Below are positions 1 to 64,000 of a stretch of 64,000 nt of DNA, piece by piece (the stretch's first letter is position 1; each line of letters starts with the position of its first letter). The notes beneath the pieces are model-generated. The model made no database searches and was not told the DNA's origin. It saw only the letters and a list, made by a program, of their open reading frames with translations. Source of the DNA: Phormidium tenue FACHB-1052 (lineage in GTDB: Bacteria > Cyanobacteriota > Cyanobacteriia > Phormidesmidales > Phormidesmidaceae); the NCBI RefSeq assembly GCF_014696675.1, contig NZ_JACJQN010000001.1, positions 310,001-374,000 on the forward strand, written 5' to 3'. A program made the position numbers and the translations under genes.

Positions 1-196
1 CCAGGGCAGCTACCGGGTTGAGGATGACGTGTTAACTATCGTGACCCCCACCGACGCAGGGCAGATAGAAGAACGCCTGTGGTTTGCAAACCCCAACCTG
101 CGGATGCGTACCAGCGTGCTCAAAACTGGGGATGATGTGCAAATGGCATCGTTCTGCTCAGAAATTCGCATGGGCCTAGCCAAACCTGCCGCCTAA
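1..196 (+). CDS. Phycobiliprotein lyase, CpcS/CpeS family (3' end only)
   Basis: Only the last 64 codons are present; the gene begins before the window. The frame ends in TAA and includes RTSVLKTGDD and ASFCSEIRMG, the conserved C-terminal strands of the CpcS/CpeS/CpcU bilin lyases. These lipocalin-like barrels attach phycocyanobilin to a cysteine of allophycocyanin or phycocyanin subunits. Which subgroup (S, U or S-III) cannot be told from this fragment. The neighbour on its 3' side is on the opposite strand, so the gene ends its transcription unit here. The family call is good; subunit specificity is unknown. Confidence 0.8.
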   Translation, partial: QGSYRVEDDVLTIVTPTDAGQIEERLWFANPNLRMRTSVLKTGDDVQMASFCSEIRMGLAKPAA

Positions 197-435
197 GCAC
201 GTCGCCCCAAAAATCAGGAATCCCCGACTCCAGCCGAGGGATAAGAGTCACTGATGGTGAACACTGTTGAAGCAATTTAGGCGCGTCTGCTGTAGCTAGC
301 AGGTGTAGGGTTGGCCTAAAAACCGCTGCTCTTTGAAACCCCTCTTCTCGTTGCCCTCTCTAGACAGGGAGAGTCACACTCAGCCTCAGTGACCTAACTA
401 GGTTTGGCATCAGGACGAGCGCCATTGGAGATGAT

Positions 436-798
436 TCAAATCAGGGGGTCTGGCAGAGTCACTTGCCCCTCGGAGCCGACTGCAACATTAGGCAGCTGAA
501 GATTGGGTTGTGCCTCGGGCATCTTTTGCACGATGAGTTCGTTGCCGTCGCGACCCAAAACAGCCACGGTGTCGCCGGGCACCAGCGGTACTGCGGCGGA
601 GGCGGCGATCGCAGTCCAGTAGACTCCTTCAAACTTGACCTGGTACTTTCGGCCCTCTAGAAGGTCTTGAACTAGAGCTGTTTTATCCGTCCAGGCTCCC
701 TCTGGGAATGTCGGTTCATCAGCCGAGTCAGAGGCCCACTGAATATCCTGGGGCGAATCAGCTTCGGGAAAGACATCTTCTATCAGGTCGTCTGACAT
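436..798 (-). CDS. NfeD-like OB-fold protein (soluble short form)
   Basis: A 120-residue acidic protein. Residues 1-45 are rich in D/E/S/P and look disordered. Residues about 50-95 carry VKFEGVYWTAIA and PGDTVAVLGRDGNELIVQ, which match the beta-barrel (OB-fold) domain at the C-terminus of NfeD membrane proteins, where it is thought to act with SPFH/stomatin partners. No membrane segment and no protease domain are present, and no stomatin gene is adjacent. Such free-standing NfeD-C-like proteins are common in cyanobacteria; their role is not established. It is transcribed divergently from the next gene across about 200 bp. Confidence 0.65.
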   Translation of the reverse strand: MSDDLIEDVFPEADSPQDIQWASDSADEPTFPEGAWTDKTALVQDLLEGRKYQVKFEGVYWTAIAASAAVPLVPGDTVAVLGRDGNELIVQKMPEAQPNLQLPNVAVGSEGQVTLPDPLI

Positions 799-1000
799 GG
801 CTCAAACCTTTTGTAGGATAAGGACTAGTTTCGACGGGTTCTAGGGTTTAGAACTCATCCTTGAGATAGATAGCAGCTCAAAGGAGATAGCAACGTGTAA
901 TAGATAGAATGTCACCATTAGAGCATGGGTGGTTGGGGTAGTTGGCAGGAGCATCGTTAAGTCGCTATGCTGCCCTGGAATGTGAGGACAAACAACGGCT

Positions 1001-2494
1001 ATGGCAGGGTCTCAGATCGAACAGTGGCACGAGCCAGAACTAAAAACCGACCCAGCGGTGGAGAGCGCGGCAACAGCGGCGGCTATCACCTTGGCGCCGT
1101 TGCCTACGCTGCCACCGCGCCCCCGGTGGCAGCGTAGGCTGGCGATCGCTGCTGGAGTAGGAGCCCTGGGCGGTCTCGGCGGTCTGCTGTGGTGGGTTTT
1201 GCGCACACCGCCCCATCCCTACGTGATGGATATTTCGCCCTCTCAAAGTGAGTATGCGATCGCCCGCGGAGAAAGCCCGAGCCTGAGCTGGCAGGTGAGC
1301 AACCCGCGCCAGGTGCAGACCATGCTGCTGCGCGGCTATGCCCCAGACGGCACCCTGGTGTTTGGCCCAGAAACCTACGACCTATCGGAAGGGCTGCCGG
1401 TTGGCCTGCTGCCCTACTGCGATCTGACCAGACGGCTGCTCACCTGTCGCGATGTGCCTCTCGAACTGCGGGAGCCGGGCCAGTACCGCTTTGAGCTGAC
1501 TTTGCTGCCCGATATGGATCTGAACTTGGCCCCCATCCAGGCCGAGAGCAGTCTAGTCACCGTGGCCGACCTACCCCAGCCCACCGTGGTCGAACTTGTC
1601 CCCGACCAGGTGATTTACTCCGAAGCTGGTACCCAAGTTTCGGCCAACACGCCAACCTTAGCCCCGCCGGTCACCGATGCTGGCATTCGCGTCAGCTGGA
1701 TTGTGACCAACCCTGCCAGCCTGCAAGACCTGCTGCTGGTGGTCAAGCGACCCGATGGTACAACCCTAGGGGGGCGGCGATTTGCCTTGCGCAAACCCGA
1801 TGGCCCAGCCCAGGTGTCTCTGCCCGAAGAGCTTCAGCCCTTTTGCAAACTTGAAGACCGGCTGATTTGCCAAGGAGTACCCAGCGGCATGCTGGAGGTG
1901 GGGCAGTACCAGTTTGAACTCACCCCGGTACCGGCTAACCTGGGCGATCGCGAGCTGCCGGCGGCTAAACAGAGCGAAGTGGTGAATATTCAGCCCCGCC
2001 CGGTACGGATTGCCTCGTTCACCATCAACGGACGTGAGGCCCAGCCTAAATATCTGGTGCCAGTGGAGCCCGGCCAGCAAATCCCTGGGTTCCAAGTGGC
2101 TTGGCGGGTAGAGGGCGGCTCAACAGCTAAAGTTGAACTGCTGCCTTCGCCAGGGACGGTGGGCCTCCAGGGGGCGCTGTCGATGCCCCTTAGCCCGGCA
2201 GGCACTACCACTGTGACCCTGCGCGTCACCGATGGCCAAAACCCGCCCCTGGTGCGCGCGGTTACCTTTGAGACCTTTAACCCTCGCCCCAACCAGCCCG
2301 TCATTATCAATCAAGGCGGCGGTACCGCCAGCAGCAGTAGTCAAACGGCCCCAGCACCTCGGCCTACGCCCTCACCCACCGCCCGCCCCCGCGACCCCCT
2401 AGGCGAAAGCCTCCGCACCAGAGGGTCAACCCCTGGCAGCAATCTCCCCGACCTGCAAAGCCGCCCGCCGGAAGAGTTAGACCTCAACTTTTAG
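1001..2494 (+). CDS. Single-pass membrane protein with repeated Ig-like modules, unknown function
   Basis: A 497-residue protein I do not recognise by family. Residues 1-45 are a Pro/Ala-rich cytoplasmic segment. Residues 46-67 form one hydrophobic helix after the basic stretch RPRWQRR, so the rest should lie outside the cytoplasm. Residues about 73-187 and 196-331 are a clear internal duplication: both read SWxVxNP, then a PY/PF-C...C pair (Cys 140/149 and 282/290), then GQYxFELTxxP. A third beta-rich module covers about 335-427. The tail is Ser/Thr/Pro-rich. The paired cysteines could form one disulfide per module (inference). It ends 36 bp before the next gene on the same strand, suggesting co-transcription. 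Confidence 0.8.
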   Translation: MAGSQIEQWHEPELKTDPAVESAATAAAITLAPLPTLPPRPRWQRRLAIAAGVGALGGLGGLLWWVLRTPPHPYVMDISPSQSEYAIARGESPSLSWQVSNPRQVQTMLLRGYAPDGTLVFGPETYDLSEGLPVGLLPYCDLTRRLLTCRDVPLELREPGQYRFELTLLPDMDLNLAPIQAESSLVTVADLPQPTVVELVPDQVIYSEAGTQVSANTPTLAPPVTDAGIRVSWIVTNPASLQDLLLVVKRPDGTTLGGRRFALRKPDGPAQVSLPEELQPFCKLEDRLICQGVPSGMLEVGQYQFELTPVPANLGDRELPAAKQSEVVNIQPRPVRIASFTINGREAQPKYLVPVEPGQQIPGFQVAWRVEGGSTAKVELLPSPGTVGLQGALSMPLSPAGTTTVTLRVTDGQNPPLVRAVTFETFNPRPNQPVIINQGGGTASSSSQTAPAPRPTPSPTARPRDPLGESLRTRGSTPGSNLPDLQSRPPEELDLNF

Positions 2495-2530
2495 GACAGC
2501 ATCAGTTGTTAGCGGGTGTAGCGGGGGACT

Positions 2531-3223
2531 ATGGCAAGGTCTAGTTCTGACCAGGTGGACTATAGCCCAGCGCTGCGATCGCTGATGGCCGAGGCAAATA
2601 TTGCCAGCTACCGTGCCCTCAGCCAAACCAGCGACGTGCCCCGTTCGGCAATCGACAGCCTGCGCCAGGGGCAGGTCGGGCGATTGCGCTTGGACGTGCT
2701 AGAACGCCTCGGCCAAACCTTAGGATTGTCGCTAGAGGATCTAGTGAATAGGTTTAGCTCACTCGATGAATCCCAGAGAGGAGGGGATTCCAGGGCTGAG
2801 GCAGTAGAGCAAATCAAAGCTCTGCGGCAGGAGTGCGATCGCCTCCAGACCCAGCTCACTAACCAGGCCGACGCCGTGCGCCAGCAGGTTCAGCAAGAGG
2901 CGATCGCCCAGCTAGAGCCCTGGCTAGTGCAGTGGCCCACCGCCGCCCACGCCGCCCAGCAAAAAGCCGATCTTCCCGCCCAAAAACTGCTGCCCCTGGT
3001 GCGCCCCGTAGAAACCCTGGTGCAGGGCTGGGGCGTTACCCCCATAGAAACGGTCGGGGCCGAGGTGACCTATGACCCGCACATTCACCAGCCCAAGGCA
3101 GGCGTGCTGTCGCCGGGGCAGCAAGTGAGGGTGAGCCATGTGGGCTACCGGCAGGGCGATCGCCTGCTGTACCGCGCTAAAGTTACCCCGATCCAGCCCC
3201 AGACGCCGTCGCCCTCGCCTTAG
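2531..3223 (+). CDS. HTH-domain protein with coiled coil and GrpE-like C-terminal domain
   Basis: A 230-residue protein. Residues about 8-75 look like an XRE-type helix-turn-helix (SxxPRSAIDSLRQGQ, then LERLGQTLGLSLEDLV). Residues about 90-130 are a heptad-like coiled coil (EAVEQIKALRQECDRLQTQL). Residues about 140-215 resemble the end of GrpE: a helical part followed by GVTPIETVGAEVTYDPHIHQ and YRQGDRLLYRAKV, which parallels the GrpE beta-domain. GrpE is the nucleotide exchange factor of DnaK; here its dimerisation helix would be replaced by an HTH. No dnaK or dnaJ is nearby. The fusion reading comes from motif comparison only; a plain HTH regulator with an unrelated C-terminus is the alternative. 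Confidence 0.75.
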   Translation: MARSSSDQVDYSPALRSLMAEANIASYRALSQTSDVPRSAIDSLRQGQVGRLRLDVLERLGQTLGLSLEDLVNRFSSLDESQRGGDSRAEAVEQIKALRQECDRLQTQLTNQADAVRQQVQQEAIAQLEPWLVQWPTAAHAAQQKADLPAQKLLPLVRPVETLVQGWGVTPIETVGAEVTYDPHIHQPKAGVLSPGQQVRVSHVGYRQGDRLLYRAKVTPIQPQTPSPSP

Positions 3224-3407
3224 TGCCAGATCGGCAAAACTTTCACCTCAACTATAAATATCCGATAAAGTTTTAGATTATTTTGCAATTCTTTACGGAA
3301 TTTGGGCCTCAGCATGGGAATCTTATGCGTGGGTACGTCGTAACCGGGCAAGCCCACTGCACCCTAACTATACAGAAACCCACTTTCTAGCTGAACTCCT
3401 TATATTT

Positions 3408-3439
3408 GAAAAGCTCCCCGCCTAGGCGGGGAGCTTTTC
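3408..3439. terminator. Bidirectional intrinsic terminator between convergent genes
   Basis: A perfect 32-nt palindrome with a CCCCGCC/GGCGGGG core flanked by A-rich and T-rich arms. It lies between the HTH/GrpE-like gene and lysS, which converge, so it can terminate both. The rest of 3224-3537 holds only AT-rich sequence and, at about 3493-3540, a C-rich tract described separately. Confidence 0.85.
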
Positions 3440-3492
3440 GTTAGAGCCAAGCGATTAGCGATTTTGGACTGGCGATTTTGGATTTTGGATAT

Positions 3493-3541
3493 CCCTTCTC
3501 CCCACCCACTCTCCTACCCATCCACTCCCCTACCCGCCTAC
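3493..3541. repeat. Polypyrimidine tract of the dispersed CCCAC/CTACCC type
   Basis: A degenerate run of short units such as CTCCTACCCATCCACTCCCC next to the lysS stop codon. Similar tracts occur at about 6903-6970, 50280-50313, 50372-50404 and 56035-56084. Preceding it (3465-3492) are short repeats of GATTTTGGA. Short C-rich tandem repeats are common in cyanobacterial intergenic DNA. Confidence 0.6.
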
Positions 3542-5079
3542 TCCTCCCGCTCCGGCTTCAGCAAGGGGAATGCGATCACATCGCGAATGCTGGGGCTATC
3601 GGTGAGCAGCATCACCAGGCGATCGATGCCGATGCCCTCGCCACAGGTGGGGGGCATACCGTGCTCCAGTGCAGTGAGGAAGTCCTCGTCTACGCCCGTA
3701 GCTTCGAGATCGCCCGCCGCCTTACGCACCGCCTGCAATTCAAAGCGCTGCCGCTGGTCGATGGGGTCAGTCAACTCCGAAAAGCCGTTAGCGGTCTCTC
3801 GGCCCACCACAAATAGCTCAAATCGTTCCACCACCCCAGGTCGGCTGCGGTGGGGTTTTGACAGGGGCGAAATCTCCACTGGGTGGTCGATCAGAAACGT
3901 GGGTTGAATGAGGGTTTCTTCAATTTTTTGCTCAAAGACTTCGTTCAGCAGTTTGCCGATTGAGTCGCAGTCTTCGGCACCGTGCAGCTTGAGATCCTTC
4001 ACCGCCGCTTGGGCTTCTTCAAGAGTGGTGAACTGGCGAAAATCTAGGCCAGTATGCTCCTGCACCAGGTCATGCATCGTCACCCGCCGCCAGGGCGGGG
4101 TCAGATCAATATCTACACCTTGATAGGTAATCTTGAGCGTACCTAAAATGTCTTTAGCCAAAGTAGCGATCAGGTCTTCCGTCAAATTCATTAGATCGTG
4201 GTAGTCAGCATAGGCCTGGTAAAACTCCACGCTGGTGAATTCGGGGTTGTGGCGGGTCGACACGCCCTCGTTGCGAAAGATGCGGCCAATTTCAAATACC
4301 CGCTCAAAGCCACCTACCACCAGCCGCTTCAGGTGCAGCTCGGTAGCGATACGCAGGTAGAGATCCATCTCCAAAGTGTTGTGGTAGGTGACGAAGGGGC
4401 GCGCCTCGGCTCCCCCGGCCTCGCTTTGCAGCACTGGGGTTTCAATCTCTAAGAAGCCCCGATCTTCCAAATACCGCCGAATGCCGGAGGTAATCAGCGC
4501 CCGCTTGCGAAAGGTGTCGCGCACGGTGGGGTTGACGATTAAGTCCACGTAGCGCTGGCGGTAGCGCTTGGCTACATCGGTGAGGCCGTGCCACTTGTCG
4601 GGCAGAGGCAGCAGCGCCTTAGTCAGCAGGGCATACTCCTGCACTTTGACCGAGAGTTCGCCCTTCTCGGTGCGCTTAATGGTGCCGCGCACGCCGAGGA
4701 TATCGCCTACATCGGTGAGCTGCTTCAGGTGTTCAAAGGCCTGCTCATCCGCAGCGCCCATATGCTCCTGAATCGTGGCTTTTTCCAGGTAGAGCTGAAT
4801 GATGCCGCTCTCATCTTGCAGGGTGAAGAAGGCCAGCTTGCCAAACACTCGCCGCGCCAAGATTCTCCCGGCTAGGGAAACCGGGACATCCACCTCGGCC
4901 CCGGCTTCTAAATCGGCATACTTGGTCTGCAAGTCGGCGGTGTGGTCAGTGACATCCCACCGATAGGCAAAGGGGTTTTGGCCTAGCTGCTTGAGGTCTT
5001 CTACCTTTTGCAGGCGGGCGGCGCGAATTTCGTCAAGGCTGGAGGCGCTTTGGCCTGGGCGGTTAGAGTCAGACGACAT
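3538..5079 (-). CDS. lysS: Lysyl-tRNA synthetase, class II
   Basis: A 513-residue enzyme that charges tRNA-Lys with lysine in an ATP-dependent reaction. The N-terminal OB-fold anticodon-binding domain (about 65-170) includes [17 protein letters not shown]. The catalytic domain carries class II motif 2 ([15 protein letters not shown]) and motif 3 ([14 protein letters not shown]). The length is normal for bacterial LysS. It is a single gene, with yggT downstream on the same strand direction but upstream in position, separated by about 170 bp containing a hairpin. Confidence 0.98.
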
Positions 5080-5174
5080 AGCTAGGGGCGGGTGAATGGC
5101 AAAACGTCACAAGCCCCCATTATAGGGAACCCTGGCCCCCGTACCGCCAAGAACGGCAATCCTTTAAAGCAGAT

Positions 5175-5225
5175 AAGCCTGACCGCTAAACACTCTCTAA
5201 ACCAAGGGCGTGAGCAGTCAGGCTT
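5175..5225 (-). terminator. Probable terminator downstream of the YggT gene
   Basis: Arms AAGCCTGAC and GTCAGGCTT enclose a long loop, about 25 bp after the YggT stop on the minus strand, followed in that direction by TTATCTGCTTT. The long loop makes it a weaker candidate than others here. Confidence 0.5.
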
Positions 5226-5249
5226 AACAAAACTGAATTACAAGCAGGC

Positions 5250-5537
5250 TTAAAAAGAGGCGTAGGAAGATGCAGCCACCGCTAGGGCAAGTTGTCCAAG
5301 ACCGGAGCGGAGAAGCGACAACAGTAGGAAAGCGAGAATAGGCGAGAGGTCAATACCACCCAGAGGAGGAATAATCGAACGAAATAGGTTCAAGTAGGGA
5401 TCGGTTAGCTGACTCAGCACTGAGAAAGGCGGGCTAAACCAATCAACATTGGGAAACCAGCTCAGAAGAATGCGCACGATCAGCAGTATGGAATAGATCG
5501 CTAAAAATTGAGAGAGGGTTTGTACCAATATGCCCAT
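5250..5537 (-). CDS. YggT family membrane protein
   Basis: A 95-residue protein from the preferred ATG; 11 extra codons are open upstream. Two hydrophobic segments (about 5-28 and 65-90) flank the family signature SWFPNVDW...LTDPYLNLFRSIIPP. YggT proteins are inner-membrane proteins linked in other bacteria to osmotic shock and cell division, and to thylakoid/nucleoid organisation in plastids (YlmG). The C-terminal half is rich in Leu and Ala. It is a lone gene here, not next to a sep or ylm cluster. Confidence 0.9.
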   Translation of the reverse strand: MGILVQTLSQFLAIYSILLIVRILLSWFPNVDWFSPPFSVLSQLTDPYLNLFRSIIPPLGGIDLSPILAFLLLSLLRSGLGQLALAVAASSYASF

Positions 5538-5646
5538 TATGAGAACCTCGGCAGTAGTCGTTATCAACAATACACGGAGCGTCTAAGTCTGTCAGTTAGT
5601 GTAACGGTTTGCTTCGCCCAGCACGGCGCGAACCCGGTAGATTTGC

Positions 5647-5973
5647 TTAAGAGTCTATGCGGGAGGGGCTTTCCCAAGGGCGCTCAGAGTGGCCGTTGAT
5701 GCCGCCGAGCTGCTGCCGCACGTCATCGATCGCATCGTTGAGCTGAGCAATTTTGTCTTCCAGGCCGAGGCGGGCGGCTTCAATGCTCTCTTCGTCGGGG
5801 TCGTCAAATTCGCCAAAGGCGAGGCTGCCGCCGGTTTTGGGTAGTGCAGACTTGGTTTTGCCCCCCGCCTGCTGCATACGCGTGGCCGCCAGCGCACCCA
5901 CCACGCCGCCCAGAGCGCCACCCACCAGGGTGCCGAGCAAAAATCCACCGACGAAATTGTCTTGCTGACTCAT
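5647..5973 (-). CDS. Small protein with an N-terminal glycine-zipper membrane segment
   Basis: A 108-residue protein. Residues 8-33 (GGFLLGTLVGGALGGVVGA) form a Gly-zipper-type transmembrane helix similar to YtxH/gas-vesicle-like proteins. Residues 65-95 form an amphipathic, likely coiled-coil helix (LEDKIAQLNDAIDDVRQQL). I know of similar cyanobacterial proteins only as hypothetical. It sits upstream of yggT on the same strand with about 110 bp between; the relation is unknown. Confidence 0.75.
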   Translation of the reverse strand: MSQQDNFVGGFLLGTLVGGALGGVVGALAATRMQQAGGKTKSALPKTGGSLAFGEFDDPDEESIEAARLGLEDKIAQLNDAIDDVRQQLGGINGHSERPWESPSRIDS

Positions 5974-6114
5974 AGGTCGTTAATCCATCTAACCCAAAGA
6001 ACCGAAGCCTACAATACTCTAATTGTGACAAAGCAACGGCCAACTGCACAGTACAAGTGCGGCGATCGCCCCTGCTCCTGCTTTCATTCTGGCGGATTTT
6101 AGGCAGCGATTGGG

Positions 6115-6768
6115 CTAGGTGCCAAAGGTGCGATCGCCCGCATCCCCCAGCCCCGGCACAATAAACCCGTGCTCGTTTACCTCTTCGTCAATCATGGCGG
6201 TGTAGATAGTCACCGCCGGGTAGGCCGCCGCCAGCTTTTGCAGGGCCGGTGGAGCCGCCACAATCGAAATAATTCGCACCACCGCTGGGTCAATGCCCCG
6301 CTGGGTCAGCTCATCCATCATTGCCATGATGGTGCCGCCCGTAGCCAGCATCGGCTCACTGATGATCACCCGCGTGGCCGGGTCGAGCTGGGCAGGGAGC
6401 TTGTTGAGGTAGCAGCTCGCCTCCAGGGTTTCTTCGTTGCGCACAAAGCCCACGTGGTACACCGAAGCCAGGGGCAGTAGCGCCTGAATGCCCGGCATCA
6501 GTGCCAGCCCCGCCCGCAAAATCGGTACGATCACCGTCGGCACCTCAGGGTTAATGAAGGTGGCCGGAGCCGGGCCGAGGGGCGTATTCACCGTCGTATC
6601 CATCGTCGGTATCCATTCGCGGATGGCCTCATAGGTGAGCCAGCGGCCCAGTTCTTCCATCGCTGAGCGAAATAGCGGCCCCGGCGTATCGGCATCGCGG
6701 GCTACCCCCAACCAATGCTTAACCAAAGGATGCGGCGGAACATAAATACGCAGTTGAAAGGATGACAT
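6115..6768 (-). CDS. upp: Uracil phosphoribosyltransferase
   Basis: A 217-residue enzyme that salvages uracil with PRPP to give UMP. The start MSSFQLRIYVPPHPLVKHWL matches family N-termini, so I reject the 33-codon upstream extension, which runs into low-complexity DNA. Conserved parts are PILRAGLAL, the PRPP loop region ISEPMLATGGTI and the uracil-binding C-terminus FIVPGLGDAGDRTFGT. It is monocistronic as far as I can see. Confidence 0.96.
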   Translation of the reverse strand: MSSFQLRIYVPPHPLVKHWLGVARDADTPGPLFRSAMEELGRWLTYEAIREWIPTMDTTVNTPLGPAPATFINPEVPTVIVPILRAGLALMPGIQALLPLASVYHVGFVRNEETLEASCYLNKLPAQLDPATRVIISEPMLATGGTIMAMMDELTQRGIDPAVVRIISIVAAPPALQKLAAAYPAVTIYTAMIDEEVNEHGFIVPGLGDAGDRTFGT

Positions 6769-7075
6769 AGCCCGGCTACCACCAAAATCTGCCACATCAT
6801 ACCCCGGAGGCCCCCAGAGAAGCGATTTCTCCCTTACCTCCCGCAACTTCCCCACTCTCCAATTCAAAATTCAAAGTTTCTCCTCCGGAGACGCTTCGCG
6901 AACAAAACTCTCCCCCAACTCCCCTAACTCCCCCACCCCCCTACTCCCGCACTCCCTACGGCTCTCCCCCTACGGTCTATTCGGTGTAAAAACCCAGCTT
7001 TTCCCAGGGGTAAGCAACACCTGTGCTCAGCCTTTGGTTTTGTCAAGATAGTCATGTCGGCGAAAGGAGATAGCA
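6769..7075. repeat. Intergenic region with a dispersed cyanobacterial repeat and a C-rich tract
   Basis: Between divergent upp and the YkvA gene. Positions 6881-6903 contain a copy of the GGAGACGCTTCGCGAAC-type element, a repeat I know from several cyanobacterial genomes. Positions 6903-6970 are an almost uninterrupted polypyrimidine tract on the plus strand, made of variants of CTCCCC and CTACCC. I see no gene. A ribosome binding site GGAGA precedes the downstream ATG. Confidence 0.5.
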
Positions 7076-7390
7076 ATGGCAAAACGATTCTTTGGCAAAC
7101 CCTTTATGAACTGGTACCGTCAGTTGTTACGCAACTCCAAATATCGTTGGGTTGTGCTGTTTGGCACCCTGGTTTATCTGGTCAGCCCCATTGATATTTC
7201 GCCCGACGTTTTTCCGGTTTTGGGTTGGGTTGACGATGGCCTAATCGCCACGATCGCCATCACCGAAATTACCCAAATTTTGCTCGATCGCAGACGTAAC
7301 CTGCGTCAGGTCGATGAGGCGATCGCCATGACAGAATCCGTCGATACCAGCGGCACAGTGATTGATATCGATGCTGTTGCCGTTCGCTAA
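7076..7390 (+). CDS. YkvA family (DUF1232) small membrane protein
   Basis: A 104-residue protein. The DUF1232 core runs from about residue 24 to 65 and contains the family signature YLVSPIDISPDVFPVLGWVDD inside a hydrophobic hairpin. The C-terminal 35 residues are hydrophilic. YkvA proteins are widespread with no settled function. The start has GGAGA seven bases upstream. The next gene follows after 107 bp on the same strand. Confidence 0.85.
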   Translation: MAKRFFGKPFMNWYRQLLRNSKYRWVVLFGTLVYLVSPIDISPDVFPVLGWVDDGLIATIAITEITQILLDRRRNLRQVDEAIAMTESVDTSGTVIDIDAVAVR

Positions 7391-7497
7391 GTCTGCTTTT
7401 GGTTCAGTATTGAACGGCTATCAGTGAGAAAACACGGCTGCCAATCTGAACTCAATTCAACAGTTTTTAACCCCATTTTTAATTAGGAGAAGCCCCC

Positions 7498-8106
7498 ATG
7501 ACTCACCCCGTACAAGACCGCGTTAAGACCGAATGGGAAAAAGCCCAAAAAGAAGGTGGCCAGCGCGCTAGCCGCATTCGTGAAATTGTCAAAGCTGCCG
7601 CCGCCGAAGCCCTGGCTGAACTCAGAGAAGGCTCTGGCGAAATTGAAACCCAGGGCCGCAAAACCCTGGCCGAAATGATTGCCCAACTTCGGGCCAACGA
7701 AGCTGCCGATGCCGCCGCCGCTGAAGCAGTTGCCGATGCAGTGGCCGAGGCCGTCCAGGCTGAATCCTTAGGCGCTGAAGCCGCTGTTGATACCGATGCC
7801 CCTGCCCCCACTTGGTCGCAAATCTTTGCCGACCTGCGCTACCTGGCCAACGATCGCAAAGTTGACTGGGCCCAGCAAATTCTGTCTGGTCTACAGACCC
7901 AGGTCGATCGCTTCGATGCCGATATGGCCAAGGAGTACGGCGATCGCTACGACGTTGTGCGTCCCCTAGTGCGCGGCTTTCGCTCCCTAGTAGCGCTGGC
8001 CTACAGCAAACTGGGCCAGCCCGCTGAGCCCCCTGCGCCCACCCCCGTCCACATCGTTGTCTTAGACGATGTCGAGACCTCAGCGGATGACGCGACGAAC
8101 GTTTAG
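7498..8106 (+). CDS. Ala/Glu-rich helical protein, unknown function
   Basis: A 202-residue protein without a family I can name. Residues 1-100 are a long charged helix rich in A, E, R and K with heptad character, including AAADAAAAEAVADAVAEAVQ, followed by an Ala/Pro linker. Residues about 110-175 form a second helical block (WSQIFADLRYLANDRKVDWA and EYGDRYDVVRPLVRGF). The tail is Pro-rich, then acidic. There is no signal peptide or membrane segment. The ribosome binding site AGGAGA lies nine bases before the ATG. A strong terminator follows the gene. Confidence 0.8.
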   Translation: MTHPVQDRVKTEWEKAQKEGGQRASRIREIVKAAAAEALAELREGSGEIETQGRKTLAEMIAQLRANEAADAAAAEAVADAVAEAVQAESLGAEAAVDTDAPAPTWSQIFADLRYLANDRKVDWAQQILSGLQTQVDRFDADMAKEYGDRYDVVRPLVRGFRSLVALAYSKLGQPAEPPAPTPVHIVVLDDVETSADDATNV

Positions 8107-8142
8107 TTTTGGTTGGTTGTGTGTTTGAACCCTAGGTAAAGC

Positions 8143-8179
8143 AAAGCGCCCCCACGTCAATCGTCGGGGCGCTTTTTTG
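8143..8179 (+). terminator. Intrinsic terminator
   Basis: Stem AAAGCGCCCC / GGGGCGCTTT with a loop of about 13 nt followed by TTTTGTT. It sits 37 bp after the preceding stop codon. Confidence 0.85.
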
Positions 8180-8370
8180 TTGGGGATGCGGTTCTGATGC
8201 CCCCGGCACCAAAAACGGTAACAAAGCACGGTGGTTACGTTGCGCTGTGCAAACCTGTGCAACGTTTCCTGGCGGCGCGCGCCTCAGCAGCGAGCCAACT
8301 TGATAGAACAGTGAAACCACGGGTTTGGTGGCTAGATCTAGCTTTGTCCAGCAGCCCTGTGCCCAGCAGC

Positions 8371-9309
8371 ATGAGCAATACTCCTCATTTTGGCGAGTGT
8401 TTACCTATGGTTAGCTCTCCTCTCGCCCAGCCTTCTCAACGCACCCAGTCGGGGAGTAGTCTGTCTGCCGCTGACCCGCAGCTAGCTCTGGCCGTGGCCG
8501 ACGATGGTTTTTTGCGATCGCTGCTCACCGAGAGTCTGCCTGCGATCGCCCACCCCCACGAAATTGGCTCCGTCGCCGTCGAAGTTGGCGTTCCCCTGCC
8601 CCAGGGCCGCATGGATGCCGTGCTTACCTTTGAGCACATCAACTGCGTGCTGGCTGGGTCATACCCCGATGCGCCGCCGCTGCCCGATGTCCACAACCAC
8701 CGCGAATACCAGGCCATTACCCCCTGCCACTCCGACCTCGCGACCCTGGCGCAGAATGTTTCCTTGAGTGAGGCAGAGACTCTGCTGGGGCGATCGGGTT
8801 TTGACCCCGACGAGGTGCAGCACATTCTCAATCTGCCCTCCCAGGGATGGCACAAGTCGTGGTGGTACAGCCTTGCCCCCGACGGGTTTCTCACCGTGCC
8901 TTTTCAGCGCCACATTCGCAGCCGCTGCTACGCCGACGGTACCGTAACTCTGCAATTTAAAGACCACTACGCCCAGCAGCGCCCCGAGGGCTTTCGCAGC
9001 CAGCCCCAAAAGCTGCCGGTGGTGGTGCATGCGCCCCAGGCCAGCTTTTGCGACAACCTGGCCCAAATCAATCTCAGCCGCCAGGCGTTAGGCATTCCCC
9101 AGGCGATTTTGATCGCCGATGATTTGTCAGAACTCGAAGTCGAGGGCTACATTCGCCAAAACGTCAGCCTCTACCGCCAGCGCAGTTTAGAATATTTGCT
9201 CAACGCCAACTGCCGTTCCTGTAGCCAAACCAAATGCCCACTTCAAGGGGTAGATTCGTCGCCCGTGCTGGCCTGTAGGTCGTTCCGCCCGGTGGATGTA
9301 GGAACGTAA
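8371..9309 (+). CDS. Conserved cyanobacterial protein with a C-terminal Cys cluster, unknown function
   Basis: From the ATG chosen here the protein is 312 residues; the frame is open from 8197, but that earlier ATG lies only 18 bp after a terminator, and a second candidate ATG is at 8407. I do not recognise the family. The body is mixed alpha/beta without membrane segments. Near the end is CRSCSQTKCP followed by one more Cys 11 residues later, a C-x2-C-x4-C-x11-C pattern that could bind zinc or an Fe-S cluster (inference). The 3' end overlaps the convergent downstream gene by 67 bp. Confidence 0.75.
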   Translation: MSNTPHFGECLPMVSSPLAQPSQRTQSGSSLSAADPQLALAVADDGFLRSLLTESLPAIAHPHEIGSVAVEVGVPLPQGRMDAVLTFEHINCVLAGSYPDAPPLPDVHNHREYQAITPCHSDLATLAQNVSLSEAETLLGRSGFDPDEVQHILNLPSQGWHKSWWYSLAPDGFLTVPFQRHIRSRCYADGTVTLQFKDHYAQQRPEGFRSQPQKLPVVVHAPQASFCDNLAQINLSRQALGIPQAILIADDLSELEVEGYIRQNVSLYRQRSLEYLLNANCRSCSQTKCPLQGVDSSPVLACRSFRPVDVGT

Positions 9310-9545
9310 ACCTGCCCCGGTGGGTTCAGCAGCACCGGCATTTTGCTAGAGGTAGCGTGGCGCTGAATCTGTCCCCAGCTCAGGGTGACGGCCCCACCTG
9401 CCAGCAGCAGGCCAAATAACGCCAAAGAAACCTTGTCTTCTGTCGCCCCCATGAGGCCATCGACAGCGCCTACGGTGAGCGCTGTAGCCAGCCACGGTTG
9501 TTTTCTAAAAAGCACCTTAATGGGTCGATCTCCCGAATGTAGCAA
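9243..9545 (-). CDS. Small membrane protein, unknown function
   Basis: A frame of 100 codons from a TTG; a GTG ten codons later is an equally possible start. Two hydrophobic stretches (about 18-33 and 38-58) suggest a membrane hairpin, followed by a Pro-rich soluble tail (MPVLLNPPGQVYVP). The C-terminal 22 codons overlap the convergent Cys-cluster gene. It lies 138 bp downstream of an HLIP gene on the same strand. I judge it real because of the ordered membrane pattern, but there is no family call. Confidence 0.55.
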   Translation of the reverse strand: MLHSGDRPIKVLFRKQPWLATALTVGAVDGLMGATEDKVSLALFGLLLAGGAVTLSWGQIQRHATSSKMPVLLNPPGQVYVPTSTGRNDLQASTGDESTP

Positions 9546-9683
9546 GGTTAATGACGGTGAATTGGCCTTTGGAGATCCCCCCTGCCCCCTTAAAAAGTGG
9601 GGTTGAGTGAAGCTTTCAGAACCAAGACCTGGGGGAATCTGTCTCAGATAAATAGCATTCCCAAAAATGGGGAAATAGCTTAC

Positions 9684-9854
9684 CTAGCGCAGGCCCAGCC
9701 ACGTGACGATCGCCTGCCCGGTTGCCAGTTCAAACAGCACCAGCGCCACAAACCCCAGCATGGCGGCCCGCCCATTTAGCCGCTCGGCGTAGTCGTTAAA
9801 GCCCGCCTTGGAGCGCTCGATGGTGGGGGTGACGGTGGGTTCGAGGTTGGCCAT
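9684..9854 (-). CDS. High-light-inducible protein (HLIP/SCP), one-helix chlorophyll-binding
   Basis: A 56-residue protein. The hallmark chlorophyll a/b-binding motif ERLNGRAAMLGF is at residues 24-35, inside the single transmembrane helix, with the conserved Glu, Asn and Arg. The N-terminus is short and soluble. HLIPs bind chlorophyll and carotenoid in the thylakoid membrane and protect photosystem II assembly intermediates from excess light. No ferrochelatase fusion is present. The gene stands alone with about 160 bp upstream; light-stress induction is expected from the family, but I could not define a specific promoter element. Confidence 0.92.
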   Translation of the reverse strand: MANLEPTVTPTIERSKAGFNDYAERLNGRAAMLGFVALVLFELATGQAIVTWLGLR

Positions 9855-10015
9855 GGGTTTAGGGTGTGTCGTTTGCTTTCCTAGCCTACCCTATGGGTTG
9901 CCGGTTGTGATATAGGCGTGGACAGACGGGGCGATCGCCCCCTCACCCCCATCTCCGGCCACCACACCTCGATCCGCCGTCCTAAGCCGACTGGCCAGCG
10001 CAGCACCAGTCGTTG

Positions 10016-11143
10016 CTATTCTGCACTCTGAGAAACTGGCCGGTCTAGATACAACGCCACCCGTTCCATCAGTCTTGGAATGTAGGTATAGAAGTGTTCA
10101 TTGCGTAGCCACATAGCATCGACCGTGCAACTGCCACAATGCACCCCGGGGGGTGGAACCGCGATCGCCTGCACCACCTCATCCGACACGCCAGCCCAGG
10201 GCAGATGTCCCGCCGGAGCCTGCAACGAGTAGGTCACCTCCGACTCGTTCAACCAGTCACTGCTAATAAAGTCAACCTCAGGGCGAGGAGCCGCCAGTTT
10301 CCAGCCGACGCGATCGCGAAAGGCATTAACCGCCGCTGCACCATCGTTGGGATGAGTAGCCAGCGCCGCCTGCCAAATACGCCGCTGCACACTAAAGCCA
10401 AATCGCCCGTCGCTGGCCTTCAGCCACATCTGGTCAATGGCCTGTATCAGCTCTGGCCGCAACAATACTGGGTCAGAGGGTAGGGGATCAAACGGTGGCA
10501 GTGAGGTTGTCCCTGGGGCCAGCAACCGCCGGGTTATGCGATCGGCAGCAGCCCAGGACTGGGCTTGAAGTCGTTCTTGCAGCAGCGCCAACTGCTCGTC
10601 AATCGCCCCGTTGAGGTCGGCATTTGCAGTCTGGCAGGTGCCCACCATTGAGCGCACGTACTCACTAGGGCTCAAGTAGTGGACGATCTGTATCTGCTGG
10701 GGCAGTCCGCTGGTGGGGCGCAGACTGACGTAGAGGCCATGCACCGAATCAGATGTGCTGTACAGGCGATCGGCGTTGTTAGGCTGACCGCGAAAAGGGT
10801 CTTCAAAGGGCAGTTGAGCATAGTCAGCATCGGGAGCCAGTTGCTCATAATCGCTCAGGGCAGCGGCATTGAGCAGGGTTCGTATCCGCCCTGTTCGATT
10901 TTGCCACTGCACCGTTAGGGTCAAGGCTGTGCCATTCGAGTTTTGCAGATTGTCCGCCATAGTAATTTCCGGCAGGCTACCCATCAGTAAATAGGTCAAA
11001 GTGCCATTCTGGCCAAGAGAAACCATCGTTTCACAGGCGATCCGGGAAGGGGTGCCTTGGGCACCGACAGGGAGTGGTGTAGTGGTTGCCAGGGCGATCG
11101 TCAAGACACAGCCTAACGGCTTCAGATTTAGCATCTTTTGCAT
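10016..11143 (-). CDS. Exported protein with a C-terminal GUN4 domain
   Basis: A 375-residue protein. Residues 1-28 are a Sec-type signal peptide (basic start, LTIALATTTPLPVGA, then a likely cleavage before QG). Residues about 30-175 are an unrecognised beta-rich domain. Residues about 180-320 fit GUN4: a short helix AQSWAAADRITRRLLAP, then LIQAIDQMWLKASDGRFGFSVQRRIW, the tetrapyrrole-binding fold. Classical GUN4 is cytoplasmic and stimulates Mg-chelatase by binding protoporphyrins. An export signal would place this domain in the periplasm or thylakoid lumen, so its ligand and role are open. It is transcribed divergently from polA. Confidence 0.8.
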   Translation of the reverse strand: MQKMLNLKPLGCVLTIALATTTPLPVGAQGTPSRIACETMVSLGQNGTLTYLLMGSLPEITMADNLQNSNGTALTLTVQWQNRTGRIRTLLNAAALSDYEQLAPDADYAQLPFEDPFRGQPNNADRLYSTSDSVHGLYVSLRPTSGLPQQIQIVHYLSPSEYVRSMVGTCQTANADLNGAIDEQLALLQERLQAQSWAAADRITRRLLAPGTTSLPPFDPLPSDPVLLRPELIQAIDQMWLKASDGRFGFSVQRRIWQAALATHPNDGAAAVNAFRDRVGWKLAAPRPEVDFISSDWLNESEVTYSLQAPAGHLPWAGVSDEVVQAIAVPPPGVHCGSCTVDAMWLRNEHFYTYIPRLMERVALYLDRPVSQSAE

Positions 11144-11251
11144 GGGCGTTACCCCCCAACAGAATACAGACTGCGGCCAGTATCAACCATTTCGGATGAG
11201 CCTCTGCCCTGGTTGCGCAAATTGATACGCGATCAGCTTATTTAGAATCCG

Positions 11252-11284
11252 TTTGAACAGTGTTTCCTTATACGACTGTTCTAA
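11252..11284. promoter_or_regulatory. Inverted repeat between the divergent GUN4-domain gene and polA
   Basis: GAACAGT and ACTGTTC arms separated by 13 nt, with extra partial symmetry outside (TT...AA). It is located about 110 bp from the GUN4-protein start and 95 bp from the polA start. It does not fit the cyanobacterial LexA consensus. It is a candidate operator on symmetry alone. Confidence 0.35.
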
Positions 11285-11377
11285 ACTACCGGTTCAACCG
11301 AAGGCGGTGCAGACCCTAACCCTGCCCCTTACAATAGGGACTCATTCCCCCAGACTCAACGACTCCGAGAATTCGCC

Positions 11378-14341
11378 GTGGCCGCCAACTCCTCCGACAA
11401 GCCAACCCTGATGCTGGTAGACGGCCATTCCCTGGCCTTTCGCTCGTACTTTGCCTTTGCGAAAAATGCCGACGGCGGTTTGCGCACCTCCACCGGCATT
11501 CCCACCAGCGTGTGCTACGGCTTTCTCAAATCGCTGCTCGACATGATGGAGGTCGAAAAGCCCCAGTACGCCGCCGTGGCCTTTGACCTGGCTGCGCCCA
11601 CCTTTCGCCACCAGGCCGACGCCACCTATAAAGATGGCCGCCCCGAGGCACCGGAGGGGTTTACCGAGGATGTGGAGAACCTCAACGAGCTGTTGACCGA
11701 CTTTGGGTTGAATATCTACGTGGCCCCCGGCTTTGAAGCCGACGACGTGATCGGTACTCTGGCCACCAAGGCGCTGGCCGAGGGGTTTTGCGTCAAAATT
11801 CTCAGCGGCGATCAGGATCTGTTTCAGCTAATCGACCCCGACGAATGCATCACCGTGCTGCATTTGGGCAACGCCTTTGCCAAAGGGCCAAAGACGGGGC
11901 TCGCCCAGGAATTCAAAATCGAAGACGTCAAGGCCAAGCTGGATATTTACCCCCACCAGGTGGTTGACTACAAAGCGCTGTGCGGCGACTCGTCCGACAA
12001 TATCCCCGGCGTGAAGGGCATTGGGGCCAAAACCGCCGCTAAGCTGCTAGCCGAGTACGGCGATTTGGATGCTATCTACGCCGATATCGACAACATTAAA
12101 GGGGCGACTCAAAAAAAGCTGATCGAGGGCAAAGAGTCGGCCTACCACTCGCGCTACATGGCCAAAATCATTACCGATATTCCCGATGGGGATTTGTCCA
12201 TCGATCTGGCCACCTGCAAGCTGGACGGGTTTGACCCCGATGTGGTGATTCCGGCACTGAAGAAGCTGGAGTTTCAAAATTTTGTCAACCGGCTGGGCAA
12301 GCTGCAAATTGCCTTTGGGGGCCAGGCGGCTGAGGAAACTGCGGCGAAAGCCAGCCAGGCGCTGAGTGGGGGTTCCAGCACCAGCAAAGAACCCAGTCGC
12401 TCTAGCCGCTTTCAGGATACGGGCGGTGCAGATGTGGCCTTCTTTACAGCAGAGGAAACGGACAGTGCCCAGGGGGTGGATGAGGTGGCGATCGCCCCCC
12501 AGATCATCACCACCGAGGCCCAGCTCTACGAACTGCTCGACATTCTCTCTGAGCAAAAGAACCCCGCCACCCCGGTTTCCTGGGACACCGAGACGACATC
12601 ACTGGAGCCGAGGGATGCCGCGCTGGTGGGCATCGGCTGCTGCTGGGGCACTGGGCGCGACGAGATGGCCTACATCCCCGTCGGCCACAGCGAAGGGGAA
12701 ATGTTGCCGTTGGAGATGGTGCTAGACGCGCTGCGTCACGTTCTCGAAAGCGATGAGTTTCCCAAGGCGCTGCAAAATGCCAAGTACGATCGCCTGGTGC
12801 TTTGCCATCAGGGCATCCAGCTGGCGGGCGTGGTCTTCGACACTATGCTGGCTAGCTATGTGCTCAACCCCGAGGCCAGCCACAACCTGACGGATCTGAG
12901 CCTGCGCTACCTCAACCTCTCTGCCCAAAGCTATGAGGATCTGGTGCCTAAGGGGAAGACGATCGCGGATGTGGCGATCGCCGATGTAGCTAACTACTGC
13001 GGAGCCGACGTTCACACCACCTATCTGCTGGTACCCAAACTTCAGGCTGAGCTGGACGAAGTCCCCGACCTCAAAACCCTGTTTGCCCAGGTCGAGCTGC
13101 CCCTAGAGCCAGTGCTGGCGGAGATGGAATGTACGGGCATTCGCGTTGACCCCGACTATTTGGCTACCTTCTCAAAGCAGCTCGAAATTGACCTGGCCCG
13201 CCTGGAAAAATCTGCCTATGAAGCCGCTGGGGAAACCTTTAATATGGGGTCTCCCAAACAGCTGAGCACGCTGTTTTTTGAGAAGCTAAAGCTCGACAAG
13301 CGCAAGTCGCGCAAGAACAAGTCGGGCGGCTACTCCACCGATGCCGCCACGCTAGAAAAGCTCCAGGGCGACCACGCCGTGGTGGATTTGGTGGTTGAGC
13401 ACCGCACCCTCTCCAAGCTGAAATCTACCTATGTGGATGCTCTGCCAACCCTAATTCGGCCCGAGACCCACCGGGTGCACACTGACTTTAACCAGGCGGT
13501 GACGGCTACCGGGCGGCTGTCGTCGTCGAACCCCAACCTGCAAAACATCCCCATTCGCACCGCCTTTAGCCGCAAGATTCGGGCGGCGTTCATTCCCGAA
13601 AACGGCTGGCAGCTAGTGGCGGCAGACTACTCGCAGATTGAGTTGCGCATTCTGGCTCACCTCAGCGGTGAGCCCGTGCTGGTAGAGGCCTACAAAAATA
13701 ACGACGACGTGCACGGCCTCACCGCCAGGTTGCTATTCGAGAAAGATGAGATTACGTCGGAAGAGCGGCGAGCGGGCAAGGTAATCAACTTTGGCGTTAT
13801 TTACGGCATGGGGGCCTCTCGCTTTGCCCGCGAGGCCGGAGTCAACCGCGCCGATGCCAAGACCTTTATCGATCGCTACTACGAGCGCTACCCCAAGGTA
13901 TTTGAGTACCTGCTGCAAATGCAGCGAGAGGCGATCGCCCACGGCTACGTGCAGACCATTTGCGGGCGGCGTCGGTATTTCAACTTTACGGATGGGAAAC
14001 TGCGATCGCTGCGCGGCACCGACCCCGCCAGTATTGATCTCGATTCTCTGCGCTCTAATGGTTACGATGCTGGTTCACTAAGGGCCGCCGCCAACGCCCC
14101 CATTCAGGGCAGCAGCGCCGACATTATCAAAATTGCCATGATCCACCTGCACGAGCTGCTAAAGGATTATCAGGCCAACCTGCTCCTCCAGGTTCACGAC
14201 GAACTGGTGTTTGAGGTGCCTCCCGACGAGTGGAAAGAGCTCCAGCCAAAAATTACCGCCGTGATGGAGTCTGCTGTGGAGCTGAAGGTGCCCCTCAAAG
14301 TCGAAGCCCACGCTGGGCCCAACTGGATGGAAGCTAAGTAA
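11378..14341 (+). CDS. polA: DNA polymerase I
   Basis: A 987-residue protein from a GTG start. It has all three domains. The N-terminal 5'-3' exonuclease covers about 1-310 (GDQDLFQLI, GVKGIGAKTAAKLL). The 3'-5' exonuclease covers about 370-560, with its acidic motif WDTETTSLEP intact, so proofreading is likely. The polymerase domain has motif A DYSQIELRILAHLSGE near residue 750, motif B RRAGKVINFGVIYGMG and motif C LQVHDELVFEV near 938. It fills gaps in repair and removes Okazaki primers. A second, short gene follows after 39 bp on the same strand. Confidence 0.98.
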   Translation: MAANSSDKPTLMLVDGHSLAFRSYFAFAKNADGGLRTSTGIPTSVCYGFLKSLLDMMEVEKPQYAAVAFDLAAPTFRHQADATYKDGRPEAPEGFTEDVENLNELLTDFGLNIYVAPGFEADDVIGTLATKALAEGFCVKILSGDQDLFQLIDPDECITVLHLGNAFAKGPKTGLAQEFKIEDVKAKLDIYPHQVVDYKALCGDSSDNIPGVKGIGAKTAAKLLAEYGDLDAIYADIDNIKGATQKKLIEGKESAYHSRYMAKIITDIPDGDLSIDLATCKLDGFDPDVVIPALKKLEFQNFVNRLGKLQIAFGGQAAEETAAKASQALSGGSSTSKEPSRSSRFQDTGGADVAFFTAEETDSAQGVDEVAIAPQIITTEAQLYELLDILSEQKNPATPVSWDTETTSLEPRDAALVGIGCCWGTGRDEMAYIPVGHSEGEMLPLEMVLDALRHVLESDEFPKALQNAKYDRLVLCHQGIQLAGVVFDTMLASYVLNPEASHNLTDLSLRYLNLSAQSYEDLVPKGKTIADVAIADVANYCGADVHTTYLLVPKLQAELDEVPDLKTLFAQVELPLEPVLAEMECTGIRVDPDYLATFSKQLEIDLARLEKSAYEAAGETFNMGSPKQLSTLFFEKLKLDKRKSRKNKSGGYSTDAATLEKLQGDHAVVDLVVEHRTLSKLKSTYVDALPTLIRPETHRVHTDFNQAVTATGRLSSSNPNLQNIPIRTAFSRKIRAAFIPENGWQLVAADYSQIELRILAHLSGEPVLVEAYKNNDDVHGLTARLLFEKDEITSEERRAGKVINFGVIYGMGASRFAREAGVNRADAKTFIDRYYERYPKVFEYLLQMQREAIAHGYVQTICGRRRYFNFTDGKLRSLRGTDPASIDLDSLRSNGYDAGSLRAAANAPIQGSSADIIKIAMIHLHELLKDYQANLLLQVHDELVFEVPPDEWKELQPKITAVMESAVELKVPLKVEAHAGPNWMEAK

Positions 14342-14380
14342 TGAGAGCACAGTAAACCTGTTTTTGGGAAAGGACACTCG

Positions 14381-14770
14381 ATGGATTCAACTCGGTATAC
14401 CCGTGGGCAAGAGGCGTTGGCCAGAATTCATGGCCACATTGGTCAGGGAGTAATGGATGCCCTAGGCGATTTTGCCCCCGATTTTGCGCGATTCACTATT
14501 GAGTTTCCCTACGGCGATATTTGCTCCCGCGAGGGTTTGTTACCCAAAGAAAGGCAGATTGCCACGATCGCGTCCCTAGTCACCCTTGGCAATGCACCTA
14601 CCGTTTTAAAGGCCCACATTCAAGGCGCGTTAAATGTGGGCTGCACCCGAAACGAAGTTGTCGAAGTCATCATGCACATGTCGGTTTATGCAGGCTTCCC
14701 CGCTGCGATCAATGCAATGTTGGTTGCTAGAGATGTATTTGCAGAACTGGATCTCAACCAACAGGCCTAA
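14381..14770 (+). CDS. Carboxymuconolactone decarboxylase family protein
   Basis: A 129-residue all-helical protein. ATIASLVTLGNAPTVLKAHI followed by GCTRNEVVEVIMHMSVYAGFPAAINA is the CMD/AhpD fold signature. The CxxC catalytic pair of AhpD peroxidases is absent, and only the isolated Cys of GCTRNE remains, so peroxidase activity is unlikely and a gamma-carboxymuconolactone-decarboxylase-like or unknown function fits better. It is 39 bp after polA and about 110 bp before an SDR gene. Confidence 0.9.
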   Translation: MDSTRYTRGQEALARIHGHIGQGVMDALGDFAPDFARFTIEFPYGDICSREGLLPKERQIATIASLVTLGNAPTVLKAHIQGALNVGCTRNEVVEVIMHMSVYAGFPAAINAMLVARDVFAELDLNQQA

Positions 14771-14880
14771 AGAATAATTCAGTAATCTGGAAGGACTAAT
14801 GAGCGCTGAAGTGCAGCCTAACCAATGACAGCTAAAGTTTAAGTGAATTGAATTTGAGACATTGTTGCTAATTCCCGCTG

Positions 14881-15627
14881 ATGGCACAGGTTTTAGTCGT
14901 TACCGGCGGCAGTCGGGGCATTGGCGCTGCTACGGCCCGTTTAGCTGCCGAGCGGGGGTATGCGGTCTGCATCAACTATCTCCACAATGCGGCGGCGGCT
15001 AGGGAGGTGGTTGACGCGATCGCCCAGGCGGGCGGGCAGGCGATCGCCGTCGCCGCCGACATTTCCCGAGAAGACGACGTGCTGCGCCTCTTTCAAACGG
15101 TGGATGAGCAGTTGGGTACGCTGACGGCCCTGGTAAATAACGCCGGAATTTTGGAGCAGCAGCGGCGGGTAGACGAACTCGATGCCGCCCGGCTCAACCG
15201 CGTCTTTGCCGCTAACGTCACCAGCAGCTTTCTCTGCGCGCGCGAAGCCGTGAAGCGCATGTCAACGAAGTACGGCGGGGCGGGTGGGGCGATCGTCAAC
15301 GTGTCATCGGTGGCGGCGCGGCTGGGGTCGCCGGGGGAATATGTGGATTACGCCGCGTCTAAGGGTGCGATCGACAGCCTGACCATTGGCCTCGCTAAGG
15401 AAGTGGCCGCCGAGGGCATTCGCGTCAATGCAGTGCGCCCCGGATTTATCTATACCGATATTCACGCCAGCGGCGGCGAGCCCGATCGCATCGAGCGGGT
15501 AAAGTCGGCTGTGCCCATGCAGCGAGGCGGGCAGGCGGTAGAAGTGGCCAACGCCATTCTCTGGCTGCTTTCGGCAGAGGCATCCTACACCACCGGATCA
15601 TTTATCGATATCGCGGGCGGCAAGTGA
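14881..15627 (+). CDS. Short-chain dehydrogenase/reductase (classical SDR)
   Basis: A 248-residue Rossmann-fold oxidoreductase. TGGSRGIGAA at residues 8-17 is the nucleotide-binding glycine motif, LVNNAGIL is the NNAG motif, and the catalytic Ser-Tyr-Lys lie in NVSSVAARLG and YVDYAASKGA. The C-terminal GSFIDIAGGK ending is common in FabG and glucose-dehydrogenase-like members. Absence of an acidic residue at the end of the second strand and NYLHNAAAARE after it suggests NADPH preference (inference). The substrate is unknown. A clustered carboxymuconolactone-like gene upstream gives no clear pathway. Confidence 0.93.
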   Translation: MAQVLVVTGGSRGIGAATARLAAERGYAVCINYLHNAAAAREVVDAIAQAGGQAIAVAADISREDDVLRLFQTVDEQLGTLTALVNNAGILEQQRRVDELDAARLNRVFAANVTSSFLCAREAVKRMSTKYGGAGGAIVNVSSVAARLGSPGEYVDYAASKGAIDSLTIGLAKEVAAEGIRVNAVRPGFIYTDIHASGGEPDRIERVKSAVPMQRGGQAVEVANAILWLLSAEASYTTGSFIDIAGGK

Positions 15628-15720
15628 GCCAGAAATCTCTCGATCAACTTGCCCTATTCCCCCGCACAAAAGTTGGGTAGATGGGGTAAGTTTAGGCCTG
15701 TGGTTTGGCCTTCCTCGGTT

Positions 15721-16995
15721 ATGGGTTTTAAACGTTTTTTTACCGGACTTTGCCTGGGCGTTGTACTCAGCGTGTGTCTTTCTTGTTCCCAGCGGGCGCT
15801 GCTCTCTGAAACCCCTGCTCCAGCGGCTCCCACTGCTGAAGCTGAGGTCATATCTCCCAATGAAGCCCGTGAGGGTGCAGTCACAGCAGTGGCTCCAGCC
15901 CCGCCAGAGCTATCTGCCGAAGCCCAGGCGATCGTGGCCAGCGTTGCCGGTGGGCTAGCCAATCCGCCGCGCAAAGATGTGCGCCTGGTGGCGATTAGTG
16001 ACCTCAATAGCGCCTACGGCTCAACCGACTACGACCCTGAAGTCGATCAGGCGATCGCCCTGTTACCCTTCTGGCAGCCCGACCTGGTGATGTGCGGTGG
16101 CGATATGGTGGCGGGACAAAGTCCATCCCTCACAGCACCTCAAATTCAAGCTATGTGGCAGGCATTCGACGACCACGTAGCAGCGCCCCTGCGCCAACAA
16201 TCTGTGCCTTTTGGCTTTACCATCGGCAACCACGACGCCTCGGGTGCCAGAGGCCCCAACAACCAATTTCTGTTTCAGCAAGAGCGCGATCTGGCCACAG
16301 CCTACTGGACGGCCCCAGAACACAGCCCTGGGGTGAACTTTATCGATCGCACCGATTTTCCCTTCTATTACACCTTTGAGCAGCAGGGGATTTTCTTCAT
16401 GGCCTGGGATGGCTCGTCGAGCCGCCTACCCGAGGAAAAGCTAGCCTGGGTGGAGCAAGCCTTAGCCAGCGACGCCGCTCAGCAGGCCAAGGCCCGCATT
16501 TTGCTCAGCCACCTGCCCCTCTACGGCATCGCGGTAGGGCGCGACAAACCCGGCGAAGTGCTCGACAACGCCGACCAGCTACGGGCCATGCTAGAGCGCT
16601 ATAACGTGCACACCTACATCAGCGGCCACCAGCACGCCTACTATCCGGGCCACCGAGGCAACCTCCAGCTGTTGCACACCGGCCTTTTGGGGTCTGGGCC
16701 GCGCGCCCTAATCGACAGCAGTTTGCCGCCGGGGAAGGTGCTGACGGTGATCGACGTTGACTTTGCCGACCCAGAGTTGACCACTTACACCAGCTACGAC
16801 ATGCAAACTCTGCGCACCATTGAGTACGCAGAACTACCTCGGTTTTTGGCGGGCCACAACGGCATTGTGCTGCGGCGAGATATCAGCTACGACGAGCTGG
16901 CCCCCGACGAAAGATCCTTTTGTGAACAGCGGTTGGGCCAGGGGCTTTGCACTGGGCAATTCCCTTTCCCTAGGCTCAAGACCTACGCTACCTAG
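15721..16995 (+). CDS. Exported metallophosphoesterase (calcineurin-like)
   Basis: The chosen ATG gives 424 residues; an upstream frame of 24 codons lacks a signal. Residues 1-24 are hydrophobic and end in CLSC, a possible lipoprotein Cys though the lipobox is weak. A Pro/Ala linker precedes the phosphoesterase domain. Metal-site motifs in order are ISDLNSAYGS (the usual D-x-H reads D-x-N), CGGDMVAGQ, TIGNHDASG, LLSHLPLYG and SGHQHAYYPG. The last four are intact; the Asn in motif I should be noted, although the same variant is known to me from cyanobacterial relatives. The substrate is unknown. Confidence 0.88.
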   Translation: MGFKRFFTGLCLGVVLSVCLSCSQRALLSETPAPAAPTAEAEVISPNEAREGAVTAVAPAPPELSAEAQAIVASVAGGLANPPRKDVRLVAISDLNSAYGSTDYDPEVDQAIALLPFWQPDLVMCGGDMVAGQSPSLTAPQIQAMWQAFDDHVAAPLRQQSVPFGFTIGNHDASGARGPNNQFLFQQERDLATAYWTAPEHSPGVNFIDRTDFPFYYTFEQQGIFFMAWDGSSSRLPEEKLAWVEQALASDAAQQAKARILLSHLPLYGIAVGRDKPGEVLDNADQLRAMLERYNVHTYISGHQHAYYPGHRGNLQLLHTGLLGSGPRALIDSSLPPGKVLTVIDVDFADPELTTYTSYDMQTLRTIEYAELPRFLAGHNGIVLRRDISYDELAPDERSFCEQRLGQGLCTGQFPFPRLKTYAT

Positions 16996-17245
16996 CCACC
17001 GTTTAGCTCCAGGAGTAGGTCTGGGCAACGGCATATTTTGTGCTAGTCTGATAAAAATTACGGACAACTATGCCCGAATTTTTCTGTCTGTATATACTTC
17101 GTACTGACAGCTAACCATAACGACTCTGCCTGGAGCAATGGGAGGTGGCTCGACCGCTCCGGGGCAATCTAGAACAGTCTGTGAGTTCAACAACCTGTTG
17201 TCTGATTCGTTAGTGCATGCCCAAGGAGTATAGAAGCGATTCCGT

Positions 17246-17422
17246 ATGACTCAAGTCGTTGTAGGTGAAAACGAAGGCATTGAATCGGCCCTGCGCCGCT
17301 TTAAGCGGCAGGTCTCCAAAGCCGGGGTTTTTTCAGAAGTTAAGCGTCGTCGCCACTTCGAGACGCCCCAAGAAAAGCAAAAGCGCAAAGCCGTCGCGCG
17401 CCGCAAAAAGCGCTTCCGTTAA
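17246..17422 (+). CDS. rpsU: 30S ribosomal protein S21
   Basis: A 58-residue, strongly basic protein. It starts [20 protein letters not shown] and ends in a run of Arg/Lys, which is diagnostic for bS21. It helps mRNA pairing with the anti-Shine-Dalgarno end of 16S rRNA. The leader (16996-17245, about 250 bp) holds no gene but has short GC-rich inverted repeats (around 17135-17165 and ACAACCTGTTGT near 17193), possibly regulatory. In many cyanobacteria rpsU follows a cold-inducible RNA-binding-protein gene; here it does not. A strong terminator follows. Confidence 0.97.
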
Positions 17423-17458
17423 GCCCCAGCTCGTGTAAGACACGGGTAAGGCAACTGC

Positions 17459-17499
17459 AATAAAAGAGGGATGCTGCTAGTCAGCATCCCTCTTTTATT
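17459..17499. terminator. Bidirectional intrinsic terminator after rpsU
   Basis: An 18-bp perfect stem (AATAAAAGAGGGATGCTG and its complement) around the loop CTAGT, with A-rich and T-rich ends. It serves rpsU and the convergent helicase-like gene, whose stop is 19 bp away. Confidence 0.92.
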
Positions 17500-17517
17500 G
17501 TGGGCTGTAGGGGTGGG

Positions 17518-19590
17518 CTAGTCGTCGGCGTTGGCAGTGACCAGAGTGAGCAGCGGGCCAACTTGCTCTTGGCCACTCACCGCCAAGTCGCTGTGGCAGA
17601 GCACGACGCGATCGCTGACTCGTCCCAGCAGATCGCGCACAATGCGCTCGGGGCGATCGCGGTGCAGCGTTTCAATATCCTCAGTAGTCCAGGGGCGGCC
17701 CCGGTACGATCCTAGAAACAGCGGATAGCCAAACAGCAGATTGTCGGTACCGGCCAGCCAGCGAGGGGATCCGGCATCGATCCAAAAGTGCCAGCGGTGG
17801 CGCAGGCGTTGCAGGCGGTACTGGTACACCGTGGCGATGGTGATTACCTGGGCCGACTCCACGGGGTAGGGGTTGGCGGTCACGGTACCTTGGCGCAGCA
17901 GCAGAATAAACCGCTCCAGGGAATTGCGGATCGGTTCTGCTGGTTTGTTGACCAGCATGGGCGTTACCTGGCGCAGGCGCTCGTCTACCGCCCAGTAGTG
18001 CTGGGCGGTTTCCATTAGCTCTCGCAGGGCGGCAAGCTGGTCGGCGGGCAGGTGACTACCACCCCAGTAAAAGGCTTGGATGGCGCGATCGAGCACGCTC
18101 AGCACCCCCGGAGTCAAGCGCTGCTGGCGCTGCTGGCGCTGCTGCTCGATCCACTGGCGCAGGCGGCTGTAGGCTTCGGTGGCCTTGTAGCCGAGGCGAT
18201 CCCAGCGATCGAAGCGCTCTACCGGCAACAGTTCGGGCTGCTCTAGGCTGGGTTCAAAGCAATGATCAACCAGCAACTCGGCCCGCACCGGGTCAATCTG
18301 CACCGCCTCAAACCAGGGGCCAACCTCTGGAGCCTGGGGAATCTGGCTCAGCACCACCAGCATTTCGGCTACCTCCTCGGCGGTAGCCAGCCGTCCCAGG
18401 CCGGAATACACAAAGGTGAGCAGGGTGAGCAGCGATCGCACCAGGGGCGAGTGAATCACGGGCCGCTGATCGCTGAGGGAAGCCACGGGCAGCCCGCGAT
18501 CGCTAAGAATTTCAGCTAGGGTGTAGCGGGCGATCGCATCCAAACCCGGCCCAATAATCGCAATGTCTTGGGGAGCTGCTCCCCCATTCACCACCTCGAC
18601 CACTCGCTCCGCCGTTTGACGCAGCAGTTCTCCCCGCGACACCGTTTGCAGGGTTTCAAAACACGGTAGCGGTTCCGGCAGCGCCAGAGGATCCATCACC
18701 CACTCCACCACCTGGTTGCCCCACTGATAGGCCAAGGAGTCGGTTGCTGGGGTGGTCTGATCAGTCACCTGGCAGCGATCCCGGAGCTGTTCGAGGGCAT
18801 CAGGATCTGCCCCTAGCCCCATCCGCACCTTGCCGTGGCGGTTCCAGGTCATGGCCACGGGCCGCCCGGCGTCGATAAACACCTGAAGCCACTGGGCGGC
18901 GATCGCCGGGTATTCATCCAAGTCATCGGCAAATATGCCGCCGTAGCGGGCCAGCAGCTTCTCTTGGTAGAGAGGGTGGGGCAGCAGATGCCGCCAGTAA
19001 AGCTCGGTCATCACCCCATAGGTGAGCAGACCTCGCGCCAGGCACCAGTCGCGCCAGGCTACCAGTGCTTGACCGATCGCCCGCCACACCGCTTCGGGGG
19101 CAAACCCTGGGGGAATGCCCTCGGGCAGCAGCACGGGCAGATCTTCAGCGCGAATACCCCCAGCAGCGGCTAGCTGCAAAAAGTCGAGCGATCGCCGCAC
19201 GATTTGGGCCTCTAGCCAGCCCTCCACCGCCATCGTGCCGTCTAATATTTGCTGTCGCCAATGCTCGGCGGCCAATTCCTGCTCATTCTCGGGCCGCAGC
19301 CGCAGTGGAAACTGGGGCGACAGGCCCAGCGTGGCCACTAGCAGCGGCCAAAACAGCGTCACCTCATCTTGAATAAATCCGTTGGGCGTGGTCGTGACCG
19401 CCGCCACGCCGGGGGCGATATCTCCTAGCCGCGCGGCCAGTCGCAGACGGTTGTCGCCGTTAGCCGCAAAGATTAGGTGGCTTTGGCCGGGTTCCAGCAG
19501 CGTCGCCGCATCTGGGCGCAGCTGCTCTAGCAGCCAGGTGGTCTTGCCGCTGCCCGTCGCACCCTCAAGCCACTGGGGCGAGTTTGCCAT
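17518..19590 (-). CDS. UvrD/AddB-like superfamily 1 helicase-related ATPase
   Basis: A 690-residue protein. Walker A GATGSGKTTWLLEQ is at residues 10-23, and a Walker B/DExx-like motif FADDLDEYPAI is near residue 220, followed by an SF1-like layout (EAVQ, VITIATVYQYR). The start of the protein directly at the P-loop and the poor conservation of later motifs recall AddB, the inactive-helicase partner of AddAB. There is no PD-(D/E)xK nuclease domain at the end and no AddA gene nearby. A plausible role is in recombination repair. A CAG/CTG-rich stretch encodes QQRQQRQQR near residue 485. Confidence 0.72.
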   Translation of the reverse strand: MANSPQWLEGATGSGKTTWLLEQLRPDAATLLEPGQSHLIFAANGDNRLRLAARLGDIAPGVAAVTTTPNGFIQDEVTLFWPLLVATLGLSPQFPLRLRPENEQELAAEHWRQQILDGTMAVEGWLEAQIVRRSLDFLQLAAAGGIRAEDLPVLLPEGIPPGFAPEAVWRAIGQALVAWRDWCLARGLLTYGVMTELYWRHLLPHPLYQEKLLARYGGIFADDLDEYPAIAAQWLQVFIDAGRPVAMTWNRHGKVRMGLGADPDALEQLRDRCQVTDQTTPATDSLAYQWGNQVVEWVMDPLALPEPLPCFETLQTVSRGELLRQTAERVVEVVNGGAAPQDIAIIGPGLDAIARYTLAEILSDRGLPVASLSDQRPVIHSPLVRSLLTLLTFVYSGLGRLATAEEVAEMLVVLSQIPQAPEVGPWFEAVQIDPVRAELLVDHCFEPSLEQPELLPVERFDRWDRLGYKATEAYSRLRQWIEQQRQQRQQRLTPGVLSVLDRAIQAFYWGGSHLPADQLAALRELMETAQHYWAVDERLRQVTPMLVNKPAEPIRNSLERFILLLRQGTVTANPYPVESAQVITIATVYQYRLQRLRHRWHFWIDAGSPRWLAGTDNLLFGYPLFLGSYRGRPWTTEDIETLHRDRPERIVRDLLGRVSDRVVLCHSDLAVSGQEQVGPLLTLVTANADD

Positions 19591-19643
19591 GCCAACCCGA
19601 GGTAAACGCTATGCCTACTCTACCCCGACTCCAGATACAAGAC

Positions 19644-19669
19644 AGCCGAGGCAGTTAACTACCTCGGCT
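19644..19669 (-). terminator. Hairpin downstream of psb34
   Basis: Stem AGCCGAGG / CCTCGGCT with a 10-nt loop that is itself partly symmetric (GTTAAC). It is about 37 bp past the psb34 stop. There is no good T-run on the minus strand, so termination is uncertain. Confidence 0.45.
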
Positions 19670-19705
19670 ACCGTTAAAACTGGTTTGCTACATTGCAAAC
19701 GCGAC

Positions 19706-19876
19706 TTAGGAAACAGAGACCGCCACTACCAACAGCCCACCCACCAGAGCGAGAGCGAGACCACCCAAAATCAAATAATTGCGCTTTTGGGTAGAGCTTG
19801 GGGGCTCAGCCTCATACATCTTGGGCTCAGTGGCAAAGTTGTTGAGGCGACCGCCCTCTTCGGTGGTGTAAGGCAT
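19706..19876 (-). CDS. psb34: Photosystem II assembly protein Psb34 (ssl1498 family)
   Basis: A 56-residue protein. The N-terminus MPYTTEEGGRLNNFATEPKM and EAEPP before one transmembrane helix (about 33-54, LILGGLALALVGGLLVVAV) match the ssl1498 light-harvesting-like family, named Psb34 after its finding on CP47-containing photosystem II intermediates, where it competes with HLIPs for CP47. It is encoded alone between an MBL-fold gene and a helicase-like gene, all on the minus strand. Confidence 0.9.
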   Translation of the reverse strand: MPYTTEEGGRLNNFATEPKMYEAEPPSSTQKRNYLILGGLALALVGGLLVVAVSVS

Positions 19877-19975
19877 AGCTATAATCCTTCTTAAAACTTG
19901 ACTAACCTTAAAAGAAGGTTACCTGAATACTGCCCTTCTGGATACCCTTCGACTGACGGGGATCGCTCTATGACG

Positions 19976-20773
19976 CTAAGCTCCCGTTGCTAGAGGCTGG
20001 CGCGGCACAAGGTTTAAAGGCAGCGGTTGACCCACAGTCGGGGCCAGCACCCGGGTTGAAAGTCCCTGGGCCGCGATCGCCGCCTCAAGCGCTTGGGAAT
20101 CCCCCACCGTCTTGAGCCAGTTGATCAGCATGCCGCTATAGGTAACCTCGCCCGCATCAGCGGTGGGCAGCACCACCTGGGGGCGCAGCCAGTCCACCAG
20201 TTCTAAAGCCCCCTTCTGCCCGCGAATGATCGGCCCCACCACGGGCAGCGCTAGATCGATCACCGGAGTGATCACGACATCCACCGGCCCTTCTGCCTTG
20301 AGCTCGGGCCGGTGAAAGCCGTGGGGTTCATAAAACAAAGAGGCTCCGGCTTCGCCGCCTGAAATATCGCGCAGAATATAGCCATTTTCAACCACCAGCG
20401 GCCCCACAGGAGAACCGGGGAGCGCTTTAATCGTCACCTGTTGATTGAGGGTAAAGGTTTCGCCATGGCCAAGGGCGGTGACTTGGCTGTAGCCGAGCCC
20501 CTCTGCCACCTTCGCCGCACTGGGCGAGCCCACGACCGGAACGGCGCGATCGAGGGCCTTAAGGGTGGGGGGATGGGCGTGGTCTTCTAATCCCTGGCTC
20601 AGCAAGATCAGGTCAATCGCCTCAGGCAGCGGCTGAGGTTGGGGATGCTCTCCCTTAAACAGCCAAGTTTGCTGACCAAACACTAGCTCTCCCACCAGCC
20701 AGGGGTCGACCAAAATGCGCTGCCCCCCCATGGTAATCAACCAAGAGTTGCTGTCGAGCCAGGTGACTTCCAT
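19976..20773 (-). CDS. MBL-fold protein with altered metal-binding motif
   Basis: A 265-residue protein of the metallo-beta-lactamase fold: WLDSNSWLITMGGQRILVDPWL at the start is the typical first beta-hairpin and Asp. The canonical HxHxDH motif reads SQGLEDHAHPP here: the first two His are replaced by Gln and Leu while Asp-His is kept. Later positions that normally supply metal ligands (LYEPHGFH, LPTADAGEV) keep few His. So either only one metal is bound or the protein is not a hydrolase. Similar SQGL(E/D)DHAHPPTLK proteins exist in cyanobacteria and plastids as far as I recall. Confidence 0.8.
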   Translation of the reverse strand: MEVTWLDSNSWLITMGGQRILVDPWLVGELVFGQQTWLFKGEHPQPQPLPEAIDLILLSQGLEDHAHPPTLKALDRAVPVVGSPSAAKVAEGLGYSQVTALGHGETFTLNQQVTIKALPGSPVGPLVVENGYILRDISGGEAGASLFYEPHGFHRPELKAEGPVDVVITPVIDLALPVVGPIIRGQKGALELVDWLRPQVVLPTADAGEVTYSGMLINWLKTVGDSQALEAAIAAQGLSTRVLAPTVGQPLPLNLVPRQPLATGA

Positions 20774-21027
20774 CGCACAATTCTCTGTAGATCGCTATAT
20801 CACTCAGTGTAACGGATTCTTTACAAAGCCATAGCTAATGAGCTGAGGCGCGGCAAGCGGCAGGAGAAACGGAGCCGAAAAAGCCTTCAAGCTAAGATCA
20901 CGCTTTAGGATCACTAAGCACTGGCCTGCAAACAATCGTCGAAATTGTGCAAATGCTCTGATCCCCGTATAATCCATCTTGGTTTAAGAGATAACGTTTG
21001 CTATCATTGCTCCTCGCCAATTTTGCC

Positions 21028-21918
21028 ATGCCCCGTCTCCCGCTCAAGCCCTACACCGTGCTGATTACGGCAACTGGCAAATCGTCTATTACCCTCAGGT
21101 TGCGCCCGGTGCCGCTGCTGGTCGGGCTAGCGGTGCTGGTCGGGCTACCCCTCACCTGGATTAGCCTACTGCTCTACCAAAACGTGCAGCTAGCCCAACG
21201 CAACCAAAATTTGTCGGAAACCGCCAGTGAAGTCCTCACCGAGCTAGACGCCATTGGCAACGAGATTGAGGTGCTCAAAAATCGGGCGGGTCTGCCCGAC
21301 CAAAGCAATGAAAATACCCGCATTCTCGATTCCGAAGCAAAGATTCCCCCGCGCGGCGGCGTAGCTGAGGCTGCCCCAGCCGAGGTCATGTTTGATGAAG
21401 CCCGCCGCCAGTTGCCCAGTCTGGAGGTCATGCTGGCGCGGGCGGTCAAGCCAGCCCTAGAGCAAACCTTGGAATCTGAAGCTGAGCAGGCGGCGGCCTT
21501 TCCCAGTGGCAAACCGATCGCAGGCGAACCATCGATTTCTTCAGAGTTTGGGCTGCGCCCCAACCCCTTTGGCCAACGGAGTTACGAAATGCACGAGGGC
21601 ATCGACTTCGAAGGGCCGGTGGGTAAGCCTATTTTGGCCACCGCTGAAGGTGTGGTGGTGCGGGCCGACTACAACGGCGGCTATGGCAACCATGTCAGAC
21701 TCGACCACGGCTATAACTACGAAACTCTCTATGGCCACCTGTCAAAGCTGGAGGTCAAAATTGGCGATCGCGTCAAACGGGGCGACATCGTGGGCTATTT
21801 GGGCAGCACCGGGCGCTCCTCTGGCCCCCACCTGCACTACAGCGTCTATCGCAACGGTCAAGCCGTGAATCCTCGCTATTATTTGAAGCTGGCGGAAACG
21901 AATCAGGAAACTAAATAG
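21028..21918 (+). CDS. M23 family metallopeptidase with N-terminal membrane anchor
   Basis: A 296-residue protein from the ATG chosen; a TTG ten codons upstream is also open. Residues about 25-50 form a transmembrane segment, and about 55-90 form a coiled coil (ETASEVLTELDAIGNEIEVLKN). The C-terminal lysostaphin/LytM domain has all zinc ligands: HEGIDFEG (His...Asp), HLSKLEVKIGDRV after ETLYG, and the HLH of SSGPHLHYSVY. It should cut peptidoglycan cross-bridges in the periplasm. It is followed after 45 bp by aroC on the same strand. Confidence 0.94.
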   Translation: MPRLPLKPYTVLITATGKSSITLRLRPVPLLVGLAVLVGLPLTWISLLLYQNVQLAQRNQNLSETASEVLTELDAIGNEIEVLKNRAGLPDQSNENTRILDSEAKIPPRGGVAEAAPAEVMFDEARRQLPSLEVMLARAVKPALEQTLESEAEQAAAFPSGKPIAGEPSISSEFGLRPNPFGQRSYEMHEGIDFEGPVGKPILATAEGVVVRADYNGGYGNHVRLDHGYNYETLYGHLSKLEVKIGDRVKRGDIVGYLGSTGRSSGPHLHYSVYRNGQAVNPRYYLKLAETNQETK

Positions 21919-21963
21919 TAGGATCGGTAAAACTACCTGGGCCGACACCGGCATTACCGATCT

Positions 21964-23052
21964 ATGGGCAACACCTTTGGGGATTTATTTCGCATCACCA
22001 CCTTTGGCGAATCCCACGGCGGTGGGGTGGGGGTGGTCATCGATGGCTGCCCGCCCCGCCTAGAGATTTCCGCTGAGGAAATTCAGGCCGAACTCGATCG
22101 CCGTCGCCCCGGTCAGAGCAAAATTACCACCCCTCGCAAAGAGAGCGATCGCTGCGAAATTCTCTCCGGCGTCTTTGAGGGCAAAACCCTGGGCACACCC
22201 ATCTCTATTCTGGTGCGCAACGAAAATACCCGCCCCCAGGACTACAGCGAGATGGTCACCGCCTATCGCCCCTCCCACGCCGATGCCACCTACGACGCCA
22301 AGTACGGCCTGCGCAACTACCAGGGGGGCGGGCGATCCTCAGCGAGGGAAACCATTGGCCGGGTGGCGGCAGGGGCGATCGCCAAAAAGATCCTCCACCA
22401 GGTCGCGGGCACTGAAATCCTGGGCTACGTCAAGCGCATTCAAGACCTGGAGGGCAGCGTGGATCCCAGCACCGTCACCCTAGAGCAGGTCGAGAGCAAT
22501 ATCGTCCGCTGCCCCGACCCCGTCGCCGCCGAGCAGATGGTCGACCGCATCGAAGCCATCCGCGACCAGGGCGACTCCATTGGCGGTGTGGTCGAGTGCG
22601 TGGCGCGCGGTGTCAAAGTGGGGCTAGGTTCCCCCGTATTTGACAAGCTCGAAGCCGATCTGGCCAAGGCCGTCATGTCGCTGCCCGCCAGCAAGGGCTT
22701 CGAAATTGGCTCTGGGTTCGCGGGCACTCTGCTCACCGGCAGCGAACACAACGACGAGTTCTACACCGACGAGGCGGGCACCCTGCGCACCCGCACCAAC
22801 CGCTCCGGCGGCACCCAGGGGGGCATCTCCAACGGCGAAAACATCATCATTCGCGTCGCCTTTAAGCCCACGGCCACCATTCGCAAAGCCCAAAACACCG
22901 TCACTAACACCGGCGAAGCCACCGTGCTAGAGGCGCGGGGCCGCCACGACCCCTGCGTGCTGCCCCGCGCCGTGCCCATGGTCGAAGCCATGGTGGCCCT
23001 GGTGCTGTGCGATCACCTGCTGCGCCACCATGGCCAGTGCGAGCTGTTTTAA
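21964..23052 (+). CDS. aroC: Chorismate synthase
   Basis: A 362-residue enzyme that converts 5-enolpyruvylshikimate-3-phosphate to chorismate using reduced FMN, the last common step of aromatic amino-acid synthesis. Signatures are [20 protein letters not shown] at the N-terminus, [34 protein letters not shown] and [11 protein letters not shown]. The length is normal. A cupin gene starts 19 bp after its stop, so the two are probably co-transcribed. Confidence 0.98.
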
Positions 23053-23071
23053 GTCAGGGCTATCCCCAACC

Positions 23072-23407
23072 ATGAAAATTACCGGCCTTGACCAGGTACC
23101 CGAGGAGTCGGTCTCTCACAACCCGGCGATTAAAAAGCGGGTGCTGCTGCGGAGGGATGACTTGCCCCACCTGACCAACTTTGCCCAGGCTCGCTTTGCC
23201 CCTGGCCAGATTGCCAACGGCCACAGCCACGCCGACATGGCCGAGGTGTTCTTTGTCGAGGCGGGCGCTGGCACCATTACCGTTGAGGGTCAGGCCTATC
23301 CACTGGCTCCCGGCGTCTGTGTTGCGATCGAGCCCGGCGAACACCACGAAATCGCCAACACCAGCACCCAAGAACTCGTCCTCACCTACTTTGGCCTTCG
23401 CCTTTAG
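23072..23407 (+). CDS. Small cupin-domain protein
   Basis: A 111-residue single-domain cupin. Motif 1 is GHSHADMAEVFFVEAGAGTI (His-His-Glu) and motif 2 is PGEHHEIANTS. The three His and one Glu needed for a divalent metal are present. I start at the ATG 19 bp after aroC rather than at an in-frame codon inside aroC. The substrate cannot be told from sequence; such proteins range from sugar isomerases to regulators. Confidence 0.88.
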   Translation: MKITGLDQVPEESVSHNPAIKKRVLLRRDDLPHLTNFAQARFAPGQIANGHSHADMAEVFFVEAGAGTITVEGQAYPLAPGVCVAIEPGEHHEIANTSTQELVLTYFGLRL

Positions 23408-23441
23408 CCATCGCCCTTTATCTACTAAACTCACCCAGCCC

Positions 23442-24428
23442 TCATTTTTCTGCGGATCCTGCCGCAAACACTCGCCCAATCACCTCCTCCACTGGCGGAT
23501 CGCTGACGGTCAAATCCTGCACGTCTAAATCTCCTAGCAGCTGAGCGACAGTTTGAGTTAGGGTATCGCGATGCACAATCAGCCGGGCGGTGCAGCCCTC
23601 CAGGCTTTCTAATTCACCGTAGCGGCTCAGGGTCGCCGCATCGCAGCCCGTGGCCAGATCTACGGTGACTTCTCGGTAGGGGGCGAAGCGATCGAGCAGC
23701 CCCTCTAGGCTGCCGTCATAGATTAACCGCCCTTGGTAGATCAGCAGCACGCGACGACACAGGGCCGTAATATCGGCCATGTAGTGGCTGGTGAGCAAAA
23801 TGGTGGCTTCGTAGCGCCGATTGTAGTCGCGCAAAAATTCTCGCACCGCCACCTGGGCATTGACGTCTAGCCCTAGGGTCGGCTCATCTAAAAATAGAAC
23901 GCGGGGACGGTGCAGCAGAGCCGCCATCATTTCGGCCTTCATGCGCTCACCGAGGGATAGCTTGCGCACCGGCTGAGACAGCTTTCCCTGCAGGGCCAGC
24001 ATCTCGGTGAGTTCGTCAATTCGATAGCGGAATTCTTTGTCAGAAAGACCATATATAGCGCCATTAATCCGCAGCGAATCCAGGGCTGGCAAGTCCCACA
24101 GGAGCTGCTGCTTTTGCCCCATGACCAGGGTAATATCCTGCAAAAACTCAGTGCGCCGCTGAAAGGGCACCTGGTCGCCGACCCGCACGGTGCCGCTAGA
24201 GGGGTGGATGAGCCCAGTGAGCATTTTGAGAGTGGTGGTTTTGCCCGCACCATTGGGCCCCAAGAATCCTACTACCTCTCCCGGGTCGATGTGGAAGGAG
24301 ATAGACTGCACTGCGTCTACCAGACGGTACTGACGACGCCAGAAATGCCTCAGCGTGCCCCCTAACCCAGGCTCTTTGATAGCGATGGGATAGCGCTTGC
24401 TGAGCTGATTGACATCAATGGTGGGCAT
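23442..24428 (-). CDS. ABC transporter ATP-binding protein (ABC-2 exporter type)
   Basis: A 328-residue ATPase starting at MPTIDVNQLSKRY; an upstream extension of 33 codons is less likely. Walker A is GPNGAGKTTT, the signature motif is LSLGERMKAEM (a degenerate LSGGQ), and Walker B is VLFLDEPTLGLD, followed by the H-loop LTSHY. The C-terminal 90 residues form the extra domain typical of daunorubicin/NodI-like exporter ATPases. No permease gene is adjacent, so its membrane partner must be encoded elsewhere. Confidence 0.92.
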   Translation of the reverse strand: MPTIDVNQLSKRYPIAIKEPGLGGTLRHFWRRQYRLVDAVQSISFHIDPGEVVGFLGPNGAGKTTTLKMLTGLIHPSSGTVRVGDQVPFQRRTEFLQDITLVMGQKQQLLWDLPALDSLRINGAIYGLSDKEFRYRIDELTEMLALQGKLSQPVRKLSLGERMKAEMMAALLHRPRVLFLDEPTLGLDVNAQVAVREFLRDYNRRYEATILLTSHYMADITALCRRVLLIYQGRLIYDGSLEGLLDRFAPYREVTVDLATGCDAATLSRYGELESLEGCTARLIVHRDTLTQTVAQLLGDLDVQDLTVSDPPVEEVIGRVFAAGSAEK

Positions 24429-24654
24429 AGCGAAACGGCGAATAGAGCAGTTAGCCCCCAGGGCGGGGGCTATGGCTTTCACTTTACCGCTAACCTCCTG
24501 CGACAGCTGAGCGATCGCTAGCCACATAGCCAGTAGCGAGTTTACGCAGCCTGTCTATCCCTGAGCTGAGCGCGTCCCAACTCCCGCTCTCCCAACGGCG
24601 AGCACAACAAGGCAGCCTAACTAATAGTTGGTCAAGCAAAGGTAGCAGATCGGC

Positions 24655-24716
24655 GAGGGTTCAGGGGTCAAGGTCATGAACTACCTTGAACGTAACACCT
24701 TAAACCCTGAACCCTC
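24655..24716. repeat. Long imperfect inverted repeat
   Basis: Arms GAGGGTTCAGGG and CCCTGAACCCTC enclose an inner near-palindrome (TCAAGGT...ACCTTGA). It lies between two same-strand genes within an otherwise featureless 330-bp gap (24429-24759). There is no T-run, so it is more like a REP-type element than a terminator. Confidence 0.6.
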
Positions 24717-24759
24717 AGCTACTAGAGTCTGTCACTATCAGCCTGGTCAAATCCTAGAC

Positions 24760-25203
24760 CTAGCCCACGACCCGGCGCAAAAAGTGCAGGCGCTCGTTGA
24801 GCCCCATGGTGTTGATGCGGGCAAGCAGCGCCTTGGTTGTAGCCGAACCATCTTGGCAGGCGGTTAAGGGCAGTCGGTTGGCGGGCATGAGGTTAAACAG
24901 GCGGTGCCAGAAGGCCAGCTTCATATTCCCGTTGAGGTTTTGGTAAGCCTGGCTGAACCGGGTATCGGCCCCAGCGAGAATATCACGCAAGATGGCCGAC
25001 TGGTCGTTGCGATCGACCTGCTGAATCTGGCCAAGTAGCTGCTGCACCGCCTGGGAAAAGAGCGCCACCGGGGCGATCGCCGCAAAGGCCTGCCCCAGAG
25101 TGTCATAGATCTGCCAAAGCACGGCAATCTTGCAGTCTACATCGACCGATTCAAACGATTCAACGGCTTGCTCAAACTGAAGACGAACATCTATAGCGGT
25201 CAT
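24760..25203 (-). CDS. Orange carotenoid protein N-terminal-domain protein (HCP-like)
   Basis: A 147-residue all-helical protein starting at MTAIDVRLQFEQAVES. The helix pattern IAVLWQIYDTLGQAFAAIAP, DILAGADTRFSQAYQNL and NMKLAFWHRLFNLMP parallels the OCP N-domain (LIWFAYLEMGK..., KLGFWYELG). The C-terminal NTF2-like OCP domain is absent, as in helical carotenoid proteins, which bind carotenoid and act as phycobilisome quenchers or singlet-oxygen scavengers. It is shorter than usual at the N-terminus, so carotenoid binding is not assured. A 26-bp palindrome lies about 95 bp upstream. OCP family by motif similarity only. Confidence 0.65.
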   Translation of the reverse strand: MTAIDVRLQFEQAVESFESVDVDCKIAVLWQIYDTLGQAFAAIAPVALFSQAVQQLLGQIQQVDRNDQSAILRDILAGADTRFSQAYQNLNGNMKLAFWHRLFNLMPANRLPLTACQDGSATTKALLARINTMGLNERLHFLRRVVG

Positions 25204-25665
25204 GGCAGGTGTCCTGTAAGGGCTTGTTATGGGGTGAGATAACAATGCGGCAGAACAGGTAAGGGCTCTGTCGCACAGATCGCTGGAGAAAAGAGTTTAG
25301 CTTTGGCTAGCCAAAGCTAAAGCAGTGGTTTTAAAGGGTCAGAGCAGAAAAAAGAAGAAGGAGCCGTGTCAATTTAGCAGGGTTTATCGTCTATTAATAT
25401 TGATCCCTGAGGTTTTTGAATACGGGGTATTTCTTCCAAGTTTCTTTTGATTTAAAGCATAGCTAGAGTTGATGGCTGCGCCCACCCTCCCAAAGAGAGG
25501 AAAATTTTGACTATTTAGAGGATTGTTGCTGAGCCGGGGTCATTGTCTTTTAATATTTAGTTACACAGACAGGGTGCCGTTCCGGCAGCGGTAGCGTCTT
25601 CAGGGCTAATCTGGCTCAGGCCATTACTTGGAGTACTGTTCTCTAGAGTTATGAGGGCAATCTTG
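25204..25665. other. Intergenic region between divergent HCP-like and bactofilin genes
   Basis: No coding frame I would support in 462 bp. The notable element is the 26-bp palindrome at 25296-25321. Runs of A/G (AAAAAAGAAGAAGGAG near 25349) and several AT-rich stretches could be promoters for either side, but I cannot pick one. Confidence 0.6.
25296..25321. promoter_or_regulatory. 26-bp perfect palindrome upstream of the HCP-like gene
   Basis: Both arms read TTTAGCTTTGGCT, with centre CTAG. It could be an operator for the HCP-like gene or the base of an mRNA leader hairpin. No T-run follows on either strand that would make it an obvious terminator. Confidence 0.5.
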
Positions 25666-26061
25666 ATGTTTAAACGCAAAGCGGCTCCGCCATTGACCTA
25701 TTTGAGTCAAAAAACTGAGTTTGAAGGGGTGCTCCACGCCGAGGGTATGCTGCGGGTTGATGGCGTGATTCACGGCACCGTAGATGTCAACGGTGACCTT
25801 GAGATTTCCTCTACAGGGTTGATCGAAGGCCCTGAAGTGAAGGCCCAAAACATCATGGTGCAGGGCGTGCTGAAGGCCCGAGTCTTTGCCGAAGGCAAGC
25901 TCACCCTCAGCCGTACTGCTCGTCTAGAAGGCGATGTAATGGCCGGAGCCCTAGAAATAGAACCGGGTGCCTACTACACCGGATATATAGAGACTCGAGA
26001 TGCTAAGTCGCTCCCACCAGTGCGTGAGGTACCCGAGCTTTACGGCACCACTGAGCTTTAG
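25666..26061 (+). CDS. Bactofilin family cytoskeletal protein
   Basis: A 131-residue protein from the ATG of MFKRKAAPPL. The core is a right-handed beta-helix of hydrophobic/Gly repeats: FEGVLHAEGMLRVDGVIHGT, EISSTGLIEGP, MVQGVLKARVFAEGKLTLS, TARLEGDVMAGALEIEPGA. Bactofilins polymerise without nucleotide on the inner membrane and organise cell-wall enzymes. Short N- and C-terminal tails are normal. A cell-shape role is plausible; the gene is alone. Confidence 0.93.
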   Translation: MFKRKAAPPLTYLSQKTEFEGVLHAEGMLRVDGVIHGTVDVNGDLEISSTGLIEGPEVKAQNIMVQGVLKARVFAEGKLTLSRTARLEGDVMAGALEIEPGAYYTGYIETRDAKSLPPVREVPELYGTTEL

Positions 26062-26095
26062 CTCAATTAGCGCGCGACTAACAGTTGGGGCGCTG

Positions 26096-26251
26096 CTAGT
26101 CGCCCATGAGCCAGGTAGTAAATACCAGGGCTATGCCCCCCAGCAGCCAGGGTGAAGGCGCTAATAGCTGGCCTAGGTGGGTAAGGCTGTTGACTACATG
26201 GGCGATCGCCCATGTAGTCAACACACCGATGATCAACATCACAAGTTCCAT
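26096..26251 (-). CDS. 51-residue two-helix membrane protein
   Basis: MELVMLIIGVLTTWAIAHVV and PWLLGGIALVFTTWLMGD are two hydrophobic helices joined by a short polar turn; there is almost nothing else. The frame converges with the bactofilin gene with 34 bp between the stops. I do not recognise a family. Confidence rests on the regular membrane pattern and the fitting start codon. The middle of the gene contains a 34-bp perfect palindrome, which is unusual for coding DNA. Confidence 0.6.
   Translation of the reverse strand: MELVMLIIGVLTTWAIAHVVNSLTHLGQLLAPSPWLLGGIALVFTTWLMGD
26189..26222. repeat. 34-bp perfect palindrome with HIP1 at its centre
   Basis: Each arm is GTTGACTACATGGGCGA and the centre GCGATCGC is the HIP1 octamer. 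It lies inside the 51-residue membrane-protein frame, encoding roughly LTTWAIAHVVN. Confidence 0.95.
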
Positions 26252-26396
26252 CGCTGGTGCCCCCTGCGGTCATTACTAGATACGCTGCTTATATTGAACT
26301 GGTGTCAATGGAGACAGTTTCAACTTCTGTCTATTATGGCTGCCGGTCGCGGCGGTTACCGACCACCATAGAGTTAAACCGTAGGAGGCTGGGGCC

Positions 26397-26879
26397 ATGA
26401 CCATTAAGCATCAACGTCGTGGGGCACTGGCGCTATCAGTAGGGCTTGCCGTGGGTCTGACATCAGCGCTGCCCACCCTGGCCCAGCAGGCCAACTTTGA
26501 ATCGTTCACGCTGTCTGGGGCCACTCCAGCCGCCAGCGTTAGCGGCTTTACCAACGGAATTTCTGCGCTATCTAATATTGCTGGGCGCGATCGCAACGGC
26601 ACCATTTGCGCTGGGTTTGCCGACACCGCCCCCGACCACATCATGGTATTGCAGCAAGACTTCGCCACCCTCACCCTTCAGGTCAACAGCGGCGGCAATG
26701 ACACCAGCCTGCTCATTCAAGGGCCGGATGGCACCGTGCGCTGTGGCGACGACACCGATCGCCGCAACCCCGATGCCTTAGTCCAAGACCAAAATTGGCC
26801 AACGGGTACCTACAGCATTTGGGTAGGCTCTCACCAGCAGGGTCAGCGCTACAACTATTCTCTCAGCGCCAAGCCCTAG
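26397..26879 (+). CDS. Exported PPC-like domain protein
   Basis: A 160-residue protein. Residues 1-29 are a signal peptide (basic KHQRR, then a hydrophobic stretch, cleavage near LPTLAQQ). The mature part is beta-rich: GFADTAPDHIMVLQ, FATLTLQVNSGGNDTSLLI, GPDGTVRCGDDTD and WPTGTYSIWVGS, which fit the bacterial pre-peptidase C-terminal (PPC) type of jelly-roll found in secreted proteins. Two Cys residues may pair. It is preceded by GTAGGAGG as ribosome binding site. Its role outside the cell is unknown. Confidence 0.8.
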   Translation: MTIKHQRRGALALSVGLAVGLTSALPTLAQQANFESFTLSGATPAASVSGFTNGISALSNIAGRDRNGTICAGFADTAPDHIMVLQQDFATLTLQVNSGGNDTSLLIQGPDGTVRCGDDTDRRNPDALVQDQNWPTGTYSIWVGSHQQGQRYNYSLSAKP

Positions 26880-27003
26880 GGCTTGCTCGCATTCACTAGC
26901 CCTAGGCCGTAATGCCGACCTAGAGTAATCCACACCAGCGAAGGGTGTTGGTCAAGGACGTGGCCACGTTAGGATAGGGAAGCTGCAGTTAACTCCATTG
27001 CCT

Positions 27004-27741
27004 GTGCTCACCACCCTGATTGCCGATTTTCGCATCGTCTTCGAGCGTGACCCAGCGGCCCGCAACTGGCTAGAGGTGCTCACCTGCTATCCTGGCCTCC
27101 ACGCCCTAGGACTGCACCGTTTCAGTCATTGGCTTTGGAACCTGGGCCTGCCCGTGGTGCCCCGCATCATCTCTCACCTGGCACGGTTCCTGACCGGCAT
27201 CGAAATTCACCCAGGGGCCACCATCGGCAAGGGCGTTTTCATCGACCACGGCATGGGGGTGGTGATTGGTGAAACCGCCATCGTTGGCGACTACGCCCTG
27301 ATCTACCAGGGTGTCACCTTAGGGGGTACTGGCAAGGAAGTCGGCAAGCGCCACCCCACGCTAGGCAACAACGTGGTTGTTGGAGCCGGTGCCAAAGTAC
27401 TGGGCAATATTTATCTCGGACACAACGTGCGCATCGGCGCTGGCTCGGTGGTACTGCGAGAGGTGCCCTCCGACTGCACGGTGGTCGGTGTGCCTGGGCG
27501 CATCGTGTATCGAGCTGGAGAGCGTGTAGAACCCTTAGAGCATGGCCGCCTACCCGACTCCGAAGCCCAGGTGATTCGCGCCCTGCTCGATCGCATTGAA
27601 GCATTGGAAAAAGAAGTTCAATCCCTGGGGCAAGTGCGCCGAGACCCTGTCTTAGTGGGCGCGGTTCGCTCCCAAGACGGGGTTTACTGCCGCTTGCAAG
27701 ACCGCGTCCTCGAAGAATTCCTAGATGGCAGCGGTATTTAA
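27004..27741 (+). CDS. cysE: Serine O-acetyltransferase (short cyanobacterial/plant-like form)
   Basis: A 245-residue enzyme that acetylates L-serine for cysteine synthesis. A GTG start is chosen because the next residues [20 protein letters not shown] match family N-termini; a TTG two codons upstream is also open. The C-terminal left-handed beta-helix hexapeptide repeats include the catalytic region [17 protein letters not shown] and [21 protein letters not shown] trimer-of-dimers fold is expected. The following 45 residues carry a coiled-coil-like extension ([19 protein letters not shown]). A clear terminator follows. Confidence 0.95.
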
Positions 27742-27780
27742 CTCAAGTATCCCTAATATTCCAAGACGAAAGTGCTTTTG

Positions 27781-27830
27781 AACATCACGCAGGCCCGGCA
27801 TCATAACGCTAGGCCTGCGTGATGTTTATT
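27781..27830 (+). terminator. Intrinsic terminator after cysE
   Basis: A 15-bp stem AACATCACGCAGGCC / GGCCTGCGTGATGTT with a 16-nt loop and the tail TATTTTGG. It begins 40 bp after the stop. Confidence 0.85.
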
Positions 27831-28419
27831 TTGGATCCAGCCTCTGTCACAAAACGTACTCCGTAATAGCGCTGAGAAAATGTCCGCTGACTAACCCCAA
27901 TGTAAGGAATTGCTTACAAAATCTAGCGATCGAAACAGTAGATTTGCCCGAGTAATAGTTGATCCAACTGGGACAAATCACACTGAGGGCAGTCTCGAAA
28001 AGCCACACGATTGTTTCTATAAGAAAGAAAATATAAAGAAAGAGGGTAGTTTATTTGTTCTAGTAAATCAATTTTGATGGCGATCGCTCTTAGTTCTAGG
28101 GAGGGTGTTTTGGTTGCAGCTTAAGCATTTCAGCCGATTCAATCGTTTCTCCCAAAGTTAGGGTGGTACATCACCTAGCATTGCAGTTAAAATTGAAAAG
28201 CCATGGCGACGCCGATGTATTTCTCCAGATAGAGGCGGCGGCGACCTGGGCCAACAGCACCAAGTCAGTGTCGTAAACGTCTAGGTGGCTAGACACTTAT
28301 CACTGGGTTCTCCAAAAATAGATCCGCACTTTTTCGGAACTGTGGGCATCTATCTAACGGAGCTGTTAATCTGATCACAGTCTTTGTCTTTCAATTTTAA
28401 GGAGCACGAGGATCGCGGC
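27831..28419 (+). promoter_or_regulatory. Long leader/promoter region of sigA
   Basis: 589 bp without a supportable gene. It contains an A/G-rich run (AAGAAAGAAAATATAAAGAAAG near 28022), a GCGATCGCT and the ribosome binding site AAGGAGC at 28399-28405. Long 5' leaders are known for cyanobacterial sigma-factor genes; I cannot place promoter boxes with confidence. Confidence 0.5.
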
Positions 28420-29559
28420 ATGACCCAAGCAAATCATCTGCTCGGCACCATCAACCCTGAAACTGAACTCGATCTACTGATCGACGGTAATGATAGTGAC
28501 GAGAATTTTGTTGCCCAAGATGACGAGGCCGGCGCCGATGACAAAGCGCCGAAGGGGAAGGTAACCCGCCGCCGAGCTCAAACCAAAAAGCGCCACTACA
28601 CCGAAGACTCTATTCGTCTCTATCTGCAAGAGATTGGCCGAATTCGCCTACTGCGGGCCGAAGAAGAAATTGAGCTAGCCCGCAAGATCGCCGACCTGCT
28701 CAAGCTAGAGCGCCTTCACGACGAGCTGTTTGACTCTTTAGAGCGCGATCCCTCGGATATTGAGTGGGCCGCTGCCGTCAGCCAAGACGAAGGCAAAGAC
28801 TATACCCTAGCCAGCTTCCGCCACCGTCTGCACATTGGTCGCCGCGCCAAAGACAAAATGGTGCAGTCAAACCTGCGTCTGGTGGTGTCGATCGCCAAAA
28901 AGTACATGAACCGTGGTCTCTCCTTCCAAGACCTAATTCAGGAAGGCAGTCTGGGCCTGATTCGCGCCGCTGAGAAGTTTGACCACGAAAAGGGCTACAA
29001 GTTCTCGACCTACGCCACCTGGTGGATTCGTCAGGCCATCACCCGAGCGATCGCCGATCAGTCCCGCACCATTCGCCTGCCGGTGCACCTCTACGAGACC
29101 ATCTCTCGCATCAAAAAGACCACCAAGCTACTCTCTCAAGAACTAGGCCGCAAGCCCACCGAAGAAGAAATCGCCACTCGCATGGAAATGACCATCGAGA
29201 AGCTGCGGTTTATTGCCAAGTCGGCCCAGTTACCTATTTCCCTTGAGACTCCCATCGGTAAAGAAGAAGATTCTCGCCTGGGCGATTTCATCGAATCGGA
29301 CGGCGAAACCCCTGAAGATCAAGTCTCCAAAAGCCTCCTTCGGGAAGACCTGGAAAGCGTTTTGGGCACCCTTAGCCCCCGTGAACGGGATGTGCTACGC
29401 CTGCGCTACGGCCTCGACGATGGTCGGATGAAAACCCTGGAAGAAATTGGCCAGATTTTCAACGTTACCCGCGAGCGCATTCGCCAGATTGAAGCCAAGG
29501 CTCTGCGCAAGCTGCGCCACCCTAATCGCAACAGCATCTTGAAAGAGTACATTCGCTAG
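28420..29559 (+). CDS. sigA: Principal RNA polymerase sigma factor SigA (RpoD)
   Basis: A 379-residue group 1 sigma-70 factor. I start at [18 protein letters not shown], which matches cyanobacterial SigA N-termini; a TTG 12 codons upstream is open but less likely. Region 1.2 is [16 protein letters not shown], region 2 is [20 protein letters not shown] then [20 protein letters not shown], region 3 is [13 protein letters not shown] and region 4.2 is [20 protein letters not shown]. The acidic N-terminus is short as in cyanobacteria. It reads most housekeeping promoters. A strong terminator follows. Confidence 0.96.
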
Positions 29560-29620
29560 GGTCAACCTGACTTCAGTCCTTTGGTTGAAGGATTAGAGCA
29601 ATACTGAACGAAACCCACGG

Positions 29621-29655
29621 AAAAAAGGCTGCCTATAGGCAGCCTTTTTTATTGG
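29621..29655 (+). terminator. Intrinsic terminator after sigA
   Basis: A 13-bp stem AAAAAAGGCTGCC / GGCAGCCTTTTTT around TATA, followed by ATTGG. The rest of the 305-bp sigA-lexA gap holds only the lexA promoter area. Confidence 0.93.
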
Positions 29656-29823
29656 CACGGCAACCGCTGCTCTAGGCAGGCTAGTTCTAAGTTGGCACTG
29701 GCCACAGATGGCTGTTGCTCTTAAGGTGTGCTGACTTAAAGTGGAATAATTGTCCTCCGGTGCGGCATTAGTACTGACTTACCCAGAGGTTTGTTGATAG
29801 AGTAGACAGATTGTCGCCCAGTT

Positions 29824-29837
29824 GGTACACTTGTTCC
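29824..29837 (+). promoter_or_regulatory. LexA (SOS) box upstream of lexA
   Basis: GGTACACTTGTTCC fits the cyanobacterial LexA consensus RGTACNNNDGTWCB at every specified position. It is 27 bp before the lexA ATG, where bound LexA would block its own gene. Confidence 0.85.
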
Positions 29838-29864
29838 ATGATCCAACGCCGTGGCTAAATCCCT

Positions 29865-30479
29865 ATGGAATCTTTAACAACTGCCCAACAGGAGCTCTAC
29901 GACTGGTTAGTTGAGTACATCCGGGCTAATCAGCACTCCCCCTCCATTCGCCAAATGATGCGGGCGATGAACCTGCGTTCTCCTGCACCCATTCAAAGCC
30001 GCCTAGAACACCTCAAGAACAAGGGCTACATTGAGTGGAGCGAAGGGAAAGCACGCACGATTCGCGTTCGGGACAAGGTTCGTGGTGTGCCCATTCTTGG
30101 CACTATTGCCGCTGGTTTCGTCAACGAGGCATTTACCGATACCGTCGAGCGTCTCGATCTAAATGGGCTACCCATTCAGTCTGGTGACTATGCCCTCAAG
30201 GTTACCGGAGACAGCATGATCGAGGCCATGATTCAGGATGGGGATGTGGTCATTATGCGTCCGGTAAAAGATCCCCAGGGCATCCGTGAGGGGACTATTG
30301 TCGCAGCTCGGGTTGAGAGCGGCACTACCCTCAAATCATTTCACCGTGAGGGCAACCAGGTACATCTCAAACCTGCCAACCCTAAGTACCCGGTGATGGA
30401 GTTTCCAGCAGATCTCGTAGACGTACAGGGTCGGCTAGTGGCCGTGTGGCGCGGCATCGATCCAGACTTTACCGTCTGA
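29865..30479 (+). CDS. lexA: LexA repressor
   Basis: A 204-residue regulator. The winged HTH (about 1-65) holds SPSIRQMMRAMNLRSPAPIQ. The self-cleavage site Ala83-Gly84 is present in GTIAAGFVNEAF, and the Ser117 (TGDSMIEAM) and Lys157 (TTLKSFHRE) dyad is intact. Some cyanobacteria, such as Synechocystis, have LexA with a changed site or dyad and without an SOS role; this protein looks competent for RecA-dependent autocleavage. An SOS-box lies in its promoter. Its 3' end overlaps the convergent gene by 11 bp and its terminator lies inside that gene. Confidence 0.97.
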   Translation: MESLTTAQQELYDWLVEYIRANQHSPSIRQMMRAMNLRSPAPIQSRLEHLKNKGYIEWSEGKARTIRVRDKVRGVPILGTIAAGFVNEAFTDTVERLDLNGLPIQSGDYALKVTGDSMIEAMIQDGDVVIMRPVKDPQGIREGTIVAARVESGTTLKSFHREGNQVHLKPANPKYPVMEFPADLVDVQGRLVAVWRGIDPDFTV

Positions 30480-31095
30480 CATTCTTCCAATGACTAATGC
30501 TCCTGGCCGCTGTTGTTAACCACAACAGCGGTTTTTTAATGATTAGCAGTGGGGTTATTCGAGCGGTTGTCTGCGGCAGGGCAGCTTCGGAGTCTGGCTC
30601 CGGTTCTGCCACGGGCGGGTGGTTGAGGCAGTACAAGCATTGCTCTAATGTCTCTCGTACCGACTCGTGGGTGTATTGATCATCGGAGTGAGGGGGCTGC
30701 CCAGGCTGCTGGAAGTGGGGGCGACTATCGTAAATTTGGCCCCAGGTAACGTCGGTTTGGCGCACCAGTTCGTAGAGGGTTACGGGCGATCGCAGCACCG
30801 TTACCAGCAAATCCTTTACCGCTTCAGCAGGGTGCCCCACGTGTTGACTGAGGCGGTGCTCATCGTCCACTAGCCACTGCTCCAGCACTCGATGCAGAGC
30901 GCCAGGGCCATCCACCAAGGATTCTTTTAGCGCTTGCTGGGCACCATGTTTAGCCTGCACAAGCCGCGGAATGGGCGATTCCCCTTTCATGAAGTTGCCC
31001 GCCTCTTGGCCAATGGCGTCAGCCAGGGTAAACGGACGACTGAGACGCAATTCTTGCTGAATATCGGGGATGTCGTCTTGGGAGGCAGGGGTCAT
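30469..31095 (-). CDS. Conserved protein of unknown function, last gene of the rlmD-lpxD operon
   Basis: A 208-residue, mostly helical, soluble protein; I recognise no family. An N-terminal segment (about 15-100) contains PFTLADAIGQEAGNFMKGES and KDLLVTVLRSPVTLYELV. A short region near residues 120-160 (PHSDDQYTHESVRETLEQCL) is followed by a Pro/Glu-rich linker and a more hydrophobic tail (TPLLIIKKPLLWLTT). It starts 19 bp after lpxD on the same strand and probably shares its transcript. Its end overlaps lexA. Confidence 0.75.
   Translation of the reverse strand: MTPASQDDIPDIQQELRLSRPFTLADAIGQEAGNFMKGESPIPRLVQAKHGAQQALKESLVDGPGALHRVLEQWLVDDEHRLSQHVGHPAEAVKDLLVTVLRSPVTLYELVRQTDVTWGQIYDSRPHFQQPGQPPHSDDQYTHESVRETLEQCLYCLNHPPVAEPEPDSEAALPQTTARITPLLIIKKPLLWLTTAARSISHWKNVRR
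30507..30537 (+). terminator. Intrinsic terminator of lexA within the opposing gene
   Basis: Stem CCGCTGTTGT / ACAACAGCGG with the 5-nt loop TAACC followed by TTTTTT. It lies inside the C-terminal coding part of the minus-strand gene. Confidence 0.9.
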
Positions 31096-31114
31096 GGAAT
31101 AGGGCTACAAGGAG

Positions 31115-32152
31115 CTAGGGTAAGTGCTTTTGCAGACGCTGAATAGTCTTATACAGTTCGGGCAGACGACGGTACACCGCTGAGGCCTTGAGAGAGATTT
31201 TGTGGGGTAGAGCCGGCGAGCCGGTCACAATTTCGCCGGGGGCGACGTCACCATGGATGCCGGCTTTAGCGGTGGCGATCGCGCCCTCACCAATTACGGC
31301 CTGGTTGGCAATGCCTACCTGGCCCGCCAAAATTACCCGGTTGCCGATGGTGACGCCCCCGGCCATGCCCACCTGGCCGGCCATCACTACTCCCTCGCCC
31401 ACCTGGCAGCCGTGGGCAATATGAACCATATTGTCAAGCTTGGTGCCGCGCCCCACGCGAGTCGTGCCTACGGCAGGGCGATCGATGGTAGAGTTGCTGC
31501 CCACCCGCACGCCGTCATCGATGACGACAATGCCTGACTGCTCCATTTTTTCCCACCCGTGGGGAGTGGGCACAAAGCCGAACCCCTCGGCCCCAATCAC
31601 TGCGCCGCTGTGGATGGCGCAGTCGGCTCCAATCTGAGTACGCTCATGGATGGTGCAGTTGGCGTGAAGCACGGTGCGATCGCCCACCCGCACCTGGGGA
31701 TAAATCACCACGTTGGGGTGAACGCAGACCCCCTCTCCCAAGCAGACTCCCGCTTGAATTACCGCGTTGGCCCCAATGGAGACATTGTCGCCATAGGTGG
31801 CCGTTGGATCAATTACGGCGGTGGGGTGAATGCCGGGGGCAGGCTGGTAGGGCGTATAGAACAGCGCAATGGCCCGCGCAAAGGCCAGGCGCGGGTCAGG
31901 GGTGCTGAGCCAAGCGATGCCGCGTTCGGTAGCCTTGGCCTGCAACACAGGATTCTGAGGCAAAATCAGGGCGTCAGCCTGGGTAGTACCGACAAAATTG
32001 GCGAACTTGTCTCCCTCAATGTAGCTCAGCAGGCCGACCGAGGCTTGGTCAACGGCTGCCACGCCAGCGATCTCGGGATCGTGGCCGGGGTTGGCAGTCA
32101 GACTAGAGGCAACGGTAATCTGAATTTTGTCGGCAATGGTGCTGAACTTCAT
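31115..32152 (-). CDS. lpxD: UDP-3-O-(3-hydroxyacyl)glucosamine N-acyltransferase
   Basis: A 345-residue enzyme of lipid A synthesis that adds the second acyl chain to UDP-glucosamine in the cytoplasm. An N-terminal uridine-binding domain (about 1-105) is followed by a left-handed beta-helix of hexapeptide repeats ([17 protein letters not shown]...). The catalytic His lies in [11 protein letters not shown], and [10 protein letters not shown] is conserved. The C-terminal helix ([20 protein letters not shown]) is present. It is 37 bp downstream of the rlmD-like gene in one operon. Confidence 0.97.
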
Positions 32153-32189
32153 AGGAGCTGAGAGAAATGCAGTAAAACCAATCTGGCTT

Positions 32190-33557
32190 TTACGCTACCA
32201 GAAATGCGACGCATTCTACGTGGGGGGTCTGGGGAAAGAAGTCAGCGGGTTGGGCTTTGGTCAGACTATAGCCGCCCTCTTCCCGCAGAATTTTGAGGTC
32301 ACGCGCCAGGGTGGCAGGGTCACAGCTCATGTAGACGATTCGGGGTGGACGAAGTTCGATCAGAGCATCGAGCACGGAGCGATCGCAGCCCTTACGGGGC
32401 GGATCAAGCACGACTATATCCAGTGGATCGCTCAGGCTAGCGGCTGCCTCAACCAGCAATGCACCGACATCTCCAGCACGAAATTCGACATTGTCGATGC
32501 CGTTGAGCCCTGCGTTGGCCAAGCCCTGAGCTACAGCTTCTGCTTGAACCTCTAGGCCCATCACCCGCTTGGCCTGTTGAGCCAGGGGCAGCGTCAAGGT
32601 ACCCACCCCGCAGTAGGCGTCGATAACGGTTTCGCTGCCGGTGAGCTGTAGCTCGTTCAAAATAATCTGCAACACCTGCTCAGCCTGCTCGGTGTTGACC
32701 TGAAAGAACGTGGTGGCGTGAATGCGAAACCGCAGTCCGGCAAACAGTTCTTCGATGTAGGGCACACCGTCAATTACCAGGGTTTCGGCCCCAAAAATGG
32801 CGTTGGTCTTGTCGGGGTTGAGGTTGACACACACGCCGACGAGGTCGGGGTAACGCTCGCGCCACTCCTGGGCCTGCAATTCTATGTCTTTAAGATTAGG
32901 CGCTGTGGAGACCAGAGTGAGCAGCATCTGCCCGGTGCGGCGGCCCACCCGTAGCGACAGGTGGCGCAGCCTGCCCTGGTGCTTGCTCTCGGTATAGATT
33001 GACCAGCCCCGCTCCTGAATATCGCGCTTGATCTCGGCCAGCAGCGGGTTCAGGCGCTCGTCCTGCACGGGGCACTGGTTGAGGTTGACCAGTTTGTGGG
33101 TGCCCTGGCGAAAGTAGCCGGCCTTGACCTGGCCTTCGGGCGATCGCCCCAGGGGATAGGTCGCCTTGTTGCGGTAGCCCAAGGGAGCTTCAGACGCTAA
33201 AATCGGCATCACCTTGGGATTTTCAAAGCCACCTAGACGCGTAAAGGCGTCGAGCACCTGCTGCTGTTTAGCCGCTAGCTGGGATGGGTAGTTAATAGAC
33301 TGCCACTGACAACCACCACACTTGTCAGCCACAATGCAGGCCGCTCGAATGCGATCGGGTGACGGGGTCAGCAACTGCCGTACCTTGGCCCGACCAAAGG
33401 TAGGCTTGGCCTGCACCAACCGCGCCCGCACCAGGTCGCCAGGTACGGTGTCGGGCACAAATACCACCCGATCCTGCCAACGGCCAATGCCGTCACCGCT
33501 GCTACTCAGGTCAGTAATCTCCAGATCAAGGGTTTCCCCCTGTTGCCACTGGTCCAT
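32190..33557 (-). CDS. rlmD: 23S rRNA (uracil-C5)-methyltransferase, RlmD/RumA family
   Basis: A 455-residue enzyme that transfers methyl from S-adenosylmethionine to a uracil C5 in 23S rRNA. A TRAM domain (about 1-65) is followed by the Fe-S cluster Cys region ([14 protein letters not shown] and NQCPVQ). SAM motif I is [14 protein letters not shown], motif DPPRKGCD follows, and [11 protein letters not shown] contains the catalytic Cys. RlmD and RlmC/TrmA-type paralogues cannot be told apart with certainty here, so the target position is probable, not proven. It is the first gene of a three-gene operon. Confidence 0.9.
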
Positions 33558-33772
33558 GGCCGTGCTCCTGCTGTGCTGCTCATCTGCCTATCGACTGTAG
33601 CAAGGGAAACGACCGATGGGGTGACCCGTGACCTAACGAAACCCAACATGTTGGCTAGAAAATAGAGGGAGAGCCCGACGGTGAACGATCTGAGCTCTAG
33701 GGAATAAGGTTTACCGCGGCACCCTGAACCCAGCACTTTCACCTAACCCGGTGGACGTAAGCGAGTTTTTGC

Positions 33773-33946
33773 CTAATCTTCGTCGCGCAAAGCCTCTATG
33801 GTTTCAGCACTGAGTAGAGGTTTAAGCTGCGCCTGCACGGTTTCCGGTTGATTCCCCCAAAGCATTTTACAAAAGGCACTTTTGCCCTGCTGGCTGGCCT
33901 GGTTAAAGACGCTGGCCAATTTTTCACAGTTGGTGGTATCGCCCAT
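33773..33946 (-). CDS. Small helical protein, unknown function
   Basis: A 57-residue protein (MGDTTNCEKLASVFNQASQQ... ending ALRDED); an ATG five codons upstream is also open. It looks like a compact two- to three-helix protein with two Cys 22 residues apart and the conserved-looking patch AFCKMLWGNQPETV. I do not know a family. It is encoded alone, 145 bp upstream of the clpC terminator region on the minus strand. Confidence 0.55.
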   Translation of the reverse strand: MGDTTNCEKLASVFNQASQQGKSAFCKMLWGNQPETVQAQLKPLLSAETIEALRDED

Positions 33947-34022
33947 GGTGAAACCTGTCAAATGGTGATGTCAGCATACCGGCTCAAGGCCGCTGTCGCA
34001 TGTCCCTTAAAAGTAAGAAATA

Positions 34023-34052
34023 AAATGCCGTCCCCCAAGGAGAACGGCATTT
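34023..34052 (-). terminator. Intrinsic terminator after clpC
   Basis: Stem AAATGCCGT / ACGGCATTT with a 12-nt loop, about 40 bp beyond the clpC stop on the minus strand. The T-run in that direction is short (ATTTTA). Confidence 0.7.
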
Positions 34053-34093
34053 CCAACAGCAGATGATTTACACCAGTGTTTTGCTCTTAGCGT

Positions 34094-36559
34094 CTAGCTC
34101 TCAGCGGAGATCAGCTCTCGACGCTGCTCAGACTGGATAACGACCTTGCCGGTGTCGTCCACATCGACGGTAGCCGTGTCGCCATCGCCCAAACGACCCG
34201 AGAGAATCTCTTCGGCGAGGGTGTCTTCGAGCAGTCGCATAATCGCCCGACGCAGCGGTCGCGCCCCGTAGCTGGGGTTGTAACCCTCTTCCACCAGGCG
34301 CTCTTTGAAGCGCTCGGTGACCTGGAGGTGAATGTTCTTCTCGGTAAGTCGACCGAACACCTCCTTGAGCAGGATGTCGGAGATCTCTTTGACCTCGTCT
34401 TTGGTGAGCTGACGGAAGACGATGATCTCGTCAAGGCGGTTGAGGAACTCAGGGCGGAAGTACTGCTTGAGTTCTTCGTTCACCAGAGAGCGAATGCGGT
34501 TGTATTGCGACTCGGCCTGGTCTTGCTCAAACTCGAAGCCGAGGCCACCGCCACCCTTCTCGATGACTTTAGAACCAATGTTGGAAGTCATGATCAGCAG
34601 GGTGTTCTTAAAGTCGACCGTGCGACCTTTAGCATCGGTCAGGCGACCGTCTTCTAGAATTTGCAGCAGCATGTTGAAGACGTCGGGGTGGGCCTTCTCA
34701 ATTTCGTCAAATAGCACCACGGTGTAGGGCCGACGACGCACGGCTTCGGTCAGCTGACCGCCCTCGTTGTAGCCGACATAGCCCGGAGGCGAGCCAATCA
34801 GTTTGGAAACCGTGTGGCGCTCCATAAACTCGGACATATCCAGACGGATCATGGAGTCTTCGGAGCCGAAGAAGTAGGCGGCCAGAGACTTAGCAAGCTC
34901 AGTTTTACCAACCCCGGTGGGGCCAGAGAACACGAAGCTGGCGATCGGTCGGTTGGGGTTTTTAAGGCCAACTCGGGCACGACGAATGGCGCGGGAAATG
35001 GCCCTCACTGCTTCGTCCTGGCCAATTAGCCGCTGGTGCAGGGTATCTTCCATGTGCAGCAGCTTCTCAGACTCAGATTCGGTGAGTTTGCTCACCGGCA
35101 CCCCAGTCCAGGAGGCGACGATGTGGGCGATGTCTTCTTCGCCCACCACGGGCATGTCTTCACCGCCAGCATCTTCATTAACCTTGTTCTGGGCGATCGC
35201 CCGGATCTCGGCCTTGATTTCCATCTCGCGATCGCGCAGTTCCCCAGCCTTGTCAAAGTCCTGGGAACGCACAGCGTTGTCCTTGTCTTTGAGCACTTGG
35301 CGCAGTTCGCGATCGAGCTCCTTCGCCGCCGGAGGTAGTTGGGAATTGAGTAGACGAACGCGGGAGCCCGCCTCGTCGATCAAGTCGATGGCCTTGTCGG
35401 GCAAGAAGCGATCGGCGATATAGCGATCCGACAGCTTGGCGGCTGCCTCCAGGGCATCGTCGGAAATCTTCAGCTTGTGGTGCTGCTCATAGCGATCGCG
35501 CAGACCGTGCAGGATCTCGATAGTCTCATCCACGCTAGGTTCGCCCACCATCACCGGCTGGAAGCGGCGCTCAAGGGCGGCGTCGCGCTCGATGTGCTTG
35601 CGGTACTCATCTAGGGTGGTGGCCCCGATGCACTGAAGCTCGCCCCGCGCTAGGGCAGGCTTGAGAATGTTCGCAGCGTCGATCGCCCCCTCAGCAGCGC
35701 CCGCCCCGATCAGGGTGTGAACCTCATCAATCACCAGGATGACATTGCCCGCTGTGCGGATCTCATCCATGATTTTTTTCAGGCGCTCTTCAAACTCGCC
35801 TCGGTACTTGGTACCGGCCACCAGCAGGCCAATATCCAGGGTAACCACGCGGCGGTCTTCGAGAATGTCAGGCACGTCACCGTTGCCAATGCGCTGGGCC
35901 AAGCCCTCGGCGATCGCGGTTTTGCCCACGCCAGGCTCGCCAATTAGCACCGGGTTGTTCTTTGTGCGGCGACCCAGGATTTGGATGACGCGCTCAATTT
36001 CCTTCTGCCGTCCCACCACCGGATCGAGCTTGCCGTCGGCGGCCATTTGGGTCAGGTTAGAGCCAAACTCATCTAGAGTGGGGGTCTTGGTGCGCCCACC
36101 ACTGCTCCCGGCAGACACCTCTGCCGTTTCACCCAGCATGCGAATCACCTGGGTACGCACCTTGGATAGGTCAACGCCCAGATTTTCGAGAACGCGGGCC
36201 GCGACCCCCTCGCCTTCGCGGATCAGTCCCAGGAGCAGATGCTCGGTACCAATGTAGTTGTGGCCGAGCTGACGGGCCTCTTCCAGGGAGAGTTCAAGCA
36301 CACGCTTGGCTCGGGGGGTAAAGGGAATTTCAACGGCCACAAAGCCGGAGCCACGACCAATGATCTTTTCAACTTCAATGCGCGCATCCTTGAGGTTGAC
36401 GCCCATTGACTTTAAGACCTTGGCGGCTACGCCCGTGCCTTCTCCAATTAACCCCAGGAGAATCTGCTCGGTACCCACAAAGTTGTGGCCGAGCCGACGA
36501 GCTTCCTCCTGAGCCAGCATGATGACCTTGATTGCTTTTTCTGTGAAGCGTTCAAACAT
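34094..36559 (-). CDS. clpC: ATP-dependent Clp protease ATP-binding subunit ClpC
   Basis: An 821-residue Hsp100 unfoldase, from the [11 protein letters not shown] start. The N-domain has two repeats (about 1-145, with [14 protein letters not shown] and [16 protein letters not shown]). AAA1 Walker A is [13 protein letters not shown] and Walker B is [11 protein letters not shown]. The UVR motif is near residues 420-460, and AAA2 Walker A is [12 protein letters not shown]. The loop GGGLGFEF has the LGF tripeptide that docks ClpP, so it works with ClpP/ClpR. It is essential in cyanobacteria as far as is known. It is followed in a conserved neighbourhood by rimI and lysA. Confidence 0.97.
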
Positions 36560-36758
36560 GATGGTATTAATCACCTGGTGCGTGCCGGATAGGCAAATTC
36601 TAGCACAGCGATTTTTGTCAGTTGTGCCCTACTAAACAGGCGGTTTACCGCGCTTCCTTCAACTACTCCTTTGGGCTTAGAAATTAGTCGGGATCGCCAA
36701 CTGTCAATAGATTGAGTTTGCAAAAAATGTAAATTTTCTCAACTTTTAAGGTTCGGTT

Positions 36759-37526
36759 TTAGGTTCGGTTGAGGGGCAATTTTTTGTTTGTTATCTGCCA
36801 TCCTTGCCGTCCAAGGCGATCGCTTACGGCACTACGTTGCTGCTGGAGTTGATCGCGAAATTCAGCGGTTTTAAGGGATTTTTGCCACAGAACCAGGGCA
36901 TCTTCGCCGTCGGCGTAGTAGCGACGCCGTCGGCCTAAAGTCTCGAACCCAAAGCTCTCATAAAGAGCTAGGGCGCGGCTATTAGAGGGGCGCACTTCTA
37001 AGGTGGCGCGGGTGAGCGCGCGCTCACTCGCATCCGTCAGCAAATTCACTAGCAGCCATTTCCCCAACCCCCGCCGCTGGTAACGGGGATCGACCGCCAG
37101 TACAGTAATGTGGGCCTCATCCAAAATCGCCCAGTAACAGCCGAGGCCAAGGAGATCGGGTTCATCACTGGGGTCTAGACTTGGTACTGGCTTGGATTCA
37201 GCACCTTCTGAACCCAAGGCCGTTTTCAGGGCAGCCATCGACGCTGTCGATAGATCGGCCTGATTCTCCTGGATACTATGAGGTTGATGCACCAGCATCA
37301 GCAGACAGCTGTTGGGGCTATCTAGCTCGCGCCCGTAGCCCTCTGCTGACCACAGCCCCCCCAGGGTGCGCTGGTCAAGGGCCACCAGGGCAGCAATGTC
37401 GTCGTGGCACGGAGCCTGGCAAGAGAGGTAGCCCACCAACTTTACGGCTTTTAATTTCTGGGGCAAGAAAACTGGCACAGCCCTTAATTGTACACTGGGG
37501 GTTGGGGTCAGGGGCGCAATGGGCAA
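36759..37526 (-). CDS. rimI: Ribosomal protein S18-alanine N-acetyltransferase, RimI-like GNAT
   Basis: A 255-residue GNAT enzyme. The acetyl-CoA loop is VDPRYQRRGLGKWLL and the C-terminal motif ALYESFGFETLGRRRRYYADG is typical of RimI. An insert of about 50 residues, Ser/Asp-rich, separates the N-terminal LVALDQRTLGGLWSAEGY from the acyltransferase core; cyanobacterial RimI proteins often carry such inserts. The start may be later, near LPQKLKAVKL. It is divergent from lysA, with clpC on the same strand upstream; that order is common in cyanobacteria. Confidence 0.85.
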   Translation of the reverse strand: MPIAPLTPTPSVQLRAVPVFLPQKLKAVKLVGYLSCQAPCHDDIAALVALDQRTLGGLWSAEGYGRELDSPNSCLLMLVHQPHSIQENQADLSTASMAALKTALGSEGAESKPVPSLDPSDEPDLLGLGCYWAILDEAHITVLAVDPRYQRRGLGKWLLVNLLTDASERALTRATLEVRPSNSRALALYESFGFETLGRRRRYYADGEDALVLWQKSLKTAEFRDQLQQQRSAVSDRLGRQGWQITNKKLPLNRT

Positions 37527-37615
37527 AGACTGGTTGAGTCGGGCGATCGCCAGTTCAAGCTTCCAGCAGTCTCAAATTAATCCTCGAACAACGTTTTTCT
37601 GTGAGCGCAACGTCT

Positions 37616-39031
37616 ATGGTTTCGACTTCTCCCCTATCGGCCTCGATCGCCGATAGCCGCCAGTACCTCCCCCCCGCCAACCCCGAAGGAACGCTGTCTC
37701 CTAACCAGCAGCTATTGCCCCTGACCGCCACCACCACACCGGACGACCATCTCAGCGTCGGCGGCTGCGACGTAGTAGACTTGGTCGAGCGCTTTGGTAC
37801 GCCTCTATATATTCTCGACGACCACACCCTGCGCACGGCCTGCCGCCAATATCGCCAAGGGTTTGAGCGCTACTACCCCGGCGAGGCGCTGGTGATCTAC
37901 GCGTCGAAAGCCTGGAACTGCCTGGCGGTGTGTGCCATTGTCACCGATGAGGGACTGGGGATTGATGTGGTGTCGGCGGGCGAATTGCTCACAGCCACCG
38001 GAGCCGGAGCCGACTGCGATCGCATCTACTTCCACGGCAACAACAAGTCCTTTGAAGAGCTGACTCTAGCGGTCGAGGTGGGCTGCCGGGTTGTAGTCGA
38101 TAACTGGTTAGAACTCAAGACCCTAGGTGAGCTGGCCACACGCGAAGGCAAAACCGTGCCGATTTTGCTGCGGGTCACCCCCGGCATTGAGTGCCACACC
38201 CACGAATACATCCGCACCGGCCACCTCGACAGCAAGTTTGGCTTCGACCCCGACCAGATCGAATCGGTATTTGAGTTCCTGGCGAGCCAGCCCCAACTCC
38301 AGTGTTTGGGAGTCCATGCCCACATTGGCTCGCAGATTTTTGAGCTAAACCCCCACACCGACCTGGGGGCCGTTATGGCTCAGTGGGTGGTGACGGCCCA
38401 GCGCTACGGGCTCACCCTAACGGAACTCGATGTGGGCGGTGGTCTGGGCATTCGCTACACCGAGGGCGATGACCCACCGAGCATTGACACCTGGGTAAAG
38501 ACCGTGTGCGAAAGCGTGATCGCAGCCTGTGCAGCTCACGATATTCCGCTGCCCAAGCTGCTGTGTGAACCGGGGCGATCGCTGATTGGCTCTGCCTGCG
38601 TCACCGCCTACCGAGTCGGCAGCCAAAAGGTGATCCCCGGCCTGCGCACCTACGCGGCCATTGACGGCGGCATGTCCGACAACCCCCGCCCCATCACTTA
38701 TCAGTCGGTGTATCGGGCGCTGGTGGCCAACCGCATGACGGCCCCCCTGGCCGAAACCGTAACCCTAGCCGGTAAGCACTGCGAGTCTGGCGATATTCTA
38801 ATTAAGGATGCGGCCCTGCCCGAGTTGAAGAGCGGCGATGTGGTTACTATTGCGGGCACGGGTGCCTACAATTACAGCATGGCTTCGAACTACAACCGGG
38901 TGCCTCGGCCTGCGGCGGTGCTGGTGGCCGACGGCGATGCCACCCTCATCATTCGCCGCGAAACTGTGGCGGATCTGCTTCGGCAAGACTGTCTGCCCGA
39001 AACCATCAGGCCGAAAGCAAAGTCTACCTAG
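37616..39031 (+). CDS. lysA: Diaminopimelate decarboxylase
   Basis: A 471-residue PLP enzyme that makes lysine from meso-diaminopimelate. An ATG start (MVSTSPLSASIADSR) is preferred; a GTG five codons upstream is open. The PLP lysine is in YASKAWNCLAV, the GGGLG loop is in LDVGGGLGIRYTEGDDPP, and CESGDILIKDA with GAYNYSMASNYN is the C-terminal active-site part. The first 50 residues are a non-conserved Pro-rich extension. It is followed by cdaA after 96 bp. Confidence 0.97.
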   Translation: MVSTSPLSASIADSRQYLPPANPEGTLSPNQQLLPLTATTTPDDHLSVGGCDVVDLVERFGTPLYILDDHTLRTACRQYRQGFERYYPGEALVIYASKAWNCLAVCAIVTDEGLGIDVVSAGELLTATGAGADCDRIYFHGNNKSFEELTLAVEVGCRVVVDNWLELKTLGELATREGKTVPILLRVTPGIECHTHEYIRTGHLDSKFGFDPDQIESVFEFLASQPQLQCLGVHAHIGSQIFELNPHTDLGAVMAQWVVTAQRYGLTLTELDVGGGLGIRYTEGDDPPSIDTWVKTVCESVIAACAAHDIPLPKLLCEPGRSLIGSACVTAYRVGSQKVIPGLRTYAAIDGGMSDNPRPITYQSVYRALVANRMTAPLAETVTLAGKHCESGDILIKDAALPELKSGDVVTIAGTGAYNYSMASNYNRVPRPAAVLVADGDATLIIRRETVADLLRQDCLPETIRPKAKST

Positions 39032-39127
39032 TCAGCTAACCGTTGCTAGTCTTGGGCAGGATTTTGCCAGAGGGCTGTTCGGGCTAACCCATCGCACAGC
39101 CGCTCAGACACCATCCTTGAACGCTGC

Positions 39128-40048
39128 ATGAACTACCTCTGGGAGCAATGGCTAACAAACCTTGACCAGGTTAGGTTCGTGCTTCAGGCGCTCGACATTG
39201 CGCTGGTGCTGCTGCTGAGCTACGTGGTGCTCGTCATCATTGGCGAGAAGCGTACCTTGTGGATGGTGCGGGGGCTGATTTTTTTGATGCTGGCAGCGGC
39301 CCTGAGCAAGTTTCTGGGCTTAGCCCTGCTCGGCTTTGTGCTCGACAAACTAGTGATTGGCTCGGCAGTGGCCATGGCCTTTATGCTCCAGGGGGAGTTT
39401 CGGCGACTGCTGGAGCTACTGGGCCAGGGACGGGTATGGGAATTGCTCAGCCCGTCGCGAGAGGCCATGCCCCAGCCCGACAACGTGATCGATGAGATTG
39501 TTGACGCCGTTAAAGAGCTGTCCCAAAATCGCACCGGGGCGCTGCTCATTCTCGAAATTGATAAGCTGATTGACGAGCGCGACTTTACGGTGCCGGGGGT
39601 ACGCATCAATGCGGAAGTGTCGAAGGAACTGATTCAGACCATTTTTCAAACCAGCACGCTGCTTCACGATGGGGCTATGCTGGTGCGCGGTGCGCGGATT
39701 GCGGCGGCGGGGGTAATCTTGCCGATTTCTGAGCGGGTGGCCTCGCGTCAGCTCGGCACTCGCCACCGGGCGGCGATGGGCATTACTGAACGGGTAGAGC
39801 ATTGTATTTGTGTTGTGGTATCAGAAGAAACCGGCTCTATTTCGCTGGCGGAAGGCGGTATTCTAGATCGGCCTCTAACCAGCAGCCGCCTGCGCAGTAT
39901 TCTGCGGTCTAAGTTTTCTAAATCGGTAGATCGCGAGGCGGTGGCACCCCAGCTCAGAAGCCTTGGTCGGCGGCTGGGCAGCCTTGGAGTTGCCTATGTA
40001 CTGCGCTTGTTTCGTCTCCCCTCATCGTCTCCCCGAGAGAAAAAATGA
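39128..40048 (+). CDS. cdaA: Diadenylate cyclase CdaA (c-di-AMP synthase)
   Basis: A 306-residue membrane enzyme that condenses two ATP into cyclic di-AMP. Three transmembrane helices (about 20-90: [20 protein letters not shown] and following) precede the DAC domain. The catalytic signatures are [19 protein letters not shown] (DGA) and [12 protein letters not shown] (RHR). Cyclic di-AMP controls K+ and osmotic balance. The gene overlaps uppS by 4 bp (ATGA), a strong sign of one translation unit. The lysA-cdaA-uppS order recurs in cyanobacteria. Confidence 0.96.
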
Positions 40049-40800
40049 CCACCAAGCCTGTTGTTCGCTACGCCCTGCCCGCCGACCTCAAGCCCGATCG
40101 CCTACCCCAGCACGTGGCGGTGATTATGGATGGCAACGGGCGCTGGGCCAAACGCCGGGGGCTACCGCGCATCATGGGCCATCGCCGGGGGGTAGACACC
40201 CTCAAAACCCTGCTGCGCTGCTGCCGCGACTGGGGCATTGGGGCGCTGACGGCCTACGCCTTTTCGACGGAGAACTGGGGTCGCCCGGTTGAGGAGGTAG
40301 ATTTTTTGATGGCGCTGTTTGAGCGAGTGCTGCGCCAGGAACTGCTGGAGATGATGGAGGAAAATGTCCGCATTCGCTTTGTGGGCAACCTGGCGGCCCT
40401 GCCGCGATCGCTCCAGGGCGAGATTCACCAGGCGGTCACCCAGACCCAGGGCAACCACGGCATCGAGTTTACGGTGGCCACCAACTATGGCGGGCGGCAA
40501 GAGATTGTGCAGGCCTGTCGAGCGATCGCCGAACAGGTGCAGCGGGGCGAGCTGAGCCCCAGCGACATTAGCGAAGAGCTGTTTAGCCGCCACCTCTATA
40601 CCTCCGAGATTAGCGATCCTGACCTGCTAATTCGCACCAGCGGTGAGATGCGGATTAGCAACTTTCTGCTGTGGCAGCTAGCCTACGCCGAGATCTATGT
40701 GACCGACACCCTATGGCCCGACTTCGACACCTCAGAGTTTCACCGGGCGATCTATGCCTACCAGCAGCGCGATCGCCGCTTTGGCAAGGTCAAGGGCTAA
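40045..40800 (+). CDS. uppS: Isoprenyl transferase (undecaprenyl diphosphate synthase type)
   Basis: A 251-residue cis-prenyltransferase that makes the long C55 lipid carrier for peptidoglycan. Hallmarks are [20 protein letters not shown] with the catalytic Asp, [19 protein letters not shown] and [20 protein letters not shown]. The start codon overlaps the cdaA stop. The carrier links it to cell-wall synthesis, an old partner of c-di-AMP signalling (inference). Confidence 0.97.
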
Positions 40801-40914
40801 TGCGCTCAATCCCTCTCCCAGGGGAAGAGGAACTTTAGGGTAAAAAGACCTTTGATAGGAAAGCGCTAAGCGCTACTCCCCCTCTAAAATCCAAAATCTA
40901 AAAGCCAAAACTCC

Positions 40915-41448
40915 ATGAATATCCCCACCTGGATCACCGTCTCCCGCCTGCTTGGAGTTCCGCTACTGCTAATCCTCCTTCAGGCACCGACGGCGACCCA
41001 GCGGTGGTGGGCAGCGGGCATCTTTGTGGTGGCAGCGAGCACCGACTGGCTCGATGGCTACCTAGCTCGTAGGCTCAACCAGGTGACGGATCTGGGCAAA
41101 TTTTTAGACCCCCTGGTGGATAAGCTGCTGGTGCTGGCTCCCTTGCTGATGCTGGTGGGGCTGGGTCAGGTGCCCGGCTGGGGCGTGTTTTTAATCGTGG
41201 CGCGGGAGATTACGATTTCTGGCTGGCGGGTCAACCCGGCCATGCAGGGGGGCGCGGTACCGGGAGCAAACCTGTGGGGTAAGGCCAAAACCGTAGTGCA
41301 GATTGTGGCGATCGCCCTGCTCCTGGCCCCGCTACCGGCAGTGTGGGATGGGCCAGCGCAAATTCTCTTTTGGGTGGCAGTGGCGCTAACCTTGGCCTCA
41401 GGCCTGGTCTATCTATGGCCCCAAATGCAGTCCAGCCGCAGCGCTTAA
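40915..41448 (+). CDS. pgsA: CDP-diacylglycerol-glycerol-3-phosphate phosphatidyltransferase
   Basis: A 177-residue integral membrane enzyme that makes phosphatidylglycerol phosphate, the essential phospholipid of thylakoids. The CDP-alcohol phosphotransferase motif D-G-x2-A-R-x8-G-x3-D-x3-D is DGYLARRLNQVTDLGKFLDP, with the last Asp in LVDK. About five transmembrane helices are visible. It follows uppS after 114 bp of repeat-like sequence (AAAATCCAAAATCTAAAAGCC). Confidence 0.94.
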   Translation: MNIPTWITVSRLLGVPLLLILLQAPTATQRWWAAGIFVVAASTDWLDGYLARRLNQVTDLGKFLDPLVDKLLVLAPLLMLVGLGQVPGWGVFLIVAREITISGWRVNPAMQGGAVPGANLWGKAKTVVQIVAIALLLAPLPAVWDGPAQILFWVAVALTLASGLVYLWPQMQSSRSA

Positions 41449-41538
41449 ACCAGATGGTGAAACTAACGCCATAAAAAGTCCTGGAGTAACGTCAAGTCTC
41501 TGCCGAGTGTCTGCTAAACTAACGAAGAACTACTTCTT

Positions 41539-41628
41539 GGAAGCGTGGCTGAGTGGTCGAAAGCGCCTCCCTGCTAAGGAGGTAGGGGAGTAAACCTTCC
41601 CTCGTGGGTTCAAATCCCACCGCTTCCG
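41539..41628 (+). tRNA. tRNA-Ser (anticodon GCU)
   Basis: Acceptor GGAAGCG pairs with CGCTTCC, the anticodon stem CCTCC/GGAGG holds CTGCTAA with anticodon GCT at 41573-41575, a long variable arm marks it as a class II tRNA, and the T-arm is GTGGG TTCAAAT CCCAC. The discriminator base is G and CCA is not encoded. It reads AGC/AGU serine codons. Confidence 0.96.
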
Positions 41629-41640
41629 TATTTTGAGTCT

Positions 41641-41682
41641 ATAAAAGCAGCTGGTATGAGTGCTCATACCAGCTGCTTTTAT
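41641..41682. terminator. Intrinsic terminator after tRNA-Ser
   Basis: A 20-bp perfect stem ATAAAAGCAGCTGGTATGAG with only TG between the arms, so the loop opens to about 4-6 nt. T-rich on the plus strand. Confidence 0.9.
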
Positions 41683-41766
41683 ATGTCAATCAACGGCTTT
41701 TGAAGATACAGGTGTACTTAAAGTTCTCCTGTACTGTAGGCTGGGAATAGTGGTGCTAATGTACCC

Positions 41767-44700
41767 ATGATTCCCAAGCACATTGCCCTCAAGAATTTTC
41801 TTAGCTATCGCGATGCCAGCCTAGACTTCAACGGGCTGCACGTGGTTTGCGTGGCGGGGCCCAACGGTGCGGGCAAATCGTCGCTGCTAGAGGCGATCGC
41901 CTGGGCGCTGTGGGGCCAAAGCCGAGTCGCCGCCGATGACGACATCATCCACCAGGGCGAAATGGAGGCCCAGGTGACGTTTCAGTTTCACCAGGGTGAC
42001 CACACCTACCGGGTGATACGCAGCCGCCACCGCAGCCAGGGCACCAGTCTAGAGTTTCAGGTGCACACCGAGGAGGGCTGGCGGGTGCTGACCCAGCGTG
42101 GGGTGCGGGCCACCCAACTGCTAATCTGCCGCCACCTCCGGCTCGACTACGACACTTTTATCAACTCGGCCTACCTGCGCCAGGGTGGGGCCGACGACTT
42201 TATGCTGAAGCGACCCGGCGATCGCAAACAAATTCTGGCCAACCTGCTCAAGCTGCACCAGTACGACCACCTGGCCGAGGGGGCCAAAGAGCAGGCTCGC
42301 CAGGCCAAGGCCGAGGCCACCCTGCGTCAAACTCAGCTCGACGAACTCACCGCTGCCCTAGCCGACTACGAACCGACGCTACAGCGCCAGGCTCAGTTTC
42401 AGCAGACGCTGCACGATATCGATCAGGCTCAGGAGCGCGATCGCCAGCGTCAGCAACAGCTTCGCACCCTTGAGCACACCCACAGTGCCTGTAATCAGCA
42501 GCTTCAGATGCAGCGGCAGCAGCGGCAGCACCTGACGGCTCTTTTGCACCAAACCGAAACGTCCCTGGCCGCGCTGACCCGTGAGCAGCACCAGCATGAC
42601 CGGCGTTTGGCCCAAGCCGCCGAGATTGAAACCGGCCTAGCTGAACTGGCGGCTCTAGAAGCGGAGGATGCTCAGCTCAATCAGCACTTTCAACGCTATC
42701 AGGCGCTAGAAGCGCAGCGTCAGAGCCTAGAAGCTGAGTGGCAAGCCCAGTCGGCTGAGACCCGCACGCGCCTGGGCCAAACCCAGCTCCAGCTGGCGGC
42801 CTTGCAGGCCCAGATTGCCGATTTAGACGCGGCTCTCTTACAAAGCGAAGCTGTTGATGCGGCCCGCCAGCAGTTTCTCATTGCCAAAGCCCGCCTCAAA
42901 CACTTAGATGCGCTTCAGCTTCAGTCTGAACCCTTACAGCAGCGACGCCGACAGCTAGAAAGCGGGTTACAGCAGGCCCAAACCCGGCTTCAAACCCGAT
43001 TAGAAGAACTCGCCGCCGCCGCCCAGCAGCTCCAGCAGGATCAGGGGAATCCGCCCGAGCTAGTAGCGACCGCCCAGGAGGTGTCAAAAACCCTGAGCTA
43101 TTTGGAGCAGCGCCGAGCCTACCAGGAGAAGGTGCGCGAGAAGGGGCTAGAGCGGCGCAGCGTTATGGAGGTGCTTCAGTCTAATCAGCGAGCCTGCGAA
43201 ACCCAGATCGCTCAAATTGGCCAGAAGCTAGGCATGCTCGCTCAACCGGAGGCCGTCTGCCCGCTGTGCGATCGCGCCCTCAAGCCCCATCACCGCGCTC
43301 TGGTTGAAGGTCGCCATCGCCAGCATCAGCAAGAACTGCAAGAAGAGATTTGGGTCATTCGCGAGCAGCTGGCTGTTTCAGAGCGCGAAATTCAGGTGCT
43401 GCGACAGGAGTATCGAGCGGTCGAAGCCGAACTAGAGGCCTACGCCCCAGTGCTCCAAAAGCAGGGCCAGCTCACAGCGGAGATGGCCTCCCAAGCCACC
43501 GTCCACGAGCGGCTTCAAGTCCTAGAGGCCGAGCAGCAGCGCCTAGAGCAGTCCCTCACCGAGAACCAGTACGCCCTCGACCTGCGCACGGAGTTGCACC
43601 AGATCAACAACACCCTGGCCCAGCTGGCCTACGACGATCGCGACCATGCCCTGACCCGGGGCCAGGTCAATCGGCTGCGCTGGGCTGAGATCAAGCACCA
43701 CGAGTTGACCCAGGCGCGACGCCGACGGCAGCAGCTCGAGCGGCGACAGCAGCAGCTTGAGGCCGACCAAATTGCCCTTGAGACTGAGCTGACCCAGCTC
43801 CAGGTTGGTACCCAGGGCCAGGCCTTAGCGGCAGCCCAAGCCGCCCTTGAGCAGCTCAGCTACCGCATTGACCATCACCAGCAGGTGCGCCAGTCCTTGC
43901 TAGCCGCCCAAGTCTGGCGGCAACGCCATCGGGAGCTAGAAGCAGCCCGCCAGCAGCAGCCCCAGCGCCAGATTCAGATCGAGGGACTTCAGGCCCAGGA
44001 GCGGCAGCAGCGCCAGGAGCTAGAACAGTTGAGCGTGGCGATCGCCACCCTAGAGGAGCAGCACCAGGCCTTGGCCTACGATGCGGATGCTCTAGAACAG
44101 TTGGAGCGGGCGATCGCCACCCGCCAGTACCAGCGCGATGCCCTCCTAGCCCAGTTGGGTGCTCTCGGTCAGGCCCGTCAGCACCTCGACGATCTGCACC
44201 AGGGACTCGCCCAAAAGCAGCAAGAGCTAGCCGCCGTCCGCCAGCGCCAGCGGGTCTACCAAGAGCTGGCCCAGGCCTTTGGCCACAACGGCATCCAGGC
44301 GCTGATGATCGAAAACCTGCTGCCCCAGCTCGAGGCCGAAACCAACAACCTGCTGGGTCGCCTCAGTGCTCACCAGCTCCACGTGCAGTTCGCCACCCAG
44401 CGGGCCACCAAGCGGGGCCAAGGGGTAATCGACACGCTGGATATTCTAATTGCCGACTCTCGAGGCACCCGCCCCTATGAAACCTACTCGGGCGGGGAGG
44501 CGTTTCGGGTTAACTTTGCCCTCCGGCTGGCCCTAGCCCGACTGTTGGCCCAGCGATCGGGGCTAGCGCTACAGCTGCTGATTATCGATGAGGGCTTTGG
44601 CACCCAGGATCAGCAGGGGTGCGATCGCCTAATTGCCGCCATCAACGCGATCGCCGCTGACTTTGCCTGCATTCTTACCGTTACCCATATTCCCCATTTT

Positions 44701-44772
44701 CGAGCGGCTTTTCAGACCCGCATCGATGTGACGAAGACAGCTCAGGGATCGCAGCTTTCTTTCTCAGCCTAA
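41767..44772 (+). CDS. sbcC: SbcC/Rad50-type SMC nuclease subunit
   Basis: A 1001-residue ATPase. Walker A is GPNGAGKSSLLEAIAW at residues 32-47. Two long Gln/Leu/Glu-rich coiled coils flank the zinc-hook AVCPLCDRALKPH near residue 497. The C-terminal half has the signature YSGGEAFRVNFALRLALARL and Walker B LLIIDEGFGTQDQQG. With SbcD/Mre11 it opens hairpins and trims double-strand breaks. sbcD is not adjacent. The gene starts about 140 bp after the tRNA terminator. Confidence 0.95.
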   Translation: MIPKHIALKNFLSYRDASLDFNGLHVVCVAGPNGAGKSSLLEAIAWALWGQSRVAADDDIIHQGEMEAQVTFQFHQGDHTYRVIRSRHRSQGTSLEFQVHTEEGWRVLTQRGVRATQLLICRHLRLDYDTFINSAYLRQGGADDFMLKRPGDRKQILANLLKLHQYDHLAEGAKEQARQAKAEATLRQTQLDELTAALADYEPTLQRQAQFQQTLHDIDQAQERDRQRQQQLRTLEHTHSACNQQLQMQRQQRQHLTALLHQTETSLAALTREQHQHDRRLAQAAEIETGLAELAALEAEDAQLNQHFQRYQALEAQRQSLEAEWQAQSAETRTRLGQTQLQLAALQAQIADLDAALLQSEAVDAARQQFLIAKARLKHLDALQLQSEPLQQRRRQLESGLQQAQTRLQTRLEELAAAAQQLQQDQGNPPELVATAQEVSKTLSYLEQRRAYQEKVREKGLERRSVMEVLQSNQRACETQIAQIGQKLGMLAQPEAVCPLCDRALKPHHRALVEGRHRQHQQELQEEIWVIREQLAVSEREIQVLRQEYRAVEAELEAYAPVLQKQGQLTAEMASQATVHERLQVLEAEQQRLEQSLTENQYALDLRTELHQINNTLAQLAYDDRDHALTRGQVNRLRWAEIKHHELTQARRRRQQLERRQQQLEADQIALETELTQLQVGTQGQALAAAQAALEQLSYRIDHHQQVRQSLLAAQVWRQRHRELEAARQQQPQRQIQIEGLQAQERQQRQELEQLSVAIATLEEQHQALAYDADALEQLERAIATRQYQRDALLAQLGALGQARQHLDDLHQGLAQKQQELAAVRQRQRVYQELAQAFGHNGIQALMIENLLPQLEAETNNLLGRLSAHQLHVQFATQRATKRGQGVIDTLDILIADSRGTRPYETYSGGEAFRVNFALRLALARLLAQRSGLALQLLIIDEGFGTQDQQGCDRLIAAINAIAADFACILTVTHIPHFRAAFQTRIDVTKTAQGSQLSFSA

Positions 44773-45023
44773 AACTAGCCCAGATTCCGTAAACCTTTAA
44801 GTAGCTTCTCAGATTTTTATTAACATTCTTTTTAGATTTTAAGAATTTCCCCTTTGGCTAGTCCAGAAATATGTCTTCTGGAATGCAATACGGCCTAACC
44901 AATCGCTTTAATCTAAAGGGTATGAGCCTGCGGGATCAAGGCGGGCTGAGTATTAATGACCATTCACGACTGCCTTCATAAATGTTACAGTTGTTTACAT
45001 ATTCCATTAATAACCTTTTACCT

Positions 45024-45155
45024 ATGAGCGTTGTTGGACCCCTTTTAGAAATTGGTATCGCCGCCGTTGCTGCTGGCCTCATTCTCAAGCGCCAGGCTGA
45101 GGAAGCGGCTCTAGAGTCTGAGCCCATCCCGGTGCCAGTGCGCGAGCGCCGTTAG
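45024..45155 (+). CDS. 43-residue protein with one membrane helix
   Basis: MSVVGPLLEIGIAAVAAGLI is a single hydrophobic helix, followed by a charged tail (KRQAEEAALESEPIPVPVRE). The frame is closed by TAG about 95 bp before the sigma gene. The ribosome binding site is weak and I know no family, so this is a plausible but unproven gene. The 250 bp upstream are AT-rich with nothing else supported. Confidence 0.45.
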   Translation: MSVVGPLLEIGIAAVAAGLILKRQAEEAALESEPIPVPVRERR

Positions 45156-45251
45156 GTCACGGGCCTACCGTCATCTCTGCACCAGACAACTATTGCTTTC
45201 CTGGGCTTTGAGCCCTGCCGTTCCCCGTCGCTCTCTCCTCACTGTGCCGCT

Positions 45252-46208
45252 ATGAGAACTGTGCAAAATTCCACCGACCTAGTTCGCACTTACCTAAAAG
45301 AAATCGGTAAGGTGCCTTTGCTCACCCACGAAGAAGAAATCGTGTTGGGTAAGCAGGTGCAAAAGCTGTCGGCTCTAGAGGCCAAGCGGCATGCTTTAGA
45401 AGAGACAGCTGGCCATGGGTTGACCCTGGAACAGTGGGCCAATGCCGTCGACATGCCCCTACCCGATCTCAAAGCGATCGTGCGCGACGGCAACCTAGCC
45501 AAGCGCAAAATGGTAGAAGCCAATCTGCGCCTTGTGGTCTCAGTGGCCAAAAAATATATCAAGCGCAATGTCGATCTGCTCGACCTGATTCAGGAAGGCA
45601 CCATTGGTATGCAGCGCGGGGTGGAAAAGTTTGACCCCACCAAGGGCTACCGGTTCTCTACCTACGCTTACTGGTGGATTCGCCAGGCGATCACTCGCGC
45701 CATCGCCGAGAAAAGCCGCACCATTCGCTTGCCCATTCACATCACCGAGAAGCTTAACAAGCTGAAGAAAGCCCAGCGCACTCTGTCCCAGCGCTACGGT
45801 CGAGCAGCCACGGTGGCTGAGCTAGCGATCGAGTGCGACCTGACCGCCAAGCAGGTGCGCGACTACCTAGAAAAGTCTCGTCAGCCTCTCTCCCTAGACC
45901 TCAAGGTGGGAGACAACCAGGACACCGAACTGGGTGAACTACTCGAAGATGACGGCCCTTCGCCAGAAGACTTCGCCACCCAGGTATCGCTGCGCCAGGA
46001 TTTGGAGCGGCTGATGGGCGATCTGACTCCCCAGCAGCGAGAGGTGCTTTCCCTCCGCTTCGGTTTGTCCGACGGCAAGACCATGACCCTGGCCAAGATT
46101 GGCGATCTGCTCTCCATCAGTCGTGAGCGGGTGCGCCAGATTGAGCGGGAGGCTCTGACCAAACTACGCAAGCGCCAGTCTGACATTCGCGAGTATTTGG
46201 CCAGCTAG
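45252..46208 (+). CDS. Group 2 sigma-70 factor (SigB/SigD type)
   Basis: A 318-residue sigma factor. Region 1.2 is [20 protein letters not shown], region 2.1-2.2 is [20 protein letters not shown], region 2.4 is [20 protein letters not shown], region 3 is [19 protein letters not shown], and region 4.2 is [20 protein letters not shown]. It lacks the long acidic N-terminus, so it is a non-essential paralogue of SigA that reads overlapping promoters under stress, dark or nitrogen change. Which of SigB to SigE it is cannot be fixed from the sequence alone. A terminator follows. Confidence 0.93.
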
Positions 46209-46254
46209 AGCAACTGCGCTTTCTGCGGAGTCGCAACGCGATCGCACTGAACCC

Positions 46255-46292
46255 ATAGCCCGAAGGAAGTTTTCCTTCGGGCTATCTTTTTG
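46255..46292 (+). terminator. Intrinsic terminator after the group 2 sigma gene
   Basis: A 14-bp stem ATAGCCCGAAGGAA / TTCCTTCGGGCTAT, 3-nt loop, then CTTTTTGG. Confidence 0.92.
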
Positions 46293-46429
46293 GCGTTGGG
46301 CAGAGCGCTGTTTTAAGGGCGGGGGATCCTGCGGGCCAAGGCTAACAACTGTAGTCCAATTGACCAAACTGGGGAGATCCCGCATTCTAGAGTGGTTCTA
46401 GCTAGATTTGCCCCAACTGAGGAGTCCCC

Positions 46430-48139
46430 ATGAGCTATCGCATGGACCGCCGTGCCTATGCCGAAACCTTTGGCCCGACGGTAGGCGATCGCATTCGCTT
46501 AGCGGACACAGAGCTGATTATTGAGGTCGAGCAAGACTTCACTACCTACGGGGACGAGGTGAAATTTGGCGGCGGCAAGGTGATCCGTGACGGTATGGGG
46601 CAGTCGCCGATCGGACGCGACGCGGGCGCAGTGGATATGGTCATCACCAACGCGCTAATTTTGGACTGGTGGGGCATTGTCAAAGCTGACATCGGCATTA
46701 GAGACGGCAAAATCGACAAAATTGGTAAAGCAGGCAACCCCTACATTCAAGACAATGTCGACATCATTATTGGCCCCGGCACCGAGGTAGTGGCCGGAGA
46801 AGGCATGATTGTCACCGCTGGCGGCATTGACAGTCACATTCATTTCATTTGCCCTCAGCAGATTGACACTGCGATCGCCTCCGGCATCACCACCATGATC
46901 GGCGGCGGCACTGGTCCGGCCACTGGCACCAATGCCACCACCTGCACCCCTGGCGCTTGGCATATCTGGCGCATGCTGCAAGCCGCCGATGCCTTCCCCA
47001 TGAACCTGGGCTTTTTGGGCAAGGGCAACAGCGCTCAGCCAGAGGGGTTAGTGGAGCAGGTGAAAGCGGGTGCCATGGGCCTCAAGCTTCATGAAGACTG
47101 GGGCACAACTCCGGCTACCATCGACACCTGTCTGGGAGTAGCTGACGAGTACGATGTTCAGGTGGCGATCCACTCCGACACCCTCAACGAAGCGGGCTTT
47201 GTTGAAGACACCATCGCCGCTTTCAAAAACCGGGTGATTCACACCTATCACACCGAGGGGGCTGGCGGCGGTCACGCGCCGGACATCATTAAGGTGTGCG
47301 GTGAGGCCAACGTGCTGCCCTCATCGACCAACCCTACCCGGCCCTACACCCGCAACACCCTCGACGAACACCTCGATATGCTGATGGTGTGCCACCACCT
47401 CAGCCCCAGCATTCCCGAAGATATTGCCTTCGCCGAGTCGCGCATTCGCCGCGAAACCATTGCCGCCGAAGACATCCTCCACGACATGGGTGCCTTTAGC
47501 ATGATCTCCTCCGACTCCCAGGCTATGGGTCGGGTGGGGGAAGTGGTGATTCGCACCTGGCAGACCGCCCACAAAATGAAGGTCCAGCGCGGGCCGCTGG
47601 CGGAGGATTCTGAGCGCAACGACAACCACCGAGCCAAGCGCTACGTGGCCAAATACACCATCAACCCCGCCATCACCCACGGCATTGCCAACCACGTCGG
47701 TTCAATCGAAGCGGGCAAACTGGCAGATGTTTGCCTGTGGCGACCCGCCTTTTTTGGGGTGAAGCCTGAGATTGTGATCAAGGGCGGCTTGATCGCCTGG
47801 GCGCAGATGGGCGATGCCAACGCCAGCATTCCGACGCCGCAGCCAGTGCATATGCGCCCCATGTTTGGCAGCTACGGGGGGGCGATCGCCGCCACTTCCC
47901 TCAGCTTTATTTCCCAAGCTGCAATGGATCTGGGCATCCCTGAACACATTGGTCTCGCTAAAGCTACCGCTGCTGTGGCTAACTGCCGCAGCCTCAGCAA
48001 GGCTGACATGAAGCTCAACGCCTACCAGCCCCACATGGAGGTCAACGTCGAAACCTACGAAGTGCGAGCCGATGGCGAGCTGCTGACCTGTGAACCGGCT
48101 GAGGTTCTACCTATGGCCCAGCGATACTTCTTGTTTTGA
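46430..48139 (+). CDS. ureC: Urease subunit alpha
   Basis: A 569-residue catalytic subunit of nickel urease, which splits urea to ammonia and carbamate. The metal ligands are in [13 protein letters not shown] (two His), the carbamylated Lys in GLKLHEDWG, and [31 protein letters not shown] and the Asp in SSDSQAMGR. All are intact and the length is normal. ureA, ureB and the ureDEFG accessory genes are absent from the window, so the genes must lie elsewhere, as in some other cyanobacteria. I see no clear NtcA box (GTA-N8-TAC) in the 130 bp upstream after the sigma terminator. Confidence 0.98.
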
Positions 48140-48190
48140 CCCCAGGCAGAGCAATGAAGAGCCTAGACGGATTGAGCCAGGGTTGGCACG

Positions 48191-48438
48191 CTATAAAACT
48201 GAGGTGATTTCACTTGACCTGCCACCCTCCAACGCTTCCCACAAAGCTAAAATATAGTCATAGGCGTTGGCAGACTTCACCTGCTGCTCCCCAAACTTTC
48301 CCAATAGCCGACTTTGAACCACTACATAGGTTCCTAAAGGCAGCAATAGTTTGTGTTTACCATAATTTTGTTGCGAATGTCGTTAAGCGGTGGCAGATTT
48401 TCAAGTGTCCACAGTAGAATATAGTTGCGCTCAAACAT
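48191..48438 (-). pseudogene. Frameshifted small gene, unknown family
   Basis: From an ATG at 48438 the minus strand reads MFERNYILLWTLENLPPLND, then IRNK, and meets a stop a few codons after the sequence AACAAAATTATGG. One extra A in that run would join the frame to YGKHKLLLPLGTYVVVQSRL..., which continues as normal-looking coding sequence (VKSANAYDYILALWEALEGG) to TAG. The total of 248 nt is one short of 83 codons. I do not recognise the family. Either it is a decaying gene, or the homopolymer is a sequencing error. Its start overlaps the first hairpin of yfr1. Confidence 0.4.
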
Positions 48439-48500
48439 AAATGTTTGAGTTCACTCCTCACACCACACTCCGCCCAGGCTTTTAGTCTGGGCGGTTCCTT
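48427..48500 (+). ncRNA. yfr1: Yfr1 small regulatory RNA
   Basis: The invariant single-stranded motif ACTCCTCACAC is at 48453-48463. It is framed by a 5' hairpin (CTCAAACAT / ATGTTTGAG, 48430-48449) and a 3' terminator hairpin (CCGCCCAG / CTGGGCGG, 48470-48494, then TTCCTTATTT), exactly the Yfr1 architecture. A TAGAAT -10 box at 48415-48420 puts the start near 48427. Yfr1 is a trans-acting small RNA of cyanobacteria known to bind porin mRNAs (in Prochlorococcus) and needed for stress growth (in Synechococcus). In most cyanobacteria it lies between guaB and trxA; here trxA is downstream as expected but guaB is missing. Confidence 0.92.
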
Positions 48501-48654
48501 ATTTAAAGGATCTTCGGCCTGAAAAGGCGGAAATCCGGCTAGTTTAGCTGACTTAGCGCCCATCCCCTCGGTAGATATTGACCACTCGCCCAAGAAGCCG
48601 GGGGTTGGCTATGATAAGATTGCGTGTGACTAATAACGGCAAGGAACACAAGGC

Positions 48655-48975
48655 ATGGCAGCCGCTCAGGTAACAGATTCTACGTTTAAGCAAGAAGTTC
48701 TTGAAAGTACCGTTCCCGTACTGGTTGACTTTTGGGCTCCCTGGTGTGGCCCCTGCCGTATGGTAGCTCCGGTAGTCGAGGAAATTGCTGAGCAGTACGA
48801 CGGCCAAATTAAAGTCGTTAAGGTCAATACCGACGAGAATCCGAGCGTGGCCAGCCAGTATGGGATCCGCAGCATCCCCACCCTGATGATCTTTAAAGAG
48901 GGGCAGCGGGTTGACATGGTAGTGGGCGCTGTACCCAAAACCACCCTAGCCAACACCCTTGAGAAGTATCTCTAG
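48655..48975 (+). CDS. trxA: Thioredoxin (m-type)
   Basis: A 106-residue protein-disulfide reductase. The active site [16 protein letters not shown] and the cis-Pro loop [11 protein letters not shown] are present. In cyanobacteria this m-type thioredoxin is reduced by ferredoxin and regulates Calvin-cycle enzymes. The gene is monocistronic; a hairpin covers its stop codon. Its location after yfr1 is conserved in the phylum. Confidence 0.97.
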
Positions 48976-49002
48976 GCTCACCTTTCTCTGCCTAGAGATA
49001 CT
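48965..49002 (+). terminator. Hairpin over the trxA stop codon
   Basis: A 12-bp perfect stem AGTATCTCTAGG / CCTAGAGATACT; the stop codon TAG is inside the left arm. There is no T-run, so it may be an RNA-stabilising structure rather than a terminator. Confidence 0.5.
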
Positions 49003-49203
49003 ACGATTACCCACTTGTGACGACGGCGATCGCTCAACCTTAGAACCAAGCGTCAGCAAAAGCCCATAGTCACAGGTTTAGTGAGCTAGCTTGTTAATAT
49101 CTGATATAGCCCTTTAGCGTTAGTTCTCGCTGGAGGGTTTTTGCACGGCAGGGGGCAAAATTGTCGTTAGAATGGGGTGCTACCTCTATGGACTCAACGG
49201 CGT

Positions 49204-50268
49204 ATGGTTGCGCTTCCCTCAAATTTACCCTCTAGCATTCAGGCCGATTTGGCCGCAGTGTTTGAGCAATTGCCCCACCTGGAGCATGGCAAGATCATCC
49301 GCCAGGTGCTGGAAACCATTCTGCGCATGATGGGACGGGAGGCCGACCGACTCGACTGGAAGATTTTAAACTACGCCCTGCTAGACATGGAGCAGGGCTT
49401 TCAAGTCTTTTACCCCTACCGGCACACCCGCAAAATTACTATCTTTGGCTCAGCGCGTACGGGGGCAATCAGCCCCGATTATCAGCTAGCTGAGAAGTTT
49501 GCCAAGCAGATCACCGAGCTGGGTTTTATGGTTATGACCGGTGCCGGGGGCGGCATTATGGAGGCGGGTAACGCTGGAGCTGGCGCAGATCAATCCTTCG
49601 GGTTAAACATTCAGCTACCCTTTGAGCAAGGCGCTAACCCGGTGATGGAGGGCGACCCTAAGCTAATCAATTTCAAGTATTTCTTTACCCGCAAGCTGTT
49701 TTTCCTGCGCGAAAGTGACGCCCTGGTGCTGTTTCCGGGAGGGTTTGGCACCCAAGACGAAGCCTTTGAGTCGCTGACGCTGATTCAGACGGGTAAGGCT
49801 GACCCCATGCCCATCGTCATGGTCGATCATCCCGGCGGTAACTACTGGCAAGGGTGGGATAACTATATTCGCGAGCACCTGCTGAGCCGAGGGTTGATTA
49901 GCCCCGACGACCCCAGTTTGTACACGATTACTGACAACGTCGATGACGCCTGCCACGCGATCAGCAGTTTTTATCGGGTATATCATTCCTGTCGCTATAC
50001 CAGCGATCGCCTGATCATTCGCCTCAAGAGCGACCTGCCCGAAGGTGCGATCGACCTGCTCAACCAAGAATTTGGCGACATCTTAGCCAAGGGGAAAATT
50101 GAAAAGTCTGCCGCCCTGCCCGAAGAGCAGAAAGACGACACCATCGCTTTGCCTCGGTTGGTGATGCACTTCAACAACCGCGACTTTGGTCGGCTGCACC
50201 AGTTGATCTGGCGGCTCAACGATCTGGGCGACCATCGTCCCGAGGCTCAGCACCCCGAGCAGAAGTAA
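49204..50268 (+). CDS. LOG family / TIGR00730 Rossmann-fold protein
   Basis: A 354-residue protein from an ATG; a GTG nine codons upstream is open. The nucleotide-binding core has TIFGSARTGAIS, MTGAGGGIMEAGNAGAG and the LOG motif PGGFGTQDEAFE, which hydrolyses cytokinin or nucleoside monophosphates in other members. An N-terminal helical domain of about 85 residues and a C-terminal domain of about 100 residues (HSCRYTSDRLIIRLKS) make it larger than plant LOG, as is usual for the cyanobacterial form. The true substrate is unknown. Confidence 0.9.
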   Translation: MVALPSNLPSSIQADLAAVFEQLPHLEHGKIIRQVLETILRMMGREADRLDWKILNYALLDMEQGFQVFYPYRHTRKITIFGSARTGAISPDYQLAEKFAKQITELGFMVMTGAGGGIMEAGNAGAGADQSFGLNIQLPFEQGANPVMEGDPKLINFKYFFTRKLFFLRESDALVLFPGGFGTQDEAFESLTLIQTGKADPMPIVMVDHPGGNYWQGWDNYIREHLLSRGLISPDDPSLYTITDNVDDACHAISSFYRVYHSCRYTSDRLIIRLKSDLPEGAIDLLNQEFGDILAKGKIEKSAALPEEQKDDTIALPRLVMHFNNRDFGRLHQLIWRLNDLGDHRPEAQHPEQK

Positions 50269-50279
50269 GTGATTTAGGT

Positions 50280-50404
50280 GGATGGGTAGGTGGGTGGATG
50301 GGTAGGCAGGTGGTCACGCCTTCCGCAATCTAGAGCGTTTTCGCGCCTGTAATCTTTCACTCTTGTACTTGCCTACTCACTGACCCACTACCCACCGACT
50401 CCCA
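50280..50404. repeat. G-rich and C-rich simple repeats between the LOG gene and glsA
   Basis: Positions 50280-50313 are tandem GGATGGGTAGGTGGGT units; 50372-50404 are the complementary type (CTACTCACTGACCCACTACC). The two could pair in RNA to form a long hairpin in the 136-bp spacer. No gene here. Confidence 0.6.
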
Positions 50405-51391
50405 ATGAACCAGGTTCAAGCGTTTTTAGAGCAGCTTTACCACGAGTTTAAGGGAGTCTCCGAAGGTCAAGTAGCGTCTTATATTCCTGAGCTGGCGCGG
50501 GCTAACCCCGACTGGTTTGGCATTAGCATTGTCACCCTTGATGGCCACGCCTACGAGGTGGGGGATGTGGCGCAGAAATTTACCATTCAATCGATTTCAA
50601 AGGTGTTTGTCTACGCCATGGCCCTAGAGGACTATGGCCGTGAAAAACTGCTCAAAAAAGTGGGAGTAGAACCCACTGGGGATCCGTTCAACTCCCTAAT
50701 TCGGCTGGATGAGGACTCTAAGCGCCCGGATAACCCAATGGTGAATGCGGGGGCGATCGCCACCACCGGACTAATCCCTGGCAAAGACCCCGCAGAACGA
50801 CTCAACCGACTGCTGGCCATGTTTCAGCGCTATGTTGGCGATGAGGTATTTGTCGATGTATCTACCTTCATGTCGGAGCGATCGACCGGGCACCGCAATC
50901 GGGCCATGGCCCACCTGATGCTCAACTTCGGCATGATCGACCAGCCGATCGATGAAGCACTCGACTTGTACTTTCAGCAGTGTGCGGTGCTGGTTACGGC
51001 CCATGACTTGGCAGTGATGGCCGCAACCCTAGCCAACCAGGGCATCAACCCCGTCACCGGGCAGCGAGCCGTGGGAGCCGAGCATGTGCGCGATATTCTC
51101 AGCGTCATGTACACCTGCGGCATGTATAACTTTGCTGGGGAGTGGGCCTTTCGAGTTGGTATTCCGGCCAAGAGTGGAGTCTCAGGCGGTATTCTCGCTG
51201 TCGTGCCAAATCAGGCCGGCATCGCCGTGTTTTCGCCGCCCCTCGACAGTCGCGGCAACAGCGTGCGCGGGCTCAAAGTATTTGAGGCCCTATCGCAAGA
51301 ATACGGGTTTCATCTGTTTGATCTGTCCCTTGGCCACTGCCGCTTTTCCCAGGCTGTTCAACCCTCAGATGCTGTGGCCCTGGATGCTTAG
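50405..51391 (+). CDS. glsA: Glutaminase A
   Basis: A 328-residue serine-dependent enzyme that hydrolyses glutamine to glutamate and ammonia. The nucleophile Ser and general base Lys are in [13 protein letters not shown] (S-x-x-K). Other family marks are [25 protein letters not shown] and [20 protein letters not shown]. It lies on the plus strand after the LOG gene and converges with a ferritin-like gene only 12 bp away. It may feed nitrogen into glutamate pools. Confidence 0.97.
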
Positions 51392-51403
51392 ACCCCTGCT
51401 TGC

Positions 51404-52090
51404 TCACACCAGGGATAGCTCTGGCTTTTGACCAGGCTGCACCAAGCTGGGCCGTTCTGCGGCGGGCTTGGTGACAAATTCCACCACTTTGCCCAGATCC
51501 TTGAACATTTTGCCTTCAATGTCGCGGCGGTAGGCCTCAACCACTGAGGTGGCGCGGAAGTAGCGCAGGGCATCGGTGAGATAGCGCACGTGGCGTTCTT
51601 CGTCATGCAGCACTGACTCCAGCGCGGCCCGAGTGGCAGTGAGGTGGTCAGGTAGGGTCTTGAGAATGCAGCGAAAGCCCCTTACCCCTAGCTCTTCGGC
51701 TAGCAGCACGCTGGCCAACAGGTGGGGCAAGGGGGCCGCCGCTAAATCATCGACCTGGTGATAGCGCCGCATGGAGGACTCGCCCACACTAGAGAGCGAC
51801 TGCTGGGCAGCTTCGCTGTCTAAGTCAATAAAGTAGCCCTCGCGTTCAACGGCCTTGGTAAAAATCTGAGCGTGACGCACCTCGTCGCTGACGTGGCGCT
51901 GCATCTGCTCATCAAGCCAGAGAGGAATCTCGGCGGCTTTGGCAGAGCGAATGTGGGCGACGGTGCGACTGCCTTCAGCTTCTTGCAGCGCTAGGGAGGC
52001 AAATAGGTGGGGCCGCCGCTGAGGGTTGGCGGTGCTCTGGCTATAGTAAATGGCGCTAAAGCCGATAAATAAATAGTGCTGGAGCATCAC
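51404..52090 (-). CDS. Ferritin-like di-iron protein
   Basis: A 228-residue four-helix-bundle protein. Likely metal ligands lie in SLALQEAEGSRTVAHIRS (Glu and His), RHVSDEVRHAQIF (ExxH-like), LLAEELGVRGF and VLHDEERHVRYL (DExRH). This is a ferritin-like/rubrerythrin-type di-iron layout. No rubredoxin domain is present. Its activity could be oxidase or iron handling. The stop faces that of glsA at 12 bp. Divergent region upstream is dominated by a hairpin at 52162. Confidence 0.85.
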   Translation of the reverse strand: MMLQHYLFIGFSAIYYSQSTANPQRRPHLFASLALQEAEGSRTVAHIRSAKAAEIPLWLDEQMQRHVSDEVRHAQIFTKAVEREGYFIDLDSEAAQQSLSSVGESSMRRYHQVDDLAAAPLPHLLASVLLAEELGVRGFRCILKTLPDHLTATRAALESVLHDEERHVRYLTDALRYFRATSVVEAYRRDIEGKMFKDLGKVVEFVTKPAAERPSLVQPGQKPELSLV

Positions 52091-52161
52091 TAGGGGTAGT
52101 TGAGGGCATGGATCCTTTTGGCTATTGTAGAAATTTCTAGCCGTTTGTGCTGCCCGTTCAA

Positions 52162-52203
52162 CGCGTGAAGCCGCAGCGACCTAGGTCACTACGGCTTCAC
52201 GCG
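52162..52203. terminator. Long hairpin between two minus-strand genes
   Basis: Arms CGCGTGAAGCCG / CGGCTTCACGCG with partial inner pairing around GACCTAGGTC. It sits 80 bp after the stop of the upstream minus-strand gene. No T-run, so termination is only possible. Confidence 0.5.
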
Positions 52204-52285
52204 TATGGAGAAAAGTTTCAGGGAACAATAGTCCCGATTGACTTCACCAGGCCAATTGAGATTGATAGCCTAGCGAGTCCATTCT

Positions 52286-52819
52286 CTAAGCTAAATCATC
52301 GTCTTCTTCAAGGTCAGCACTCACAATCGCAACCGGCGACGGAGGTTCAGCAGGAGTCAAGGGCTCAGCCGGGGCTGGCGGGCCACTGGGGGTCGGAGGC
52401 TCAACTGGGGTGGAAAAGGGGGGGGTTACCGGGGGCGCAGGAACGGGTGGAGCGGCGGGCAGTGGCTCCGGCTCTGGAATGCCCAACTGCTGGCGGGCCT
52501 GGGCTAGCAGGTAAGACGTGCTTGACTGCACGCTGTCGAGCAGCGCTTGGCCAGTAGAGGTCATTGACTGAGGCTCGGTGCTGGGGCCTTTTTCGCTGAG
52601 GCTAATGTACCAGGCGCGGGTGCTGCGCCCTAGGCCAACCGCAGTGCGGTAAAACCATTCGCCTCCTACAAAGGTTAGGCAAACAACTAGCCACAGCAGC
52701 AATCCCACTTCACGCAAAATATCCCAAGTGCGACTCAGGGTCTTCTTGTAGATGTCGCCTGTATCAGCGGAAAACAGTAGTTGGCTAACAATATTGGCCT
52801 GCTCTTTGATCTTATCCAT
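52286..52819 (-). CDS. Membrane protein with long Pro-rich tail, unknown function
   Basis: A 177-residue protein. Residues about 37-55 form one transmembrane helix (EVGLLLWLVVCLTFVGGEWF) after a soluble start. Residues 95-180 are very rich in Pro, Ala and Glu (PEPLPAAPPVPAPPVTPP) and end in acidic DLEEDDDLA. No family recognised. The low-complexity tail may be a flexible spacer. It is the last gene of a short minus-strand run that begins with the GT9 gene; 118 bp separate the two. Confidence 0.75.
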   Translation of the reverse strand: MDKIKEQANIVSQLLFSADTGDIYKKTLSRTWDILREVGLLLWLVVCLTFVGGEWFYRTAVGLGRSTRAWYISLSEKGPSTEPQSMTSTGQALLDSVQSSTSYLLAQARQQLGIPEPEPLPAAPPVPAPPVTPPFSTPVEPPTPSGPPAPAEPLTPAEPPSPVAIVSADLEEDDDLA

Positions 52820-52937
52820 AGGTGTAACTCTCTAATAGCTGGGCACGGTTGGGGTAATAATGGCCCTCTGCTGACATAGTCGGTGTGGAGTCTATAGGGT
52901 AGCTATGGCAGGGTTACCCCTAGACCAAGCTGAGCCA

Positions 52938-53879
52938 TCACGCCCCCTCGCTCCAAATTTTTTTGAGCACCTGGTCGGGGGTAATGTCGGCCAGAGTGCC
53001 GGTGGAGGAGGTTAGGGCAACCAAGCGATCTTCGCCTGTAGTGATGGCCTGAACTCCGCTATTGCCAGAGAATAGCCCCAGGGTGTAGACGTTGAGGGCG
53101 ATCGCCAGCGCTAGGGGATATCCCTCTACCGCTACTAACAGGTTAGCGGCGGCGATCAATGCTGCCGTCTGTCCTGGGGTTTCAGGTCGCAAAACCTTAA
53201 GATTGGGCACAGCGCTGGCGATCGCAACAGTTTGAGGGGCCGCATCATCGGTTTGCAGCAGGGCCAGCGGCATATCGGGCTGGCGCTGCTGAAAGTCTTT
53301 GAGAATGGCGATCCAGCTTTCGGTGGGGTAGGTAGTGCCGCTAGCGGTGGCACCGGGGTACACCAGCACATAGCCATTCGTGAGCCCGTTGCTCTGACGC
53401 AGGTTGTCTACGGCAGTCAAGTCTTTGCGGGGAACATTCACGGAGAGGGCAGGGGGCGTGCCGGTAACGTTGATCAGCTTGAGCAGATCGCCGTGGTGAG
53501 CGATCTCAGCGGCGCGGGGAGCCGTTGAGGTCAGCAATAGGTTGTTGGCCGACCCGCTGTAGCCCAGGCGGGTCGGCACCCCGCTCAGCCACAGCAGCAG
53601 AGCAATAGACCAGGAGTCGGTCAGGGTGAGGGCAACATCGAACTCGCGATCGCGCACAATCCCCAACAGGTTGGCCCAGTCAGCAGGGCTGTTGCTGGCC
53701 TCAAAGTTGTAGGGCACAACTTCGTCAACCCCCTTAGAGAGCTGATAAATAGCCGTAGCGCTAGGGGCCGCAACTACTGATACCTCAGCATTTTCGAAGC
53801 TATCCTTGATCTGATTGATGACCGGAAAGAAGCTTAGCTGCGTCTCCGTTTCTCCTGGAACAAGAGCCAGTACCCGCAT
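52938..53879 (-). CDS. Glycosyltransferase family 9 (heptosyltransferase-like)
   Basis: A 313-residue GT-B enzyme. The N-terminus MRVLALVPGETETQLSFFPV followed by VVAAPSATAIYQLS is the first Rossmann domain; FDVALTLTDSWSIALLLWLS and the second-domain YVLVYPGATASGTTYPTESW fit GT9 members related to WaaF/WaaC and cyanobacterial relatives. The usual donor-site D-x-G-x-x-H-x-A pattern is degenerate (VEGYPLALAIAL), so the donor sugar is unclear. It may act on lipopolysaccharide. Confidence 0.82.
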   Translation of the reverse strand: MRVLALVPGETETQLSFFPVINQIKDSFENAEVSVVAAPSATAIYQLSKGVDEVVPYNFEASNSPADWANLLGIVRDREFDVALTLTDSWSIALLLWLSGVPTRLGYSGSANNLLLTSTAPRAAEIAHHGDLLKLINVTGTPPALSVNVPRKDLTAVDNLRQSNGLTNGYVLVYPGATASGTTYPTESWIAILKDFQQRQPDMPLALLQTDDAAPQTVAIASAVPNLKVLRPETPGQTAALIAAANLLVAVEGYPLALAIALNVYTLGLFSGNSGVQAITTGEDRLVALTSSTGTLADITPDQVLKKIWSEGA

Positions 53880-54026
53880 ATGTTACGTCCATGCCTGTTC
53901 GCAAGTATTGTAGTGGAACCTGGCCAAGGTTTAGGGGATATGTGGCCTACAAAATGAATTAAATTTCACCCTAGGGGATAAAAATTCCCCAATTTGCCCA
54001 GCCCGTTATGGTTTTGCCCTGTGTCT

Positions 54027-54719
54027 ATGTCCCCCGTTCATGTGCTTATCCCCGCCGCTGGCAGCGGTCGTCGCATGGGGGCCGATCGCAACAAAGTGCT
54101 CCTTGACCTGCTCGGTCAGCCGATCATCGCCTGGACTCTAAAAGCCGCCGCCCAGGCCGAAACTGTGGTTTGGATCGGGGTGATTTGCCAGGCGGGCGAT
54201 CGCCCCACCTTAGAAACCATTGCCGCCTCGCTCCACCTGTCTAAACCAGTGATCTTCATTGACGGCGGCACGACCCGTCAGGAGTCGGTCTGCAACGGGC
54301 TGCAAGCGCTGCCACCTGAGGCGACCCGAGTGCTGATCCACGATGGCGCGCGCTGCCTGGCCACCCCCGACCTATTTGATCGCTGCGCCACCGCCCTAGA
54401 CACCTGCCCCGGCCTGGTGGCGGCGGTGCCAGTCAAAGACACGATCAAAGTTGTCGATGCCAACCAGCGCGTTAAAACCACCCCCGATCGCGAGTCCCTC
54501 TGGGCCGCCCAAACCCCCCAGGGCTTTGATGTGGCTTTGCTGAAACAGTGCCATCAGCAGGGCATTGAGCAAGGCTGGAGCGTCACCGACGACGCTGCCC
54601 TGTTTGAGAAATGCAGCCTGCCGGTGCAGGTGGTGCCCGGCGAAGAGACCAACCTCAAGGTGACAACGCCCATGGATTTGGCGATCGCAGAATTCATACT
54701 AAAACAGCGCCTGGGTTAG
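54027..54719 (+). CDS. ispD: 2-C-methyl-D-erythritol 4-phosphate cytidylyltransferase
   Basis: A 230-residue enzyme of the MEP pathway that adds CMP to methylerythritol phosphate, feeding carotenoid, chlorophyll-phytol and quinone synthesis. Start MSPVHVLIPAAGSGRRMGAD has the nucleotide-binding loop; RNKVLLDLLGQPIIAWTL, IHDGARCLATPD and VVPGEETNLKVTTPMDLAIA are conserved. An upstream in-frame start would add 11 residues that do not match the family. Confidence 0.96.
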   Translation: MSPVHVLIPAAGSGRRMGADRNKVLLDLLGQPIIAWTLKAAAQAETVVWIGVICQAGDRPTLETIAASLHLSKPVIFIDGGTTRQESVCNGLQALPPEATRVLIHDGARCLATPDLFDRCATALDTCPGLVAAVPVKDTIKVVDANQRVKTTPDRESLWAAQTPQGFDVALLKQCHQQGIEQGWSVTDDAALFEKCSLPVQVVPGEETNLKVTTPMDLAIAEFILKQRLG

Positions 54720-54766
54720 CCGAGAGGCCTTCCCAAGCGCTGCTTTTAGATTCCAGGACTTTGGCC

Positions 54767-54898
54767 CTAGAGGTCGCCACCGCGCAAAAACAGCAGAAAC
54801 ACGATCACTGGGCCAGCGATGACAATCATGGCAAGCATGGTCAACTGGGCAATGAGCTCGAAATTAATATTGCTCAAAAAACCACTCAGAAAGCTCAT
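54767..54898 (-). CDS. psb30: Photosystem II reaction centre protein Psb30 (Ycf12)
   Basis: A 43-residue protein. IAQLTMLAMIVIAGPVIVFL is the single transmembrane helix and LRGGDL is the conserved end of Psb30. It is a core photosystem II subunit near cytochrome b559 that supports stability in high light. It is slightly longer at the N-terminus (MSFLSGFLSNINFEL) than some homologues. The gene converges with ispD, stops 47 bp apart, and stands alone. Confidence 0.9.
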   Translation of the reverse strand: MSFLSGFLSNINFELIAQLTMLAMIVIAGPVIVFLLFLRGGDL

Positions 54899-55128
54899 GA
54901 AACCTCCCAACACAAGGCGACTGGACTGATATAAACTTCATTCAATCCCAGAAGTTGAGTTTTGCCCATAGAAAAGCTACAGACCCCCCTCTGGGCTTGG
55001 CGTAAAGCTTGCTTATCGGAGCTTATTTTACCTGCTAACGCCGTCCCTATTTTAGATAACTTAACAAAATTCTAAGGCAGCACCCGTTGCCGTTCCACCG
55101 CTAGGCCTAAGACGGCCAAGGAAACCCA

Positions 55129-55485
55129 ATGGCCACCTGGCAATGTGTCAAATCCTGCGGAGCCTGCTGCTTTCTGGCCCCCGACGAGCGTCCCGACCTC
55201 GACTCCTATCTCGAACCTGACCAGCTTGCGCTGTATCTGAGCATGGTGGGCGAAGACGGCTGGTGCATTCACTACGATGCGGGCGATCGCCTCTGTACCA
55301 TCTACGCCGACCGACCGAGCTTTTGCCAAGTCACCTTTAGCACCTTCGAGACCATGTTTGGCGTTGAGGCCGACGAGCTCGACGACTTTGCCATCGACTG
55401 TTGCCAGGAGCACATTGCCGATATCTACGGCGAAGCCAGCCCGGAGATGGAGCGGTTTAATGGGGCGGTGGGGGTGGGGGAGTGA
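55129..55485 (+). CDS. YkgJ family zinc/iron-chelating Cys-cluster protein
   Basis: A 118-residue protein. Cys residues lie in CVKSCGACCFLAP near the start and RLCTIYADRPSFCQV in the middle, with CC in IDCCQEH, giving the CxxxCGxCC...C...RPxxC pattern of the YkgJ family, presumed to bind metal. Function unknown. The last codons (FNGAVGVGE) are written in a G-tract that continues past the stop and could fold into a G-quadruplex. Confidence 0.88.
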   Translation: MATWQCVKSCGACCFLAPDERPDLDSYLEPDQLALYLSMVGEDGWCIHYDAGDRLCTIYADRPSFCQVTFSTFETMFGVEADELDDFAIDCCQEHIADIYGEASPEMERFNGAVGVGE

Positions 55486-55657
55486 TGGGGTAGGTGAGGA
55501 TGAGGGAGTGGGGATGTCTGAGAGCGATAGGTTGCGGTTTGGTTGACTCTTTCAGATAATGAAAGCATTATGAAATCTCCGGCCCTACTCAACGGTTTTA
55601 ACGTTGCTCTGTGCCCCACCCTGTTGACCGCTCAGTTCACCTGCCTTTTACCCCACT

Positions 55658-56008
55658 GTGTCTATCTCTAGCTCTCTTCCCCCCTCCTCTAACGCCGTCG
55701 AAGCCAAGCCTTCTACCTTGAGTCGAGCGGCTTTTTGGCGGGTTTTTGGCTCTACATTCATCACTATTTTTTTGGCTGAGCTGGGTGACAAAACCCAGGT
55801 GACTACGCTGCTCATGAGCGCCCAATCTCAGGCACCCTGGATCGTTTTCTTAGGTGCTGGCACTGCCTTGATCAGCACCAGCCTGATTGGCGTACTGCTG
55901 GGGCAGTGGCTAGCCCGCCGTGTTTCCCCTGCCACATTGGACACCGCCGCTGGCACCATGCTCATCGGCATCACCGTCTGTCTCCTCTGGGACATCGTCC
56001 ACCTATAA
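55658..56008 (+). CDS. Half-size TMEM165/GDT1 family transporter, first subunit
   Basis: A 116-residue protein from a GTG; a TTG 20 codons later is a possible start. After a soluble N-terminus it has three membrane helices and one copy of the motif E-x-G-D-K-(T/S) in FLAELGDKTQVTTLLM. GDT1 proteins exchange Mn2+ or Ca2+ for protons; full-length members have two copies. In cyanobacteria the Mn2+ exporter Mnx is fused in Synechocystis, while Anabaena has two half-size genes. This gene is the first half of such a pair. Confidence 0.85.
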   Translation: MSISSSLPPSSNAVEAKPSTLSRAAFWRVFGSTFITIFLAELGDKTQVTTLLMSAQSQAPWIVFLGAGTALISTSLIGVLLGQWLARRVSPATLDTAAGTMLIGITVCLLWDIVHL

Positions 56009-56040
56009 TCTTCATCCTGGTCTTGAGTCCCTGGGGCTAC

Positions 56041-56084
56041 CCATTCACCCCCTACACCCTACCCATCCACCCCCTCACCTCCCC
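56041..56084. repeat. Polypyrimidine spacer between the GDT1 half genes
   Basis: CCATTCACCCCCTACACCCT and following copies of CCATCCACCCC-like units; same type as the other C-rich tracts in the window. It ends directly at the start codon of the second gene, leaving no purine-rich ribosome binding site. Confidence 0.55.
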
Positions 56085-56366
56085 ATGGACTGGAACCTCC
56101 TCGCCGTCAGCTTTACCGCCGTATTCATTTCAGAACTGGGGGATAAAAGCCAGCTAGCGGCGATCGCCCTCGGCGGCAGCTCAAAGTCTCCCCGTGCTGT
56201 ATTCCTGGGCACCGCTGCGGCCCTGCTGCTGGCCAGCCTGCTGGGGGTCATTGTGGGAGAAGGCACTGCCCAGATTTTGCCAGAACGGTTGGTCAAAGCC
56301 GTTGCCGCCGTTGGGTTTGCCCTATTGGCCGTCAAGTTGCTTTGGCCCGCAGCCAGCGACGATTAA
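56085..56366 (+). CDS. Half-size TMEM165/GDT1 family transporter, second subunit
   Basis: A 93-residue protein, three membrane helices, with the second motif copy in FISELGDKSQLAAIALGG. It follows the first half by 76 bp filled with a C-rich tract. The two motifs face each other in the fused family members, so a heterodimer is expected, exporting Mn2+ from the cytoplasm or into the thylakoid lumen for photosystem II (inference from family). It converges with ldh, 6 bp between stops. Confidence 0.85.
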   Translation: MDWNLLAVSFTAVFISELGDKSQLAAIALGGSSKSPRAVFLGTAAALLLASLLGVIVGEGTAQILPERLVKAVAAVGFALLAVKLLWPAASDD

Positions 56367-56372
56367 GAGGGA

Positions 56373-57359
56373 TTAAAACTCAATCTGGTCAATCACACCT
56401 CGCAGGGTCTGAGCTGAGTGCTGAAGCAGCTTCTCCTCCTGAGGACTGAGCAACATATTCAACCATCGGCTCACCCCGGTGCGCCCCACCACCGCAGGCA
56501 CACTCAGACATAGATCTTGAACGCCAAAGATTTCATCGACCACGCAGCTCACCGTCAGCACCCGGTTTTGGTCGCGCACGATCGAGTGCACAATCTGCGT
56601 CACCGCCAGACCGACCGCGTAGTTGGTGTAACCTTTGCGGCGGATGATTTCGTAGGCGGCGTTTTTGGTCTGCTGAAAGATCTCGTCCATGGCCTGGCGA
56701 TCGCCATCGGCCATACCGTCGTAGTAGAGGGGGGTGCCGCAGACATTAGCCTGGCTCCAAAACGGCACCTCACTGTCACCGTGTTCGCCAATGATGTAGG
56801 CATGCAGGCTGCGTGGATCAATGCCCAGGTGGCGCGATAGCAAATACCGAAACCGCCCTGTGTCTAGCACTGTCCCGGAGCCAAATACCCGAGACTTTGG
56901 CAGTCCTGATAGCTTCCAGGCAGCGTAGGTGAGCACGTCTACGGGGTTAGACACCAACAGCAAAATGGCTTCAGGGCAATGAGCGACAATATCGGGAATC
57001 AGTTTTTTGAGAATTTCGACGTTTTTTTGCACCAGCTCCAGACGAGTTTCACCTTCTTTTTGGGCTGCCCCAGCGGTGATCACGACTACGTCGGCCCCGG
57101 CAGCATCGGCCATAGTGCCCGCCTTAATCAGCGTCGGCTCGACGAAGGACATGCCCTGCTCTAGATCCATCACCTCGCCAATCAGCTTGTCGTGGTTGAT
57201 GTCCACCAGCACCATTTCGTCCAGCACATTCTGGATCATCATGGCGTAGGCGCAGGCCAACCCCACCTGACCGGCTCCCACAATCACCCCCTTCAGGGGA
57301 CGCAGCGGGTCAGTTTGCAGGTCGGTCAGCGGATTAGAGGTAAAAAGGCTATCAAACAT
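56373..57359 (-). CDS. ldh: L-lactate dehydrogenase
   Basis: A 328-residue NAD-dependent enzyme of the LDH/MDH superfamily. The NAD loop is [16 protein letters not shown]; the substrate-specificity position reads Gln in [13 protein letters not shown], which marks lactate rather than malate dehydrogenase. [16 protein letters not shown] and [17 protein letters not shown] hold the catalytic Asp and His. It reduces pyruvate to lactate in dark fermentation. Many cyanobacteria lack a true LDH, so its presence is of interest. The first 20 residues are an extra, poorly conserved stretch. Confidence 0.93.
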
Positions 57360-57489
57360 AGGAAGGACATCCTGGTTTATGGGCCAATGCCTTTAATAAA
57401 CCACGGTCTAATCAGATTGTCCTGTCCCTAGCCCTTTACCTCAATGGCATTTGGCGGCAGTTGGGTAGCTGTTAGGACGATATCGAAGG

Positions 57490-58260
57490 TTACGATGCGG
57501 TGTTGTTTTGCCGGACAGCAACCAGGCTTTCTAAGTGAGTCTTGAGATCTTTGGTAAGCTCGGCGGCCCCAGCCTTAAGCGCTTCGGGAGAATCCTCCCC
57601 TCGGAGATAGGTTTGTACCAACAACGGCGCGCCGATGTGAATTTGAGCCGGGCTACGCCAGCTTGGATAAGCCGCACCATAGTAGATGTCTACCGGCAGC
57701 ACCTGCACTCCTAGCCCAGTGCGGGTGGCCTCGGCTTGCACCGCCAATCTAGCCAGACCGGGCTTAAGGCCGTGGATTTTGTCCTCTCGACGAATGCCGC
57801 CTTCGGGATAAATGACTAGCATTTCGCCCTCTAGCAGCAGCTCAATGCCGTGGCGCAGGCTGGCTACCGTTGGCCGCCGCACATTAACCGCAAACCCTCC
57901 TAAGCGGCGGATAAACCATCCCTGGAGGCCCTTGACCTCGTCGGCGGTAACCATAAAGCGCAGGTCGCGGCCAGTAATGGCTCTGCCAGTGGCGTAGGGC
58001 AGCAAAATCGAGTCCCAGCGGGCTCGGTGGGTAGGGGCCAAAATGACTGGCCCAGCGGTGGGCACATGGTGCTGTCCCGTAATGGTGATGGGGCCAAAGT
58101 AGGCAGGCACCACCAGATGCCGACCCAGAAAATAGGCTAGGGGAGTTAGAACTGGCGAGCAACGCGATTGGGCAGGGGCGATCGCCCCACCCTTAACCAG
58201 CCCAGCCGACGATTCAGGAAGCTCAGAGGATTTCATAGGAAGGCGTAATACAGGAGCCAT
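57490..58260 (-). CDS. 1-acyl-sn-glycerol-3-phosphate acyltransferase (PlsC family)
   Basis: A 256-residue membrane-associated enzyme. The catalytic H-x4-D motif is in APTHRARWDSILLP and the binding motif is LVIYPEGGIRREDKIHGLKP. It transfers an acyl group to lysophosphatidate to make phosphatidic acid. Start is ATG at 58260 or the ATG eight codons on. The gene is about 130 bp upstream of ldh on the same strand. Confidence 0.88.
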   Translation of the reverse strand: MAPVLRLPMKSSELPESSAGLVKGGAIAPAQSRCSPVLTPLAYFLGRHLVVPAYFGPITITGQHHVPTAGPVILAPTHRARWDSILLPYATGRAITGRDLRFMVTADEVKGLQGWFIRRLGGFAVNVRRPTVASLRHGIELLLEGEMLVIYPEGGIRREDKIHGLKPGLARLAVQAEATRTGLGVQVLPVDIYYGAAYPSWRSPAQIHIGAPLLVQTYLRGEDSPEALKAGAAELTKDLKTHLESLVAVRQNNTAS

Positions 58261-58408
58261 GATCAGCTAAATCCCAATAGTGCCGATGTTAGGCCTTCCC
58301 AGTATGCCCGTCGCTAGCTACCACAGAGCCTGCGATCGGAAACAAAATGGGCCTGACCCTGGTCTACATGCTTTACCCTACCGCCCTCGCCAGAGGACGC
58401 AACCTGGT

Positions 58409-58963
58409 TCAGGACAGTTCAGTCGGTGGCATGGTGAGCGCAGACCGGCGCTGCTCTCGGCGGCGCTGCTGAAACCACTGCTGTAGCTGCTGGCGACAGG
58501 GTTCGGCCAAAATGCCGGTTACTACTTTGAGCCGATGGTTAGAGGCAGGGCCATCGGGCAGGTTTAGCACCGATCGCACCGCTCCCGATTTGGGGTCGGG
58601 GGTACCGTACACCAATAGCCCTAGGCGGCTCAAAACAATTGCTCCAGCACACATTGGGCAGGGCTCAAGGGTGACGTAGAGGGTGCAGTCATTGAGATGC
58701 CAGTTGCCCAACTGGCGCGCAGCCTCCCGCAACGCCAGCACTTCGGCGTGGGCGGTGGGGTCTTGATCTTGCTCCCGCCGATTGCCCACCGCCGCCAGCA
58801 CTCTGTCTCCCGGGCCAACCACCACGGCCCCCACTGGCACATCCCCCGCCGTTCCGGCGGCCTCAGCCAGCTCTAGCGCCCGCAGCATCCAGCGTTGATG
58901 TAGAGCCATCTCATCCGCTAGGTCGCCGGTGGGCAGATCTGGGGAAGGCAGGTCGTAGGGCAT
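58409..58963 (-). CDS. tadA: tRNA-specific adenosine deaminase
   Basis: A 184-residue zinc enzyme that converts A34 to inosine in tRNA-Arg(ACG). The catalytic Glu and zinc His are in TAHAEVLALREA; the other two zinc Cys are in EPCPMCAGAIVLSRL. PVGAVVVGPGDRVLAA precedes them. The first 20 residues (DLPSPDLPTGDLADEM) are a small extension. It is 148 bp upstream of plsC on the minus strand. Confidence 0.95.
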   Translation of the reverse strand: MPYDLPSPDLPTGDLADEMALHQRWMLRALELAEAAGTAGDVPVGAVVVGPGDRVLAAVGNRREQDQDPTAHAEVLALREAARQLGNWHLNDCTLYVTLEPCPMCAGAIVLSRLGLLVYGTPDPKSGAVRSVLNLPDGPASNHRLKVVTGILAEPCRQQLQQWFQQRRREQRRSALTMPPTELS

Positions 58964-59040
58964 AGGAGATCACTCAAGCAGCCAATTTAGCCTACCCATA
59001 GTAAATCAGAGCATTCCTCAGGCATGCCCTGCCCAAAGTA

Positions 59041-59075
59041 AACCCCCTCCGCTGACCCAAAGCCAACGGAGGGGG
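59041..59075 (-). terminator. Terminator hairpin downstream of the Mo-nitro_C-type gene
   Basis: Arms CCCCCTCCG and CGGAGGGGG with a 15-nt loop, 85 bp past the stop on the minus strand, followed in that direction by GGTTTACTTT. Confidence 0.65.
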
Positions 59076-59161
59076 TGAGATGGTTGGACGCAACACAGTC
59101 AGTGGCTTTGAAACCTGGCTAGATGACCAGCCAGATGACGTGATCTGAACAAAGCCAAATT

Positions 59162-59479
59162 TTAGATGTAGGCCGAAATATCTTCGCCGCACTCGTCGGC
59201 TAGGTAGCACAGAGCCCGAAACCGCAGCTCCACCAATTCGTTGTAGAGGGGGTTGAGCTTGCACAGGGGCGGAATATGAGCCACCGAGCGACCCAACACC
59301 ACAATGTCGCGCTCAAAGGGGCACTGGGCGGGGATCAACTCTGCCACCTTGCGGGCGCGGCGGGGAGTCTCAACTCGCAGGTGGCTAACCCACTGGCGTA
59401 GTGGACGAAATAGGTCTAGGGGCCGGGCCTGACCCGCAGCGTGCAGCCCGTGACGGAGGGAAGATAGAAAGCGATTCAT
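59162..59479 (-). CDS. Mo-dependent nitrogenase C-terminal-domain family protein
   Basis: A 105-residue protein starting MNRFLSSLRHGLHAAG. The family-typical stretches are LIPAQCPFERDIVVLGR, HIPPLCKLNPLYNELV and LRFRALCYLADECGED. Despite the Pfam name, this small family is a cyanobacterial protein group not shown to be a nitrogenase subunit; it contains five Cys. No nif genes are present. The region upstream (59480-59965) is non-coding. Confidence 0.85.
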   Translation of the reverse strand: MNRFLSSLRHGLHAAGQARPLDLFRPLRQWVSHLRVETPRRARKVAELIPAQCPFERDIVVLGRSVAHIPPLCKLNPLYNELVELRFRALCYLADECGEDISAYI

Positions 59480-59965
59480 GGTTAAACCTCTCGCAAGTCC
59501 AACAATTGAGACTGTCTGAGAAACGGTCGAGCACTGAGTCTGGACTTGGTATGGAAACTCAATACTGAATGGAGTGAACGTAGGGCTCACTTAGATGTTG
59601 GTGAGCCTTCTACTTAAGCTAAAGAATTCCCTCAGCCATCGGGTAAAGCATCAACAAAGTCGATTGGATTTCCACTAAAGCTCAGGTAAAGAGTTACTTC
59701 AACAGGGTTAGCAGCAATTCCGGAAAGGCTTGAAATATATGGAGCATAGGTTATTTTGAGGGCAAAAATAGCGCAGTAACATCGAGTACTTTTACTGAAG
59801 TGATCTGTATTTAATTGTTTCCTATAGAGACGATTTTTGCGTAAATGTCAGGACACTTTTGCAATTGGGTATACCGTCTGCTGTCTCTCCTTTGGCAGTT
59901 TATCTTTCTGTATAGGACACTACTCAATCTGATACCATCGGCGATGAACTTTTGAAGACTGAGCT
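59480..59965. other. Intergenic region with no supported gene
   Basis: 486 bp between divergent genes. It has a short hairpin (GGCTCAC / GTGAGCC near 59584-59607) and generally AT-rich sequence towards the YciI gene. No promoter can be named with confidence. Confidence 0.6.
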
Positions 59966-60235
59966 ATGGCTAAATATGTGATGTGGGGCAGCTATTGTGA
60001 GGACGTGCTTGAAAAGCGGGTTCCCTTTCGAGCGGCGCATCTCCAGGGATTGCAGCAGCAAAAAGACGACGGCCTGTTAGTGGCCCTAGGCCCAACCACT
60101 GACAACACCAAGGTGTTTGGCATTTATGAGGCCGACAACGAGGCTGCTGTACGACAGCTAGTGGAGGGCGACCCCTACTGGAAAAACGGCGTTTGGACAG
60201 AGTATGAGGTCTATGCTTGGAACCAGGTGTTTTAA
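59966..60235 (+). CDS. YciI family protein
   Basis: An 89-residue dimeric ferredoxin-like-fold protein: MAKYVMWGSYCEDVLEKRVP, RAAHLQGLQQQKDDGLLVAL and VEGDPYWKNGVWTEYEVYAW match YCII. The conserved His (AAHLQG) and Asp (EGDPY) that form the putative active site are present. Function unknown, possibly a small catalytic or accessory role. A promoter must lie in the long upstream gap. Confidence 0.9.
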   Translation: MAKYVMWGSYCEDVLEKRVPFRAAHLQGLQQQKDDGLLVALGPTTDNTKVFGIYEADNEAAVRQLVEGDPYWKNGVWTEYEVYAWNQVF

Positions 60236-60351
60236 GCGTGCCAGAGTTTTCAACGGTCTTGGCTACACTGGCGGTCATTTCCCATTAAAATGACCTCGTT
60301 CGGGTTCATCGACCAGGGCAGAGTTCCCCATAATGTCTTCAGTGAGGTGCC

Positions 60352-61266
60352 GTGGCTAAGTTAGCTCCTACCCAAATCGAGCAGCTCCAAAGTATCGGGG
60401 CGTACCTGCGCCAGGTGCGTCAAGAGCAAGGGCTGGCCATCGACATGCTGGCCAACCAAATTTTTATCCGCCCAGCTCTATTGAAGGCATTGGAATCGGG
60501 GCATGATGCTGAGCTACCTGAACCGGTGTTTATTCAAGGATTTATTCGTCGCTATGCCGAAGCCTTGGGCCTTGATGGTCAAACCATTGCCCAGGAGTTT
60601 CGGGTTACGCCGGTGAATGTGTTACCCACCCCAGAGCTTCTCGAACGGGCCGACACAAACGGCATTGCGACACCGAAACCTCACACGAACGGTACTGCGG
60701 CACTGCCCCCCCCTAGCCCTCAGACGAGCGATCGCACCCCCTTGCCTGAGCCTGACCCAGCGGGTCGGTCACCCCTGCCGCTGGTGCTGAGCCTGGCTGC
60801 TCTGGCCGCGATTTTGGGGTTGGGGGCCTGGGGGCTGTTTGGTCGCAGCAACGAGCCATCTCAAGCCAACAACAATTCAGCGGCAGAGACAACCCCTGAG
60901 GCCACTAGTACCGATGCTGTCACCCCGGCCTCGCCGGAGACTACGCCCCCTTCGGAGGAAGATCTGAAGGCTGAAGAGGAATCTAGTGCACCCCTAGAGG
61001 CACCAGTGGTGGTCAGCGCGAACCTGAGCGATCGCGCCTGGTTGAGCGTGGTGGCTGACGGTGAGAACGTCTACGAAGGCGTTGCTGAAAGCGGCTTTGA
61101 AGAGACCTGGACGGCTGAAACCAGCCTGACCTTGAGAACGGGGAATGCGGGCGGAGTAGAGCTGTCTGTCAATGGCGATCGCGCTGTTGTGATGGGGGCC
61201 TCTGGCGTGGTTCGAACCGTCACCGTGACCCCTGACTCCGGGGTAGAGAGCGTTGAGTCTCCCTAG
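60352..61266 (+). CDS. RodZ-like HTH membrane protein
   Basis: A 304-residue protein from a GTG. Residues about 10-85 are the RodZ-type HTH (LRQVRQEQGLAIDMLANQIF ... EPVFIQGFIRRYAEAL). A low-complexity linker is followed by one transmembrane helix (about 143-163, PLPLVLSLAALAAILGLGAW) and a Thr/Ser/Glu-rich region, then a DUF4115 domain (AWLSVVADGENVYEGVAESG). RodZ links MreB to the membrane in rod-shaped bacteria. No mreB is adjacent. The gene is 78 bp upstream of tatC. Confidence 0.87.
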   Translation: MAKLAPTQIEQLQSIGAYLRQVRQEQGLAIDMLANQIFIRPALLKALESGHDAELPEPVFIQGFIRRYAEALGLDGQTIAQEFRVTPVNVLPTPELLERADTNGIATPKPHTNGTAALPPPSPQTSDRTPLPEPDPAGRSPLPLVLSLAALAAILGLGAWGLFGRSNEPSQANNNSAAETTPEATSTDAVTPASPETTPPSEEDLKAEEESSAPLEAPVVVSANLSDRAWLSVVADGENVYEGVAESGFEETWTAETSLTLRTGNAGGVELSVNGDRAVVMGASGVVRTVTVTPDSGVESVESP

Positions 61267-61344
61267 GCTGGGCTATGATCCCAAGCTAGCGAAATCATGG
61301 GCTTACAATAGAAGCGATCGTCCTACTGCTCACCTGCCCAACCT

Positions 61345-62127
61345 ATGACACCGCCCACCGAGCTTGAGAGCGCCACCACCGAGACGGCCCTCCTTAACGG
61401 CGACACCGCAGACCTCGACGAAGTGCCCTACGATGTCGAAATGTCGCTGTTTGACCATCTGGAAGAACTGCGGCAGCGCATTTTTTACAGCCTGATTGCT
61501 GTGGTGCTGGCCATTGTGGCCTGCTTCTGGCAGGTGAAACCCATTGTCAGCCTGCTGGAGGTGCCAGCCCAGGGAGTGAAGTTCTTGCAACTGTCGCCAG
61601 GGGAGTACTTTTTTGTCTCCTTTAAGGTGGCGGGTTACAGCGGGCTGGTAGCCGCCAGCCCGTTTATTCTCTATCAAATAGTGCTGTTTGTGTTGCCGGG
61701 GCTGACTCGCCGAGAGCGGCGGTTGGTGGGGCCGCTGGTGCTGGGGTCGAGCGTGCTGTTTTTTGCTGGGCTGCTGTTTGCCTACGTGGCGCTGATTCCG
61801 GCGGCGCTAAACTTTTTTATCAGCTACGGGGCCGATGTGGTCGAGCAGCTGTGGTCAATCGATCGCTACTTTGAGTTTGTGCTGCTGCTGCTGTTCAGCA
61901 CTGGGTTGGCCTTCCAGATTCCCATTCTGCAAATGCTGCTGGGGCTACTTGGCATTGTCAACTCTGACCAAATGCTGAAGGGCTGGCGCTACGTGCTGCT
62001 GGGGGCGGCGGTGCTGGGGGCGGTGCTGACGCCCTCGACCGACCCGGTGACTCAGAGCCTGCTGGCAGGGGCGGTGCTGTTGCTCTACTTTGGCGGTATC
62101 GGGTTGGTGAAGGCGATCGGGCGCTAG
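61345..62127 (+). CDS. tatC: Sec-independent protein translocase TatC
   Basis: A 260-residue membrane protein with six hydrophobic helices. The N-terminal [16 protein letters not shown] is the signal-peptide twin-Arg recognition region, and [32 protein letters not shown] and [20 protein letters not shown] are conserved. With TatA/TatB it exports folded proteins across cytoplasmic or thylakoid membranes; no tatA is adjacent. The first 30 residues are a short acidic extension. Confidence 0.96.
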
Positions 62128-62304
62128 CCGTTGGCAGGGGATAGGTAAACGGTATAGGGTTTAAGGGCGATCATCAGCCCTCAAACGCTAAAGCCTTCAT
62201 CCCCAAGCCGTTCTAGCCAGCCAAAGTCTAAGCTCTAGCTTTCAACCGATACCTTTTCCGCAGGCTTTCAGGTTAGGATCAAGCCGTCGTTACAGGCTGA
62301 CTCA

Positions 62305-62523
62305 ATGTTTTTAGACGAGCTTACTCCCTTTGTGCAAGAGCTGACCGCTTACCCTGTGGCGTTTTTGGGTGGGCTAGCCTCGGGTCTGCTGCGGCTCAGT
62401 CTATCGGATGACCCCGTCAAAAGCTGGCTACAGAACCAGGGGATCACACCTCCAAACGAAAACGGTAGTGGATGGGGAAGCAGCGATCGCAACGGCGGCC
62501 CCCAAAGCATTTCAATTGATTAG
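62305..62523 (+). CDS. Small conserved cyanobacterial protein, unknown function
   Basis: A 72-residue protein. The N-terminal half DELTPFVQELTAYPVAFLGG LASGLL is amphipathic to hydrophobic and may associate with a membrane; the centre has LSLSDDPVKSWLQNQG and the tail is Gly/Asn/Ser-rich. I recall similar short proteins in cyanobacteria, without a function. It is followed by a convergent TPR gene 64 bp away. Confidence 0.65.
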   Translation: MFLDELTPFVQELTAYPVAFLGGLASGLLRLSLSDDPVKSWLQNQGITPPNENGSGWGSSDRNGGPQSISID

Positions 62524-62587
62524 TTAGATGCACGCTGAATTAGCGCTGGGCTCGTCTCGTGGCTGGAACCGGGTGCAGCGCTTGTCG

Positions 62588-63310
62588 TTATGCCCAGCTC
62601 TGCTGAGGCAGCAGTTCCTCCGCCCAGCCCTTGACCCGCTGCACTAGGCTCTGGAGCTGATCGCTCGCCTGCTGGGCTGCCGCTGCGGTCAAGGTGCGGC
62701 GGTAGTCGGCGATCGCACAGTTCCAGTCGCCACGCAGATGGTAGGTGCGGCCCCGCTCAGCGTAGATGTACTCGGGCAGTTGGTGAAACATCAACGCTTC
62801 GTCAAAGCAGTCTAGGGCGCGATCGAGGTCGCCCATCTGCCGCAGGGTAGCGCCCATGTTGATGCGGGCGCGGCCATTGAACGGGTTGAGGTCAACGGCC
62901 TGTTCATAGTCGTCAAGGGCGGCGGGCAGGTCGCCCAGGGCCGCATGGCACATGGCCCGGTTGTTGTAGGCCTGGTCAAGGTCGGGGTTGAGCCGAATGG
63001 CGCGATCGCAGTCGGCCAGAGCTGCGCCGGGTTGGCCCAGCCACAGTTGCACCAGCCCCCGGTTGCTGTAGTACATAGCCCGCTGGGGATGGCGCTCAAC
63101 TAGCTGATCGAGCAGGTGCAGCGCTTGGGAATACTGTTGCCGCTTGACCGCTGCTGCCGCCAGTCGGCTGAGGGTGTCGTCGTCGGTGGTGTAAGACCCG
63201 GTCACCGAGTCGTGGGCCGTGGGCCGGGCCGCTGAGTCAACTGGGGGCAAACTCTGCGGTTGACGGGGAAGCATGCAAACCAGAGGCTGCTGTGGTCGGT
63301 AGATGTGCAT
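62588..63310 (-). CDS. Tetratricopeptide-repeat protein
   Basis: A 240-residue protein. The first 45 residues are unique (Pro/Ser-rich). From about 48 to 220, five TPR units follow, with YSQALHLLDQLVERHPQRAM, YYSNRGLVQLWLGQPGAALA, AYNNRAMCHAALGDLPAALD, RINMGATLRQMGDLDRALDC and YAERGRTYHLRGDWNCAIAD. No export signal. TPR proteins act as scaffolds; no partner can be named. The 450-bp region beyond it holds only the terminator of pcrA. Confidence 0.88.
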   Translation of the reverse strand: MHIYRPQQPLVCMLPRQPQSLPPVDSAARPTAHDSVTGSYTTDDDTLSRLAAAAVKRQQYSQALHLLDQLVERHPQRAMYYSNRGLVQLWLGQPGAALADCDRAIRLNPDLDQAYNNRAMCHAALGDLPAALDDYEQAVDLNPFNGRARINMGATLRQMGDLDRALDCFDEALMFHQLPEYIYAERGRTYHLRGDWNCAIADYRRTLTAAAAQQASDQLQSLVQRVKGWAEELLPQQSWA

Positions 63311-63583
63311 GGTTTTAGTCCTGTCGTGTGCTCATAAACCGTGAAACCAATCCAGCGGAGAGCAGGGGCAGAAACCCCAAAGCTCATACCGTTTAAGCAG
63401 GAACTGTTTATAGAGTCCCACCTTGGCTGATGGGGTCTAGACGAACCTGTGGCAGTTATCGAGCTGGCTAGGTCTGGACGGCGAAGGCCCTTTGGTAATT
63501 CAAATAGGAGCTTCGCTGGCGTTGATTCTGTAATCCTGCCTGATGACGCTATAGTCGCATCTCCCCCCTGGGGTCTAAACCGG

Positions 63584-63630
63584 AAAAAAACGGAGGTTAA
63601 ACCCGCCTGCTAGCGGCTTAATCCCCGTTT
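63584..63630 (-). terminator. Intrinsic terminator of the pcrA/uvrD gene
   Basis: On the minus strand AAACGGGGATTAAGCCGC pairs imperfectly with GCGGGTTTAACCTCCGTTT, followed by a TTTTTTT tract that overlaps the last arm. It is about 130 bp past the stop. The rest of 63311-63762 shows no gene. Confidence 0.75.
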
Positions 63631-63762
63631 GGCGCTATAACCTACGGGAATGTACGGAAAACCTACATGTAGTTTCTTGTGCTTAGATGATGACTCTGTA
63701 ACCACCTGAGTATTTACCGGCATTCAGCAGCTATTGCCACAGAAGCGCAGTTGGAGCACTGT

Positions 63763-64000
63763 CTACTCAGCCCGCTGCAACGCCGAGATTTTAGGATCCA
63801 CAATCTTGCGGCCCTGGCCAGGAAAGTTGATCGCCAGGCAAATTTTGTTGCCCGCCCCAAATATGTGGGTTACTTCTCCGGCCCCGTAGGCCTTATGCAC
63901 CACCACATCCCCTACCGTCCAGTCTGACTCGTGGGCACCGCTGCCCGGTTTAGCGGCGGCCTCACTGCGGTTGCGGGCTTCGCGGATGGGAGTACTCCAC
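63763..64000 (-). CDS. pcrA: ATP-dependent DNA helicase PcrA/UvrD (C-terminal end only)
   Basis: The last 78 codons of a gene that continues beyond the window. The frame contains WTVGDVVVHKAYGAGEVTHI and GNKICLAINFPGQGRKIVDP, the C-terminal Tudor-like domain of PcrA/UvrD in cyanobacteria and Gram-positives. This domain binds RNA polymerase in other bacteria. The helicase core itself is not in view, so activity cannot be judged. Confidence 0.85.
   Translation of the reverse strand, partial: WSTPIREARNRSEAAAKPGSGAHESDWTVGDVVVHKAYGAGEVTHIFGAGNKICLAINFPGQGRKIVDPKISALQRAE

Follow-up and report, generated by a model that had tools for sequence, protein, structure and literature searches.

Yfr1 and its described relatives

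Yfr1 RNAs of cyanobacteria are abundant transcripts of 54 to 69 nt. Voss et al. 2007 (PMC2190773) described the family, now Rfam RF01116, as a single-copy RNA in which an 11-nt motif lies between two hairpins, the 3′ one being of the terminator type, with trxA downstream. The yfr1 locus of Phormidium tenue FACHB-1052, which we studied in a window of 64,000 nucleotides (the whole stretch of DNA analyzed; contig NZ_JACJQN010000001.1, positions 310,001 to 374,000), shares the motif arrangement, the terminator-type 3′ hairpin, the single copy, and the downstream trxA. It differs from the usual form (PMC2190773) in having the 5′ stem GCTCAAAC/GTTTGAGT instead of GCGGAGAC/GTTTCCGT, in having ureC rather than guaB3 upstream, and in carrying a clade-specific upstream element. 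The yfr1-trxA pair also occurs without an upstream guaB in Synechocystis, Crocosphaera, and Gloeobacter (PMC2190773, Table 2), where sll0586, pcrA, and trpE lie upstream and the rearrangements are independent.

In Nostoc, the Yfr1 motif pairs with the mRNAs of an OprB-type porin, murC, and mraY and mostly represses them, and porin and cell-wall genes are tested targets in both Prochlorococcus and Nostoc (PMC6974561). The locus studied here resembles that of Nostoc sp. PCC 7120 in that the motif is predicted to pair near the starts of mRNAs for OprB-type porins and cell-wall proteins, whereas the Nostoc genome retains the order guaB-yfr1-trxA and its targets were tested experimentally, those here being predicted. 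Yfr10 (PMC6778093) has the motif in common with Yfr1 but holds it in a hairpin loop and lacks conserved synteny. As the motif of FACHB-1052 is unpaired between two hairpins, the RNA belongs to Yfr1 and not to Yfr10.

A single, structurally conserved yfr1 gene

The gene comprises the following features:

48427..48499, + strand: yfr1 small RNA gene (RF01116 covariance match 48429-48496; probable 5′ end at about 48427)
48429..48450, + strand: 5′ hairpin, a compensated variant of the usual one
48453..48463, + strand: invariant motif ACTCCTCACAC, seed predicted to pair with target mRNAs
48470..48499, + strand: 3′ hairpin and U-rich tail, intrinsic terminator (11 pairs, 8 of them G-C)

The RF01116 model matched the plus strand over its full length (model positions 1-59) with 44.7 bits (E 1.3e-5 in the window), above the gathering score of 38 bits, and this was the only match in the 5.82-Mb genome, that is, yfr1 is single copy. 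The motif occurs once in the window, against a chance expectation of 0.01. In the minimum free energy fold (-31.0 kcal/mol), two hairpins flank an unpaired stretch of the 16-20 nt expected for Yfr1, which contains the invariant ACUCCUCACAC. The 5′ hairpin has 8-9 bp (6-10 bp in the family) with paired changes across relatives, and the 3′ hairpin (48470-48494) was scored as a terminator that joins a G+C-rich helix to the U tail TTCCTTATTT. The location is likewise that of a Yfr1 gene: a cyanobacterium with trxA downstream, guaB3 being elsewhere. The original prediction, made for 48427-48500, had reported the 11-nt motif, both flanking hairpins, and a -10 box and had named a covariance search as a check; the search result, the fold, and the conservation of the -10 box in the genus confirm each of these elements.

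Covariation was assessed on the 22 distinct Yfr1 sequences of the genus, with standard pairs in 98.1% of the paired cells. Both partners have changed at seven pairs, and in the 3′ hairpin such changes are found at five pairs. The covariation score was 0.271 compared with 0.173 after shuffling, a value of 0.271 was reached by none of 500 shuffles, and the signal was destroyed when the pairing partners were slid. Because the paired changes keep the helices, both hairpins are real. Judged by these sequence features, the copy is an ordinary, functional-looking Yfr1, a member of a small regulatory RNA family present in nearly all cyanobacteria.

No Yfr1 match was obtained in 4 of the 195 genomes (G044, G060, G126, and G196). 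Three of these genomes measure 1.7-1.8 Mb, which fits the loss of Yfr1 that is reportedly known from some Prochlorococcus. In one other genome (G203), the yfr1 locus L284 contains ACTCCTCACAC twice at a spacing of 149 nt, possibly a tandem Yfr1 or a Yfr10-like motif.

One ancestral rearrangement placed ureC upstream

The genes around yfr1 are as follows:

46430..48139, + strand: ureC, urease alpha subunit, the new upstream neighbor (Pfam Urease_alpha, Amidohydro_1)
48655..48975, + strand: trxA, thioredoxin (Pfam PF00085, 125.3 bits)
49204..50268, + strand: LOG/lysine-decarboxylase-like gene (PF03641), which travels with yfr1-trxA in the same order in relatives

The neighborhood is thus as first described, with ureC on the 5′ side, trxA downstream, and guaB not adjacent. 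Loss of guaB was ruled out: the only guaB of the genome, of the GuaB3 type, is intact and lies on contig C33 (TIGR01304, 549.9 bits), and TIGR01302, the standard IMP dehydrogenase model, gave nothing above cut-off in this genome.

We compared the 26 genus members with a yfr1 locus, FACHB-1052 included. The gene directly upstream of yfr1 is ureC in 18 of them, and G014, in which genes are inserted between ureC and yfr1, is of the same type. GuaB3 lies upstream in five members and in the examined other genera of the family. Among the ureC-type genomes that were examined, GuaB3 lies at another site, still preceded by its former upstream block (kinase, anmK, trkA-like) and now mostly followed by chlP. 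The cut therefore fell between guaB3 and yfr1, with the guaB3 block relocated as a whole and yfr1-trxA-LOG remaining linked. When five proteins were concatenated for a tree, genomes of the ureC type formed one clade with 100% bootstrap support that includes G014 and also G004, which has a CAX-type transporter upstream and a transposase downstream of yfr1. On this tree, the arrangements of G014 and G004 are later changes within the clade, and the order ureC-yfr1-trxA is one old event in the ancestor of one genus clade. A genome-specific oddity is ruled out by the gene order common to the clade. The earlier suggestion of a rearranged locus with a preserved yfr1-trxA link, along with the synteny comparison proposed for it, is therefore borne out as a single event in a clade ancestor, GuaB3 being upstream in other relatives.

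As a separate observation, the Rfam model "5′ ureB sRNA" (RF02514, from Helicobacter) scored 105.5 bits antisense inside ureC (46585-46871, - strand). All other ureC loci that were scanned, whether yfr1-linked or not, gave 99-138 bits, and the signal is probably protein-coding conservation seen by the model, not a shared antisense RNA.

The region between ureC and yfr1

Two conserved blocks precede the gene:

48357..48388, + strand: extra upstream element TTACCATAATTTTGTTGCGAATGTCGTTAAGC (32 nt), confined to the rearranged (ureC-yfr1) clade
48390..48425, + strand: conserved promoter block GTGGCAGATTTTCAAGTGTCCACAGTAGAATATAG, with a -10 box and a GTGG..CCAC inverted repeat, genus-wide and in part of the family

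A -10-like TAGAAT/TATAGT at 48415-48425 is conserved across the genus. The inverted repeat (48390-48412) lies over the -35 region of yfr1, is conserved in the genus and recognizable in part of the family, and is a candidate regulator site.

A gene remnant had been proposed between ureC and yfr1, at about 48140-48420. The two ORFs there (67 and 77 aa) have no Pfam match. One chance-level 20-nt match aside, just the yfr1-adjacent part (about 48240-48420) matches other genomes, always directly before yfr1. The remnant was therefore rejected, and the region appears to consist of upstream sequence belonging to yfr1 together with non-coding spacer. The part directly before yfr1 is best read as its promoter region.

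One might suppose that selection favored the rearrangement for the new promoter it supplied to yfr1, with the 48357-48388 element altering the regulation of the gene. Copies of the element in almost every ureC-clade genome are 84-95% alike, guaB-type relatives lack it, and in G014 and G004 it has remained beside yfr1 despite the displacement of ureC. However, a source was sought behind ureC or guaB and elsewhere in the relatives and was not found; the element could postdate the rearrangement, and no protein is known to bind it. We regard this explanation as unlikely.

Gene order and the link to trxA

The spacer between yfr1 and trxA holds one further feature:

48605..48621, + strand: trxA promoter block TTGGCTATGATAAGATT, conserved in almost the whole genus and also in certain further genera of the family

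The rearrangement had been taken as support for a functional tie of yfr1 to trxA rather than to guaB, a reading under which yfr1 has remained next to trxA through a cis action on it, such as leader function, read-through, or coupled expression. A single rearrangement event cannot demonstrate such a tie. The two links were counted across the class with one locus per genus, loci cut by contig ends being excluded. Among the remaining 101 genera, both links are present in 74, only the trxA link in 15, only the guaB link in 7, and neither in 5. The trxA link, which also survived the rearrangement here, is hence kept in 89/101 genera and the guaB link in 81/101. The excess of trxA-only over guaB-only genera is not significant (15 versus 7, p = 0.13; by family 12 versus 5, p = 0.14), and these p values are generous even so, given shared ancestry. 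At least 12 genera have yfr1 without trxA downstream. Voss et al. 2007 (PMC2190773) had reported the links in 27 and 25 of 31, with a number of trxA-only genomes in their list, so that loss of guaB with retention of trxA is not a new point.

The sequence between the genes argues the same way. Almost every genus member, and part of the other genera of the family, has the promoter-like block TTGGCTATGGTAAGATT in the yfr1-trxA spacer, and with a conserved trxA promoter behind the Yfr1 terminator, the two genes look like separate transcription units. Pairing of Yfr1 in cis with the trxA or guaB3 start was no better than shuffled (z 0.1 and 0.7); the ureC start region showed moderate pairing (z -2.2). 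With no significant bias, a separate trxA promoter, and chance-level pairing, the proposed tie to trxA is unsupported, and we consider retention through cis action very improbable. Since gene order breaks on both sides of yfr1 across the phylum, linkage to trxA cannot be taken as evidence that the two genes are functionally connected. That the locus has decayed and lost its function is scarcely credible: its Rfam score is below that of most cyanobacterial copies because of fully compensated stem changes, and the motif, terminator, and promoter are intact and conserved.

Predicted trans targets

The exact complement GTGTGAGGAG occurs seven times in the genome outside yfr1. At three of these sites, an annotatable gene begins 18-20 nt further on with its ATG, so that the complement falls in the ribosome-binding region; two of the genes are tandem SLH-OprB porins and one encodes a Phage_holin_4_2 protein. 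The predicted targets with a perfect GTGTGAGGAG before the start codon are:

L314, G000:C9:66011-66031 (SLH-OprB porin)
L315, C9:67882-67904 (SLH-OprB porin)
L318, C36:183143-183163 (Phage_holin_4_2 protein)

The predicted duplexes of Yfr1 with the two porins and the holin-like gene have energies of -22.7, -22.7, and -18.7 kcal/mol (z -4.3, -4.2, and -3.7). The porin site recurs in the genus, frequently as two tandem sites with a spacing of about 1.9 kb, and the matching genes of relatives include phytoene/squalene-synthase-like, MurC-like, and GlmM-like genes (named by eye, not by profile). The site count alone is weak evidence, because an SD-like GAGGAG often precedes an ATG and because permuting the first four bases as a control left about 89 sites, compared with about 165 for the unpermuted sequence in the same genomes (about a dozen of which are the antisense of yfr1 itself). 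More weight attaches to the recurrence at the same genes. Repression of porin or cell-wall mRNAs through motif pairing, as described for Yfr1, is predicted for FACHB-1052 from perfect complementarity to two OprB start regions at sites recurrent in the genus.

Variation of the 5′ hairpin

Of 132 loci representing many families, 102 have the same 5′ stem core, GCGGAGAC/GTTTCCGT. Within the genus, the 5′ hairpin takes six compensated forms that are patchy on the tree. When grouped into types, they require 9 changes on the genus tree compared with 13.8 with shuffled labels, a distribution that is patchy yet non-random. In FACHB-1052, the patch from -35 to 0 is 91% identical to that of G021, G022, and G014 and 70% identical to that of the nearest relatives G011 and G019, whereas the genes adjoining yfr1 are closest, or about equally close, to G011 and G019.

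This pattern suggests short local exchange as the simplest reading; incomplete sorting would be an alternative, as would a mistaken tree, in which one node has 52% support. Tentatively, the promoter and 5′ hairpin (about 35-115 bp before the motif) may have been exchanged between lineages of the genus as a small cassette, a possibility to which we give less than even weight. Cassette exchange would explain why alternative, fully compensated 5′ hairpins are patchy here while the hairpin is nearly frozen in most other cyanobacteria.

Interpretation

Taken together, FACHB-1052 very probably has a functional, single-copy Yfr1 that acts in trans on porin and envelope mRNAs, with a locus position that is historical and no cis relation to trxA. 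From the observed gene, its structure, covariation, synteny, and complementarity, we infer its transcription and the repression of its targets. The gene would be transcribed from its own promoter into a short RNA of about 70 nt ending at its own terminator. The unpaired motif would then pair with the ribosome-binding region of the mRNAs of the outer-membrane porin and a few envelope genes, and this pairing would block their translation. The place of yfr1 between ureC and trxA would reflect one ancestral cut between guaB3 and yfr1.

These results correct a tempting inference, as the yfr1-trxA link is no evidence of a functional tie, and they provide a concrete predicted Yfr1 target set for the lineage, the tandem porins. 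If the cassette reading is true, the form of the hairpin may tune Yfr1 stability or target choice. The compensated 5′ hairpins found across the genus also form a natural set of variants with which to ask what role this hairpin has.
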